A stretch of 64,000 nt of DNA, taken from contig BCJJ01000015.1 of assembly GCA_039545355.1 (NCBI GenBank), positions 124,001 to 188,000 on the forward strand, read 5' to 3'. The translations under genes and the position numbers were made by a program. Source of the DNA: Trichosporon coremiiforme (taxonomy: Eukaryota; Basidiomycota; Tremellomycetes; Trichosporonales; Trichosporonaceae). Below the pieces are notes generated by a model that saw only the letters and a program-made list of their open reading frames with translations, had not been told where the DNA came from and did not search any database. Position 1 is the first letter of the stretch, and each line of letters starts with the position of its first letter. Below are positions 1 to 64,000 of this stretch, in pieces.

Positions 1-464
1 ACCTGCACGGCGGCGGCCAAAGCTGCGGGGTGCGCTGCATTGCGGGCTTGGCTACGGGGTGTACGGGACTGGTGCAATCAGGCGGTATGCATTGCACCAT
101 AACATGTGGGTGTAGCGTGTGCTGGGATGCTCGGTATGCCTGCTGGGCGGGGTTTTCGGAGTTATTAGGGTCATGGCCACGGACGGATAAGGACTCGGGG
201 TCGACCGCGCTCTACCGCGCCTGGGAGTGCCGGCGCTGGCTGGGTTATGGGACAGCTCTGGCCGGGCTGGCGCCCCTACGCCCTACCGTGCGCTGCCCGC
301 CAAAATCCAACGGGGGTAAAAAAGATGGGACAGCCCGCCCCGTTCCACGCCCCTCAGCCTGTGGTTCGGCTGCCGATATCATCGTCACCTTGCTCCCCTC
401 TTGTTACTTCCACCTTCTCCTCATCCCTCCCCCTCCCTACTCCTCCCTTGTAAAATCAAAAACA
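1..464 (+). promoter_or_regulatory. MIR1 upstream region, pyrimidine-rich leader
   Basis: No gene is supported here. The last 75 bases before the MIR1 start codon are strongly pyrimidine-rich (runs of CTCC/CCCT at about 395-450), as is common in leaders of highly expressed fungal genes. No clear TATA box is seen. The open frame running through it on the plus strand has no family-like features. Confidence 0.4.
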
Positions 465-1622
465 ATGTCGTCCGCTATGGTTTCCCAGGTTAAGGGCTTC
501 TACGCCGCCTCCGTCTCGGAGAAGAAGACCCCCACCGGCGCTGACCTCTACGCCCGGTAAGTTGTCAAGTTTTCTTGCTCAGCGATCACCGGCAAGGGAA
601 GAGAGTGTGGAAAAAACGCAAACAACCGTCCGTCGCCGTGACGGACATCCAAGTTCACATCTCGACCTGAACGACATCGCACTCGGAGCAGGGGAACCGA
701 TCCGAAGCATAGCATTGCAGTTATCTGACAGCCTCCCAGTTTCGCCCTCGCCGGTGCCCTCGGCTGTGCCATCACCCACGGTGCCCTTACCCCCGTCGAT
801 GTCGTCAAGACCCGTATCCAGCTTGAGCCCGAGGTCTACAACAAGGGTATGATCAGCTCCTTCCGCCAGATCATCAAGAACGAGGGTGCTGGTGCCCTCC
901 TCACCGGTCTCGGCCCCACCGTCGCCGGTTACGCCGTCCAGGGTGCCCTCAAGTTCGGTGGATACGAGTTCTGGAAGAAGCAGGCCATCGACTACCTCGG
1001 TGTCAAGAAGGCCTCTGAGAACCGCCAGGCCGTCTACCTCGGTGCCTCTGGTATCGCCGAGTTCTTCGCCGACATTGCCCTCTGCCCCCTCGAGGCCACC
1101 CGTATCCGTCTCGTCTCGCAGCCCACGTTCGCCAACGGCCTCGCCTCTGGTTTCCTCCGCATCGCCCGTGAGGAGGGTATCGGCGGCTTCTACGCCGGTT
1201 TCGGCCCCATCCTGTTCAAGCAGGTCCCCTACACCATGGCTAAGTTCGCCGTCTTCGAGGTCGCCTCGGAGAAGATCCTCCAGGGTCTCGGCCGCACCAA
1301 GGCCTCGCTCACCCAGGGTGAGCAGACCGGCCTCAACCTCGGCGCCGGTCTCATCGCCGGTATGGCCGCCGCCGTCATCTCGCAGCCCGCCGACACCCTC
1401 CTCTCCAAGATCAACAAGACCAAGGGTGCTCCCGGCCAGTCGACCACCTCGCGTCTCATCGAGATGTCCAAGCAGCTCGGTGTCAAGGGTCTCTTCACCG
1501 GCATGGGCGCCCGTCTCGTCATGATCGGTACCCTCACCGCCGGTCAGTTCCTCATCTACGGTGACATCAAGCGTATGCTCAACGCCACCGGTGGTGTCGA
1601 GATCGCCGCTGTCCCCAAGTAA
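465..1622 (+). CDS. MIR1: mitochondrial phosphate carrier (Mir1/PiC)
   Basis: Inner-membrane carrier that imports phosphate into the matrix for ATP synthesis. Exons 465-556 and 740-1622, joined in phase, give 324 residues, the usual length for the family. All three mitochondrial-carrier repeats are present with their signature loops: [11 protein letters not shown] after helix 1, [12 protein letters not shown] after helix 3 and [11 protein letters not shown] after helix 5. The loops are conserved relative to yeast Mir1, including the VYNKGM and FKQVPY stretches. The 183-nt intron starts GTAAGT and ends TCCCAG, with CTGAC upstream of the acceptor. The start codon is the first ATG after a pyrimidine-rich leader and precedes the conserved KFALAG-like start of helix 1. 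A 386-residue antisense frame overlaps but is a coding shadow. Confidence 0.95.
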
Positions 1623-2950
1623 GATAGACGTCCCCGCCCTGCCGTCTCGGACGGTGACCCACCCAAAAACGAGCCCTAGCTTAGTATCATTCTTGTCTTT
1701 GGGATATGCACGACCACGTACGCATTTGTTAGCCACCACACCTATGCAGCTGCACTGGATACTTTACAGACTGGAAAACTGACGCAGAGTTGCACCGAAG
1801 GAACGCGCTCGAACAGAAAATGGTGGACGCCGCGGAAACCGCTAGTGCCAAGCCCGCCACAGACCCGCATCGGGATTTACGCAAAGTATGATGCAAGCCA
1901 CTGCTGAGCTCGGGGGCGACGTCGTCTCCGCACACACTATGCATGCACTCACCGCCCCATGCTCGTATGGGTGTTCACGCCTGGGATCGGCTGTGCATGC
2001 GATAGAGTACATTGAGAGGAGTACGAGTGACGAGGATAACGCAGCGAAGATCCCCGATAGGAGCGGCTCGGTAAAGTGCCCTCGGAAGCCGCCCCGGGTG
2101 TCGATGGAGGTCCGCCTCCGCCCCGTACGCCATACGGCAACAGCAGTTTAAGCGGCAACCTGCTACGGTGGGAAGAAGGCACGTTCGTCACGTTCACTTG
2201 GGGTGTTGTCGCGTGGAACGGCCAAACTGACTTCTAATTCATGACTTAGCCTTGGAACACGAAACGCGTCCCGAATCGTTGGGAGAGTGGGACTGAGGAG
2301 GGGGACGCGACGCTTGATGTCGCCGTAGGAATCTGCCAGAGGGCGGCTTAAATCTACGGTGACACCAAGCGCGTCCCAGACGGAGGGTACGAAATGAGAG
2401 GCGCTTGATGTCGCCGAAGATATTGGCCGCGATACTGCGGCCACAGTCAACACCGCACCTCCGACGAACGCCTGGCCTAGGACTTCGGACGCAGTGGGGT
2501 CTTGCGGGCTGTTTAACCTAAGCTCGGGGGTTTATGCGAGCGGCATCTCTCGTCTTGATACATGACTCTCATTCTCGCTTCCAGGCTTGGATACTGACCC
2601 CAGGCATGCCGCGGGCTGGCTCGCGCGTTTGGTCGATCCGACGTGGGTGTGCTCACTGACACCATAACTAACCTCAGCTTACCGGTCCTTGGTCCCCGAC
2701 TAGTGGCATCCAGACGATCATGTAGCTCATCTTTGCACCGCCCAGCGTGCTGAAAATGCTCAGGCATGCCAACAGCTACGTCAGATTAACTCTCTCGCAG
2801 ACCGTGGTCTGTCGAAGAAGTCATCACGCCAGCTCGTTGGCCACCTATCAGAATGCGAAGAGGAGCAGCGGAGAGATGTGGGCAGACTGACTCTCCTCTG
2901 CCTGGGCCAGACTCCAGGCTGCTGTGATCAGCAATCGGTTGCCAACTCAC
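1623..2950. other. intergenic, no gene recognised
   Basis: About 1.3 kb between the phosphate carrier and the clear part of the left intron-like array. Only short unconvincing frames are present. Isolated acceptor-like and donor-like words appear from about 2500 on the minus strand, so this may be the worn edge of the array. Confidence 0.4.
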
Positions 2951-4575
2951 GCAGCAACCCACGAGATTCTCTGACTGCCGTTGACAATGGGAACTGGCGC
3001 CATCGCCTGTGGTTAGCTTCACAGCAGTATGAGTTCTACTGAGTTTATTCTAGCATCACCCCCGACCCTTCAGTTGGCACTTGACCCGAGCGCTTGCCGC
3101 AATCCTGCTGCAGCGATTAGCATTTTACGAAGCAATCGAGAGTTGGAGACTGACATTGATCTGGGTCTGCCAAACCTGCAGTCAGCTCTGCTGAACTGGG
3201 TATAAGCTTGCCTTGTATCGCCGCGGATAAGCAGACTGGCAGGCCGTTTGAACTGTTGAGTCCTGCTACTCGCTCAGTGCGTGCGGAGCCAGCGCATATC
3301 GCGCTCTCTGTACTGCTCGGCTTGGCCTTCTTCGAGTGGCTGGAAGCAAGGGGCGATTGCACGGCGCCTGTGGTCAGCGAATAACAATCAGCATGCAGTT
3401 TGCTCACAGTTTGAGTGCTCCGTCGCTTTCAAGCTACGCACTCGTGGCTGCGATTAACTCGAGAACGATTCCGGTTTAGCTCACCGCTGTTCTCGCGGGT
3501 ATCCACAGTCTCGAGCTTGTTGCGGCTTTGTCTGCATTCAGCTCGGGCAGTCACAGCAAGAGCACACGTCAACAGGCATGCCGAAGGACTAGGCTCGTGT
3601 CTGGTATCAGATCAGATCGGCCCATATTCGAGGTATCTGAACTGTGTCTCTCCCGTGTGTGTTTTCCGGACCTGTCATCAGCTCAGAAAGGCCGCTTCAG
3701 TGAGCTTACACGTCCGCCTGACAGGCTTATGTCATGGGAGGCTGCTGTCAGCTGGATCTCGGCTCGGCTTCAGCGTTCGTTCGCAAGAGTTCAGCCCGGA
3801 GCTGGGATGGTTTGGCTGTTGACATACGCAGCTTTCCTCGTAGCCGCACCCGAAAGACGTATGGCTCCTGACTCCTGATTAACCTCCATTGTGCCGTGCC
3901 TACGATTAGCTAGCGGCAGTCGTGAAGCATACCATCTCGGCCTGCGCATCGCAAATGCTGCCTGTGGTCAGCTCAGGTGCCTCAACCCAAGCTCACGGTC
4001 GCCACACAAGGGGTTGTCGGACTGCACACCGAAGCGGAGACCAGGTGTCAGCTTGAATGCAGCAACACCTAGCTCACTGCCTTGCCGGTCCTTGAGTGTC
4101 TCGCAGGCAGGCTACGGTTAGCTGGTGGTGACATCCGGGCAGCTGACTTCTCGAAGCGTGCCGCGTCTGCGATCAGCCCTGGACGCCCGCGTAGCTCACT
4201 ACTAGGGGTCATGCTGGGGCGGACGGACTGTCATCAGCTTCGACAGGATAGCTGGTAGCATACCTTCCACTGTGGTGTTCGCCCCGCCATGTTGATGTGA
4301 ACACAGTGAACCTGGGACTGGCTCCATCCGAGGGACCATCTGGCTCACCCTTCACACCGCTGCGGACTGTCGTTAGCTGACGTCTCTGAGTCAGAGAGCT
4401 CACCTCCTCCGTCTGCGCTGTCACTGATACTGTTTCGTCAGCTCTGTGAGGTGCCCCTAAGCTTACGCTCCATGCTCCTTCCCGTTCCCTTTCCCTTGAC
4501 AATAGTGGTGCCCAAGGCGCAGCGAGAGGGTTCTGATATCAGCTTCAGAGAAGGACAAACTCGCTGTCTCACTCG
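2951..4575 (-). other. array of micro-intron-like units (left array)
   Basis: On the minus strand the sequence is a series of short segments each having a donor (GTGAGCT, GTAAGCT or GTATGC), a branch-like AGCTGAC/AGCTAAC/AGCTGAT, and an acceptor AG usually 6 nt after the branch A. Units I can delimit: 4533-4572, 4430-4466, 4367-4403, 4228-4263, 4167-4199, 4112-4147, 4042-4077, 3962-3996, 3900-3932, 3672-3709 and 3368-3407, all 33-40 nt long. Gaps between neighbours in the dense part are about 18-66 nt. Some units have one defective end: 4112-4147 has donor GTCAGC, 4042-4077 ends TG instead of AG. Splicing the upper units gives at best a frame of some 60-100 codons before a stop, so coding is not shown. 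It lies just 3' of the transcription factor gene on the same strand. It could be a spliced non-coding RNA, a decayed gene, or an intron-derived repeat. Confidence 0.6.
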
Positions 4576-4975
4576 GAGGCAGGCGCACGAGGTCGCCACT
4601 TCGAAACGCACACTTCTCCCTCCCTCCACTGATCAACGTCCTCCTTTCCTGTACTGCGGCGCTGGGTCAGCCGGGTCAATTCGTCAATTCCCTGCGGCGA
4701 GTGCGTACTGCGTGAGCGAGATGGGTGCGTACTACTCAAGACCAAGTTACATATGGTGTTTTCTACGTTTAGGCTACAGACCGGCGCCCGCCTTAGGGCG
4801 GCGCGGTGCTCAATCGATGTGAGGTGAGGTGAGGCTATGCTGATGAGATGAGGGATCTATTTCTATTGCTGTGCCGGATCAAAGGATCAAGATTAGAGGC
4901 TAGGAGCTAGGCATGGAGGTAAGAGGTTCAGGTTAGGCTGAGAGGTAGAATGTAGATGGGAAGTAGGGTAGCGGA

Positions 4976-7900
4976 CTATCGCTTAACCTTGGCGAGACGC
5001 CAGAGGAGCTGCGCGCAGTCACGGTCAATCGTGTGCTGGCTGCCGTTATTCTCGAGCCTCGAAGCAGCGACCACGACAAGGTCGAGCACACCGCGGTCGA
5101 GCTTGTTCACGCGGTTTGGGCTGTTGAAGATCGCATCGAGCATCTCGCGCGCGCCCTGTTCCGGGTTCTCGCTGGGGGGCGGGAGTTCCTCGTCCTCGCG
5201 CGCAATCGCCTGGCCGCAGCCCCAGACCACGAGCGTCGTGAGGAAGACCGCCCACGGTGTGTACAGGCCCCACTCGGCCTGGAGGGTTTCGCGGAGGAAA
5301 CGTGCCGACTGCCATAGGCACGTCCAGGCGTCGCCGGTCGCGACCCAGAGCTTCAGACGGCGGCGCGCGTCTGCGTACTGCTTTGGCCCGATCGCGGTGC
5401 CGCACACGGTACTGCTGCCGGCCGCGACTTGGAGCATGGGCAGGTCGGAGAGAATCTGGATGATGCTGATGGCGATCCAGTCGCGGATGTCGCGCGTCTC
5501 GTTGCATGGCGGCAGGCCGCTGATCGCCATCTCATACGAAGCGCGGAGCGCAACGACAGCCTTCAGGATGATGTTGCGCCAGTGCTTCGTGCCATCGCGG
5601 AACTTGATACCCATGCCTCCACGAGTACGCGAGTCCCATGCGATGGCGCTGAGACCGACAAGGATCAACATGACGCTGAACGAATTGTCGACGTCGACCT
5701 TGAACGCCTGCTGCCCGCCTTGGGTGTTGTCGACGGAAAGCGCCTGCAGGATCGCGGGCGAGTAGCCGCCGTCGCCGGGCTGGTGGTGCGCGCCCTGGTG
5801 GTGGTTGAACTCGCCGTGCGTAAGCGAGTAATGGTGCCGGGCGTGGCGGGCGTTCGGGTCCGCCTCGCGCGCGTGCAGCCACTCGGTCGCGCTCATCGCC
5901 TCCCACTGGCTGCGCGGCGCGGGGAGGTTGATGTTGTGCGCAAACATGCTAAGCTGGCGGGACGGGTGCTGCGACCAGAACGTGCCGATCTGCGTGTCAA
6001 GGTACAGGATGCAGTATGCTGCGCGGCGGCGCTCCTCGTCCTTGGCCCAGTTTTGCCACGCGTCGCTGCCGTGATGCTGGTGGTCGGACGGGGTCTGCGC
6101 GCCAATCGCGCCGATACCCTGCATGCGCGAGTGCGCCACGACGACTGGCCACATGCACTGCGCCGTGAACAGCGTCTCCGTGTCGCCGTACCAGACGTCG
6201 TAGATGTGGCACAGTGTGTACGCCTGCAGTGTTGCGAGCTCGACCTCGAGCCCGAACCGGTCCTCGACGAGCCGCGAACGCACTCGCCGCGTCAGGGCCC
6301 GGTCGTCCCGCCGCGGCACGTCCTTCCGGTGCACGGCGCCGGCGACGGCCATCATGACAAGCAGCTCGCTCGTTGCAAGCTCCGCATTGAAAGTACCGCG
6401 GTGAATGAACGGGAACGTTGGCGCCACCTTGGACCAGTACAGCTCGATACTCGCGCTCAGGTCCTGCACTGTCATGTTCAGGTCGGGGTACGACGCCAGC
6501 AACCGCTGCAGTAAAGGGACGTTAACGTCGTTCTGGAGCGCGCGCTCAGCGCTCTCCCGTGTCCGTGTCTGGCTCTGCTGCAGCAGCTGCTCCCACGGCT
6601 GCACGTCGTGGATCGTCCGCTCGTCCCAGAACACTGGCGCGAGGGCGTCGTTCAACAGCGCCTCCCACGGATGCGGTGGGCCGGCGCCGAAACCAAAGTC
6701 GTATCCCATCGGCTCAAAGCAGATGGGCGCGCTCGCTACCGTGCTCGGGTCAATGTCGATGAAATGGCCGGACGTGCTGAGGTCGTTCATGTTCGGGAGC
6801 CCGTTGACGGGCGTCACACTCGTGGACGCCGGGCCAGTCTGGCCATCGACGCCCAGGGCCGAGTTCGGGGCGCCAGTGTTCTGTCCCGCCATGCCGGACG
6901 AGACGTCGAGCAGATCGAGGACGGGGAACACATGGTTTGAGAAGTCGCCGGGTGAGTCCGTCTGGCTCGTCGACGCCGACGCCAGTGCGCGGTTCACTAG
7001 CGGTCCGTTGCTGACTGTTGACTGTCCGACGCTGTCTGGCGTGCCGTTCGCCTGGGTCTGCTGACCGTGCTGGGACTGCGGGCGGTGCGATGTCGGCGGT
7101 GGCTTACTCGAGCCCACTCGTGACAGGGGTTGAGACTGGGGTTGTGACTGAGGCTGAGACGCGGTTCCGTTCTGGCTCTTGCCCAGCTGGGCCGCGCCCG
7201 CGGTCGTCTGGTGTGCCCGCGACTTGAGCCGCTTCGGGTATCGCTCGTCGTCGCAGATGTTTCGCCGTTCATGGCGCTGGAGCAAGTCGAGGCGCTGGAA
7301 GCTCCGCCCACATGTCGAGCAGTGGTAGTTTGGTTGGGCGTCTGTAGGTCGTAACGGCGGTCGGAGAAACATAGTGTGCGAAGTGCAAAGCGGGGTCGTG
7401 ACCGCAATGTGGGGAAGACGCCATCGACGAGCGATCCGAGGGTGAGATGTGACCGGTGTGCAGGTTCATAGGACGCCCAGTACGCCATTGGTATTGTTGT
7501 CGGCAAAATTGTGCGCCACCACGGGCCAAGACGGTCAATGCAGGCAAGGGGATAGGCGAGGATCGCAGTGGGAAGGATGTTATTCGTGATCAGTCGGAGA
7601 GATAGAGATCGAATAGCGGCGGTCGAAAGATCGTTAGCGTCGGTTTCGTCGGTCGTGTGTGGGTGGTAGTGTGCGATGAGCAGAGGTGCAGGAACGGCGA
7701 TGGAAAAAAGTTCGAGGTCACTGTGTCAGCATTCCATTCCAGTTCATATTTTTCTTCTAGAAGAGGGATGGATATCCCAAGTATGATACGCACGGTTCGC
7801 TGCATGTCGAACGAGGTGATCCTGGATAAGGTCAGCCGCCACTGCATGCATTCGAAGGAAGAAAGACGCTCGAGACTCACTTTTCTGGAGAAGGCTTTGC

Positions 7901-8741
7901 CGCAGTCGGGGTACTGACATTGCAGCGATCCCTTTGTCGTTGCCGCGGCTTTGGACGACGAGGCGCCAGTAGTGCCAGCCTTGGAACCACTTGGCCCCGA
8001 GCCGTTGCCGTTGCCGTTGACGGCGGCAGCTGTTGAAGCGCTCATCCGTTTATCGTCTGGGTCTGGCTGTTGTTTATTATTGTTTTGACGGTGGTGGTCT
8101 ATCGTCGAGGAACCTCCGACAGCGGAGGCGGCAGACGCATAAGGTTGGGTGCTGGAGGAGGGGTTAAGTAATTGCTGGGTGGAGGGGTGCGGGTGCCGCG
8201 GGCGCGGGGGCTGTGGAGCGAGCGACGACTGGGCTGACCTTAGTGAGGGGTTTGCCGCCGAGGAAGACGAGGCCGAGGGGGACGGTCCAGACGCAGAGTC
8301 CTTGTTGTTGGATGCAGAGTCGCCGCCTGGAGCGGAGGAAGAGGAGGTTCCAGTGGCGAGCGGTCGTTCCTTTCGGTCCTTGTTCTTGTTCTTGATGTGG
8401 AGTGAGGAGGATACGGATACAGTTGGGTGGTGCACGGGGACGGGATGTCTGGAGGCGTGATCAATTTTCAGGTTGAGATTGTTGAGATTGAGGTTGTGGC
8501 CGAGATGCAATGAACCAGAACCAGAATTGGGCTGGGCCAACTGGGCGGGGGCTGGGTGGCGGCCTGGAGCAGCTGGGGCGCGGGTCGCCTGCGTCGACTG
8601 CCTTGTGATGCTAGATCCGCCAGGGGGGCCACCAGAGGGTCCGGAAGATCTCGAGCTAGACTTGTTATCAGCGGCGAGAACACTGGGGGCAGCGGGGGCA
8701 GGGGGAGGAGCCGGGCTGAGCCGTCTAAGGCTCTGGCTCAT
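4976..8741 (-). CDS. zinc-finger transcription factor with fungal_trans domain
   Basis: Nuclear regulator with two N-terminal zinc fingers and a fungal-specific transcription factor middle domain. Exons 8741-7881, 7821-7794 and 7341-4976 join in phase to 1084 residues. Residues 1-270 are low-complexity Ser/Pro/Asn. Finger 1 is C275-x4-C280-x12-H293-x3-H297; it is only complete if the 28-nt exon 2 is included, since exon 1 ends at SRK, exon 2 supplies DHLVRHAAN and exon 3 supplies the last His. Finger 2 is C304-x2-C307-x12-H320-x5-C326. The later half holds the fungal_trans motif region (ELYWSKVAPTFPFIHRGTF). Introns are 59 and 452 nt; the first has CTGAC near its acceptor. Target genes cannot be deduced. 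A long plus-strand frame across exon 3 is a shadow. Confidence 0.85.
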
Positions 8742-11210
8742 CCTAGTCGATCAACAGCCGCTGGCCCGATATTCCTGATGAGCCTGAGCCAGAGCCCTCA
8801 GCCAGCGACTTTTTTCGGGTGGCGGCGCTGGCCGTGGATCCTTGATCCGAGTGCGATCAGCCTTGTGATCGTGATAGCAGCAGGAGTACGCCGATGCGAC
8901 GCGACCTCAAGTCGTAAAGGTGGGGGTGCATTCGGGGGGAAAAGCAGAGGACTCGCTTGCAAAGTGCGGGTCAACTGTCGAAAATTGGTGTCCGAGTGGG
9001 GGAGGCAACACGAGCTGCTGTGTACGGTCCTCGCCGAGCGTTTATGTGCGGCGCGGTATACAAAAATCTAGCTTGTACGCTGGCACGCTTTCAGGCGGCA
9101 ACCGCAAGGGGATCGTGGTACGCGGCGGTTGGCTGTGTGCGGGCGGGCTGCAGGGCGGGGGGAGGACGCTGCCGTATGCTTGCTTGCTTGGTGCGAGCTA
9201 GTCGCTCAGGTGACTAACTGGTGGTAGAGCGAGATTCTGTCAAGAGTCGAGATGCTCAAATGCTCTTCCTCGAACTCAAGAATGCAAGCAGCCCGTCCCA
9301 CCGTCTCATCTGCATCGATGACAGCGTACATGAGCAATCAAAGGGGGGGGGGGACACGGCCAATTCGCTGCCTGCTGCCCCTTGGGGTACTGGGGAACTG
9401 GGTACTTGGGTGATGTGCCCAGTGTGCCCAGCTGGCTCATCGGTCGGCGGAGAAATCCCAAACCGCCTAATCCCTTCTGGGTCCCAACAGCCAACCACCG
9501 TCGCCGTCTGCTGACACTTGGGCTTCAGACGCCGTCGCCGCGCCTGCCAGCCTCTCGTGCCGGCTCCCACGATGTGGACACAAACAATCCGCGTCGGCGC
9601 TGCAAATCACGAAGGGCGTTGAGGGCCCGAGACCAGGCCGCTAGGTAGACCAAAACCCGGGGTGTGTGGGGTGAAGGCGGGCCGTTGTGGGCCGTAGCCT
9701 GCGCCCTCCACGATGTTTGCCACCCATCTCTCGACACTGACGTTGACGCTGGCGCCTGTGCTGATGCATCGCAGGCAAGCGGCATCCTGACGGATCAAGT
9801 AGCCCAAGGAAATCTTGGCTGGGCCCGCCTACAGCCGGTCCAAGGCATGAGGCGGCTCATCTGCTGACACAACATGCTTGTCAGGCTGGGGAACCTGGGC
9901 CTCCAGACATGTGACGTCGAGCGTCGAGGCAGTGCGGCATGCTTCCCTATTGTTCTCGTGCTCGCAGCTGCTCTGCAAACTCGGAGCCTGCCGCGAAGTG
10001 CTTTTCTGCTCGCTGGCCAACGAGGACGCGGCAGAAGCACGGGTTCAGCCTCGGCCAGGCAGACTTTTCGGGGTCATCGGCCTTTGGCCCCAACCGGCCC
10101 TGAGATTTTGCGGGGCTCGTCTCCCCCTCTAGCGTCCTTTGACCCCAGTGCCTGAGCCCTCTTAAGCTCGACAGTCGGTAGCGCAGCGGTGCAACAGACA
10201 GGCAGAAGCCGCTCTGAGCTTGCCAGTCCTCACAGGTTGGGACAGGAAGCGGGCCGCACGACGGGCAGCTGCGACAAATCAAACGGCAGAATTTTGCCAC
10301 TCGGACCTCCAGTTACCTCCAGTACTGTACCTCTCCATTCAACTGACCGAGCCCGCAGTGCCTCCTGCCCTTCAGCTGATGGGAGAAACAGCCCATATAA
10401 GGCAAGAATGAAGGGAAAAAGGTGCGCCACGTGCCGAACACTGCGTCATTAAGGCCCTTAGCGCGTGATAGCGAATCATCATCGCTCCTTGCCGACTGCG
10501 CCGAGGCTGTAAGCAGAGAAAGAGAGCCGGAGATCGCCGTGCTCTCCATTGACGAGCATGGACCAGCAAAAAGTACCCGACAGCCCAGCCAGAACGAAAA
10601 GTATCCGTCTCCATTGGAAAAGCGATGTGAGCATTGTCGCATGCGACCCACGAGGCGAATACCAAATCCGTCGTGCCTCTCGACTGCTATCGTCTCTCGG
10701 TATCGAACGGCCAGCGGGATCGGTCGTCGTCGCTCGTCGCCCGCTGCGGGCGAGGCATGAGGCAGAAGCGGAACGGGCAGCGAGGCAGAGCAGCACTGAC
10801 TCGGCGACGATGCAGCGACGTAGCTCCATTCTGATTATGCCTTGTCCTCCACTTCCGATTCGCGATGCCCGACGGCCACTCGTCCCAGACGCTGGCTTGG
10901 CCGTCTCGCTTGTGGCACTCGCGACACCGATTCGCTCCTGCTCTGCTCCTGTTCTCGTCTCGTAAAGCCCTGCGCGGGCCGCGTTCATGACTTTATGAAT
11001 CGGTGATCCTTTTTGAAGCTATGTAAGTAGGTTACTAATAGGTGAGTGTTGGGTAGGATTGGGTGGATTTATGAGATCGAAGAAGCTCGGTATTGTACGG
11101 GCACCATGTTCTGCTGGCGCAAGGTCGCCAGCCGAGCAGCGCGCGATGATAAGATGAGTGTGGGATGCTGGTAGGGTACGTCGTGGTCGTGACATGCTGA
11201 AAGAAGCCGA
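8742..11210. other. intergenic, no gene recognised
   Basis: About 2.5 kb between the start of the zinc-finger factor and the end of GPA1. No frame shows family features or convincing splicing. There is an 11-base G run at 9343-9353. The part next to 8742 should hold the promoter of the transcription factor. Confidence 0.4.
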
Positions 11211-12662
11211 TTAGAGGATACCGGAATCGCGGAGCGCGTTCTGCAGGATCGTCTCCTTGACGGCCGCAAACACTAGACGGATCTGGTTGTTAGCTCTACA
11301 TTGGGGAGTTAAGCTAGCTCACGTTGGATGTGTCGGTCGCCTGCGTCAGATGCGGGTACACAGAGAGGCGCGCGCGGTTCGTCTGCGTGAAACGCCACAG
11401 GATGTACTTGGCAGCCTTGTTGATGTCGGCGCCGCCAGTGTACTCGGGGAAGTAGTTGACGAGGGGCACCTTGGGTAGCTTCTGCTTGAAGACGTCGATC
11501 TTGTTCAGGAAGAGAATGACCGATGTGCGCAGGAACCATCGCGAGTTGATGACCGACTCGAACAGGACGAGCGACTCCTGCATGCGGTTCTGCCCGTTCT
11601 CCTCCAGCAGCACCTGATCGTACTCGCTGAGCGCGACACAGAAGATGATCGACGTGACAGCCTCGAAACCTGATGTCAGTTGTGGTCAGGAAGAACTCTA
11701 CTCACAGTGGATCCACTTCTTGCGCTCACTGCGCTGGCCGCCGACGTCGAACATGTGGATGCTCAGCTGGCCCATGTTGAAGCGCGTCTCGCTGATACCC
11801 GTCGTTTTTGTTCGCGCACGGAGGACATCGGCCTCGTTCGGGATGTAGTCCGGGGCGGCGATGCGGCGGATGTTGGCGAAGAAGTACGTCGCCGAGTCCA
11901 TCAGGTAGAACTCGGACGAGCGGTCCATCACGACCGGGATCATGGGGTCGTGCCAGAGGGCCTCAATGGCAACAAAGATCTCAGCTGGGATCGGTCCGTT
12001 CTCCGTGTCCGCCTTGTACTCGACGATGCGGTCGGCGTGCGTCCAGTTCGTCGGGTCTTCTGGGTCAACACCGATCTTCCTCATCGCCATGACGAGTGCC
12101 TGCGCCGAGTCCAATACGTTCTTGTGACTGGATGTCAGTTTGGTGTTCGTGATCGAATAAACTTACACGATGTTCTTGAACTGCATGAGCTCGTCCTGCG
12201 TGTAGCCATTCTGGTGGATGATCTTCATCTGCTTGACGATGGTCGACTTGCCTGATTCTCCGGAACCTGCGGCGTCAGCCCCCGGCGTCGCTGAGACAAC
12301 TCACCAAGGAGGAGAAGCTTGCACTCCTTCTTGAACTTCTTCGAGTCATCCTCCAGCTGGCGGTCGATCGAGTTGCTCTTGTCTCCCGTCTTGTTGCCGG
12401 CGCCGGCTGCCTCGGGCGCCTGGGCAAGGGCAGCGCTCAATCCCTGGGTAGCGCTGTTGGTCCCCTTGGCGCCTGCACCTGCCGCGTCGGCGGGTACTGT
12501 CGTTCCGTTGACGGCGGCGGCATCGGTCGTGGCGGTTCCGGTCTGAGCCTGAGCGGGCGGTGCTGTCGTGGGGGCAGCAGCCGCAGCAGCGACGGGCTGC
12601 TTAGGGCCCGATGTGCGGCGGTTCTCGACCTTGGTCGCTTCCGAAGACATGCAACCACCCAT
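11211..12662 (-). CDS. GPA1: G-protein alpha subunit (Gpa1 type)
   Basis: Heterotrimeric G-alpha at the plasma membrane; orthologues in Cryptococcus act upstream of adenylyl cyclase. Exons 12662-12305, 12266-12167, 12127-11706, 11669-11323 and 11282-11211 join in phase to 432 residues. The start MGGCMSS carries Gly2 for myristoylation and Cys4 for palmitoylation. A low-complexity Ala/Pro/Thr insert of about 80 residues follows. Nucleotide-binding motifs: P-loop GSGESGKS from residue 120, switch II DVGGQ 280-284, NKID 349-352, and TQAT 402-405 (TCAT in many relatives). The C-terminus ends RDSGIL. Introns are 36-41 nt with GCTGAC or GCTAAC close to the acceptor. The N-terminal insert and C-terminal tail match what I recall of Cryptococcus Gpa1, which supports the symbol. 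Confidence 0.95.
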
Positions 12663-15364
12663 GGTGTCGAGATGGCTTTCGCGGGTGGTGAGAGGATAGG
12701 GCTAAGACGTAATGAGGTAGATGAGCGGGGGCGATGCCAGAGGCAATTACAGCTTCGCGGCGCTGGCGGGAGCGAGATTAAGAGGTGGATGCCCTATCGG
12801 AGGGCGTTGCTGTATGATTAATCAGACGGGCAACGCAAGTGCGGTTTCGCTTTCACTAAATGAAGTGCACTAGTCGACAGGCGTGATAGGCAAATGCGTC
12901 ACTGCACGGCTGCGGGCACGGGGTCGAGGTATGCTGGGCGTGTCAGTTAAATGCGCGTTGGATGGAGGAGAAGTGGGAAGGAGGATGGGGAGAGTTGACT
13001 GGTTGGTTGTGACCAAAGCAGGAATGGCGTCGTGCTTTCGCGACGGGGTGTGAATGGGCGACTCGGTGACAGACGCGGCGGGCGCGTCCGATCCGATCGA
13101 TAGCACGGAATTCTGGCAGCTAGTGGCCAGAAGCCGTCCGTGCGTTGAAACGACAGTACCAAAGAAATGGCATGTGGGCTTGCCGCGAGCGTCGATGTAC
13201 CCGCCCCCTAAACGCGGCTGGGCGGCTGCAAGCCTCGACAATAAAGGGCGTCTTCTTTTCTTTGCCAAAACTGTGGGCACTTCTGTCATCCCCGTCAAGG
13301 CGTGCGGCCAGGAATGCGAGGTGGGGAGGCGTGATCTTCGCTGCCGGTCGGCCGACGGGCAGGCGGCAGGGCCAGGCGGCAGGGGCAGGCAAATTGGACA
13401 CTCACAGATGGACGACGATAGGGGCACAGTCGTCGGGCTCAGAGCAGGCCGTTCCACGAGGAGGAGGACGCTGTTGTTTGCTGCTGATATTTTTGCGTGC
13501 GCTTGGGGTGCAAAAGGGAGGTGGTGCAGGGTTGTGTGTGTGAAGGTGTAAAAATAAAGATTGCAGAGGGAGGGTGCCCGTTGGATGAGAGGAGTCGACG
13601 CCAAGGAGGAATCGATCACTGTTAATCTAAACGCACAGGCGAGGTGCGGGGCTCAGCACAGTGCGCGTCGGCAGATTGAGGCGTGAGTCGAGGGAATGGG
13701 GGAATGGCGTGGCGCAGATGTGTTCCGCTTCCGCAGGCTGTGACAAGTGCAGGTCGTTCGTGGCAGGGTGCGATGCGGGTGTGGATGGGACGAGATGGAT
13801 GGGATGGAATGGATGATGGGACCGTGTCGAGGCAAGGCGGCTGGATGGTGGTGAGGCTGGATCACGACTTGATTGGTGGCCCGAGGGTCAAATGTGACGG
13901 AACGTAACCGGAAGCCACCACGACGCGCTTCGCGCTCCGTGTCGGAGCCAAAGTGGGAGACGGCGGCTGGGGAAAGAGTATGGAACAGCGAAAGAGCCTG
14001 TGCCGGTTGCGGGTGGACAGGCGGTGGTGGGGTCGGTGGTGGTGTAACAGCAAATGAATATCGGGAGGAGACGAGGTGATGATGTGATGGTGAGATGTGG
14101 GCGCTCGATGTGGGCTGCAGGGCCGCAAAGGGGAGTGAGGTATGCCGTTGCGGGCTTGGCTTCGCAGGCGCTGAGCGACCGTTGGCTGCAAGCCGAGCGT
14201 GGTGCGCCCTGGTAGAAAGGTGGTAGGTGGAGGCAACTCAAATCCAGGACCATGCCAGCATGTTGATCCGAGTTCACTTTTCCTAATGCCCAGATCTGCC
14301 CTGATCGTAATCTGTCTTGTAATCACCATTAAGCACCGACCACTCCCTGCGGCATCCTGCGCCAGAGTGGTATCTAACCGAATGGCGAGATCCATCAGCA
14401 GGGGGAGCATGGCGACAATGTCAGTGCGCCGCCAGTGCACGTCGCACCAGTGCGTTCATATGCATGCTCGGTCCTGGGCTCGGCATCCTCGACGCCTAGT
14501 CCGCATGCAGCAATGTTCAGCAAGCCTCGATCATCCGGCGTCCGGCATCCGGCAGTCCTGTAGTTGCCGGGCCAGCCTTCACCTTGATTGCATGCCTCGC
14601 AGCCAAGTCCGCTAAACGACTGATGGCGGGTTGCTCGTCATGGATCGCGACTAGCGCATGCCACCGGGTGCCGAGCACACCGCCGAACGCCGCTGACGGT
14701 CGGCATTTGGCCCCCAGGCAGCCACCGCTAAGCCAGCGCAGCAGTGTTAAGTTGCGAATACCTGTTTGAAGATGGTAAGTGGCGATCAGAAAAGTGAGAG
14801 GTGGGCGAATGTGCAGCTAGTGGGCGTCGTAAAGTGTAGGCGACTGTGCAACGAGGATTGCGAGACTAATACACAACAGATACATAGGGAGTCAATCCCA
14901 AGCTAGAAGCTGAATGACCAGACCAGTAGTGCGAGTGTACTTCGAGCACACGGAACGAGTCAATCGTCTTTTGGGGTGAGCCGACGGAAGGAGTCACGGA
15001 CTCCCGACCGTCGAGCTCGTTTGATGTGTTTTGCGTTGAAATGAATGTGAACAGCTGAGCTGTTGATGCAGTTTTGTTGTAATGCCGGGAGTGAACCGTT
15101 TAATGGAAACAAACGAGTGTGAGAGAGAGACAACCGAGACGGGAGACGGCCGGAAGTAGGTATGGATACAACGCCAGCGAGGATCAGGTTTGAGGAAAAC
15201 GAAGGGATGCGGTTGACTAGACCGGTAGTCGATGACCGCCAAGACCGTCCATCAAGGATGGTGGGAGCTCCATCAAGGAGCTTGAATTGAACTATCCGTC
15301 TAGGACAGCTGCCGGGCCGATCCGCCGATGCCCATCAAGGAGATCGGAGCAAGTGTCAAGTCGC
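12663..15364. other. intergenic, upstream of GPA1
   Basis: 2.7 kb holding the GPA1 promoter and the 3' flank of the secreted-protein gene. Frames of up to 249 codons exist but are low-complexity His/Pro/Arg translations with no family resemblance. No RNA gene was recognised. Confidence 0.4.
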
Positions 15365-16405
15365 TTACTGGCAGGTAACCATGCCGTTGTCCTTGACCTC
15401 GCAGTAGTTCTCGCAGGTCGAGATGCACTCCCAGTCGAGGAGGTCGTTGGTGATGTAGTTGCAGACCTGGAGGTCCTTGCCGTCACACGACCACTTGCCG
15501 TACTGGCACTGGGCCCCGGAGCCGGAGGTGGGAGCGACCTGGTCAGGCTGAACAGAGGTGGGGACCTCGTCGGGGATGGAGATGGTGGAGGAGACCTGGT
15601 CGCTCTTGACCGAGGCGAGGGTAGGCTCAGCCTTGAAGTCGTGGCCCTGGAGCTCGGCAGACTTAACGATGGAGGAGATGGCCGAGGGCTCGGGGATACC
15701 CTCAGAGGTGGACGAGGGAGCGGGGGTCTCAGCCTTGAAGTTGTGGCCCTGGAGCTCGGCAGACTTGACGATGGACGAGGAGGCCGAGGGCTGGGGGTTA
15801 CCCTCAGAGGTGGACGAGGGAGCGGGGGCCTCAGTCGAGGTGGTGGCCGGGGCCGCGGACGACTGCTGGGTCGAGGGGGCGCTGCCAGAGTCACCACCCC
15901 AAGGCGAGTTGTCGAGGACCTCGACGCGGAGGCCCTCGGGGTTGTTGCCACACTTGCCGTCGGGCGAGGCGGCCATGAAGGCCTTGGCAGACATGTCGAT
16001 GATGCCCTGGGTCATGCAGGCGGCGCAGCCGTCATAGAGGATGAGGGGTCCGTCGTCGATGGTGACCTCGGAGCCGTCAGAGCGGTAGACCTTGACCTCC
16101 TTGCCGCACCAGTCGGGGTGGGCGGCCATCATGTTGTGGTCCATGGCGACGATCTGGTTCGAGTTGATCTCCTTAAGGGTACCCTTCTTAAGGTTCTGGC
16201 ACATAGGGATGCCGTCGTTGATGCCAGAGGTGACGGCCCAGTTGGCAGGGAAAGGACCGCCATTCTCCTGGCCACACTTGTCGCCGGGAGCGACGTCATA
16301 GTAGACGGTGGCGCGCATGTTGTCCTGGGAGAAGAGGACGTTTCCGCCGGCAGAGACGGCCGCGAGGGACGCGAGGGTCGTGAAGAGGATGGAGAGGGTG
16401 TACAT
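15365..16405 (-). CDS. secreted cysteine-rich protein, possible double-psi beta-barrel domain
   Basis: Single-exon gene for 346 residues. Residues 1-19 form a signal peptide (hydrophobic core ILFTTLASLAAVSA). About residues 25-165 form a cysteine-rich domain with a DGPLILYDGCAACM stretch and an ending like expansin/RlpA double-psi barrels; this fold assignment is an inference. Next come two Ser/Thr/Pro-rich tandem repeats of 34 residues (TPAPSSTSEG...SAELQGH) likely to be O-glycosylated. The last 47 residues are a compact Cys-rich module (CQYGKWSCDGKDLQVCNY) of a type I associate with fungal secreted proteins. No GPI signal is seen. A wall or extracellular role is likely; no enzymatic residue can be named. 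Confidence 0.75.
   Translation of the reverse strand: MYTLSILFTTLASLAAVSAGGNVLFSQDNMRATVYYDVAPGDKCGQENGGPFPANWAVTSGINDGIPMCQNLKKGTLKEINSNQIVAMDHNMMAAHPDWCGKEVKVYRSDGSEVTIDDGPLILYDGCAACMTQGIIDMSAKAFMAASPDGKCGNNPEGLRVEVLDNSPWGGDSGSAPSTQQSSAAPATTSTEAPAPSSTSEGNPQPSASSSIVKSAELQGHNFKAETPAPSSTSEGIPEPSAISSIVKSAELQGHDFKAEPTLASVKSDQVSSTISIPDEVPTSVQPDQVAPTSGSGAQCQYGKWSCDGKDLQVCNYITNDLLDWECISTCENYCEVKDNGMVTCQ
15630..15833 (-). repeat. 102-bp tandem repeat, two copies, inside the secreted protein gene
   Basis: Two adjacent in-frame units of 102 bp (15630-15731 and 15732-15833) differing at a few positions, encoding the 34-residue Ser/Thr/Pro repeat. High similarity suggests a recent duplication; copy number may vary between strains. 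Confidence 0.8.
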
Positions 16406-16636
16406 GTTGATTTTTTGTCGGTACGGTGGTGTGCAGTGGTGCAGTGGTGGTAGCTGATAAGACGCGTCAAGCGACAGTCAGGTAGAGTTGGTTGAAAGAG
16501 TGGAAGTTGGTAGCGAACGCTGGTGCAGTAGTGCAGTAGTAGATGGGAACTTGCTTCAAGCAAGGGTCGTTCAGTCGATGAGCGATAGGAAGAGTGTTGA
16601 TGTCTGGGAAGAAAGACGAGCTAGACGTAGCGCGAT

Positions 16637-16643
16637 CTTTATA
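16637..16643 (-). promoter_or_regulatory. TATA box for the secreted protein gene
   Basis: TATAAAG on the minus strand, about 235 bp upstream of the start codon at 16405. No transcription start site can be seen, so the assignment rests on motif and position. Confidence 0.4.
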
Positions 16644-19600
16644 GGCAAGTGGCCGGACCGGTCGTAGGGTGGTAGCGGGTCGCTAACGGGTGGTGTCGCG
16701 GGCGACCGGAAACTTTGGACAGTCATGTGTTCAGGTGTCGCGCGCTGGAACCGGAATCGCAAGGCGGGGGAGCAGAGGACCGAAGTGGGGCCAGCGGGGG
16801 AGGAGGCGAGGGTGCCGGGGGATGGAGGAGGGGAAGATGTACACGGTGCGGCAGCGCGGCCGGTGTCGTGCGGCATGGGCACGGCATGCGCTGCGGATTA
16901 ATTTCAGCACCGGCTCAGGCGGATCAGCGCCATCAGGTACCAGAGGAGGGAGCGACGCGCAGTTGGCACGAGCGCTCGAGTGCTTGAGAGCGGGCACACG
17001 GGCACGAAGGGGCACAACGGGCAGCGAGGCCGAGCGCCAACACCTCAGCGGCATCACTGTGCTTCGAAAAAAGCGATGTGAGCAGTGGGTGAAGAACGGC
17101 GAGCGGCCGGGGCCGGCCCAGACGGCATTGAAGCACGATAGCGTCAGCCGGCCCACTGGGTCAGCCGGTCACTGATTTAGACTATGCCAGGAACCAGGGT
17201 ACCTGTCCGGAGAATCATCTTCGGTACTCGGCACTTACGCGTCAGTGGCCCATCTATCTCTGGCGAACCCCCGTTTTCCAGCAGATCATGCAGTGCCCTA
17301 GCCCCTGGGTCTGCATCACCCCCTTGGCGCATGGCGGTCCGCGCTATTTGCTGCCAGGTGATGGACATCTGGGTGACTGCGTCGGGCGCCTGGGATCTGG
17401 GTGTCCTGGAATGCGATGCGATCGTTGCTTCAGTGTGCGTCTCAGCGATGCACGTCAGGACTAGACGACGCCTCTCGCCTGTCAGCGCCCCTGGCGCAAT
17501 GCACCAGAGGCTTGGGACCTGGGGACGGAGGGTGCTGCTCTTGTTCGATGCTCGCCGTGGATCAGTCAGCCCAAGCGTCAGCCAACGGTAAGCCAGGGAG
17601 CCAAGGCCCAAAACTTGCGCCCGTGCAGACCATACATGCGCTAGCGTTCGAACTGCACCCTAAGGACGCCTGGGCCCTCGAGGAGCTTCCTGCAGTGGGA
17701 CTCAGGGACTAAGCTCCAGCAAACGTCGATGGAGACTGCTGGAACACCGCTGCGATGCCTGGCGGTCTGTGATGAGCTGTGCTGCCCAAGCTGGGCACCC
17801 CCAAAAATTTCCAGAAGCGGCGCAAAAGCTCCATCTCCCAGGGCTCCGTCAGGCACCAACGCCAGGGCACCCGGTAGGGCACCAGGGCCGTCCCAGGACC
17901 GGGCATGAACTAGGGCCTTAATCTTAAATCTCCACTATCCATTATCTAGGGTTGTGCCCCCGGCATGACTTGCCGGCCGTTCGCGGTCTGGACATTTGGA
18001 GCGGCTTTGGAGCTTCGAAAGAGGGTTGTTATGCTTTGTTGACATCCGCAAAGTGTTTGGTTCGTGTCTGGCGAAAAGGCACCGCGTGCGCCGCTGCTCC
18101 ACCCCGTCGCTACACCACCTGCCAGAAGAGGCGAAGACGCCGACCGGCGAGCTCGTCTAGCCATTGATGGGGTCAGTAACCGGTGTTGCCGCAAATATCC
18201 ATCCGCCTCCACTGTCACGGCATGGAGGCGTCGGCTGCCAGTTATTTCGGTCCAGAGGTATTCGTTTCTGGAGCGGAAAGTAATGGCTGGCAAACGCCTG
18301 GCTTACTTGACCCACCGGATGGTGAGCTTGGCTGGCTGCATGCAATTGACTGGCGCTGTAACGCTGCTGCTGCTCGCTGTATGCTGCGCCCGAGTGTGGT
18401 CAGGCGGTCAGTAGGTGCCGAGTTGCATGCGGACAAAGCCGAGTAGCGCGCGTCAGTCTTGGTGAGCTTGCGTCAGCGGTGGGTGACTCAGCGGCACACG
18501 AGGCAGTCACTGGCACGGCCGAATCAAGCATACGGGCGACTGACACATGCACGATGCTGAACGCGTCCGGAGAGATCGGTGACGTCGCAGCAGGCCAGGA
18601 AGACACCCGATCTACGCGTGGGGGAGCTGGTGATCGGGGATGCTTCCCTGTGCTGCGCGCTGTGCTGTGTGGGCGCTGCGCGTCCGTGGGTGCCTCACCG
18701 GCAGCACGTACGGCAGATACAATCAAAGCGTGATTTAGTAACCCGCAAGCGTGTCGGCGCGTGCGTACTCGGAATGCGGGTGTGCATCCATGCGTCCAGA
18801 AATTTGGCACACTAAGCAGTGGCAGGGTATTCAAAAGGCACAGTGGAGATACGAGGGCCGATTAGTATTCGTTATGCTCTGCCGTGAGCGCGGCGACTTG
18901 CGTAAATTTCTAATGCCCCTGAGGGCTCAAACCTTTCACTTCCAGTCGAGTCTGTAATGCGCATGCGGCGAATTACAGCATCAGTAATCGAGCTTAGTCG
19001 GCGAGCTGCAAGCCAGATCGCCGTCCTTTGAACATGACGTTTTCGGGGTCGAGACTAACCAGCACATGCCAGACATTCCAGACTCAGACACCGGGAAACT
19101 GGTCCCATTCGGCCGTACCGTAGCGCGCGATGCCTTACTGCTTCTCCCTCCTCGGCGCACATAAGGCGCACGCGACACGGCGCTCACGGAAGCGAACTGG
19201 CCAGCACGCAGTTCAGGACAGCGATGAGCGCCATAGGGCTGAACCACGCGAGAGTTGAATTGCGGAGACAATCTTCCGAAACTCTGAATGGCCTGGACCA
19301 GTGCTCGATTCTACCGCTGCTCATTGTCTGTGGAGCGGTGGAAAACGGCGAATCCAGCGCGATCGCGAAGAGGTGCGAGATCGTTGGCCATGGGCGAGGA
19401 GGAATGCAAGGCCTTCGTCGCAGATTGAGGCGCTCAGGTGCTCACGAGGCGCTGCGGCGCCGAGGCGTGCTCCAGATGTGAATGAATGCCGAACTCGCTT
19501 GCTGCCCGGCCAACGGCGTCGCAACGTCATCGCTGTCTCACCGCTTTCACCGCTCTGAGACGGCCGTGATCAGCTGGGTGTCTGCGCATTCAGAAAAAGA

Positions 19601-22600
19601 GGTTGCATTCCTCCGTAGTCCGTCATAGGCTTGCTTGAAGGTTTTGTGAGACTTCTGTTTCGGGGCCGCGACTAACGCTGGGAACGCGAGGTGCTGGGAA
19701 GCAATGTGGAAGTCGCGCGCATGCTTGCCACACGAGACGAGCGGATATCCTACTCACCGTGCTGTCCGCAATGGCGGTATCTGTGGAGCGCGTCTGAATG
19801 GCCGGAGTGCCTTCGTTCTTCGAGTGCCTGCATGTTTGTTATGCATGTGGCCTGGGCCTGTGCTTTCATGCCGTGCTCTATCTACGCGAAAGTGAGTAAC
19901 TGCGTGCGACGCTGAACGGACTTGCGAGAGCGGGGGAGGGCGCTGGCCGAATCGCGTGGGCCCAGACACCATGCTGGACAAGCGCTCGGCTTACATCATG
20001 CGATAAGTCGGCGACTAGTTAGCGATTAGTCAGGGAGGACCTCAAAAAGTTAGATTTGGCACCGCTCACCGCCGTCAAACCTTCTAGTCCCACTTAATCA
20101 CAGCCAGGAAGCACCCCATTTCAGAGCTTCGCATGCTTCGTAATGCGCCTTGAATGCGTGTGTACTGCCTTGTTTACACCGATACGGTAAGGCGTATTGA
20201 GTCAGCGCCGTTCAGGCCGTGTTGTTTGTGGAGCGGTCATATTCTGCCGAGAACCCGCCGAATGAAGCAGCTGTCGCAGGCGTTAGCGTCAGCGGCGCGG
20301 GACGCGCAGCCCGTCGAGATCCCAGCCTAGATCATGGCTGACCCAGTTGGCGCCGGGGAAACGGGACCGCTGTCCTCAGATTGATGAGAAGCGCTGCGGA
20401 GCGTTGCGGAGGTAGCAGCGCTGTCTAAGGCATGGACATGTGGCCCGCCCTGCCTCGCAGCTGTCTCAGTGGTCCCGTTATAGGTCACTGTAGGGACCGG
20501 GAAACAGATCAAGGACGCTAAGGACGTCCAGATCACGGATTTTGACCGGGCTTTACGGTTCTGCCAGCTTTCGTTTCGAACGCCGATACAGTCTCACTTG
20601 CCTGCCCTCGTCGACGCCTGTCCCATGGCCTCGGGAGAGCGGCTGATCCGGCGTATTCGTGTCGGACTCGCAGTCGGCTGAGTCGGGCTTTCTGTCGCCC
20701 TTGCTGGGCGCGGGCGAAGCTGCCGCTTTTCCAGATAGTATGACCGCAGTGCGACCGCTGTGGCTTGAGGTGGAGATGCCGACGGACCTTCGCAGAGTCT
20801 TCAGGTGGCGGTCACGTGCAGCTGCGAGATGGCCGCGAGGACTGCTTGCGAGTTCCAGTACCAGACAGCGAGCACCGGAATAACATGTTCCGAGTTCGTA
20901 AACGTATAAGTTTGACGAACTGGGCTTGACACCGCCCAAAGTTAAGTGGTCAGGCGGAGAGGATGCCGAAAGAGCAGGAAAGCGGCTCTGGTGGCAGCCC
21001 CCAGAGGCTGGGCGGAGGTTGGGCTTCGGCCATGACAGAGCACTGAACTCGACGGTTACCGATAGACTTGGTACTCCGGCTGGTAGATAAGACAACAGGC
21101 TCACAGGCACGTGAACCTCTGCGGTCTGAACCTCGAGAAGCCGTAGCGCGAGGGACATGAGGTAACTCGGTCTGGAGGCGTGACTGGCTCGCTTGCTGGT
21201 TCAGCCATATGGTGAGGCAGCGTGGGTGCCATCTCGTCGATATGAAGCCCAAAGCGGCAGGCGGTTCACGACGAGGAACCAGGCAGAAGGCCAGTATCAT
21301 CTGTGACGGGTGGCGCGTTGTTTGCAGATGGCACGCGCAGAGCAAGCAGGCCAACCGAGCGGGCAGCGGAGTGCCTGCGGTTACCGTGGCGTCTCAAGCA
21401 CTGTAAACTTGCTTGTCTCGCTGAACTTCTCTTGCATTGCACGCGACGCAAGCATGAACACTGAAAGTCAGCTGCGAAGGAACCGGTGCTTCTCCGTCCA
21501 CCGTGGTTGCCATTGGCCGCTTCTCGTGACCATCTCCCCGCTGCCTCTCGACGTCCTACTCCGAGCGTTGATCGATCGCCTCCTTCCTTGCGCCACGAAG
21601 ACGCGAGAACGAGTACCCAGCGTCAGCTGGCGAAATGGCGAGCGCATGTTTCCGTCTTCCGCGGTTGTCGGTCGCCGCCCCTTGTGGCCGCATCTCTGGT
21701 CGTCTGCCTCCAGCCTCACACTCCCTTCCCTGATTAATTGCTTCCCTCAGCAGCCATAAGCCAGCTGCATCCCCCTACCGGCTCGCTACCCTTTCGGTGC
21801 GGGGCAGAATGCCTCGCCGTGCCGTTCCGCGGCCAGCATAGCCAGCAGAGTGTCGAAGAAAAATGGCACGGCAAGTTATAGCCGTCATACCGGTGTAAGG
21901 AGGCTTCGACGTGATGGCGACAGTTGCCACACCCCACCGACAATCCCGACAATGCCATCCGTTCTTAGACAGACAAGCTCGAGAGACATTGGGTGCTGAG
22001 ATGCCCAGGCGGGTTACTCTTGTTCTCGGTGCTGAGACGGAGTGTGGTGCGACTTTCGGGCAATGAGCGGCGAGGCGATGCCGTCCAGCGCCAACCTGGA
22101 CCATACAGCTCGTCGCAGCTCTGCGCGTTTCGCCTCAACTTGCGTATGCCATCCTCTTCCCTCCGCTCCACTTCCCTCCGCCTAGGAATAACCCCATACT
22201 CCACGCTCTAGGTACGTACGATCTTGAATTGTGCCGGCCCGAACGTTAAGGCGCAGACGGCTACGAGCGGAGGCGGGCCGCTCCGCCGAGTGGCGATCGC
22301 GTACGTTTCGAGTCTGCGGTGAGCCAAATATCTCTGCGTGTCGTAAAGAAAGGAAGACCTGCAGAGCACTGCGAGATATACGAGACTAGCAGAGATGCGG
22401 TAGAGATGGCAAGTAACGTAGCGAGCGTAACGAGCGTAACGACGGCGCATGGCGTGGGGCGTGACGACCTTCATGTGCGTTCATGATTCCGGATCACTGG
22501 TCCCATGGTCCCCGTCGGTCGGACGCCCCTGTGTTTCAGATGGCGTCGCGTGACCTCCCTCTCTCCCTCCTCCCCCTCCGTCTTGTCCGTCCTGTGTTGG

Positions 22601-23224
22601 TCCAGAACACTTACACACCACTGCTGTGCACAGTAGCACTGGTGGGTGCCCCTGATGGTTGCTCCTGATGGATGCTCCTGATGGGTGCCTTTACACTTGC
22701 GCACAGGGTTGATCTGGCTTTGGGCGATGGAACCTGCAACCTGCAGAGTCTTCATATCAGGAGGTCCGGTCCGTGCCGTCATGTAATGTCATGTCATGTC
22801 ATGTCATGTTCTCGCGCCTCATCAGATGAACATCTGCTGCGGACCGTGGCGCCATGATGGCGCTGGCGTGACAGCCTACTTGCAGCACTCGCTCCCTTCC
22901 CCTGCCCCGCTCCCCACGCCGATCCCTAGCTCGCCGTGCTCGCGAGCTGACATGGTCACCTAAAACCCAGTGATACTGCATGCTAACGTCTAAGACAGAA
23001 GAGAAAAAAGGTGTACAACCGGTGGTGGTGGCTAGGCTAGTGGGTACCTGTGGTGCGTGAACAGAACTGTGAATGTATAGGAGACAAGAAGGACGGGATG
23101 CTTGATTTGGCTGTTGCGTTTATTTGCGTTTGTTGCTTTGCGCGCTGCTTGCTGCATTGGGGCGCGTGGTCGCTGGCGAGGCAGAGACGAGGATGGGAGG
23201 ACCAGAGCGAGAGAGGAGAGACGC
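16644..23224. other. gene-poor region of about 6.6 kb
   Basis: The longest gap in the window. No open frame has a recognisable domain or convincing donor/branch/acceptor sets, unlike the surrounding DNA. The longest candidate frame (minus strand, 20553-21158, 201 codons) looks like random translation. There is no terminal repeat or transposase/reverse transcriptase motif. It contains an ATGTC microsatellite near 22.8 kb. It may hold long regulatory sequence, an unrecognised non-coding RNA, or a fully decayed element. Confidence 0.4.
22786..22809. repeat. ATGTC pentanucleotide repeat
   Basis: Nearly five perfect copies of ATGTC, preceded by imperfect copies from 22778. A simple sequence repeat with no assigned function. 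Confidence 0.85.
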
Positions 23225-24278
23225 CTACTTCCTTTTACCCTTTCCCTTCTTGCCCTTGCCCTTCTTCTTCCCGTTGCCCTTCTTCCCCGGGGCGGCGCCG
23301 TGAAAGAGCGTCTTGTGCACGACCTCGTCGCCCGTCGGCGCGCCAGCCACGATGAGCTCTTCGGCCGTCTCGATCTGGCTCTCGTGCGTCTCCTTCTTCG
23401 GCGAGGGCTCCTTGGCCGACTGCTCCGGCTGCGGCGTTGTCGGGCGGGAGCTGTTGACGGATCCCGTCTCGGGGCTGGCACCGCGGCGCGGCGTCATCGA
23501 GGCCCGCGACGCAGAATTGATCGGTAACATCTGGTTGCCGATCTCGCGCCCAATGTCCTCTATCCTCTTCCGCTGCGCCTCGGTAAGGCCGGAGTCGGAC
23601 TGCGGCATTGGCGGCGCCGCACCGTAGTTCTCCTGCGACGTGATTGAGGCGCTGCCGACGCGCCGGTCGGGCGAGATGAGCGGCTCCGTCTCCTGCCCGC
23701 GCTGGGTAGGGTCAGCGGTCGCGAATACAGTTTAACCACGAGAGGAGTGCGTTAGGCGGCGATAGCGTGTACGTGAGCCAGCGGAACACACAAGACCAGG
23801 GCACGAGGACGCTGGCTGAGGCGAGTACTGTACACGGAACAACGGCCACCGAACATGTCGCCAAGCAGAGCTAGCACGCTAGCAGACGTATCGCGCAAAC
23901 CCGATCGGCGTCTCTGCCGTGCACGGTTCGTGCACACCCGCTAATGTGCAGCCCATCCGTAGGGTCATCATACGGCGTCCAGGGCAAGGGGGCTGGAGAG
24001 GCTGGCGGTGGCAATAACCAGAAAAGCTGCCCATTGTTGTCCTTGGGCGACTGGCTGCTGGGGTGGGCGCTGGCGAGACAGTCGGTAGCCAGTTGTCGGT
24101 CGCGAGGAAGGATTTGTTGCCGCGCCTCGTTGCCCAGTGTCCAGTGTCCCGGCCCTGTCTCTCGTTGCCCGGATCACACAAAGGGGATCGCCCACTGTCG
24201 CCGCCGAGTTCCACGCTGGAGAGCACTTACCTCGCCATCCTTTCGCCGGGGTCCACAGCACCAGTCAAAGATGCCCAT
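23225..24278 (-). CDS. LAMTOR1/Meh1-like lipid-anchored adaptor (Ragulator/EGO)
   Basis: Two exons, 24278-24231 and 23701-23225, give 174 residues. The first exon encodes only MGIFDWCCGPRRKDGE: Gly2 for myristoylation plus a CC pair for palmitoylation. Exon 2 opens with GQETEPLISPDR and ENYG, the acidic LL-like/NYG pattern seen in LAMTOR1 and yeast Meh1/Ego1, then a short helix (EAQRKRIEDIGREIG). In that family the protein anchors the Rag GTPases to the vacuole or lysosome. The C-terminus is a Lys/Gly-rich tail (KKKGKGKKGKGK). The intron is long (529 nt), with GTAAGT at the donor and CGCTGACCCTACCCAG at the acceptor. The family assignment rests on the layout of short motifs only; another small acylated protein is possible. 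Confidence 0.55.
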
Positions 24279-25249
24279 GGTCGTTGCTCAGTCGTGGAGT
24301 CGTGTAGGGTAGTTGACAGGGGTGTGTGGGTTACGTGGCTGGCTTGAGAGCCTGTAGATTTGCGTGCGGCTGGTCGAGCTAGTCGGGGTTCAAGAGTATG
24401 CGTAGGTTTGTCGTGGGATGCAGGAGCCTGAACGAGTGAGCGAAGGAAAATATGCGCAGGCCGGAAAGATTTGGGAAGGAAAGAAAAAAAGGAGTGAAGA
24501 CAAGTGTGGAGAGAGGAAGAGCGAGTCAAGGGCCGAGGAGACACTGGGCTGAATGAGGTAATGAGAACGAGTAGGTACGGACGAGACGTCCGGTCTGCGC
24601 CTGGCACGCCGCCAGCTGCGGTGCTCTACCAGTGCAAGGGCTATGGCGTCAGGGGGCACGCACGAAAACTCAAAACACATGTCAACTGAGCGACCGCCAG
24701 GCACCGAGCCTTAGGAACGAGTCGCATGACTTGGTCGCCTGGCTGACTTTGGGCTGACTCGAGTCCCATTTAGGATTCAGGTAAACAGATGTATTGGCGA
24801 CCAATTAGGATTCCGCGACCCACATCACAGGCACCCCCTTACCGTCCAATAGACAAAGTATAAACAAAGCTTCACGTCAATGCGACATGCGGCCGCTGAC
24901 GGCATTGAACAGCTTTGAACAGCATTCAATTCAGGCTGACATTGCCGTCTATGACTGTCATGTCTCATCCCCAGGATTTAAGAATGGCAGTGGCATCGCG
25001 CAGCAAAACGGTTGAAACATAAAATGATACATGGAGTATGGTATAGCGGTATACAAATGTGGAGACTCGTGGCCGCGACCTCGGCCGGGGTGCGCGCCGC
25101 TCGTTATCTCTTTTGTCGTTACAGAGGACCAAAAAATGAAAAACTCTAGCGTGCTAGTGCGAGAATATGTAGTTGAATGACGGGGTGGCACGGAGACGGG
25201 CTGCCTGAGCGGCGTCCGGGCTCACCGGGAGGCCCAGGGGCTTAGGAGC
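24279..25249. other. intergenic
   Basis: Upstream region of the LAMTOR1-like gene and 3' flank of the DUF1479-like gene. No gene seen. Confidence 0.4.
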
Positions 25250-26924
25250 TTACTCGTAGCCCATGGCGCGGCGGCCGGAGACCGAGTTGATCTCGCCCTG
25301 GCTGCCGGGCTCCTCGACGAGGCAAGCCTCGCCATCGAGGATCGCGTGCGGGGGCGGGAGACCGGCCTCGAACGCAGTGCGCTGGAGCGTGACAAAGGCC
25401 TTGTTGCCCTCACCGGCGGGAAGCGGGTGGATCGGGAGAAGGAGGCCGTTGGCGTTGGCGGCGCGGAGGCCGAGACCGGCGTGCGAGACGAGGATGTCTC
25501 CCGGGTTCAGCTTGACGTGCGCGGGCTTGAGGTGGACGGGCTCGGCGGAGGCGTTGGCCTTGCCGCTGAAGGTCCAGTTCTCCTTGGCGAGGTAGTCCTC
25601 GCCGTGGTAGAAAGAGATGCGGCTCGCCTTGGGGGTGAAGTACGGGCGGAGGAGGGTGTAGAGGGCAGCGTGCGCCGAGGTGGGGGCGGCGAGGTCAGTC
25701 GTGTTGAACGCGAGGTGCGCGTGCAGGGGCATGTAGGTGCCCTCGGCCGGCTGCTCGGCCCAGACCTTGTCGCCGGTCCACTGCGCCTCAGAGGGGTGGT
25801 GCGAGACAGTGTCGACCCGGATGTAGGCGGGGGTCGCACCCAGGACCTTCTCAAGAACAGCACCCGTCGCGCTGAGGACCGAGGGGTCGGAGCGGGCAGC
25901 GATCAGGCTCGAGTGGTAGAAGGTGGGGTGGACTCCCTGGGCGGCGTACTCGGTGGCCCATCCCTCAGCGACAGAGTCCTGGAGGACGTCGCGAATCACA
26001 ACGCTGCCCGAGGCCTTGATAGCATTGACATCGGCGCTTGCCAGCTTGCGGAACTCAATCTCCGGGATCGCGGACTGGGAAAGGTCAGCGGGGATGTCAC
26101 CGGGAAATCGACATTGGAAACACTGGTCATTGGAAACGCGACGCGGAATGTATGGAATGGAGCACGGTGGGTGTATATCCCTATCTTCCGGAGCTAAGCC
26201 GAGTGGACGCAGAATGGACCGGGTGGACAGGTACAACTCAGGGTCCTGGTCGCTGATTGATTTCGGCTCGATCGGCTACTGAGACGCAGGTGCGAGTGCC
26301 AAGTGTATTTCCAACCCAAAATCAGGATGAAAAATCGTAGACAGACAGGCTCCATCATTGCTCCAAGGCTCACGATACCCGAGCCCGGGTCCCAGATAGG
26401 AGTCCCAGATAGGAGAACAGGAACAGCAGATGGGAGAGGCGCCGCCACTGGCACGCAAACGCGCAAACTTTGTGAGCTGCCACCACGTCCACCCAACCGG
26501 CCATCGCCGTCACCATCACTTTTGGCTTCGGCGCCCGGTCTGGTCACCATCACCGTAGCCATTCCGCATCATGCACGCGTTTCCAAGACACAAAGAATGC
26601 AGTACTCACCTGAGCCTCGAGCGCGTCGAGCGCAGCTTCCCACGTCTTGATCGCCCACTCCCGACCAGCCGGGGTCGCGACGACCGTCTCGATCCACTCG
26701 TCGGGGGTCGGCTTGACCTCCTTCTGGACCGTGGGAATGGTGAACGAGTACGAAGCGCGGATACGGTCGGTCTCCTGGGCGGGGACGGCGTGGGCGTACG
26801 GCGGGGCGAGCGGGGAGCGCATCTGGTGGTGGTACGGGGGAGCGAGGGGGGCGCGGGCAGTGGTGGAGGTGGTGAGGCGGCGCTGAGAGCGGGCTGCCAC
26901 ACGGGCAACGAGGGAGGCGCGCAT
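25250..26924 (-). CDS. DUF1479-like protein with mitochondrial presequence
   Basis: Exons 26924-26610 and 26074-25250 join in phase to 379 residues. The N-terminus is Arg/Ser/Ala-rich without acids (RASLVARVAARSQRRLTTST), typical of a mitochondrial targeting sequence. The stretch EIEFRKLASADVNAIKASG followed by VVIRDVL resembles the start of the DUF1479 family (2-oxoglutarate-oxygenase-like fold), where a helix precedes PEI.F and GxxVIR. Later there is MPLHAHLAFN and GDILVSHAGLGLR, which would fit the cupin strands. It is shorter than the family members I know, and the metal-binding residues cannot be assigned with confidence. The intron is 535 nt with GCTGAC before the acceptor. The start at 26924 was chosen because it begins the presequence; an in-frame ATG lies 40 codons upstream. 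Confidence 0.6.
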
Positions 26925-27051
26925 TGCAGAGATGCTGTTGTGTGAGTTGCTGAAGTGAGTGAGTTGAGTGTTTGTCGAAGCAACGAGGCGGAACACGGGA
27001 TGGGGCCGGTCTTGGATGGGTTGGGGGGGAAGAAGGTGGCTCACGGGAAGA

Positions 27052-27058
27052 CTTTATA
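27052..27058 (-). promoter_or_regulatory. TATA box for the DUF1479-like gene
   Basis: TATAAAG on the minus strand about 130 bp upstream of the chosen start codon. This supports the downstream start over the ATG 120 bp further upstream, which would leave almost no leader. Confidence 0.45.
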
Positions 27059-28300
27059 GAGCCGGGTGTGGTTATGCGAGGTTTGCGAGGTGTGCGAGTG
27101 CCGGGCACGGTCGCCTGGGTCCGGCGCGCTAGCCCCGGGGCGGGGCGGGGTGGTCATGTACGCTTAGTGAGCAGGCGAGGTCGCCCACTAGAAACAGGGT
27201 GCAAGAGGGCACTTACCGGCGGCATCTGCCAGACCTGGCTGGACGTGCTGGGCACGCTGGTGTGAAAGTTTGGCGGTGCGCAGGTCGGACAGGTCGGGGT
27301 GGTTCGGTTACGCCACCGCGAAATTCGAAAACAAGGCATGCACATCACAGCGTAACCAGAGATAATCAGGACAGCTAGACCACAGCCAGCGTCGTCCATA
27401 CGCCGACGACTTTCTTATCTACGGCTCCCTGGATGCGCGAAATCTGATTGGCTGGAAGCCACCAGGCGACTGTACCTGACTCGTACCGGCTGGTGAGGGT
27501 GGATCGCGGAGGGCGCCGGGGCTTGCAGCGTGGAGCCAATGACAAAGTGCGAGTCCACCCGAGGCGTAGTGAAGCTTAGGAACTGCCCCGCGGGGACAGT
27601 GTGCGGCAATGTCGCAATGTCAAACCTCGTCAACCTCGTCCCTGACACAGAGAACCCCTGTGATCACCCATAACTCGCCTATTCGCTCGACTACCTCGTC
27701 ACATCGATGACCATGACGAAAATTATCGAATCTGCCTCACAGAATCTGACCTTTTCCAAGCCACTGCCCCTCTGTGCCCCCCCACGCTGATGAGCACACC
27801 CCGCACTCGGACTCGGCCTCATGCGATGCAACGCTCTGATACGATTGCTTACGACAGCGACTCAGGTCATGTTCCATCCGTCCCCGCAATCCGCGGACGT
27901 GCCCATGTGTTTGGTGTCAGGAAAGTCTTCTCGTGTCCTGTCGCCCGCCTGCCGAGGCGCCTAGGCTCGCGTGATGCAGCCACGACGTCTCATCACTATG
28001 AGTTCATCGCTCATCGCTCATCGCACCGGCTATTGCCTTTAGGCTAACTGCAGTTTGCGGAGGGGAGTTGTTCCTTGGCGTAGGAGTTCTTCCAGCACGT
28101 GGAATTAGTCACGTGATACGGCTTAGCATTGGACCCAAGTGTTTCATGTCGCGCGCGGCGTCCCCTCCGTGCCCTCGCCGGGCCCATGCCGCAAGCGCGC
28201 CAAGCACCGCTCGGACTACGTTTAAATCCAAAGGGACTGAGCACCGATCATGCTTCCATCTTCAAGCGAAACAGATGCATTCCTCTCTGCACCATCCACC
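27059..28300. other. intergenic
   Basis: About 1.2 kb between two divergently transcribed genes. No gene recognised. Confidence 0.4.
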
Positions 28301-29645
28301 ATGATCCTGCCCCCGATATTCCTCCTTGCCCTCGCCCTCGCCTGGGGAGTCGCGGCCGCCGAGGTCCTGTACAGCTTTGCAAACCTCAGCGCGACGTAGT
28401 GAGTGACGCTTTCGTTCTGACACCGCTCCAAACTGCGAGCGCTGCGATCAGCTCGGCCGTGCCTTGCCCGGCTCGCCTATAACCATAACCACTGGGCTTC
28501 GGAGAGATTTGGGTTTTGCGATTCATTCAACGAGGATGGGGTCCTCGCTTGGCCGGTGTGGGGCTATTGGGGCTGCTGGGGCTGCTGAGACTCCCCACGC
28601 CGCGACCATCGCAAACGTGCGCAGACCGGCCGGCGCCGCTGGCCGGTTGTTTCGGACCGAGAGGGGCGGCGTGGGTCCCTCCGCCGCGGACAGTCTGTCG
28701 GTACAGAGAGACGGGTGAGCGCCGACACAGTGTCCTTGCTACCTGCGGACGTCGCTGGTTGAGGGGGCTTACGCCGAGATGGTGCGATGCCTTCTCCGCC
28801 GTCTGCTTCGTCGGAGCAATGCGTCGACACGACCTGGTTGACGAGCATGCATCGCCGTCCGCCGCCATCCGCCGCCGTCCCCGCACCCCTCCGAGGCACA
28901 TGCACCAGTTCTTACCCCATTCCTCCAAGTCGAGAGCTGTTCTGACCTCAGCTACTACGACTACGAGCGGTGGACACACATCCAGTGTGCCAAATACAGC
29001 GGCGGCCCGCATTGGTCCGACGCAACGTCAGCCGCGCACACGGCGTGCGGGCCCAGCGCCGACGAACTGCGTTCCGACGCCATCGTCGCGTTGAACGTGA
29101 CGTGGATGAATCTGAGGGGGATAGGGTTCAGAGCCGAGCAGCTGTGTGGACGGGAGTGAGTATCAGTCTGGCGCATCTTTTCAGACCCCGTGGCGTCTCT
29201 GTCGGTTGTGGTGCCGGAGCCTCATTCCTCGGCACCGCCGAAAGCCCCGCCGAAACCTCAGCCTTCCAGCCACACAGTGAAGGCCGTAGTGGGCGTTGAG
29301 GATGGGGGCCAGGCGGAGGCGGCCCAGCTGAGAGAAGAGAAGAGCGCGCTGACAGCCAGAGTCCAGCTGTACTCCGATGGCAAGCGCGTGCCGACGAAAC
29401 AAACACTGTTTCTCTGGGACGCGTGCCAGGCGTGTGCTTCGCAGCGGCGCGTCGATCTCTCCGTCGACGCGTACACGCAGGTCACCGGGGATACGGACTG
29501 CGGGAGGGGCCACGTTGGGCCGTTCGAGGTTAGGGTCATGGACAATTTCGTCAGACGCTCTGGCTCGGGACGCACGGTAAGCACGGTAAGCACGCCGGTG
29601 CTGGGGTTGCTGCTCGCCGCGGGGACGCTGGCGATGGCCGTGTAA
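28301..29645 (+). CDS. putative secreted GPI-anchored protein
   Basis: Not assignable to a known family. Exon 1 (28301-28398) encodes a clear signal peptide (LLALALAWGVAAA). Exon 2 (28952-29155) follows a GTCTGACCTCAG-like acceptor and encodes a Cys-containing stretch with an N-glycosylation site (NVTW). The last exon is open to a stop at 29643-29645 and ends in a hydrophobic tail (TPVLGLLLAAGTLAMAV) typical of a GPI signal. The phase of exon 2 fits an acceptor at 29269, giving a last exon 29270-29645; this junction lacks a good branch site and is uncertain. The first intron would be 553 nt and might hide another exon. Four cysteines in the last exon (including CQAC) suggest a disulfide-bonded domain. 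Confidence 0.45.
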
Positions 29646-29875
29646 GGTAGGCAGCGCAGCGATTCTTGGGATCTTGGTGGACGCCAGAGTCAATGAAGGA
29701 AGATGTGCATGGCAGAAGCAATTTTACAGTCGTTATAGTCACAGTAGCATTCGGAATGTATGGGTTGTACAACTAGCTGTTGAACAATGCACAGCGTGTT
29801 TTTCGTCAAGTGGGTGTGCCTGGGGCGTGATAGATCGTAAAAGATTTACTCTCATGAAATATGGACAGCAACTCA

Positions 29876-32800
29876 TCATTTCCTCCTGAAAAGGCCCAGG
29901 AGACCACCGCGCCTCTCCCTCTGATGCCCCTCGGAGCGGACCACAAAGTGCACCGGCTGCACGTCGCGGGGGTGATGCTCGCTGATGCGCGCGTTCCGCG
30001 GCATGGTCTGGAACTTTGTCGATGTGCTCGTAACCAACCCCTTCGCCTTGTCCCTCAAGCTCAACAGGGATGTGGGCTTGCGCGGCCCGTTGGCGTCCGG
30101 GTCAAAGTCCTCCCGCACACCGCCGAGCGTGGGTGCATAGCGCTCCTGCCGCCTTTCGAGGAGTCCGGCAGTCAGCGCCGCGCTCGTGTTCTCGCTCAAA
30201 TTGAGCAGGTTCGGGTCCGAGTTGCGGCTTGCGAGAGTTTGCGTCGGGATCCATTCTGTCATCAGCTTTGGATGCCGGGGTGGCAGCTCACTGTGCTCTC
30301 GCGGGTCGGGACGACGGCGGAACAGCTGGCTGACCGTCGGCCGTGGACGAGACTTGGGGACGAAGAAGGACTCCTCCCTCTTGGTGGGGCTGCTGGGGGC
30401 GCGGCGCAGTGTGGGAGCGTACGCGGCACGGGTGCTTGCGTCTGCGAGCGAGAGGCTCAGACTAGCGAGCCGCACGCTGCTGCTCTGCTGGGGGAGAGCA
30501 GTGGGCTGCTTCGGTGTCGGTGTCACGGCGACGCTGGCGGGTCGCGCGAACGTCGCGGCTGCGAAAACGCCCAGGTCCTCCGGGATCAAGAAGGCTGGCG
30601 TCGGCAGACCGGCGGTTTCAGCCTGGCGCGCTGCTTCGACATAGACTGGGGTCAGCTCGGAGGTCGCAGCAGACCTAGCTTGGGGTAAGGGAGACTCACG
30701 CTTACAGTATGTCGCCAGGCGGTCGAGACCCTCCAGCCCCGCCGTGTCGCACACGACTGTCGGCGCCGTGCTCTCCTTCCTCTTCCTTGCCGGGCTTGTA
30801 CTCGCGGGCTTCGGGGCGCGCTGTGGAGTGCGCGGTAAGCTCGCATATGGGATAGAGACATCGATGACGGGCGCGGTCGTGAATGGTGCCCTGTCCTCCA
30901 GGTTGAATGGCTGCAGCGGCTTCAGTGGCTCGAACGAGCGGGGAAAATCGACGCTGGGCTCGGGCCAAGTCGAGTCGAAGGGGTAGTGCGAGCCTTCAAG
31001 TAAGCGGAGAGCGTCGAGGTGCGCGTCCTGCGCGGAGCTGTGCGCCGAGGGCGGCTTGATCGACGGGCCGTCGAAAACCCCGCCGCGGGCTATTGTCGTG
31101 TGCGAGCGGCGCAGTGTGCGTTCGGCCGGAGCGGCGCGCGAGGGCAGCGTCGCGAAGTGGCTCTGTGGGACGGGGGAGAAGTCGCGTAGTGCCTGGGCCG
31201 ACCTGGGCCGGGCTTGCGGCTGCACCTTGGTGGGCGTGAACTCATACAGCGCCTGAGCGGAGCGAGGACGGGCCTGGGGTTGCGGCTGAGCCTGAGAGAA
31301 GTCGAGGGCACGGAAGGCGTGCGCGGAGTGAGGGCGGCCGAACGGCGATGGGGGAAGGTTTGCCGCCTCGCCGCCAGGGGCACGGACTGATATCAGCAAA
31401 GCCAAAGGGAGATACGAAGCTGCGATACCTACTCGACTGGAACTTGGACATGGCGCGGAGCGCTGGAGTCAGTTCGGGAGCAAGGCAGGACAACTCACGC
31501 TGCGTATCCTTCGAGGGCGTGTCTTCTTTCTTGTGCTGGAGCGAGCTGACGCTCTTGGCCGGTTTCAGGATGTTCTCCTCAGCGGCGGGACGGCCCTTGC
31601 GCGTGCTCTTCCATTCCTTGTGGCGGCGCTTCTCGCTCTTGATCTGCTCGCTCTCACGTTCACTGTGTTCGGCGCGTTCGACACGTTCGCCCTCACTGCG
31701 CTCGCGAATCTCGCTCCGCTCGGCCCAGGCCTGGCGCACAAACGTCGGTGTGTCCATCGCCGGCGCCGGCGTCAGCTTCCACAGCGCATGGTACGCCTCG
31801 TCGGCCATGATGCGGCGTGTCGGGTCGGGGCAGATCATGGCGCGCAGCAGCTCGCAGTACACTGAGAGTTAGTCCCATGGGGGAATCACAACTCACCAGA
31901 AGGGATGCTGTACTCGCCCCACCAGCGGCCCCTTGTCGCGCGGCGCTGGTACTCCTCGACGCGCTCTTGCTCGGCAAAGACCTCCTGCTCGTGCTCCTCG
32001 AACGGCGTGCGGCCGACCAGGATCTCGTACATAGAGACCTGGGGTCAGCTTCAGAAACATGAAGAGAGCTCACTCCTAACGCCCACACGTCACTCTTGCG
32101 CTCGTCGTGCGGCAGGCCTCGTGTCCGCTGTGGGTCGAGGTACTGATGTCAGCTACCATTGTTCTGGTCAGCTTACCTCGAGCGTGCCCAGATTGTCCTC
32201 GGAGAGGAACGCGCCGCGCTGGCGGGTCGAGTACATGTTGGCGAAGCCAAAGTCGATGAGCACGGCGACGTTGCGGTTCGAGATAACCACGTTCTGCGGC
32301 TTGATGTCGTTGTGCGTGATGCCGCGTTCGTGCAGGTATGCCACCGCCGAGGTGAGCTGCAGGAAGTGGACGTGTGCGCTCTCTGGCGCCTGCTTCAGCG
32401 GCATCTGGCCGGGGAGATAGGGCATGACGACGCTGGGCGTTAGCTTTCATTGCAATGAAGAGCACGGGAAGCTTACACGGCAGACGTCTGTGTCAGGATG
32501 AACGCGTCGAACTGGATGATGCTCGGATGAGGCTCGTACAGCAGCCGCTTCATGATCTTCATCTCGCCCCAGAGGGCACGCACGCGGCTCAGTGCGGCCT
32601 GGGGTCAGCTCAACCACCAGAAAAAGCTGTATCAACTCACCCCATCTTCCGAGTGCCGATCGACGACCTTCATAGCCACACATCCGGGCACGCCCCCGTC
32701 AAAGGTGGCGGCGATGTGGCCGAGCGTGCCGCCTGCCTTCTTGCGGAGTCCAGCGATGAAGACGCGGCCCCAGTTGCCCGCCGCGATGGGCTCGGCGCGA

Positions 32801-33669
32801 ATGCGGAACGTGCCGTGCAGCTTCTCGTCGCTCATCGAGAGCACGGGCAGATCCTGCCGCCCCGCCAGATCTTTCATGCTCGCCGAGCGGGACAGGAGCG
32901 GCGCGCCCGTCACAGCTGAGCAAAGGGTCGTCGAGTCAGTGAACCCCGTACCCGTTGCGCTCGTGGCGCTGGCGAAGTGGTCCTGCGTCCCGTCGTCTGA
33001 GCTGTCCAGGTCCGAGCTGTACGACATTGTACGCAGGCGCGGGGCGTTGTACTCGCCGGGCGAGGAGCCGAAGTCGCCCGCATGGGTTGCGTACTCGTCG
33101 TCCGTGGGCAGGGTGCTGTCGACAGAAGAGGCGGTCATGTTGCACGCGTACAGCTGCTTGTTGTCTGCCATGCTGTCGAGGGCGTGGTACAAGTGCGAGT
33201 GCGAATGCGAATGCGAGTGTGAGTTGTTGTTCGCATAAGCATTCAACTTTTGAGCAGGCTGTTGTCTGCGCGACGACACCTGCGTCTGCTGCTGCATGAC
33301 GCCTAGTGGCGCCCGAGCTGTCGCCGGCGCTAGCCGCGTTGCCGTTGGCTGCAATGGTTGCGTTGGCTTGCCCATGTCGGAGCCGTCGTAGGCGCCGTGG
33401 GTGCCGTGGGTGCTGTGGCGGGGTGGAGATCTGGAGCAGGAGCACAAGTGGGTTGCCGTAAGGTCCGGCGGCGTGACGAAGGGTGAGGGTGAATGGGGAG
33501 TGTGGAGAGAAGAGTGTTGGCGAAACGACGCTTGCGGCTGGAACGTGTCGTGCGAGTACGAGGAGGAGTAAGAGTGGAATGAGTGGTGGGTGTTGAAGGA
33601 GGAGGGGGGAGGGGGAGGGATGTGGTGGAGCGACGAGCGGTGGTCGCGGTACGCAGCAGTCGCGGCCAT
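29876..33669 (-). CDS. serine/threonine protein kinase, non-RD type
   Basis: Nine exons (33669-32641, 32598-32477, 32432-32177, 32142-32074, 32038-31897, 31861-31499, 31462-31433, 31386-30700, 30645-29876) join in phase to 1155 residues. Residues 1-285 are low complexity with a His-Ser repeat. The catalytic domain spans about 288-525: Gly-rich loop AAGNWGRV 296-303, ATP lysine K334 in VAMK, HND 423-425 where D425 is the catalytic base, IDFG 442-445, and a DVWALG helix-F motif. The HRD arginine is Asn, so activation by activation-loop phosphorylation of the RD type is unlikely. The C-terminal 600 residues are disordered, with repeated PRSAQAL motifs and a basic end. The 30-nt exon 31433-31462 has a weak donor (GTAGGT). 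The last intron has two usable donors (30705 or 30699) that keep the frame, as does retaining it. Specific family unknown. Confidence 0.85.
33193..33222 (-). repeat. hexanucleotide repeat coding for His-Ser
   Basis: Copies of GCGAGT/GCGAAT inside exon 1 of the kinase, read on the minus strand as alternating Ser and His. Length may vary between strains. Confidence 0.75.
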
Positions 33670-33852
33670 GTTTGTGTTTGTTGACGAGCGGTTCGTGTTT
33701 GCTCCTTTCGATTGGTCTCAGGCGCAGAGGTCTGAGTGCTGCGTGGGTGTGAGTGTGTGTGTGCGTGCGGCGCGCTGACGCTGACGCTGATGCGCATCGA
33801 TGAGCGCAGAGCGGGCGATTGATTGGGATCAGCTAGACGGCCAGATGGACAA

Positions 33853-33880
33853 GGGGGGGGGGGGGGGGGGGGGGGGGGGG

Positions 33881-33939
<59 letters not shown>
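33853..33939 (+). repeat. 87-nt poly-G tract with one interruption
   Basis: 28 G, one C at 33881, then 58 G. It lies about 185 bp upstream of the kinase start codon, whose coding strand therefore carries poly-C. Such a tract can form G-quadruplexes; it is also a classic place for assembly or sequencing error in its exact length. Confidence 0.9.
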
Positions 33940-35047
33940 CGCAGCGCAGAGCCCTCTGCGCGTGATCGCTCGTCCTTTATGGATCAAGGGTGGACAGCGT
34001 GAGAACGCGCCCATCGACCCAAGCTTCACACGAACAAGGTCACGAAAGTAAAGCAGGCGCGCCCACCCAAAACGCTCGGGCGCGCGTCTCTCAGGCTAAG
34101 AAAGGCTCACGCTCAGGCTGCGTACGCGGGCACCTGTGCGGGTATCCGTACGTAGCTCTGCATGTAAGCATGTAAGCATGACGGTCTGTGCGTTCAGTGC
34201 AGGGCCGGGTCGGTCAGAAATCAGGAAATCATCAGCCGGCCTGTCGCCCGCGGTCGCCCGGTGGCCAGTTCTCCCAACCTAACTTTTCCCTGCGTTACAC
34301 TCTTGTGTCACCGTTTATCCCCTGTGGTCAGTGCCTGCCAAATTGTCATGCGAGTACACTAGTACACTATCCGCCAAACTGCACATCGTGCGGCATAGCG
34401 CAGTCGTGCGCTAGCTTTAAGGCTCATGACGATCTGTCACGGTCGTCGAATCGTCAGTCGCATGGTCGCGTCCGTTGCCCCGCATACCCCGTATACCCCG
34501 TAGCTCGTAGCATGGCGGCGGCGTCGCGGTCCAGTCCACGCGCATCGGCAATCGGATTCTCTGATTGAGACCGCTGGCAGGAGGATCGGCTTATTACACA
34601 TTTCCAACCCTCATCTGGTTCATGTGTCACCGTCTTCTCCATGTGACATGACGACGTTCGCTCCCATCCATGTGGGTATCCTTCCGCGTTGCCAGCGTGC
34701 GCATGTGGGGACGCTTGCAGTCTGCGTCGAGGGCAGGTGGTGGACAGTGATGCTAACTAGCTGATGGAATCTCCCTGACTGTCGCTAATGCCGATGCACA
34801 CACTGTCGCCAGCGCTTTGGTGTTTGCGGCCATGTTTGGGTGGGTAATCCCGGCGTACATCTCAATAAACATGACCCGTGCGGTGCGCAGTGCTACCCCG
34901 ATCGCCCGATCTTTCCATGCCCCCGCGGCGCCCTGTGTTGGTGCGTTCGCGGCCCACGGCCGTCGTTGTGGTGTTGCTGGGCCGTCCGACCATCGAGCAC
35001 GATCAATTCTGCGCTGAGGCCCGTGTGATTCACTGTGATGTTGGTGA
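33940..35047. other. intergenic
   Basis: About 1.1 kb between the kinase promoter side and the 3' end of the CDF gene. No gene recognised. Confidence 0.4.
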
Positions 35048-36924
35048 TTAGGTGGTGATCCGAGGCGCAGTCAGCGGAGTCGATGCTTTGGGCGTCGCAG
35101 ACCCAGACAGCGTCGACTCGTACCCGGTTGGAGACCTTGGCGGGACGGGGTAAGCCACCTTCTTGCGCGCAGTGTGCTGCGCGGGGTTCTTCGAGCTGTA
35201 GTCGCAGTGCACGTACGCTCGAAGCACTCCGTCCAGACTGCGTTGTCGTCAGCGTGCTGCTGTTGCATGCGGGAGCGGGTCGATCGACTCACTTTTCCAG
35301 CATGCACTGGATCGTCTCTCCTACGTCATGCGCAAAGTGCAGCGACGTGTCGTGCGGGAGGATCACGTCGACCTCGATCGTCAGGTCGTCGCCAATGTGG
35401 TAGCACTCGACATCAGAGATCTCGAGCACAGGGTTGAACCGCGTGACGAGGTAGAGAATGCGCGCGTACTGGTCGGGCGACGCAGTTCGTCCAGACACTG
35501 GGCCGTCAGGGCTGGTGAACGTTTGGGTCACTCACGATTCCTGAAGTTCTCCAGCAAAGTCTTGATCCACTCAAAAATAATGTACAGCGAAAGCAGCATA
35601 CCACCGATCGGGTCGAGGTAAGGGCTTCCAATCTTCTGACCTATCCACTGGAACTGTTAGCACGCAGCGGCAGCCTCAGACGTACGGGGAAGGACAGGGA
35701 CACTATGTTGAGCCACACGTCGTTCTCGGCGTCCTGAGCCAGCGCTTGGACGCCTGATGACGGAATGCGCGAGCACCAGACCCAGAGCACAGACTTGACA
35801 CCAATGGTTGCCAACATGGTCGCGATTCCAATGTTGCTGAGGTCTGCCGGCTCTCCGTGGCCAGTCCTGATGACGTTGGCTGTCCGCTGCAACGCCTCGA
35901 TGAACACCTGCACGAATGACGCGATCATCACGACGGAGAAGATGAGCACGCCTAACGGTTCAAAGCGCCTCTTGCCAGCGGGATACTTGTGCTTGTCGAC
36001 CGGAATCCCGATCGCCCATGACGTTCCTAAGATGATGAAGGTCGAAAGAAGGTCGAGGGCCGAATCGACGAGGGACGCCATGAGTGAGATTGAGGAAGAG
36101 TAGTACACCGCCACGCACTTGGCCGCGACGAGCAGGGCGTTTACAATCGTATTGACTACTGATCAGCTTGGTTGAAGCCGCATCGTAGCTCACCATTCAG
36201 GGCCAGGTTGGCTATTCGTTGTCGCTGCTCTTCCCTCGTGTAGATGAGCGGGGTGTTTTCCCCGACCTCTTCTCCCGACTCGCCGCCGTTGCTGAACGCC
36301 CATCGGGAGTGTGAGGGGTGCTCATTGAGGTCGGACATGACCGTGTACGTGCGCTTGTTTGAGCGGAACGAGTCCGCAATGACGCGGACCAGGTCTCCGT
36401 TCAACAGTTCGTCGACCTCCTGATAGTGTCCGTGGATCACATCGAGGTTCTCGTAATACGGCCGTGTCTGCGGAAACGTCAGTGGCGTCGATCGCAGCAT
36501 GTTCACCTTCTTAGGCTGTCGCTTGATTTGACTCTCAGTCAGGGGGATGCCGATGAAGTCGGTGACGCTGCGCTCCTCTGGCGAAATGATACTGGGTGTC
36601 AGTCAAGCCACTGATGTCTTCCTCCGCTAACGTCAGTCTCGAAACTCACTCGAGCTGGTGCACATCCGTGCAGCTGAGCCCGCGGCGTACTCGGTGCCTC
36701 GCAAACGACCCAGGCTCATTAGCTGTCAAAGGCTCGAGACCGGCGATAGAAACACGGCCGGGCGATCGCGAGCGCTGTCGGATCAGATGGGGAGGAAGAG
36801 ACACGGTGGTGCCGGGCAAGGTTGCTGGGGAGCTGGTGCCGGACCTGGGCTTGGTGTAGCCAAGCCCCGGGTTAGAGCTGTAGGGGTTGAAGCCGCCGCC
36901 GAGGACCGACTTGGGCGAGCTCAT
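35048..36924 (-). CDS. cation diffusion facilitator, Mn-type
   Basis: Membrane metal/proton antiporter. Six exons (36924-36650, 36591-36194, 36158-35686, 35647-35536, 35497-35293, 35237-35048) join in phase to 550 residues. Residues 1-225 are a cytosolic N-terminal extension. Helix 2 carries D256-SAL-D260 and helix 5 carries D367-AEN-D371: the paired DxxxD pattern is characteristic of manganese-type CDFs. HKYPAGKRRFEP after helix 2 is the CDF family signature. Residues from about 440 form the cytosolic dimerisation domain (EISDVECYHIGDDLTIEVD, LDGVLRAYVHCDY). Organelle is not shown by sequence; fungal relatives act at vacuole, Golgi or mitochondria. Intron 3' ends all show CTGAC/CTAAC/CTGAT. 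Confidence 0.9.
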
Positions 36925-38794
36925 GATTACTCTGAATCAGTTGGAGCTGTCTCTGTTGTTATTGTCGCTGTTGTGATGATGAATGCAGGGGCGGTCTTGG
37001 TCACTTGGAACTTTTCGACACCAATGGTCTTGCCCCGGCGATCATGTGGGCCAGCCCCTGCATGTCCTGCCCGCTTCCAAGCCACAGCCACTCAACGCGT
37101 GTTAATTAGATCCCGCGGCCAGATCCGGAACGAGGAGACTAACCTCACTCTGGGCAGGGAGATCAGCTTTCAGTGACGTCAATCCACGTGCGAGTTATCC
37201 GGTCTGTTCGGCACGGCGCCGGCTCCACCGGTCGCGCTCCTTGCGAGAAAGGAGCTTCATACCGCGATGGATCCTCCTATGACTCAATAGTGTGCGGGGC
37301 TACAGGTCTGTCGTCGGTTTACGCCGGCGCTGCTGCGATATGGGCATGCTATGTTCGAACAAGCTCCAAAAACGCCAGTCGATGATGCATGATGCACCTG
37401 GCACGTGAGAACCGGCTCATTGTTGCTTAGCTCAGCCTGAAACGGCGGCCGCAAGATCCGTATTCTCCGAATCGCAGATGGGGGCCGCCTCGTCTCAAGT
37501 TAGCTCTGTAACGTCTTGAGCACGGTGTGACAGTGACGGAGATTCGGGGGAGCAGCTAGTGAGAAGCTTGTATCTTATGAGCACCACTGATCACGACAAA
37601 AAGCTCTGCAGCTGAGCGGGCCGAGGCCATCGGGAGCTGCGTGCTCCGACTGGCCAGTCCGGTAGAGCGTCAGACGAGAGAGAAAGAGAGAAGGTTGACG
37701 ACGATCACGATTGAGGCACGAACGGTGTGGAGCGCCCAATCAGGGCGGGACTGAGCCGACGTCGGCGCAGGAAGCGTCCGGTGCCCGGTGGTGCCTTCGG
37801 TAAAGGCCGGCTGGTGGTGGGACACTGAAAGGAGCGCAGGTTTGACGCCGCTCGCTCGCTCGGGAACTTCTGCAGCCACATGAGAACGAGACCGTGTCAT
37901 GCACCACCCCAGGCCGACGGGCAAAGCGCCTGGGCTGTCACTGTCTCAACTCACAGACACACTAGAACCGTCCCCACAGCCGTCCTGTGACATCAATATG
38001 CAGAGAACTCTCATGGATGTGGAGCGACAGACGAGGTCGACTAGACCCCGTTTTCGTGTAGTCGATTAGTGGATTGGTGTCATCCCTTGCAATGCACGCG
38101 TGACAGCGAGCTCTTATCATTTGCCACTGATTTGCTCGGTGAGACGAACAGGCAAGCGAACAAAGGAACGTCGATCCATGGTCCGACAGTCACGTCACAG
38201 CGGTTAGAGTGATTGACCGTCCGTCGCCATCAGTACATCGGTCGCGGACCTGGAAATTCGTCATTGTCTAATGTCGTGATTAGTAGAGTAGTACATGACC
38301 CTACACTAGTCCGCAGCTCATCTTGCGAGCCGTATCATGTACTGTATGTACTCCGAATCCCGTCCTTAGTCGCTTGCACGGTGCCAGACCATGGCTGCAG
38401 GTGACCACCGCCTTACCTAATGCACCCAAGTCTCTACGTCTCTACTCATGCGCTTGGGCTTGACCGCCTGAGCTAGAAAGGGAAGCCACACGCCAGTCTA
38501 GCAGAATAATCTACTTTTTTCGCGCCGCGCTCCCTACGGCGCCGTACCGACCGCCCAGACCGAAGTCCCACCTCCACTTTGTCTTACCAATCATCCGGCC
38601 CACCCGTCCCTAGTTTTGTAAATATCGTCCCTCCCCTGTGCGCTCCCCTGTGCGCTCGCATCTGCCGTTCACTCCAACTCTTTCACGACCACCACCATCT
38701 TGACCTGCTCCTGTTCAAATCTGCTTTGACCCATTGCCTGTCCGACTTCTCTCCCTCGGCGTACATCACTTCCGACTAGGCTCAGAGCGCCACC
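36925..38794. other. intergenic between CDF gene and GCS gene
   Basis: 1.9 kb divergent upstream region. No coding evidence. The part from about 38520 to 38790 is rich in C and T, which fits the leader of the glutamate-cysteine ligase gene. Confidence 0.4.
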
Positions 38795-40997
38795 ATGGGT
38801 CTCCTCGCGCTGGGTACCCCTCTCGACTGGCCCGACACCAAGCCCCTCGCCGAGCACATTCGGACGCATGGTATCAAGCAGTTCCTTCACACCTGGCGCC
38901 GATGGCAGGACAAGTCGGGCGCCGGCCTCCTCTGGGGCGATGAGATTGAGTACCTCGTCGTCGCCAAGGACGAGGAGAAGCCCGAGGACGCCGTCCGCCT
39001 GTCGCTCCGCCAGAGTGAGATTCTCGAGAAGCTCGCCAAGGTGACAATGGATCCCAAATTGGAAGCGTCGATGCCGAAGAAGTGGTAAGTTGCTGAGCAA
39101 TACCTGCCGCGCATTGGTAACACACTCGGGCTAATGTTTTAGTGACGCCATCCCCACGTTCCATCCGGAGTACGGACGCTTCATGATCGAGTCTACCCCG
39201 GGTGCCCCGTACACTGGATCGCTGTCCGACCTCGTGCGCGTCGAGTGTGACATGCGGTGGCGTCGCAAAATCATCCGTTCGCACTTGCTTCCCAACGAGC
39301 TCCCGATCACGCTCACTTCGTGGCCCCGCCTCGGTGTAGAGGACAGCCAGTTCACCGACCCGCCGACGTACCCCGACCCCGAGCACAGCTCGAGCCGTTC
39401 GAAATATGTTGCTCAGTTGATCACCAACCCTCATGCCCGTTTCCCGACTCTCACGGCAAACATCAGGCAGAGGAGGGGATCTCTCATCGACATCCGAGTG
39501 CCGCTGTACATCGACAAGAACACGAAGGTGCCGGAGGGCGAGCGCGCGGAGCTGTCCAACGGCCATGCCGGTCCGCCGAAGCCTCTTCCGGGCACGCCGT
39601 ACATTCACATGGACGCCATGGGCTTCGGCATGGGATGCTGCTGCCTGCAGATTACTTTCCAGGCCTGGAACGTGGACGAGGCTCGCCAGGTGTACGACGC
39701 CCTCGTGCCGGTGGCTCCGATCCTGCTCGCTCTCACGGCCGGTGCTCCGGCGTTCCGTGGACGGCTAGCCGATGTCGACGCCCGCTGGAACGTTATCGCC
39801 GCTGCTGTCGACGACCGCACGGAGGAGGAGCGTGGACTTAGGCCGCTTAAGGAGAATGAGTACCGCATCCCGAAGTCGCGCTACGATTCGGTCTCGCTGT
39901 ACATTGCCGACGATCCGCGAAACAAGCCGGAGTATGCCGACATTTTGGCCCCGATCAACCATCGCGTTCGCCAGGAGCTCCTCGACAACGGCGTCGACGA
40001 CAAGCTCGCCTCGCACATCGGTCACCTGTTCATCCGTGACCCGCTCGTGCAGTTCTCCGAGACGATCGACCAGAATGACGAGGAAAGCATGGACCACTTC
40101 GAGAACATCCAGTCCACCAACTGGCAGACCGTCCGCTTCAAGCCGCCCCCGGTTAACTCGAACATTGGCTGGCGCGTCGAGTTCCGTCCCATGGAAGTCC
40201 AGATTACGGACTTTGAGAACGCCGCCTTCTCCATCTTCATCGTCCTGCTGTCTCGCGCGATCATCTCGTTCGACCTCAACACCTACATGCCCATCTCGCA
40301 GGTCGACGACAACATGCAGCGTGCCCAGCAGCGTGACGCTGCCGTTGCGAACAAGTTCTTCTTCCGCCGCGTCATGTTCCCGCACGGCATCGATGCCTAC
40401 AACCTCGACTCGCGACCTGTGTCCCGACCAGTCTCCCCGCCGAAGTCGCCTCCCAACGAGAAGAGCAGCCCCGTCTCGGAGAACGGCGAGGCACCGTCGC
40501 TGGCGAACGGCAAGTCCCCCGTGAATGGCTTCCACAAGTCGAACCACTGGCGGTACGGTTCCACTGCGTCCTCGTCGTGCGCGTCGCTGCAGCAGGAGGA
40601 GGACGCCGACCACTCGCCCGAGGTCGTCGAGATGACGATGGACGAGATCATCAACGGACGAAAGGACGGCTTCCCCGGTTTGATGGGTGTTGTCAACGCC
40701 TACCTTAACTCGATCAATGCCGATGTCGCTGTCAAGATGGAGATCAGGAAGTACCTCGACCTGATCAAGCTGCGTGCCCGCGGCGACCTCATCACGCCTG
40801 CGGCCTGGATCCGCAAGTTCCTCACGTCGCACCCCGACTACAAGCAGGACTCGATCGTGTCGGACAAGATGCAGTCGGACCTCATCATCGCCGTCGATGA
40901 GATCGAGCGCGGCGTCCGCCCGGCTCCGGAGCTGCTGGGCCCTCACTACGTGGGCACCGACATCGGTAGCCCCGCCGGCTGCAATGGTATTGCTTAG
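38795..40997 (+). CDS. GSH1: glutamate-cysteine ligase catalytic subunit
   Basis: First and rate-limiting enzyme of glutathione synthesis, joining glutamate and cysteine with ATP in the cytosol. Exons 38795-39084 and 39143-40997 join in phase to 714 residues, close to the eukaryotic GCS length. The sequence follows the GCS family from end to end: LLWGDEIEYLV near the N-terminus (acidic Mg-binding residues), HPEYGRFMIESTPG, the segment PYIHMDAMGFGMGCCCLQ with three adjacent cysteines, then NWQTVRFKPPPVNSNIGWRVEFRPMEVQ. A low-complexity Ser/Pro insert of about 80 residues (about residues 500-580) separates the last two conserved blocks. The intron is 58 nt. A 418-codon antisense frame is a shadow. 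Confidence 0.95.
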
Positions 40998-41445
40998 AGT
41001 GTCTCTGTCTCGTTTTGCCAAGGATTTTTTGTCTTCGCGCGTGTGTGTTTGTGGCCCATCATATCAACACCCGGAAGATTGTATTATTGTAGTTCATTAG
41101 AGGTCCGTCTCCTTAACAGACGCGGAAAAGTTAGTAGAACATATCAACGCATGCAGTCCAACCTGCCTTCAACCGCAACAGCAAGAGCATACACACACAC
41201 CAAGCGCCTCCCAGCCAGCATTTGCTTCTCGCGCAGGTCCGCTTCGGACCGGATAATCACGTGACGGCGGTACGTAATCACCTGGTGCCCCAACCCGTAA
41301 GGTCGCTTCGTGCCCACACTGAGTCGCGGGGACGAGCTGAGCGTGATTAAGTGATCTCATCTCTTCGCGGTCTCTCGACGCTCACTCATATCCCGTCTCG
41401 CTCAATACCCCGCCCATCCCCGGCCGCCGCTGTCGCGCATCCACG
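40998..41445. other. intergenic between GSH1 and the WD40 gene
   Basis: 448 bp containing the 3' flank of the ligase gene and the promoter of the WD40 gene. The stretch before 41446 is C/T-rich. No gene seen. Confidence 0.4.
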
Positions 41446-44400
41446 ATGGTTGCAGAGCCAAACAAGAGGCGCGTTTCGTACATCATCCCGCCGCCCGAGG
41501 GCGAGACACCACTCCTCAACCTCCCATCCTTCGGCACTGTCGCCAGCGATGACCGCTATTACCCGCTGCTCGAGAGGAAGCCCGCCGCGCCCGCGACCAA
41601 CGGCATCAGCAATGGCACCCGCGGACCGCTTGCTAGTCGGAACCCCTTCCTCCAGTCTCCGCCACCGCCAAGAGTCGACCCGGTACAGTCTCAGCCACCC
41701 CAGCCCAGACACCCGCGCCATCGCCTCGGTGTCTCATCACTCGCTCTCGACACCAGCACCGTCCTGAGTGGTTACGACAGCCCGGGGGGTATCTTGTACA
41801 CGGGTGGACGCGATGGTTTGGTCGCATCCTGGGAACTCCACGTGCCCCACTCTAAGCGCCGAGGTCGCCGATACCGCCCTGTGGGCCGCGGCCAGCGGGT
41901 ACGCTGGGAGCGGCTCGGCGACGGCGGTGAGGACTGGAACGAGGAGGACGACGACGGCGACCAGGATTACGGCAGCTTTGAGAGCAGCGACGATGACGAT
42001 GACGAGCTCAACTCGCGCATCCCATACGAGGACAAGTGGGAGATTGATCGCAGCGCCATCGCACAACAGGTATGTGCCTAGCTTCTCGAGGGAGGCTCCC
42101 CACCTGCCCGCTGCGTGATTTTGCTGACGGATCGCGCAGCCACCCTCCCCGACGACATTTCGGCAGAGCGTGCAGACGCACACCGATTGGGTGAACGCCA
42201 TGACGCTGTGCAACATGAACCAGACAGTGATAACCGCGTCCTCGGACAGGACGATCCGTGCATGGTCGCCCCATGCCGAAGGCGAGCCAGCCGTCCCTGC
42301 CCTGATCGGTTATCACACAGACTATGTCCGCTCGCTCGCGTTCGCGCGTCACCCGGGTATCCTGTTCTCGGGCGCGCTGGACCGCGACATTGCGATCTGG
42401 GACATTGCGAGCCCGAGGCCGAACGAGCCCGTCCTCAAGGTCCGCTTATCTGATAAAGACGATGGATGCGTCGGCCTCGAGGGCGACTGGGGAAGCATCT
42501 ACGCACTCGGCGTAGACCCCATGGGCCACACCCTGGCGGCCGGGACGCCCGAGCGCGTCGTTCGCCTCTGGGACCCTAGAGCTGGAGACAACAGCGTCAC
42601 CAAGCTCGTGGGCCACACCGAGTGCGTGCGCAGCATTGTCATCAGCGATGATGGAAGGTACATGCTCACGGGGTCTTCCGACACGACCGTCAAGTGAGTA
42701 CCCTGTTCCTTGTGCGGCATTACTGACCTCCGCAGGCTGTGGTCGATTGGCGAGAACCGATGTCTGCACACGTTCAACCACCACACGTCCTCTGTGTGGG
42801 CCCTGCACTCGACGCACCCGAACCTGGAACGCTTCTACTCCGGTTCACGCGATGGGTACCTCTGTGTGGTTGACGTCGAGCAATGCGGCGACATGTCGGA
42901 GGGCGAGTGCGTCGTCCTCGCGCGCGAGGGCGACATTGACCGTCCGGGCGACTACGAGTCGAAGACGGGCGACGAGGCCATCCGCTCCATCGTCGCCATG
43001 GATGACGAGTATGTGTGGACGGCGACGTCGAGCTCGGACGTGCACCGTTGGCGGGACGTCGGCCGCCGCGTCTGCCGCATGGACGAGGACCTCGACCTCG
43101 ACGATCCCGTGTACATTGCGCCGGACGAGTCGCAGCCTCTTGTGAACCAGCCAGAGGTCGAGCCCCAGCCCATCATCGACAACAGCCCCCTGCGCAACAA
43201 GCGCTTCGAGGACGGTGAATCGCTGAACCGGGTCGACTCGCAGGACTCGCGCCAGGTCGCCTTCGCCCCTGCGTCGGTCACGGCCGCGTCGCCGACCGCC
43301 AACTCGGGCATTCCCTCGAGCATCCGCGGCCGGCTCAACCATGGTCACACGGGCTCGATCATGTCCGAGGCGTCGGTCCTGCCGCCAGACGAGACGCGCA
43401 ACGGTATCCCGTACGAGAGCCTCGTGTGCCTCGGCTTGCCGGACTCGCCGTACCACTTCGGCTTCTCTGGCGCGACGCACTCACAGGCGTCGATCAACAG
43501 CGCGAACCGCGCGCGCTCGCCGGAAGATTCGCCCGAGGCGCTGTTCAACGAGCCGCGGCGCGGCGATGCCCGCCGCGCGTTCGAGGACCGCGACGGCGCG
43601 TCCGAGGCGCAGCCACTGCGGCGCGAGGCTGATGCGGTCATCGACGGTTCGCCTGGTCTGATCAGGTCTCTGATCCTGAACGACAGGCTGCACGTGCTCA
43701 CGCTCGACACGCATGGCGAGGTCGCGATCTGGCACCTGATCCGGGGCGAGTGTCTGGGCCGTTTCTCGCAGGCGGACGTGGCCGAGGCACTGCAGCTGGA
43801 GCGCGGCGTCGAGGACGCCCGCATGGAGATCAAGCTGCATCCGCACGAGGTGCTTGAGCTCGTCCAGCGCCGGATCGAGGGGAAGAACGCCGTCCTGCCC
43901 TGGTGCCAGGTGGACACGAAGGTGGGCCATATCACGGTCCACCTGGAGGGCGACCGTGTGTTCGCCGCAGAGATTCTGGCAGAGGAACTCGGCGTCGACG
44001 AGCGCAGCCTGCCGAAGGATATCAACAGCATCAACATCGGCAAGGTCGCGTTGTCGTCTCTGTTCCGCGGCTTGATCAAGGCCGAGGAGGCAGAGGTGCA
44101 CAGCATCGCGTCCAGCTCACCGCAGTCTCACCCCTCCTCCCTGCCTTCTGTAAGCCGCAGCCCTGTCCAACCCATGTCCATCGCGATTCCGGCTGGTGCG
44201 CCGCGGCACCGCGCCCGCGCCATGTCGTCTGCTAGCAGCACCGGCCTGACGCCCGCGATCAACATTGTTGGCCTGGCTACGCCAGCCGCTGTACCCGCCG
44301 TGCGACCAGAGCCGACGACGCCGTTCGGCCAGTCTGCTCCTGCTGCAAGTGGCTGGCTGGCGGCCAAGCGGGAAGGCTTTGGAGCCTCACCGACCACGCC

Positions 44401-45259
44401 GCTTTCGGCCTCCCTGGCGAAGTCGGAGAACAAGGACTACTTCAGCCTTGCCCGGCAGGCCTCGTCCGGCGGCGGTAGCGAGCCCAAGTCCCCGGCGGCC
44501 ATCACGTCTCCGCCGCCAAAGACGAAGAAGACCTGGTTCGGAAAGAAGAAGGCCGCGGAGCCCATGGCGCCCCTGGCGGAGGAGAGGAAGGAGGTCGACA
44601 CGGGACCGCAGCACAGCGACCGGGACCGGGCGCAGCTCATGTTCCTGGACCAGCTGCGGTCTAAGCAATTCCACCCGCCTGGCCCAGAGACGCCCTTCCT
44701 TCCGCTGCCGGCGAGCACGAACGTGATCGTCAGCGAGCAGGCGCACGCCGACGGTGCGTACATGGTCACATACCGCTCGCAAGTGGGCGGCACGGAGCGC
44801 GACCTGGAACCCCTCGAGATGAACAGCCCGTACTGGCTCCTCGACTTCCTCTTCACGAACAGCATCCCCGACCGCGTCGTGCCCAAGATCCCCATCATCC
44901 TGCTCCCCGAGGGCATGAGCGTGAGCTCGGGCAAGGGGCTGAAGGTACAGGCGAGCCGGACGGCGCGCGTGCGCGGCGTCATCGAGCACCTGGCGGGCAT
45001 TCTGGCCAAGGAAGAGGAGCAGGCTCCCGGCACTGTGCCGCGCGGCCTCGGGGCTCTGGTGCGCGACCGCTCGTCCAGCACCACGAGCAACATGAGCGGT
45101 ATCGCGCGCCCCATGCCCGAGGAGCTGATGGAGCTCGTGTGCTGCGAACACGTCGCGCTCCCCGAGATGAAGATCGGCGCACTGAAACAGTTCTACTGGC
45201 GCGGAGGCCCCGACGTGGTCCTGCACTACCGCCCGCGGGGCGTCGCGCTCACCTCGTAG
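41446..45259 (+). CDS. bun107: WD40 protein of the WDR48/Bun107 family
   Basis: Exons 41446-42069, 42140-42693 and 42736-45259 join in phase to 1233 residues. The N-terminal half has WD40 repeats (HTDWVNAM...SSDRTIRAWS, HTDYVRSL...ALDRDIAIWD, HTECVRSI...SSDTTVKLWS, HHTSSVWALHS). The C-terminal half carries the DUF3337 region typical of WDR48/UAF1 and Schizosaccharomyces Bun107, ending near ALKQFYWRGGPDVVLHYR. In these families the protein binds and activates ubiquitin-specific proteases (USP1/USP12/USP46; Ubp9 in fission yeast). Between residues 165 and 200 there is an acidic stretch inserted in the first repeat, and long Ser/Pro-rich linkers lie between the domains. Confidence 0.9.
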
Positions 45260-45496
45260 CCCCGTTGTCTTATCCCCGTTCAATCTCTTCGTAACCCTAT
45301 GTATCCCCCTTTGTTTTGTGTCCGCGTGCAGCTGCAGCAGGCAAGTGTGGCTAGAATGTGTGTCTGTTACATATTAACTCTTTGTTGGCCCAAAAAAATA
45401 CTGATGGCAGTAGTAGTATATACAACTCTGTCGTTCCACCCTCCATTGCGAGTGGTGGTCTAGATATCTAATTGCGTTTGCGCCTCGCTCAGAGAC

Positions 45497-46771
45497 TTAC
45501 TGCGCGAGCGCCTCCCAGTCAACCATCACGTGCTCCTCGGCGACGCCGACGCAGTCGCCCTCACATCCGAAGACATACACGCTTCCCCACTCCATGTCCG
45601 CGACGCCGTCGGCATTGGCGTCGTCGCCCTTGGCGATGCGCTCGAGCTCCTTCTTGCGCTCCTCCTCGGTCAAGTTCTTGGCCTCCTTCTTGGCCACGGT
45701 CTGACCGTCCGCGGCAAAGCTGTCGGGGCGCAGAACGTTGATGAGCTGGGGCACGAGCTGGAGCTCAAATGTGCGCTTCGCACCGCAGCGCGCGCACTTC
45801 GGAACACTCTTCTCCGTGTAGTACTCGCTCAGGTCCGGGTCCTCCTCCTCGCTGGACGGCTTCTTGGTCGGCGCACCGGGGAACAGCGTCTTGAAGACGT
45901 TAGAGGTCGACTGGTAAGCTAGGGGCACGGCGCCAAAGTCGTACCGGAGCACCTGCGTGCTTCCGTCCTCGGCCGTCTCGAGGCGGCGGACAAACTTCTC
46001 AAACACGTCGTCGACGCTCTTGGGCAGGATCTTGTCCCACCCGTCTGCGTCGCGCCACTCGGCCGCCTGTTCCGGCGACTCGTCCTCGTCGTCGCTGATG
46101 TCGCTGTCGCTCTCGGGCGCGGGGAGGTACTCGTCAATCGTGGACAGGTACTGCGCAGGCAGGTAGGCAGGCGCCGGCGGCCCGAGGAGGACGGGCTCGC
46201 CTTCCTTGATCTCGAGCTTGGCCATCTCGGCCGCAGGCGCGGCGGGCTTCGCGGCCTCCGGGGCGGGGGCGGCGAAGGGGTTCGGCGCGGCGGCGCCGAA
46301 GAGAGGCTGGGACGAGCCGAACAGACCATCTTGCTGCTCCGAGGGGGCTGAGGACGTGAAGGGGTTCTTGCGAGCACGCTCGCGCTCGGCAGCGGCAGCG
46401 GCCTCCGCGGCTGCCTTCTTGGCAGCGACGTCGGCGACGTACGCCTCGTTCCGCTTCGACGCGCGGAAGGCGCGGACGCTACCCTCTTTCCGTCGGCAGG
46501 CGTGGCGCGGGCACGCGAAGACATAGACTGTGCGGTCGTTCTCGCCATCGACTAGCGGGGCGTACACCTGCGAGAGGAGGGGCATAGGCTGTCCGCAGCT
46601 CTTGCAGTCGACGGACTTGGGGACGCCATCGACGGGCGGGAAAGCGGCATGGCCGCCAATGTGCGAGGTCGTGTAGCTCATCTCGTCCCCGGCCTCGAGG
46701 GGCCCGTCAGGCAGAGCAAGGAGCACGCTCGACACGTCCTCGTCCGTGTCGCTCATCTGTTCGTCAGTCAA
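45497..46771 (-). CDS. TSR4: Tsr4/PDCD2-like 40S ribosome assembly factor
   Basis: Single-exon gene of 424 residues. Yeast Tsr4 is a cotranslational chaperone for Rps2 (uS5) and is required for 20S pre-rRNA maturation. Conserved features are TTSHIGGHAAFPP near the N-terminus, the zinc-binding pairs CKSCGQPM and CPRHAC, and the C-terminal PDCD2_C domain from about residue 325 (CARCGAKRTFELQLVPQLINVL, WGSVYVFGC). An Ala-rich charged insert (AAKKAAAEAAAAAERERARK) lies between the halves. It is convergent with the WD40 gene, ends 238 bp apart. Confidence 0.92.
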   Translation of the reverse strand: MTDEQMSDTDEDVSSVLLALPDGPLEAGDEMSYTTSHIGGHAAFPPVDGVPKSVDCKSCGQPMPLLSQVYAPLVDGENDRTVYVFACPRHACRRKEGSVRAFRASKRNEAYVADVAAKKAAAEAAAAAERERARKNPFTSSAPSEQQDGLFGSSQPLFGAAAPNPFAAPAPEAAKPAAPAAEMAKLEIKEGEPVLLGPPAPAYLPAQYLSTIDEYLPAPESDSDISDDEDESPEQAAEWRDADGWDKILPKSVDDVFEKFVRRLETAEDGSTQVLRYDFGAVPLAYQSTSNVFKTLFPGAPTKKPSSEEEDPDLSEYYTEKSVPKCARCGAKRTFELQLVPQLINVLRPDSFAADGQTVAKKEAKNLTEEERKKELERIAKGDDANADGVADMEWGSVYVFGCEGDCVGVAEEHVMVDWEALAQ

Positions 46772-47962
46772 CGGCCCCGAAAAATAGTAGACAAGGTGGG
46801 GTAAGAGAACGCGTCAGACAAAAAGTCGCCAAACTATGGGGGATCGTCAGGCCGGCGCGGCGGCGGCGGGCACCTGCCGCTGCCCTTGATCCTGGAGCGT
46901 ACACACTGCACGCCCTCTGAGCGGCCAAAACGGCGCCCAGAGAGTGAGCAGGCGCAAGCACCAGGGAGCAACGACGGGCCACCCGCGTGAACCGAGCGGC
47001 GTAGGTCTCGTCATCGTATCATCATGCGCGTTCCCCGCTTCGTTCTGGACAGGACACTCACGATTATAGATGAGTTTTGTGGGTGGTAGTACAAGTGTGT
47101 GATGTGGAACAGGCGCTTGGCCGGATACATACCCAAAATTCTGTGACGGAGCGACAGGTCGCATGCCAGGCACGGAGGTACACGACATTTTGCCTGATTG
47201 TGTTGCTCCCGTGCCTCCACTGTAGCTGTGGCGGAAGGAGGAAATTATGGATGCTTGCGATGGCATTCGTGGCCGCGATGGACGGAGATTTGGTCGGACG
47301 GCGGACGCACGGATGCACGGTCGTGTCACTCGCGGATCCGCTGATCTCGGGCGCATGTTCTCCGGCTCTTGTGATGGGCGGCGCAATGGGCGCGGCGGGA
47401 GAGCGGAGGGTCGGCGTCTCCGGCAGGCGCCCCCAGTCGCGCCCAGCTTTCCGATGGAGCCTGGCCACAAACACCGCTGCGCTGTCACGATGTGCAAGTT
47501 GTACATTGTGCTCTGGCGCACTGATGCACTGCGGATGCCTACACCCTCTAACACCGCAAGCCCATGTTCGCTTCCGCCGGAAGACCTGCGCCCGGACTCT
47601 GGACCAGCCCACAGGCCCATCAGTGACGAGATGGCGACGCCCGAAACGGCGATCGGTCTCGGCGTCTGCTGGGGTAGCTCGACTGGGCTACCTTTAGTTG
47701 CCCATCGCTCTGCTCGCCAGCCCGCTGCCGGCAAGCGGGTGACTCGGCAAGGGCCCCATGACGTAGACGGCTGTCGATTGTCGCGACCGTCGCGACCGTC
47801 GCGACCGCCGTGACCGCCGGGCGATCGAGCAAAGGGCGACGGTGAGTGGGTCGACAGCGGCGCGCTGCGCTCTGCACTCCGTGAACCGAGTAGAAGTAGG
47901 CAGAAAAAGCTTCAAAGCTCTTCACATCGTGCTTCTCTGGTCCACCATCCCCCGCTTTCGTC
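46772..47962. other. divergent upstream region
   Basis: 1.2 kb between TSR4 (minus) and the next plus-strand gene. A 295-codon minus-strand frame exists but reads as a random translation. Contains the short repeat at 47.8 kb. Confidence 0.4.
47781..47817. repeat. 9-bp tandem repeat TCGCGACCG
   Basis: Three perfect and one imperfect copy, about 150 bp upstream of the start codon of the proline-rich protein gene. Could be a simple repeat or a cluster of binding sites. Confidence 0.7.
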
Positions 47963-49150
47963 ATGGTCGCGGCATGCGTGCTCAGCGCTGCTCTCGAAGA
48001 ACCGCTCATGTCGTGGTGGAGCGAGTGGCCGCGAAGCATTCCGATGCCGGCTAGTGTCGACCCGCTCGACGGCTTCCTCTCGCCCAACGACAGCACCGAC
48101 GTCACTGCACCGCCTACAGACACGCACAACGCGCATGACGTCCACTCTGTGGAAACTCCTGTCGACCCCGCCACTCCACCTGCCCTTCCTCAGCCTTCCC
48201 CGCAGACACCAGCGAATGAAAGTCGTTCCACAGATGAACAATCCGCAGCAGCAACACCAAGTGGCGAGGAGTGTCGTGGGCCCCGCGCTCCACCCAGACC
48301 AGCCAACTTCCTCCCGCCCTTCCTTGACACCGAACTGCAAGTGGTACGCCGCCCGCGGCGAGCGATCGACCTGACCGGCCCTCATCCCCGTCAACCACCT
48401 CCTTCCTCCGGTGCGACCCCGCCTCCTTATAGGCGTAAGCGGCGCTACGCGTCCGGTGAGCTTGAAACTCCCCGTACCTAGCTGATGACAGAGGGCGGAC
48501 CGAGGACAGTGCCATACCCACCCATCACCATCGGTGGACAACGCATCACGCGCGCGAGGACGCTGCCCCTCCTCCCAGCGTTCGACTCTGGGCCATCCTC
48601 TGTGAGCCGGCTGTCCATCGGACTTTCCGGTCTGCACGATGTGCAAGATGCAAGTGGGCCGGCAGACAGCCCGTTTCACCACTCTCCAATCGACGAGACG
48701 CAGCCTTCACCACTTGCCTCACACGCAGCGCCCGCCGCAGCTTCCACCTCTCAGCTGTCGTCTCTGCCTGCGGTGATGTCGGCGCCGTCTCAAGAGGTCC
48801 ACCCGTTTCGAACAGCACAAATCTCTCACACTCCTCAAACTCCGCTTGCCCCGCTCACGTCCCTCACGCCGCAAGCACCGCGCGTCCCGGAGCAAGCTCC
48901 TCCAGAGGGCCTGTGGAACGGCTGGAACCCCTACATCTTGAACCCCAACTCTCCGCTGAAGCAGTCGTACTCTGCCCCGTGCACGAGCTCCTCCTCCCCA
49001 GTCCCCGACAGTCACAGGCGAGCTTCAGCATCCCTGTCCCAGTCGACAGGCGACATGGCCACCCCTCAAGCGGACGCATTCCTCGTCGCCTTCACTGGCG
49101 GCACGGGCGGCACGCGCCGCCAGAGAGAAGTATATCCGCGGAAAATCTAG
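47963..49150 (+). CDS. proline/serine-rich disordered protein of unknown function
   Basis: Two exons, 47963-48455 and 48492-49150, join in phase to 383 residues. The intron is only 36 nt (GTGAGC ... AGCTGATGACAG) and contains stop codons that split the reading frame, which is good evidence that both parts are coding. The protein is rich in Pro, Ser and Thr, without a recognised domain or membrane segment; short motifs include GPRAPPRPANFLPPF, PPYRRKRRYAS and LWNGWNPYILNPNSPLKQ. The last is more ordered and might be a conserved interaction motif. Start could instead be the Met 15 codons downstream (MSWWSEWP). A regulatory or scaffold role is possible but not shown. Confidence 0.65.
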
Positions 49151-51025
49151 AGTTGGGCACGTGGCCGCGGCACCTGACCGGCTGAATTATGTGTCAGAAG
49201 TCGACGCGTCGCGCTCCGATCGCTTCAGCGCTAGGGCCAGTGGGCTTGCGGACACGCCAGTGCCGCCGGCGACGCGGCGCCGAACGGTATGTCCTGATCG
49301 ACGTTGCTCGCGGCGACATCAATGAGCGCATTTGACAGTCCGCTCCGTAGGGAAGACAAGCTGACATCTAGATCCTCCTTGCGGCAGTGCCGCCCTCTCA
49401 CTCTCACATTCACAACGATTTGTCTCAATTGTCTGACCCTCATTCTCATTCCCATTCTCATGCTTCGCTCTGGCACCTCCGCACATTGCTGTTGGCCAAC
49501 CATCTCCGGGTGTTTGATAACGACTGCACCGCTTCTGCGGAGCACAAACAACACACACGCACCCTGGTGTAGTTAGCAATCGACGGAGACCCGGAGCAAC
49601 GGACTGAGCACATTCATTCTCATTTTCGTACACGCATCACTCTCGCAACACATCTGTATCAACAACATCTCGTCCCCTTATACATTAACGATACTCTACA
49701 TAGTTGACATGGCAGCGCATGTCACAGTTACAACGCTAGTACGCCGCACGTTGCCGTCCGAGACGCACGCCAGAAGCGAGATTGGAGTCGAGGTCACACG
49801 CCCGTTCCCGGCGGCACAGCACGGGGGGGGGGACGGGGGTACCCCAGTTTTGGGCGGGAAGCATTCCATCCTCGAGGTGACACCGTGGGTACCAGAGATC
49901 AGACTCTCGGCAGGTTTTCTATTGGACTTTCATGTGAGTGCGAAAGAGGACGACGAAGGCGAGGTTGATGGCTATTCATAGCCCAGTTATCAGCTGCGAA
50001 TAGGATTATATATCATGGGAGGTCATGGGAGGGCATGGGAGGTGGTCGAGTCGGTGAGTGGCTGGGAAGCTAGCCAGGGCGATGTGATCGGAAGGCGCGG
50101 AGGGTTTGTATTGAAGTTGCTGCGCAACTTTTTGGTTGAACACCACGCAGGTGCACAGAAATTTGCCGTGCGTGCCGTGCCAGTGCCAAGGCTGTGCGCT
50201 GGCGCACCCTTGCCTCCAGCCAGCTTCCAAGCCAGCTCCAGCCAAAGCGGCGCGTAAGGCGCACTTGGCGCACGGGCGCACGGGCGCACCCAAGCAACGA
50301 AACGCGACCTGGCCAACCTGGACTTTGGAATCCTTGGGGTCCGGGCGCCATCTAGCTCGGCCACGAAATGGCTATTCGACGTTTGAGGGTCGTCTTCCTC
50401 GTCTTCTGGTTCACACCGATGCATTGCATTGCATCGCACACTCTGCATCTCGCTAGCATCCTCATGCATTAGATTTGCTCCCACAGTCCCACTCGTGCAC
50501 AGCCTCGGCACACCTATACTGTCCCTGGCCCCCGTCCCAACCCCGCCGCCCTCCAAAGACAGGCGCTGTCCACACACGACCAGTTCTGCCCAGATCTTAA
50601 GCCGACCGACACACAGCTCATCTCAGCCCTCTCTCGTCCTCGTACTTCCCTCCACACACACACACTCTCTCTCTCTCTGACCTCACTCTCTCTTCTCGCC
50701 CCCGTCTTTCGCCTACTTCGCCCTTTCCCTCCCTACTCATACTCTTTTCTCTACCAACTCATCACTCTCTTTTTCATCTTTCGACTTCAACACCGCCTTC
50801 GCTTTCGAAACCCCGTCATTCAGTTCGACAGACCAGAAGCGCCCTCCTCCTTCTGTCGACTTGCGCTTTGGCCCTTCTTCCCCTTCCAGTGCTCGCTCAG
50901 TGCCCCCACTTAGCCTCCAGCCCGATACAGCATTCCCATATTCGTCCAATTCCCATCTCGTTCCTGTCCGACAGAATTCACGTCCGATAGTTAGTCCGTC
51001 TCAACCCCCTCCTGTCCGATCCGCC
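49151..51025. other. intergenic, with CT-rich leader of the GH17 gene
   Basis: No gene is supported; a 90-codon frame at 49709 lacks family features. From about 50620 to 51000 the plus strand is very rich in C and T, with CA and CT microsatellites at 50655-50680, which fits a promoter and leader of a strongly expressed wall gene. Confidence 0.45.
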
Positions 51026-53106
51026 ATGTCGTATGACCCCTCCGCTCAGCAACGGTACGCCCCGGTCGCAGGCTACGGCCAGCCGGGGCGGGATCAGCCC
51101 GGGACCTATGAGGAGAAGGCCGGCCTGACGGGCGCAGGCGGCGAGTCCTACCGTGAGTCCTTGCTCTTGTAATCGTCTTGGGTCAGGTTGATTACCCTCG
51201 ATTACCCTCTTTTCGTTACTCTATTCCGAAAGTGTGGGACTCCAAGCACACTCAAGTCCCGAAGCTTGCACCGCCCACAGTAGTGCTTGGCCCTCTGGAC
51301 CCTCCGCCGCACGCCTCCGCCGTCTTGGCTGTTCGCCACAAGACGCCGCTGCGGACACGCCGTGCTCTTGGCTATCTGAGGATGAAAGGAGCATGCCATG
51401 CGCCCAGCAGTCCCATGTGTCCTGACAGTCAGACATTCGGGCGCTCGCTGGGCCGGTATGCTGTGCTGGAGGAGGGAGGTCTATGCTCATGGCGCTGCTA
51501 CGTCCTTAGGATTCCTGCGGGGTACCCAGGGCATCGACTTGAGACCCAATCTGATCCTTTCGCGAGCGAGCTTCGTCGATGTCTGACCACACAGCTATGA
51601 CCAACGTTTACAGCGGCAGCGGCAGCAACACACCGCGCGACCCCTTTCACGACCCGTCCCAGCAATCCCTCCTCTCAACACCCACTCGCCAATACTCGAA
51701 CTCAAACATGAGCGGAGCAGCCGGCGTCGGAGCAGCCGCAGGAATGGGAGCAGGAGCGGGTGCGATGGCCTACGGTGCCGGAGGAGACCACGGATTCAGC
51801 AGCGCCGGCTCGCAGCCGTCATACAACGCTGCCGCGATGGCGCACGACAACGTGCCGTCTGACCAGCTCTGGGCGATGGACAACGGAGACCACAGCTACC
51901 GCGGATACGACGAGTCTGGACAGGTCGCCGAGAAGGCGAGCAGCGGCAAGAAGAAGTGGATCATCATCGGATCGATCCTGCTTCTCGCGGCCATCATCGT
52001 TGGTGTCGTCGTCGGCGTCGTCGTGTCGAAGCAAAACAGCAGCAGCAGCAACAGTAGCTCGAGCAAGAGCAGCAGCAAGGACAGCGCATCGCCCGACTTT
52101 GAGAAGGACCCGAAGCTCCACCAGGTCTTCTGGGGCATGGCTTACGCCCCTGCCGACGGACGGCCGCCCTCGTGTGCGAACACGCAGGAGGCGGTGAACA
52201 AGGATATTCAAATCCTGTCCCAGCTCACGACCCGTCTCCGCCTGTACGGTGCCAACTGCGGTGTCACACAGCAGATTCTGAAGGCGATCAAGGATCTCAA
52301 GGTCGACATGAAGATCTACCCCGCGATCTGTGAGCTACAATTCTGCCGTGGCGTGAAGCTGACATCCAGACCTTGACTCGTCAGAGACGAACCAGCAGTA
52401 CTACGACTGGCAGGTCGGCAACCTCTCCGAAGCGATCCAGGAGTACGGAGCGGACAACATTGAGGGCATCGCCGTCGGCAACGAGTACCTGCTGATTATG
52501 ATGACCGAGGCTGGCGAGTCGCAGCCCTCTGGAGCGACGTACACCAAGTACGTCAACCAGCTGTCGAGCTACGTGCAGGACTTCAAGAAGACGCTGAAGG
52601 GCTGGAACGTGGGCAAGGACATTCCCGTCGGCACCGGTGATGCCGGCTCCATGATGTCGGTCGAGCTCGGCAACGTGATCGACTACTTCATGGCCAACGT
52701 GCACCCGTGGTTCGGTCTGAACACGCCCGTCGAGATGGCGGCGGGATGGACGTGGGACTACTTCCAGAACAACGACGTCGCAGTCGCGGAGAAGAGCAGC
52801 CCCGTGCCCGAAACGTTCATCGCCGAGACCGGTTGGCCCACCCAGTCAATGGACAAGGCGCACGAGACCAACATGGAGGAGGGCATGGCGGCCTCGGCCA
52901 CAAAGGGCAACTACGCGAGCGAGGAGAACCTCCAAACGTTCCTCGACACGTACGTGTGCCAGGCGAACAAGAACGGCACAAAGTACTTTTACTTTGAGCC
53001 CTTTGACGAGCCCTGGAAGGAGCAGTACGGCGGCGTCGAGCCATACTGGGGCCTCTTCGACCACGACCGTAACCTGAAGAACATTCAGATCCCTACGTGC
53101 GAGTAG
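51026..53106 (+). CDS. GH17 beta-1,3-glucanase, type II membrane protein
   Basis: Exons 51026-51152, 51595-52329 and 52370-53106 join in phase to 532 residues. Residues 1-163 are a cytosolic Gly/Ala/Ser-rich tail ending in KKK; one membrane helix follows (about 164-187, WIIIGSILLLAAIIVGVV), then a Ser/Asn linker and a family 17 glycoside hydrolase domain from about 205. The catalytic pair is visible: proton donor E326 in IAVGNEY and nucleophile E440 in FIAETGWPT. Relatives remodel beta-glucan at the cell surface. Introns are 442 and 40 nt; the short one has AAGCTGACATCCAG at its 3' end. The upstream open frame that runs into exon 1 is leader. It directly precedes the right intron-like array on the same strand. 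Confidence 0.92.
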
Positions 53107-53543
53107 GCCGCTCTTCTTCCCTCTCTCTCACCCAAACCCCTTTCTCATTCTCATTCTCATGCTCAATCTCTCATCAAACACCTCCTCAACCGCAACCCAT
53201 GGACAATACAGCCTTTTCTTTCTTCCATTCATGGACCTGTTTTCACGCTCACGATATCATCGTCCGTATATCCTACCTCTTCGGCGCGACGACTGGCCCG
53301 AGCTCTTTGTACTTTGTTCTTTTATGTGATGGACGGTTTGGCCGCGTGAATGCTGCATACTGCTTCGTATTCTCTGGCATGGTCAGTCGTGTTCAAACGG
53401 TGGGGGTCGAGGGCGTGGTGTGAGAGGGCTGTGGGAAAGAGCGGAGTCAGGCGCGCGTAGAGAGGGACGATCAAACGGAGGTAGGTGGGAGGTAGGAACG
53501 CAACTCGTCTCGGCATTCTCAAATTCCCACCTTGCCACCATCC
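53107..53543. other. 3' flank of the GH17 gene
   Basis: 437 bp with no gene. Contains a short CATTCT-type microsatellite near 53145-53165. Confidence 0.4.
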
Positions 53544-53624
53544 AGGTGAGTGAGAGGTGAGAGTCAGGGGTGAGAGTCAGAGGTGAGAGTCAGAGGTGAG
53601 AGTCAGGTGAGAGTCAGAGGTGAG
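53544..53624 (+). repeat. tandem GGTGAGAGTCA repeat at the head of the right array
   Basis: Five or six copies of a unit of 11-14 bp whose core GGTGAGAGTCAG joins a donor-like GTGAG directly to an acceptor-like CAG. It sits at the upstream edge of the intron-like array and may be its youngest or most condensed part. Confidence 0.75.
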
Positions 53625-55624
53625 TTCCCATGCCGTTTTCCGAGCTGACGGCGGTAGTCCTGCCTCGGAATCCCGTGCGATCAGGGGTGAGCTGTGGCAA
53701 GGTGGCAAGGGACATGGCCCAGCTGACAGCTCAGAGGTAAGCTTGGAAGATCCGCTGGAGCTGACTTCAATTCGTCCACGAGAAGAGGGGGTGAGCTAAG
53801 AGTCATACAAACTGAGGCTGACTTCAGTACTGATTCGTGCGGACGCTCTCTCGTTCGGGAGGGCACGACGTGGGTTGAGAGGGGTGTGGGGAGGGGTGAG
53901 GGGATGGGTGAGGGAAGGGGAGGAGGAATGTGAGCTCACTGGCATTGCTGTAGCTGACTGCAGTGTCGGATGGAAGAGTGAGCTAGCGACCAGAGACGCC
54001 GAGACGGGCTCGGTGAGCTGGTTCGTTGTGGGATAGCTAACCCCAGTCTGGTAGGTCAAGTCAGGTCGTGGTGGAGCTGACAGCAGATCCTGGGTGGGAG
54101 CTGAGTACTGGACTTTTTGAGCTGGTATCAGCCACGACGAATGAAAGAGGGAGCGGTAAGCGATGGCGGAGAGCGGAGCTGACCGCGGGCTCGGTGTCGT
54201 GAGCTGGCATGAGCTGAACGGCGTTGTCGTAGCTGATATCAGCGGGGGCTGGTGGGCTGGTGGGTAAGCTCCCCATTGGAGAAGGGTGAGCTGATACCAG
54301 TGCCGACTCCGGTGAGCTGTACGTAGACGTGTGGAACTGACCGCAGTGTGACGATGTAAGCTGCGTCGTTCGCTCGAGCTAACCCCCTGCATGTACTGCA
54401 TGTACGCGGGTGAGCTTCCAGGGGGGTTTCATGAGCTAATGTCAGACTCAGAGGAGACTGCCAAGGCTGGACGTGAGCTGATATCGTCGGGTCTGAGCTG
54501 ACTGCAGCGCGTAACGACGTGAGCTGCGTAATTCTCACACGGGCTAGCCCCAGTCGGACTCCATTCGATGCCAGTATCTCGAAGGTGAGCTGCTTTCCGT
54601 GGAAGAACCTGAACTCATGTCAGGTCTGTCCACCGTGTCAGCTAGGACGAAGACGTCCATCATCGAGGAACTACACTGTGAGCTAAGAGCTTGACCTTGG
54701 AGCTGATGTCAGGCTCGGCTCATGGCGCTGGCAAAGACGTGAGCTGGAGCTTCCAGGCCTTCCAGGCCTGAGCTGACGGCAGACCCACCCGAGCGGGGGT
54801 AAGCTCTCGGAGAGGTGTCGTTAGCTGAACAGAGTCTCCGTGCCTGCGTCTGAGGTGAGCTCATGCATTCTCGCAACGCTGGTTACGAGTGAGCGCGCTT
54901 GAAGGGACAAGCTGACCGCAGCTTGTCGCCCAAACACAGCTGGACGTCCCAGGAGAACGTGAGCTGCGCTGAGCGTTCATCCCAGCTAATGGCAGTGCCG
55001 CACGGTATATCGGCGAGAAGTGGGACGGTGAGCTACGGTTGCCACGCTGCGAGCTAATGTCAGTCCGGCATGTATGATGCTATTCAACCGGGGGGGAGCT
55101 GATACCAGTCCGACCGCTCTGCAGCTCCAATCTGACGTGGGGGCATCCCGCGAATAAGGTATGTGCTGGTAAGCAGCTGCAGCCGACACCGTCGGAAGGA
55201 GTCTGGCAGAAGTTACACAGGCCTTCGACACAGAGCTGACTCCAGCGAATGGTGATATCGTGTTGCACCAGCTGAGCGCGAGCTCGCCTTACTTCGCTAG
55301 AAAGCTGACGACAGTCTCAACCCAGGTTCAAGGTCAGCTGTGCTGGATTGGTAGGGCTGATCGTGCAGTCTGTCTGTACTACGCATCTCCCACTCTCGCC
55401 AGACCGGAGAAGGCTCAAGGAGAGATGTTGAGCTTTTATCAGTCCGGCCAACTCTGATCCCAGGTGTGTGAGCAGGAGCATGTCTGTGCTGATGAAGTGG
55501 GAAGGTGATGGTAAGCTGGCAGCTGCCGTTCGTTAGCTAACTGCAGTGGGGCTTACAGTGAGTCAAGTAGACAACAGCCTGAGGCAAACAGTAAGCTGCC
55601 AGGCGATGGCAGAGCTGGCCGCAG
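53620..55624 (+). other. array of about 25 micro-intron-like units (right array)
   Basis: Repeated donor GTGAGCT/GTAAGCT, branch AGCTGAC/AGCTAAC/AGCTGAT and acceptor NNCAG, with the acceptor usually 6 nt after the branch A. Units delimited: 53620-53657, 53687-53734, 53791-53827, 53930-53963, 54013-54046, 54051-54086, 54094-54131, 54199-54242, 54264-54300, 54312-54346, 54410-54445, 54473-54507, 54519-54553, 54585-54623, 54678-54712, 54739-54782, 54799-54834, 54889-54921, 54959-54995, 55028-55063, 55072-55108, 55511-55546, 55591-55624, plus longer ones (55159-55245, 55252-55314). Most are 33-48 nt, the size and shape of true short introns here (for example 48456-48491 and 52330-52369). Sequence between conserved words is not similar from unit to unit, so this is not a simple tandem duplication. 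Confidence 0.75.
53970..55431 (+). CDS. candidate micro-exon gene inside the right array
   Basis: If the array is spliced, one frame stays open for 172 codons over 20 exons of 4-117 nt. Exons: 53970-53977, 54047-54050, 54087-54093, 54132-54155, 54243-54263, 54301-54311, 54347-54355, 54446-54472, 54508-54518, 54554-54584, 54624-54677, 54713-54738, 54783-54798, 54835-54854, 54922-54958, 54996-55027, 55064-55071, 55109-55158, 55246-55251, 55315-55431. The start is ATG followed by GAAGATCTG; the stop is TGA at 55429. Four junctions skip a weak unit to the next acceptor and a few use weak donors (GTAGGT, GTGGGA, GTATGA, GTGATA), so freedom of choice inflates openness. The product is basic, with a CPPC pair, and resembles no family I know. 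It may instead be a spliced non-coding RNA. Confidence 0.35.
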
Positions 55625-55914
55625 GCCCAATGATCGCAGGTTCGTGGCCCGATCAGGACGAGGGGGGGCAAGGCATACTCGAAGGGCAGGTGTGTGATGA
55701 GGCAATTCAAGCTCGGTCCCGGTCCGAATGTTATCGTCCCCATCGTCCCTCTCTACCGAGCGTCTCTAGCCAAGGGCCCCATTACGTCACGCAGCCTGAT
55801 CATGTGTTCCCAGTCGCAGGCTAGTTGCACCGCACCGCAAGCACCACCTCGTGGGAACGAAGAATACTCGGCACTAGCGAGGGAGGGTAGGCATGCATCG
55901 CACTGTCACTCACG

Positions 55915-57567
55915 ATGCTTGCCTTCTTTCTGATAGCGTTGGCGGTGGTGCACGCCGCGCAGATCCCGTTCTTCGACATCGGACATGACAGGAAACCCGG
56001 CGCGCCCGAGGAGATCTACATCAAGCAGTGTGAGTCTTCCCTCTTTCTTCAGCTTCAGAGCTGTGTGTTCCGGCCGAGAATCTAGCTGACCCCAGTCTCC
56101 GCCCTTAGCGGGGATCCGGGCATCGCTCTCCAGACGCGCTTGGAGGCGCTGTACGCGAACTCGACCGTGCTCACGACGCAGACGCCATTCGACCTGCTCG
56201 GGTTCGCGGAGGAATCGGGCCTCGAGTTGCGACAGAGAAAGGACCTGGCCTGGCTCTCACTGCGCGGGTACAAGGCCGGAAGGAGAGATCTCCGGTCGCC
56301 TGGGGGTGCTGCTCATCTAACGCGCATGTCCCAGGAGCCCAAAGGGGGTGGGATCCAGATCGACGTCAAGCTGGAAGATGAAGAGGAAGGGGACGTGGAC
56401 AGGGGGAACAAGGACGCGGCGATCTTCGACTCGGTGCAAATGGCGGCGTGGGAACTGCACTGGGAGGGAACCGACATGCTGGCCATTGTCGCGCACTTCG
56501 CTCAAGGTTTCTACGACGTCACGCAGTGGCACCTGATCTCTCCCGAGTCCTCTGCTTCCGACTCGCTCTTCGCCGTCGTCGCGAGAGCCACCTCCGCACA
56601 TCCAGACGTAGTCTGGGTCTTTGACCGGGGATTCTGGCAGCCCTCGCCGGATCTGTGGCGCGACGTGCGCAAGGCGTCGTGGGACGACGTCATCCTCGAC
56701 GACGACTTCAAGAACAACCTCCGTCACGATTATGGCGGATTCCTCAAGGGTAGAAAGACGTACAAGGAACTCGGCGTGCCGTGGAAGCGAGGGCTCATCT
56801 TCCTCGGCCCACCGGGCAATGGGAAGACATCAGCGCTCAAGGCCATCATGAATGAGGCTGGCGTGCCCAGTTTGTACGTCCGGACCGTGAAGTGTGAGTA
56901 GTGTCCCGGAAGTGGAGAGTTGAGCTGAGCTGACGCCAGCGTCCTGGGGCACGTCGCAGGAGAACCTCGCGACAATATTCAAGGGCGCGCGGGACATGGC
57001 GCCGTGCCTCCTCATCTTCGAGGATCTGGACAGCATGATCGACGACGATAACCGGTCATACTTCCTGAACGAGGTCGATGGGATGGACGTCAACGACGGG
57101 TTGCTCATGATCGCGACGACGAACCATTTCGACCGCTTGGATCCAGGGTTGTCTAACCGACCCTCGCGCTTCGATCGGAAGTAGTGAGTCCGAGTGTCCT
57201 CTTCGCCCTCTTGCCTTCCTCGGTATTCACTTCAGCCGGAGTAGGTGGGGAAGCGTGTCGAGATCATTTTGTAGCTGACGTTAGCAACTTCCCCATCCCT
57301 CGCCGCACGCAGCGCCGCGACTACGCCGTCTACTGGCAGAAGAAGCTGAAGGGTGTCGACGGCATTGCGTTCCCGAACGCGCTGCTCGACGAGTTTGCAG
57401 CCAAGACGTCCAGGTTCTCATTCGCGTACATGAAGGAAGCGTTTGTCTCCACGCTGCTCGCGATTGCCGGCGACGACAAGAACAAGGGCGACAAGCACTT
57501 CCCCCAGCGCCTCATGCGCGAGGTGAAGTACCTGCGCAAAGAGATCGACGACGGCGATGACGAGTAG
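55915..57567 (+). CDS. AAA ATPase with N-terminal signal sequence
   Basis: Four exons (55915-56029, 56096-56893, 56940-57183, 57285-57567) join in phase to 479 residues. The first 15 residues are a signal peptide or anchor (LAFFLIALAVVHAA). The AAA module is at about 265-400: Walker A GPPGNGKT 276-283, Walker B LLIFED 328-333, sensor 1 IATTNH, and the arginine finger region NRPSRFDRKY. The C-terminal helical lid follows (ALLDEFAAKTSRFSFAYMKEAF). Similar single-AAA proteins are widespread in fungi with unknown substrates; the arrangement is BCS1-like, but no BCS1-specific domain is recognised. Three introns have AGCTGAC exactly 6 nt before the acceptor (the last ends TTAG). It follows the right array on the same strand with about 290 bp between. 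Confidence 0.85.
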
Positions 57568-57765
57568 GTCAGTGTACAGGTCAGTTGGAATGTAGTGACT
57601 ATACACGCTTAGGTACATACTGCACTACACGGTGCACGCTTTTCAGACATGCTGGGCATGCCAGCTACGTTATGTATTGTTGCCGGTAAGGTAACGGGAG
57701 GGTCGAGGCTACTACTTCGCGGCGTCGAGTAGCGATCGGCGTTAAATGAGGATGGCGTCGACAGC

Positions 57766-58641
57766 CTAGTAGCGGTCGAGGATGACCCGAGTCTTGAGGT
57801 GGTCGTTGTGAACGAGCCACCCCTCCTTGTCGAGCTTTTCGATCATCTGCTCGCGGAGCTTCTTGGCGGTGGCCATGTTCTTGACCTTGAAGCTGAGCTC
57901 AGCGAAGAGGTCCTGGTGGTGGTCATCCTCTCCGCGGACGGGGAGGATCTCGATACCGACGTCGAGCCCCTTCCAGCGCCCGTCCCAGACGGTAGATGTG
58001 ACGGGGCCGTGCTTGCGGGACTGAGCGAGAATGTCGTTGCCCCAGTTGTGCTCCTTCCAGTGCTCGAGTTTACCGGGGATGCTCTCCTGGAGCCAAGCGC
58101 GTCCGGTCGCGTTGTCGGGCATGTCGGTGTGGCGGTATCCCTTCTTGGAGCGGCGCTTCTTGGTCTGCATCGACAGCGTCTGCTTCGAGTAGCTCCAGTC
58201 GATCTCGGCCTTGTAGTTCTTGTCGCTGTAGTCGAACCCTTCGGCGCGCGCCCGCTCGAGCGCGTTGTGGATCCCGTCCGTCACCGGCCAGCGCTTCTTG
58301 TACGTCATCTCAAAGTCCTTGTCCTCCTTGTGACGGAGACGCACCGCCCAGCCCTCGGCGGACAGGTCCTTGCCGTCGGTGTCGTAGTACTCGTATGAGC
58401 GCTCGTCCCACTCGCGCTCGAGGTGGAACGCGTTGCGCAGGCCCTTGCACGGCACGCCGCCGATCAGAGACGTGTTGCTGAGCGAGAGCTTGATCTCGAA
58501 GCCGGGGATCGCATGGGGCGGCGCAATCATAGACGCGCCGAACAGCGCAGCGACACCACCCTTGATGATCGAGATGGGCGAGGCGTAGTGGTTGACCTCG
58601 TCGAGAAAGTCGGCGACGCTCTCGTAGAAGGAAGGCGCCAT
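57766..58641 (-). CDS. CYTH-like domain protein
   Basis: Single exon, 291 residues. The block FEIKLSLSN, then YYDTDGKDLSAEGWAVRLRH and FEMTYKKRWPV, and later YKAEIDWSY follow the strand order of CYTH-like triphosphate-tunnel proteins, where YxDT, LxxxGxxLRxR and TxKxR are hallmarks. The catalytic ExExK motif at the first strand is reduced to EIK, so enzymatic activity on triphosphates is doubtful. The region before residue 50 has a mildly hydrophobic segment (IIKGGVAALFGASMIAPPHA). The assignment rests on motif order only. It is convergent with the AAA gene, about 200 bp apart. Confidence 0.6.
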   Translation of the reverse strand: MAPSFYESVADFLDEVNHYASPISIIKGGVAALFGASMIAPPHAIPGFEIKLSLSNTSLIGGVPCKGLRNAFHLEREWDERSYEYYDTDGKDLSAEGWAVRLRHKEDKDFEMTYKKRWPVTDGIHNALERARAEGFDYSDKNYKAEIDWSYSKQTLSMQTKKRRSKKGYRHTDMPDNATGRAWLQESIPGKLEHWKEHNWGNDILAQSRKHGPVTSTVWDGRWKGLDVGIEILPVRGEDDHHQDLFAELSFKVKNMATAKKLREQMIEKLDKEGWLVHNDHLKTRVILDRY

Positions 58642-59532
58642 GGTGTGGGGTGTTGATTTGGCCGATCGAACGGAGTCCGAAGGGTGAAAGAGAGAAGGGA
58701 AGGAAAGAGTCGGTGGTCAAGAAAGAAGAGAGAGACCGAGAGAGAGAGAGAAAAGTTGAAGAGAGAGTGCGGAGGGGGATGGAATGGGGAGAGGGAAGAG
58801 TCTTGTCTTGGGTCGAGCAAGGAGCCAAAGAGGAGGCGCGCAGATTGCTTGGCAGCCGGAATGGGAATGATACTGGATGCTGGATGCGGACCTGTGAGCG
58901 CAGCGTTAGAGAGGCAAGAGAGGCACGAGACCCGCGACACGAGGGATGACGTTTACCCCCCCCCCCCCACACGCGAGCCGCCCTGAACGAGCCTGAATAT
59001 GAGGCGCCACTCATGTCGGGCAGCCGATCGGCGCAATGACGCGCCCCTGCTTGTTAACCCGTGCGGAGCTGTGCGCTACGGTGCACTGACGGTGCACAAT
59101 GCACACATGTCTGCTGTTTAGTGCGCCGAAGAGGGAGCATATGCGAGCGCTGCGCGTCAGTGGACGGACCTCCCATGACGCGGGGGCGAAGCAGGTGGGC
59201 ACACGAAACGGCATCCCAGTTGGCAGGCAGCCTCCACTGTGCAAGCAAGTCTCACTCGACGGAATCTGAGGCGCCCGTCTGGAGATCGTGATCAAATGTC
59301 TACATCGCCAACGTGCGTGCTTCTGCAGCAGATGTGGTTGCCGCGTCGTGTGAGTCTGCACGAACGTAATGTACTGCTGAATCTCATGCATTGCTTCGTA
59401 AACCCAAAGACAGATGGTTACTGGCTCGGCCAGTCGAGTGATTATACTTTACAACTCTTTGCGTCCTCCGTCTTCGCTGCGCCCTCCTTGCCTGCACCAC
59501 CTCCATTCACTTCGCTCGCTGCTTGTGATATC
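58642..59532. other. intergenic
   Basis: Upstream region of the CYTH-like gene (G/A-rich on the plus strand, so C/T-rich on the coding strand, at 58680-58800) and 3' flank of the aldehyde dehydrogenase gene. A run of 10 C lies near 58957-58968. No gene seen. Confidence 0.4.
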
Positions 59533-61207
59533 TTAGAGGGGCCACTCGAGCTGCTCACCGAGGTTCTGGTGGACAGCCTTGGTCTGGAGGTACGCGTCCA
59601 TGCCGGCGGTGCCGAGCTCGCGGCCGATGCCGCTCTGCTTGAATCCGCCGAAGGGGACGCGGCTCGAGAGGACGCCGTAGTTGTTGATCCAGATGGTTCC
59701 GGCCTTGATGGCCTGGGCGACGCGCTGGACCTGGCTCGCGTCCTTGGAGAAGACGGCGCCGGCGAGGCCATACGTCGTGTCGTTGGCGAGCTTGATGGCC
59801 TCCTTCTCGTCGGAGAACTTTCCAACGACGACGACGGGGCCGAAGATCTCCTCGCGCACACACTTCATGTCCTGGCCAATGTCGGTGATGACGGTGGGCT
59901 CGACGAAGTAGCCCTCGTTGCCCCAGGTCTTGCCGCCGGTGGTGATGCTGGCGCCCTCCTGCTTCGCAGAGTCGACGTACTTGAGCACCTTGTCGCGCTG
60001 GCCCTCCGAGATGAGCGGGCCGAACGAGGTCGCGTCGTCCTCGGGCTTGCCGATGGCGGCGGTCTTGGCGTTGGCAGCGAGGAGCTTGACGAACTCGTCG
60101 TGGACCGAGTCCTGGACGTAGACACGCGACGAGGCGCAGCAGTCCTGGCCCGAGTTGAAGTAGATGCCGAGCGAGACCCAGTTGGCGGCCTGCTGGAGGT
60201 CTGAGCCCTCGAAGATGAGCGCGGGCGACTTGCCGCCGAGCTCAAGCGTGACCTTCTTCAGGTTGGACTCGGCGGCAGCGATCGAGATGGCGCGGCCAGT
60301 GGGGACCGAGCCGGTGAAGGCGATCTTGTCAATGTCCATGTGGTGCGAGATAGCGTTTCCGGTCGTCTTGCCGAGACCAGGAACCATGTTGAGGACACCG
60401 GCAGGGAAACCGGCCTCCTTGGCGAGGTTGCAGATGTAGAGGGCAGTGAGGGGAGTGAGTTCAGAGGGCTTCATGACGATGGTGCAGCCAGCGGCGAGGG
60501 CCGGGGCGATCTTCCACGCGAGCATCATAACTGCAGAGAGAGTTAGCGTCCGCTCATTCAGGTTCTGCTCATCGCGCCCAGGTTCACTCACGAGGGTAGT
60601 TCCACGGGATGATCTGGCCACAGACACCGATGGGCTGCTGGAGGGTGTAGGCGAACCTGTCGGGGCCGAAGTGGTTGATGGTCTGGCCCGCGACCTTGTC
60701 CGCGAGGCCGGCGTAGTAGCGGAGGCAGCCGACGGACTCGGGGACGTCAGAGGTGGAAGCCATGCGGACACCCTTGCCGGAGTCGAGCGACTCGAGGGCG
60801 GCGACGATTTTGGTGTCGCGCTCGAGCAGGTCGGCGAGCTTGTTGATGAGGGCAATGCGCTCGCCGGCGTCGACGTTCGTGCCCCAGGTGTTCTCGAAGG
60901 CATCGCGGGCAGCCTTGACCGCAGCGTCGACGTCCTCGTCGCTCGCGTGCGAGATGTCGACGAGCTTCTTGCCCGTGGCAGGGTTCACGACCTCGAAGGT
61001 CGCGTTGTCCTTCGCCGGGACCCACTCGTTGTTGCTGTTGTAAGGTCAGCGCATGAGTCGGGGTGGTGGTGCGGAGCTCGCAGCGGAAAGCCGGTAGCCA
61101 GCAACCTCAAGGGTCAAGGTCACTCACATGAAGAGACCGGTCGGGATCTCGAGGTCACCGTGGCCGGGAACGTTGAGCTTGGTAGAGGTCTTCTGGGCGA
61201 CGGTCAT
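59533..61207 (-). CDS. NAD(P)-dependent aldehyde dehydrogenase
   Basis: Oxidises aldehydes to acids. Exons 61207-61128, 61034-60592 and 60530-59533 join in phase to 506 residues, normal for the class 1/2 ALDH family. Motifs in order: PWNYPLMMLAWK (cofactor binding), KPSELTPL, FTGSVPTG (Rossmann loop), ELGGKS with general base E271, FNSGQDC with nucleophile C305, EEIFGPVV and PFGGFKQSGIGRE. C305 is followed by a second Cys. There is no mitochondrial presequence: the N-terminus TVAQKTSTKLNVPGHGDLEI looks cytosolic. All introns have GCTGAC or GCTAAC before the acceptor. Substrate cannot be fixed; acetaldehyde is the common one for such fungal enzymes. Confidence 0.95.
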
Positions 61208-62751
61208 GGTGGATGAGGTAGGATATGGGGGGTCACCAAGATCGTTTGCCGAACTTAAGTACCGGGGCCGACTTTGGATGCGAAGAGCCTTAGAGGCGTG
61301 CCGTCGGTCGGTGGGGTGAGAAGCATGGTTGGACGCCTAGGACGCCGCACGACAGAGGAGGGTGGGTATGCTGCGTGTGGGTGAATGGGAGAACTCTGGG
61401 AGAATATCGATTTGGGTTGGTCGGGGGGTTGGGGACGCGCGTTTGCCGCGCCCGGGGCTTGGCGGTTATCTCGGGACATAGCAAGGTGTGCTGCGCAGCC
61501 CCGGTATCGCGCTGTCGATGCGATCCAGGCGAGTGGGGCGGTAGGTGGACTGACGAGGGAGGACAAGGCAGTTCAGGCAGGTGGAAAAGGGTGGCCGCGA
61601 GGTGGTTCGGCCGCCAACAGGCACTCCGGTGCCCACCTGACCCCACCTGACCGCGTATCTGATCAGGGATCGCCTAACTCGCCATTAATCAGGCAGATCG
61701 TCAAACTCGTCTCTTCGCCGTCTATGGCTGTATCTTTCTGCGGCTCGTGCATACCTCGCATGAGACCCGATACGCCGGAACACCGGGTAAACAGTGCTCC
61801 CAGCCCGCGGGGCTCAATCTCGAATCTGGGGGCAGCCTCACCGTCTACGACCTCGTCAACAGCGTCTGCATTCGGCTGTGAAACGCCAGAAACGCAATCT
61901 GAGAAACGCCTCATGCTCATGGCGCATGAGAACCGGCATATCCCTGGGAGAACGGATCAATGCATCAACTCCGCATCGGACGGTTCATGCCGACTTCTGC
62001 AGCCTCCATGGTACTCGCGAAACGTGTCCCGCTAGCGTGTCGAGCCCCGCTCACGCCGTCGATCGCAGAGTCTCGACGGGGGGCGGGGGGTCGGGGGAGG
62101 GGGGTGAGCATCGAGAAGTCGCCGCACCGAGGCACGCGCGGTCATGTGACCTCTACCAAGCATCGACAACGTGCACCAACGTGCGTCGCAGAGTGTATCA
62201 CAGTGCACACTGCACACCGAGGCGCGGCGTCCGCTGGCCGAGCCCGCTGGTGCCGTTGCCGGACACGGATACCGGATGTACCAAAGGCTGCCGCGCTCGG
62301 GGCTCCTCCCTGCCGCTGGCGCGTCGGCGTCAGCCACACAGCTTGCCCTACTGCCCCCCCCCCTCCTATCGCCTGCGTTGGGGAGATAATGTTCGCGCGG
62401 GTCGGAGCTGCCGCTGCTGCGCTACAATCGCTGACGCAGACTCGCACGCGCAGACGAGCCAGACGAGAGGTCGTCACTGACAGGGCAGTTACCGAGTGAC
62501 CTCTGACCTCCCCCACTGTCAGCAACCCTACATCGCAGCTCATCCTCATAATTGTGGCCAACGCCTCTTGACAATATCCTGAGCTAGTTCCTGAACCTTA
62601 GATTGCATATACAATGATTACCTGATTACCTGATTGCCAGTCCTATCTGAAGCTGGGGGATGCGGGGGAGGGAGCGTCACCTTCCAGTCACCAAGGGGCG
62701 ATGGCGGTGACAGCCCCCAGTGAAGGGAGTGTCTATGAACTCTACAACAAA
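61208..62751. other. intergenic between ALDH and permease genes
   Basis: 1.5 kb; holds the ALDH promoter and the permease 3' flank. Plus-strand frames of more than 200 codons occur but read as random Arg/Ser-rich translations. No RNA gene recognised. Confidence 0.4.
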
Positions 62752-64000
62752 CTACATGCTCTCGGGGGGACCCACGTACACCCTCCGCGCGTAGACGAGG
62801 TACCACACAGATGCGATTGTGATGAAGCCCGCAAGCACGACGGAGGAGTAGTTCATCGTCTCGGGGAGCACAGGGATGGCGGCGGGCATGGAGAAGACGA
62901 CGAGGGCGAACGGCGCCCAAACCATGACGACGAGGTTGCAGATGAGGCCGACGGTCTTGCGGGAGAACGGCGCCTGCATGACCTGCTTGCGCTTGTTAAG
63001 CAGCGAGAGCAAGATAGGCAGCGCGTAAGCGGCCATGAAGGCGTTGACGGCAGTGGAGACGAAGGAGTTGAACGCGGTGGAGCTGCCAAGGTCGATGAGG
63101 CAGAGCAGTGCCTGGATGACGAGACACAGGCAGATCGCCTGCGGCACGTTGCCGCCCTTGGTGACCTTGGACCAGATGCGGGAGCCGGGCACGGCATGGT
63201 CGCGCGAGAAGGAGAAGAGCTGGCGCGAGGCGGTGGCATTGATGCCGACGAGACAGTTGAAACCGATGTAGAACAGGCCGAACATCATGCAGATCGCGCC
63301 GACGTCGTTGCCAATGATCAGCTTGTACGCCCAGGGCAAGACGATGCCGTTCGCTGCTTGTTAGATTACATGACGGCGCGTGATGAGACTCACGTGCTTC
63401 CAGGAGAACCTCGGACGAGGGCATCGTGAACGTGAGCGGGATCAGGAACGCCCACGAGATCAGGAGCGAAGCCGGCAGCATCGTGTACGAGACCGCGCGG
63501 GGCACGGTGACTGCCGGGTTGTGCACCTCCTCAGTCATGGCGAGGACGAAGCCGGGCGCGGCGTTCGAGTACGCGGCGGGCAGGAAACCGATGAAGAACG
63601 TCCAGCCCGAACCCCAGCCAGAGTACTGCGGATCATAGTGCGTGAACGCATACTTGGCGCTGTTGCGGCCGGCCTTGGCACGGATGGGGAGGACGATAAG
63701 GTGTGCGAGGGAATAGATCCACGAGATGTACGTGTTGGCAAGCTCGAGGAAGAGCAGGCACTTGGGACCGATGAGGAGGGGAACTGAGGCCGCGAGGAGC
63801 AGGGCGTACGCTATCAGGACGTAGACCCATTGCGGAGGCGACCACTCGGGATGGACAATATTGGCGGTAGCTACAATGTGCTGCGACATGCCGAAGGCGA
63901 CCGAGGTCGTCGTCAGGAGCACCGCGGTCAGGAGCAGCCAGCCGTTGATGTACGAAAGAATCTTGCGGAAGCGCTTGGGAGCAAGCTGATATGTCCAGTA
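62752..64000 (-). CDS. amino-acid/amine permease of the APC family (5' part missing)
   Basis: Plasma-membrane transporter, cut by the window end. Exons seen: 64000-63394 (continuing beyond the window) and 63353-62752, joined in phase. The start of the visible part, YQLAPKRFRKILSYINGW, is the loop before a core helix in the fungal GABA/choline/amino-acid permease group of APC transporters. Further helices include GWTFFIGFLPAAYSNAAPGF followed by MTEEVHNPAVTVPRAV, a family signature, and FGLFYIGFNCLVGINATASRQLFSFSRD. About nine membrane segments are visible. Substrate is not deducible; relatives take up GABA, choline or polyamines. Partial at its N-terminus only because the window ends; no break is seen. 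Confidence 0.85.

Follow-up and report, generated by a model that had tools for sequence, protein, structure and literature searches.

Introner elements comprise many introns which have common ends and also a common interior sequence. In Cryptococcus neoformans, 1,434 introns are reported for 765 spliced miscRNAs, corresponding to approximately two introns each (PMC3990503), and in fission yeast a cryptic intron in a cis-acting long noncoding RNA (lncRNA) is described to recruit splicing factors as well as Pir2/ARS2, which bring silencing effectors (PMC7229227). A review of fungal lncRNAs mentions lncRNAs that are intronless or contain fewer introns than coding genes (PMC12566771).

The intron arrays described here for Trichosporon coremiiforme would resemble the C. 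neoformans miscRNAs as noncoding, spliced or polyadenylated RNAs of a related yeast featuring small introns. However, array loci contain 8–46 units each, compared to approximately two introns per miscRNA, and most of the miscRNAs are reported as antisense transcripts of genes or of further miscRNAs (PMC3990503), whereas no gene was found opposite either of the two arrays of the analyzed window. With the Pir2/ARS2-bound lncRNAs the arrays would share splice signals in gene-adjacent noncoding RNA, and these lncRNAs served as a model for the role proposed below; the fission yeast genes studied possess one cryptic intron each (PMC7229227), whereas tens of near-perfect introns occur per locus here. 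Saccharomyces protointrons likewise represent intron-like sequences of fast turnover, some of them in noncoding RNA, but occupy more than 150 individual sites, the signals of which are less constrained (PMC6726248), whereas the arrays are dense and carry strong signals. Furthermore, 3′-UTR introns of Cryptococcus (PMC5851062, PMC3990503) are spliced noncoding sequences located 3′ of genes and subject to fast turnover; such arrays were not noticed in passages on these introns from both publications. No description of comparable intron arrays was recognized among the limited number of papers listed by literature searches, a weak negative result.

The window, i.e., the whole stretch of DNA analyzed, comprises 64,000 nucleotides of contig BCJJ01000015.1 (positions 124,001 to 188,000). 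In addition to the features discussed below, it contains an 87-base run consisting nearly exclusively of G (33853–33939, 97% matches). Units were searched for by means of a 17-position model composed of the donor GTRAGCT, the branch AGCTRAY, usually two further bases and YAG, at the usual spacing. Within 53600–55660, 25 units with at most 2 mismatches and 27 with at most 2.5 were detected on the + strand, compared to 1 and 2 units, respectively, on the − strand, and 40 shuffles of this interval, for which two-base blocks were permuted, contained on average 0.12 and 0.10 units (maximum 1). Slightly wider spacing at up to two mismatches resulted in 26 intron-shaped units on the + strand at 53620–55624; the shuffle controls refer to the near-identical 25-unit model and not to this 26-unit run. 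Perfect donor and branch words were present in 12 units on the + strand and in none on the − strand of the array, whereas such units numbered 0.00 on average (maximum 1) in 500 dinucleotide shuffles and 0.13 (maximum 3) in 52 further stretches of 2 kb, each taken on one strand, from elsewhere in the window. The density of these words is far lower in both controls than in the array, and the initial annotation, which had described about 25 units with donor, branch and acceptor words on one strand, is confirmed by these counts.

Twelve of the 26 units are intact, namely 53687–53734 (48 nt), 53930–53963 and 54013–54046 (34 nt each), 54199–54242 (44 nt), 54264–54300 (37 nt), 54410–54445 (36 nt), 54473–54507 and 54678–54712 (35 nt each), 54739–54782 (44 nt), 54959–54995 (37 nt), 55028–55063 and 55511–55546 (36 nt each). 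Seven units deviate from the consensus at one position (53737–53770, 53791–53827, 54312–54346, 54356–54389, which is also off in spacing, 54889–54921, 55278–55314 and the last unit, 55591–55624), and seven at two positions (53620–53654, 54096–54131, 54156–54188, 54519–54553, 54585–54623, 54799–54834 and 55072–55108), all on the + strand. Since 14 of the 26 units are imperfect, the array appears to be partly decayed. The 25 exons between the units range from 2 to 196 nt (median 27 nt); the exon size of 4–54 nt given initially applies to 21 of them, and the true range is wider. Introns account for 47% of the array span, so that the supposed transcript would be about half intron and not mostly intron as initially assumed. 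A 13-bp tandem repeat of six copies, GAGTCAGAGGTGA, is located at the 5′ border of the array (53548–53624, + strand). It contains GTGAG and CAG, i.e., minimal donor and acceptor words, and could be a seed of array birth.

Concerning internal duplication, the best pair of intron interiors scored 10, compared to 9–10 in three shuffled sets, which is in line with the earlier statement that the sequence between the signals is unrelated and that tandem duplication does not explain the array. Exon pairs scored above shuffled ones (26 vs. 17), an excess that may be due to decayed splice words remaining in the exons. In comparison to introner elements, the common ends are alike, but interiors are shared in introners and unrelated in the arrays. 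Searches against Rfam for snoRNA hosts or other known RNAs gave no matches in the window, L018, L019 and L020. Moreover, no promoter was identified at the array, and a scan for promoters and terminators of the bacterial type, the models of which are ill-suited to fungi, gave results near chance.

Similar arrays are present elsewhere in the genome assembly (42.0 Mb, 134 contigs), so that the window array is not a one-off. In total, eight arrays comprising 190 units were read, and the main strand was richer in each of them. Besides the 26 units of the + strand array, 16 units were assigned to a second window array on the − strand (2922–4466, the extent given by the strict pattern; the 16 units, four of them intact, were obtained by a looser model over a slightly wider span). 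Further arrays are C7:574k (20 units), C7:602k (36), C7:654k (27), C1:2037k (L020; 46), C1:983k (L044; 8) and the decayed C25:382k (L041; 11). Other-strand units numbered 0–2 in seven arrays and 6 in C7:654k, representing the smallest ratio (27 to 6). The exons of the eight arrays feature a median of 34 nt; 132 of 182 are at most 54 nt and 35 at most 15 nt long.

A micro-exon pattern, defined as two near-ideal introns around an exon of 5–35 nt, was found at 193 places genome-wide and at none for the reversed control. Among the 100 places listed (contigs C1–C10), 64 belong to 13 one-strand clusters of at least three and 16 to eight pairs, i.e., 80 lie in one-strand clusters or pairs, and 20 are single; in two of the 13 clusters (C1:2263k and C2:508k), two places use one common donor. 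Neighbor pairs within 2 kb, again among the 100 places listed, were on the same strand in 59 cases and on opposite strands in none. All four of the 13 clusters for which the sequence was read are arrays without coding; the other nine could include genes. Strong introns that cluster do not by themselves identify an array: of two such clusters picked out for inspection, the looser one at C1:755k turned out to be a helicase gene rich in introns, and the one at C1:983k is an array. Two − strand micro-exon clusters (C9:1282542–1283383 and C10:1224293–1228298) are each located approximately 7–8 kb from an equal-scoring match to an AAA protein and are perhaps homeologous arrays. Based on these results, the window array is a member of a multi-locus class of intron arrays in this genome.

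For comparison of splice signals, 95 introns of six arrays were set against 123 predicted introns from outside the arrays, which are mostly real introns, though this is not certain; the same base pattern was used to collect both sets. The GTRAGCT donor occurs in 80% of the array introns and 26% of the others, and the AGCTRAY branch in 86% and 37%, respectively. Length quartiles are 35–37.5 nt for array introns and 36–45 nt for the others, and the branch-to-end distance is 5 nt in 73 of 95 compared to 42 of 123 introns. In donor, branch and acceptor, the array units correspond to the U2-type spliceosomal introns of coding genes in this genome. The initial notion that the words match those of introns in neighboring genes is supported insofar, but array introns are nearer to the consensus than other introns; this contrast is partly circular and includes some selection bias, since the arrays were noticed through these very words.

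Across the genome, the base at donor position 6 covaries with the one preceding CTRAY (odds ratio 40, 95% interval 33–49). The combination GTGAGCT..AGCTGAC was counted 2126 times vs. 37 for the reversed control (gap 10–40), whereas, at a gap of 14–40, the counts were 1390 vs. 4 for GTGAGTT..AACTGAC, 588 vs. 13 for GTGAGTT..AGCTGAC and 126 vs. 4 for GTGAGCT..AACTGAC. The resulting rank, C-G and U-A above U-G above C-A, equals that of donor-branch base pairing, as if the two sites of the approximately 36-nt introns paired. Both word classes were found in one gene and on contig C1, which argues against a contrast between subgenomes as the source of the covariation. A 4-bp donor-branch stem is not established, because the genome-wide test of position 7 failed (GTGAGCG..CGCTGAC 28 vs. 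28 reversed, GTGAGCG..AGCTGAC 78 vs. 28). In a local sample outside arrays, position 7 covaries (77 vs. 62 shuffled), a signal that might stem from a single class of words, and inside the arrays neither position covaries clearly (90 vs. 90.2 and 89 vs. 87.3).

Coding capacity was evaluated by a gene model combining strict intron words with local codon usage and chaining of exons. This model rebuilt genes of the window encoding 568 amino acids (six introns, score 123) and 429 amino acids (four introns, score 178) as well as the AAA ATPase gene of 397 codons (two introns, score 73). For the window array, the best coding chain scored 8.2, which exceeds 5.1, the top of 20 whole-sequence shuffles, but lies below the 9.5 reached by shuffled exons; the opposite strand scored 2.5. 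Four further arrays scored 1.5–7.4, each under its own shuffled-exon maximum. The − strand cluster of the window reached 14.6, above shuffles, due to an intronless frame corresponding to the tail end of the transcription-factor gene; without this tail the values were 6.0 vs. 4.8 shuffled. When introns were relaxed, scores of 11.4 (69 aa) vs. 2.8 in five shuffles and of 13.5 (94 aa) vs. 7.2 in five shuffles were obtained for the window array and L020, respectively, and a control gene scored 113. No chain with a score of 15 or more covers the array in L044. The coding tests covered the window array, five other arrays and L044. Exon lengths modulo three are evenly distributed (27/27/25 of 79), and ATG occurs 9–17 times per kb in array exons and 9–16 times in array introns, i.e., it is not depleted in exons; therefore, the exons do not look like a translated leader. 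As far as tested, the arrays are without convincing protein coding. A 201-aa frame on the − strand (53796–54401) was rejected as a candidate, having a codon log-odds of −46 compared to +110 for a real exon of similar length, the latter being one of the four exons that trained the codon scores.

The 3′ exon of a glycosyl hydrolase family 17 (GH17) gene (52498–53106, + strand) precedes the window array, its stop being located 514 nt before the first unit. In all seven arrays for which the upstream gene was identified, this gene is on the same strand and stops 353–584 nt before the first unit (for the GH17 gene on C7, the stop position is the end of the similarity match). The upstream genes encode GH17 glucanases (two), fungal transcription factors (two), a CAP protein, a Whi5-like protein and one protein without Pfam match. 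As the seven loci represent five independent upstream genes, the evidence for such an orientation rule is weak, with a chance probability of 1 in 32. Downstream neighbors vary. The window array on the + strand is followed by the AAA ATPase gene on the same strand (55915–57184, a model of 397 codons including the stop, with uncertain 3′ end), which starts 290 nt past the last unit. The array at 2922–4466, which lies 3′ of a fungal transcription-factor gene (4976–7465, − strand), faces a convergent mitochondrial carrier gene, and C7:574k faces a convergent gene or tRNAs. Downstream of L020, a same-strand frame without Pfam match or coding score is followed by an opposite-strand gene. Further downstream neighbors encode tRNAs and, as judged by eye, an AMP-ligase-like protein, and lie on the opposite strand.

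The best match of the AAA ATPase originates from Trichosporon asahii (76% identity), and contig C7 carries another copy of each of the two genes flanking the window array (93% and 77% identity). These findings suggest a hybrid of the order Trichosporonales, and T. coremiiforme, T. ovoides and Cutaneotrichosporon mucoides are reported as hybrids (PMC6730849). By means of blastn against 200 kb of C7, window positions 4737–53348 aligned directly to C7:605009–654363 and both flanks aligned in inverted orientation, which corresponds to one inversion of approximately 49 kb between the window and the homeologous C7 region. Both breakpoint intervals (2558–4736 and 53349–55699), which are without blastn alignment to C7, contain the window arrays, and each array at an inversion junction has one main strand. 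The arrays need not have caused the breaks, because long gene-free stretches tolerate breakpoints. Two further segments, 20900–22777 (1.9 kb) and 28533–28945, are also unaligned to C7 and lack the strict intron pattern.

Near the AAA ATPase gene, window and C7 arrays align with 60% identity over approximately 400 columns (score 118 vs. 64 in block shuffles). Within this alignment, both ends of the intact unit 55511–55546 coincide with those of an intact C7 array intron, and the donor of the last unit (55591–55624) with that of a second intact C7 intron, the register of its 3′ end being ambiguous. Both donors are identical and the interiors have diverged. Conservation of intron position would concern one intron, or two. 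No clear alignment was obtained for the remaining array parts; the halves facing the glucanase and the transcription-factor genes scored barely above block shuffles (67 vs. 61 and 56 vs. 49). An alignment of L020 with L041 at 56% takes in part of the arrays, but the introns are not clearly in register. At L041 on C25, the homeologous site of C1:2037k, a short decayed array with six donor and seven branch-acceptor words was found, whereas L042 on C15, the homeologous site of C7:574k, contains no array words on the matching strand and no unit on either. Considering the register at C7 and the decay or absence at C25 and C15, one array seems to be older than the split of the homeologs and others were apparently gained or lost since. 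Moreover, since homeologous sites hold a decayed array or none, the array loci are dispensable over this divergence.

Based on the evidence above, a class of spliced lncRNAs is the most likely interpretation. The arrays are probably noncoding, targeted by the spliceosome and retained because they undergo splicing, and would arise and decay rapidly. We infer transcription, splicing and selection from the DNA sequence, spliceosomal use being deduced from the order of the signals, their strand and the shared words. In the proposed mechanism, a Pol II transcript would start or continue a few hundred nucleotides downstream of the stop of the preceding gene on the same strand. Approximately half of this RNA would be removed as a chain of approximately 36-nt introns, leaving exons of a few to approximately 200 nt. 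The mature RNA would encode no protein and would not be conserved, the recurrent part being the splice signals as a set. Any selection, be it past or present, would concern the engagement of the RNA with the spliceosome rather than a product. With a product that lacks both coding capacity and conservation, any function would be expected in transcription and splicing. The most plausible role is a local one, in which splicing factors recruited again and again to the nascent RNA could set the fate of the transcript or the activity of neighbors; such local regulation is, on its own, a doubtful guess drawn from the fission yeast analogy. Exons of 0–8 nt could not all be spliced simultaneously, which counts against this explanation. 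The initial interpretation of a transcript made of many tiny introns and exons, not produced by tandem duplication, agrees with the ordered strand-specific units, the unrelated interiors and the lack of convincing coding, while the imperfection of half of the units, the intron share and the existence of further arrays required its revision.

Arrays could also represent debris of proto-introns, for which read-through noncoding RNA would meet an eager spliceosome, and introns would be gained by point mutation unopposed and decay neutrally without any function. This is unlikely, even though absence or decay at homeologous sites, graded decay within arrays, unrelated interiors and the fact that most of an array cannot be aligned fit well, as do Saccharomyces protointrons, which are described as nonconserved, infrequently spliced and partly located in noncoding RNA (PMC6726248). 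However, protointron sites are less constrained and array introns nearer to the consensus (the selection bias applies), and neutral gain fails to explain tens of units in few places; it accounts for the turnover but not for the strong signals. Overlapping with the preferred reading, the array could be a long, alternative, intron-rich 3′ UTR exposing the upstream mRNA to nonsense-mediated decay, which is considered quite unlikely. The position of seven of seven arrays 3′ of a same-strand gene at similar distance agrees with such an extension, and so do the 1,025 3′-UTR introns of Cryptococcus (PMC3990503), 90% of such introns being reported as lost or shifted between two varieties (PMC5851062). 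Nevertheless, the shared orientation carries little weight with five independent upstream genes, the extension would be approximately 1.5–4 kb long, and the strong homeolog match past the GH17 stop ends after 242 nt, which suggests an ordinary 3′ end, a 61% match running on to 53476.

A function of the array as 5′ leader of the AAA ATPase gene is very unlikely. The distance to the AAA start (290 nt) has a counterpart of approximately 280 nt on C7 (alignment offset), and the conserved introns are those nearest to this gene, but the other arrays C7:574k and 2922–4466 face a convergent gene or tRNAs, and ATG is not depleted in exons. An origin from mobile introners or from tandem duplication, or a role as DNA sites that have nothing to do with splicing, is highly improbable: high copy number, the AGCT palindrome and the exon-pair scores could be cited in favor of these readings, whereas interiors no more alike than shuffled ones and the donor-branch-acceptor order kept on one strand oppose them. 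Finally, a protein-coding gene of micro-exons was rejected, its probability being practically negligible. Real genes of this genome also have approximately 36-nt introns, the C1:755k cluster is a helicase gene, and the relaxed scores as well as the strict score of the window array beat five relaxed and 20 whole-sequence shuffles, respectively; against this, the strict score of 8.2 stays below shuffled exons (9.5) and far from true genes (73–178; relaxed control 113), and exon lengths show no preference modulo three.

Extending the preferred reading of noncoding loci kept for being spliced, it is tentatively proposed that these are splicing-only loci, which would be selected solely for engaging the spliceosome repeatedly on each transcript and would make no product at the level of protein or RNA sequence. 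Such loci may act as a sink for splicing factors, as a switch for RNAi or chromatin, or in the control of transcription past gene ends. If spliced, the arrays would separate splicing from its product, providing tens of near-perfect introns without coding or RNA-sequence constraint, and would allow tests of the effect that splicing itself has on a transcript and its neighbors. They would likewise be informative on intron birth in the absence of coding constraint and on how the spliceosome handles exons of less than 15 nt between 36-nt introns. The presence of two homeologous sets in one genome offers built-in comparisons for this purpose, including decayed or absent arrays at matching sites.
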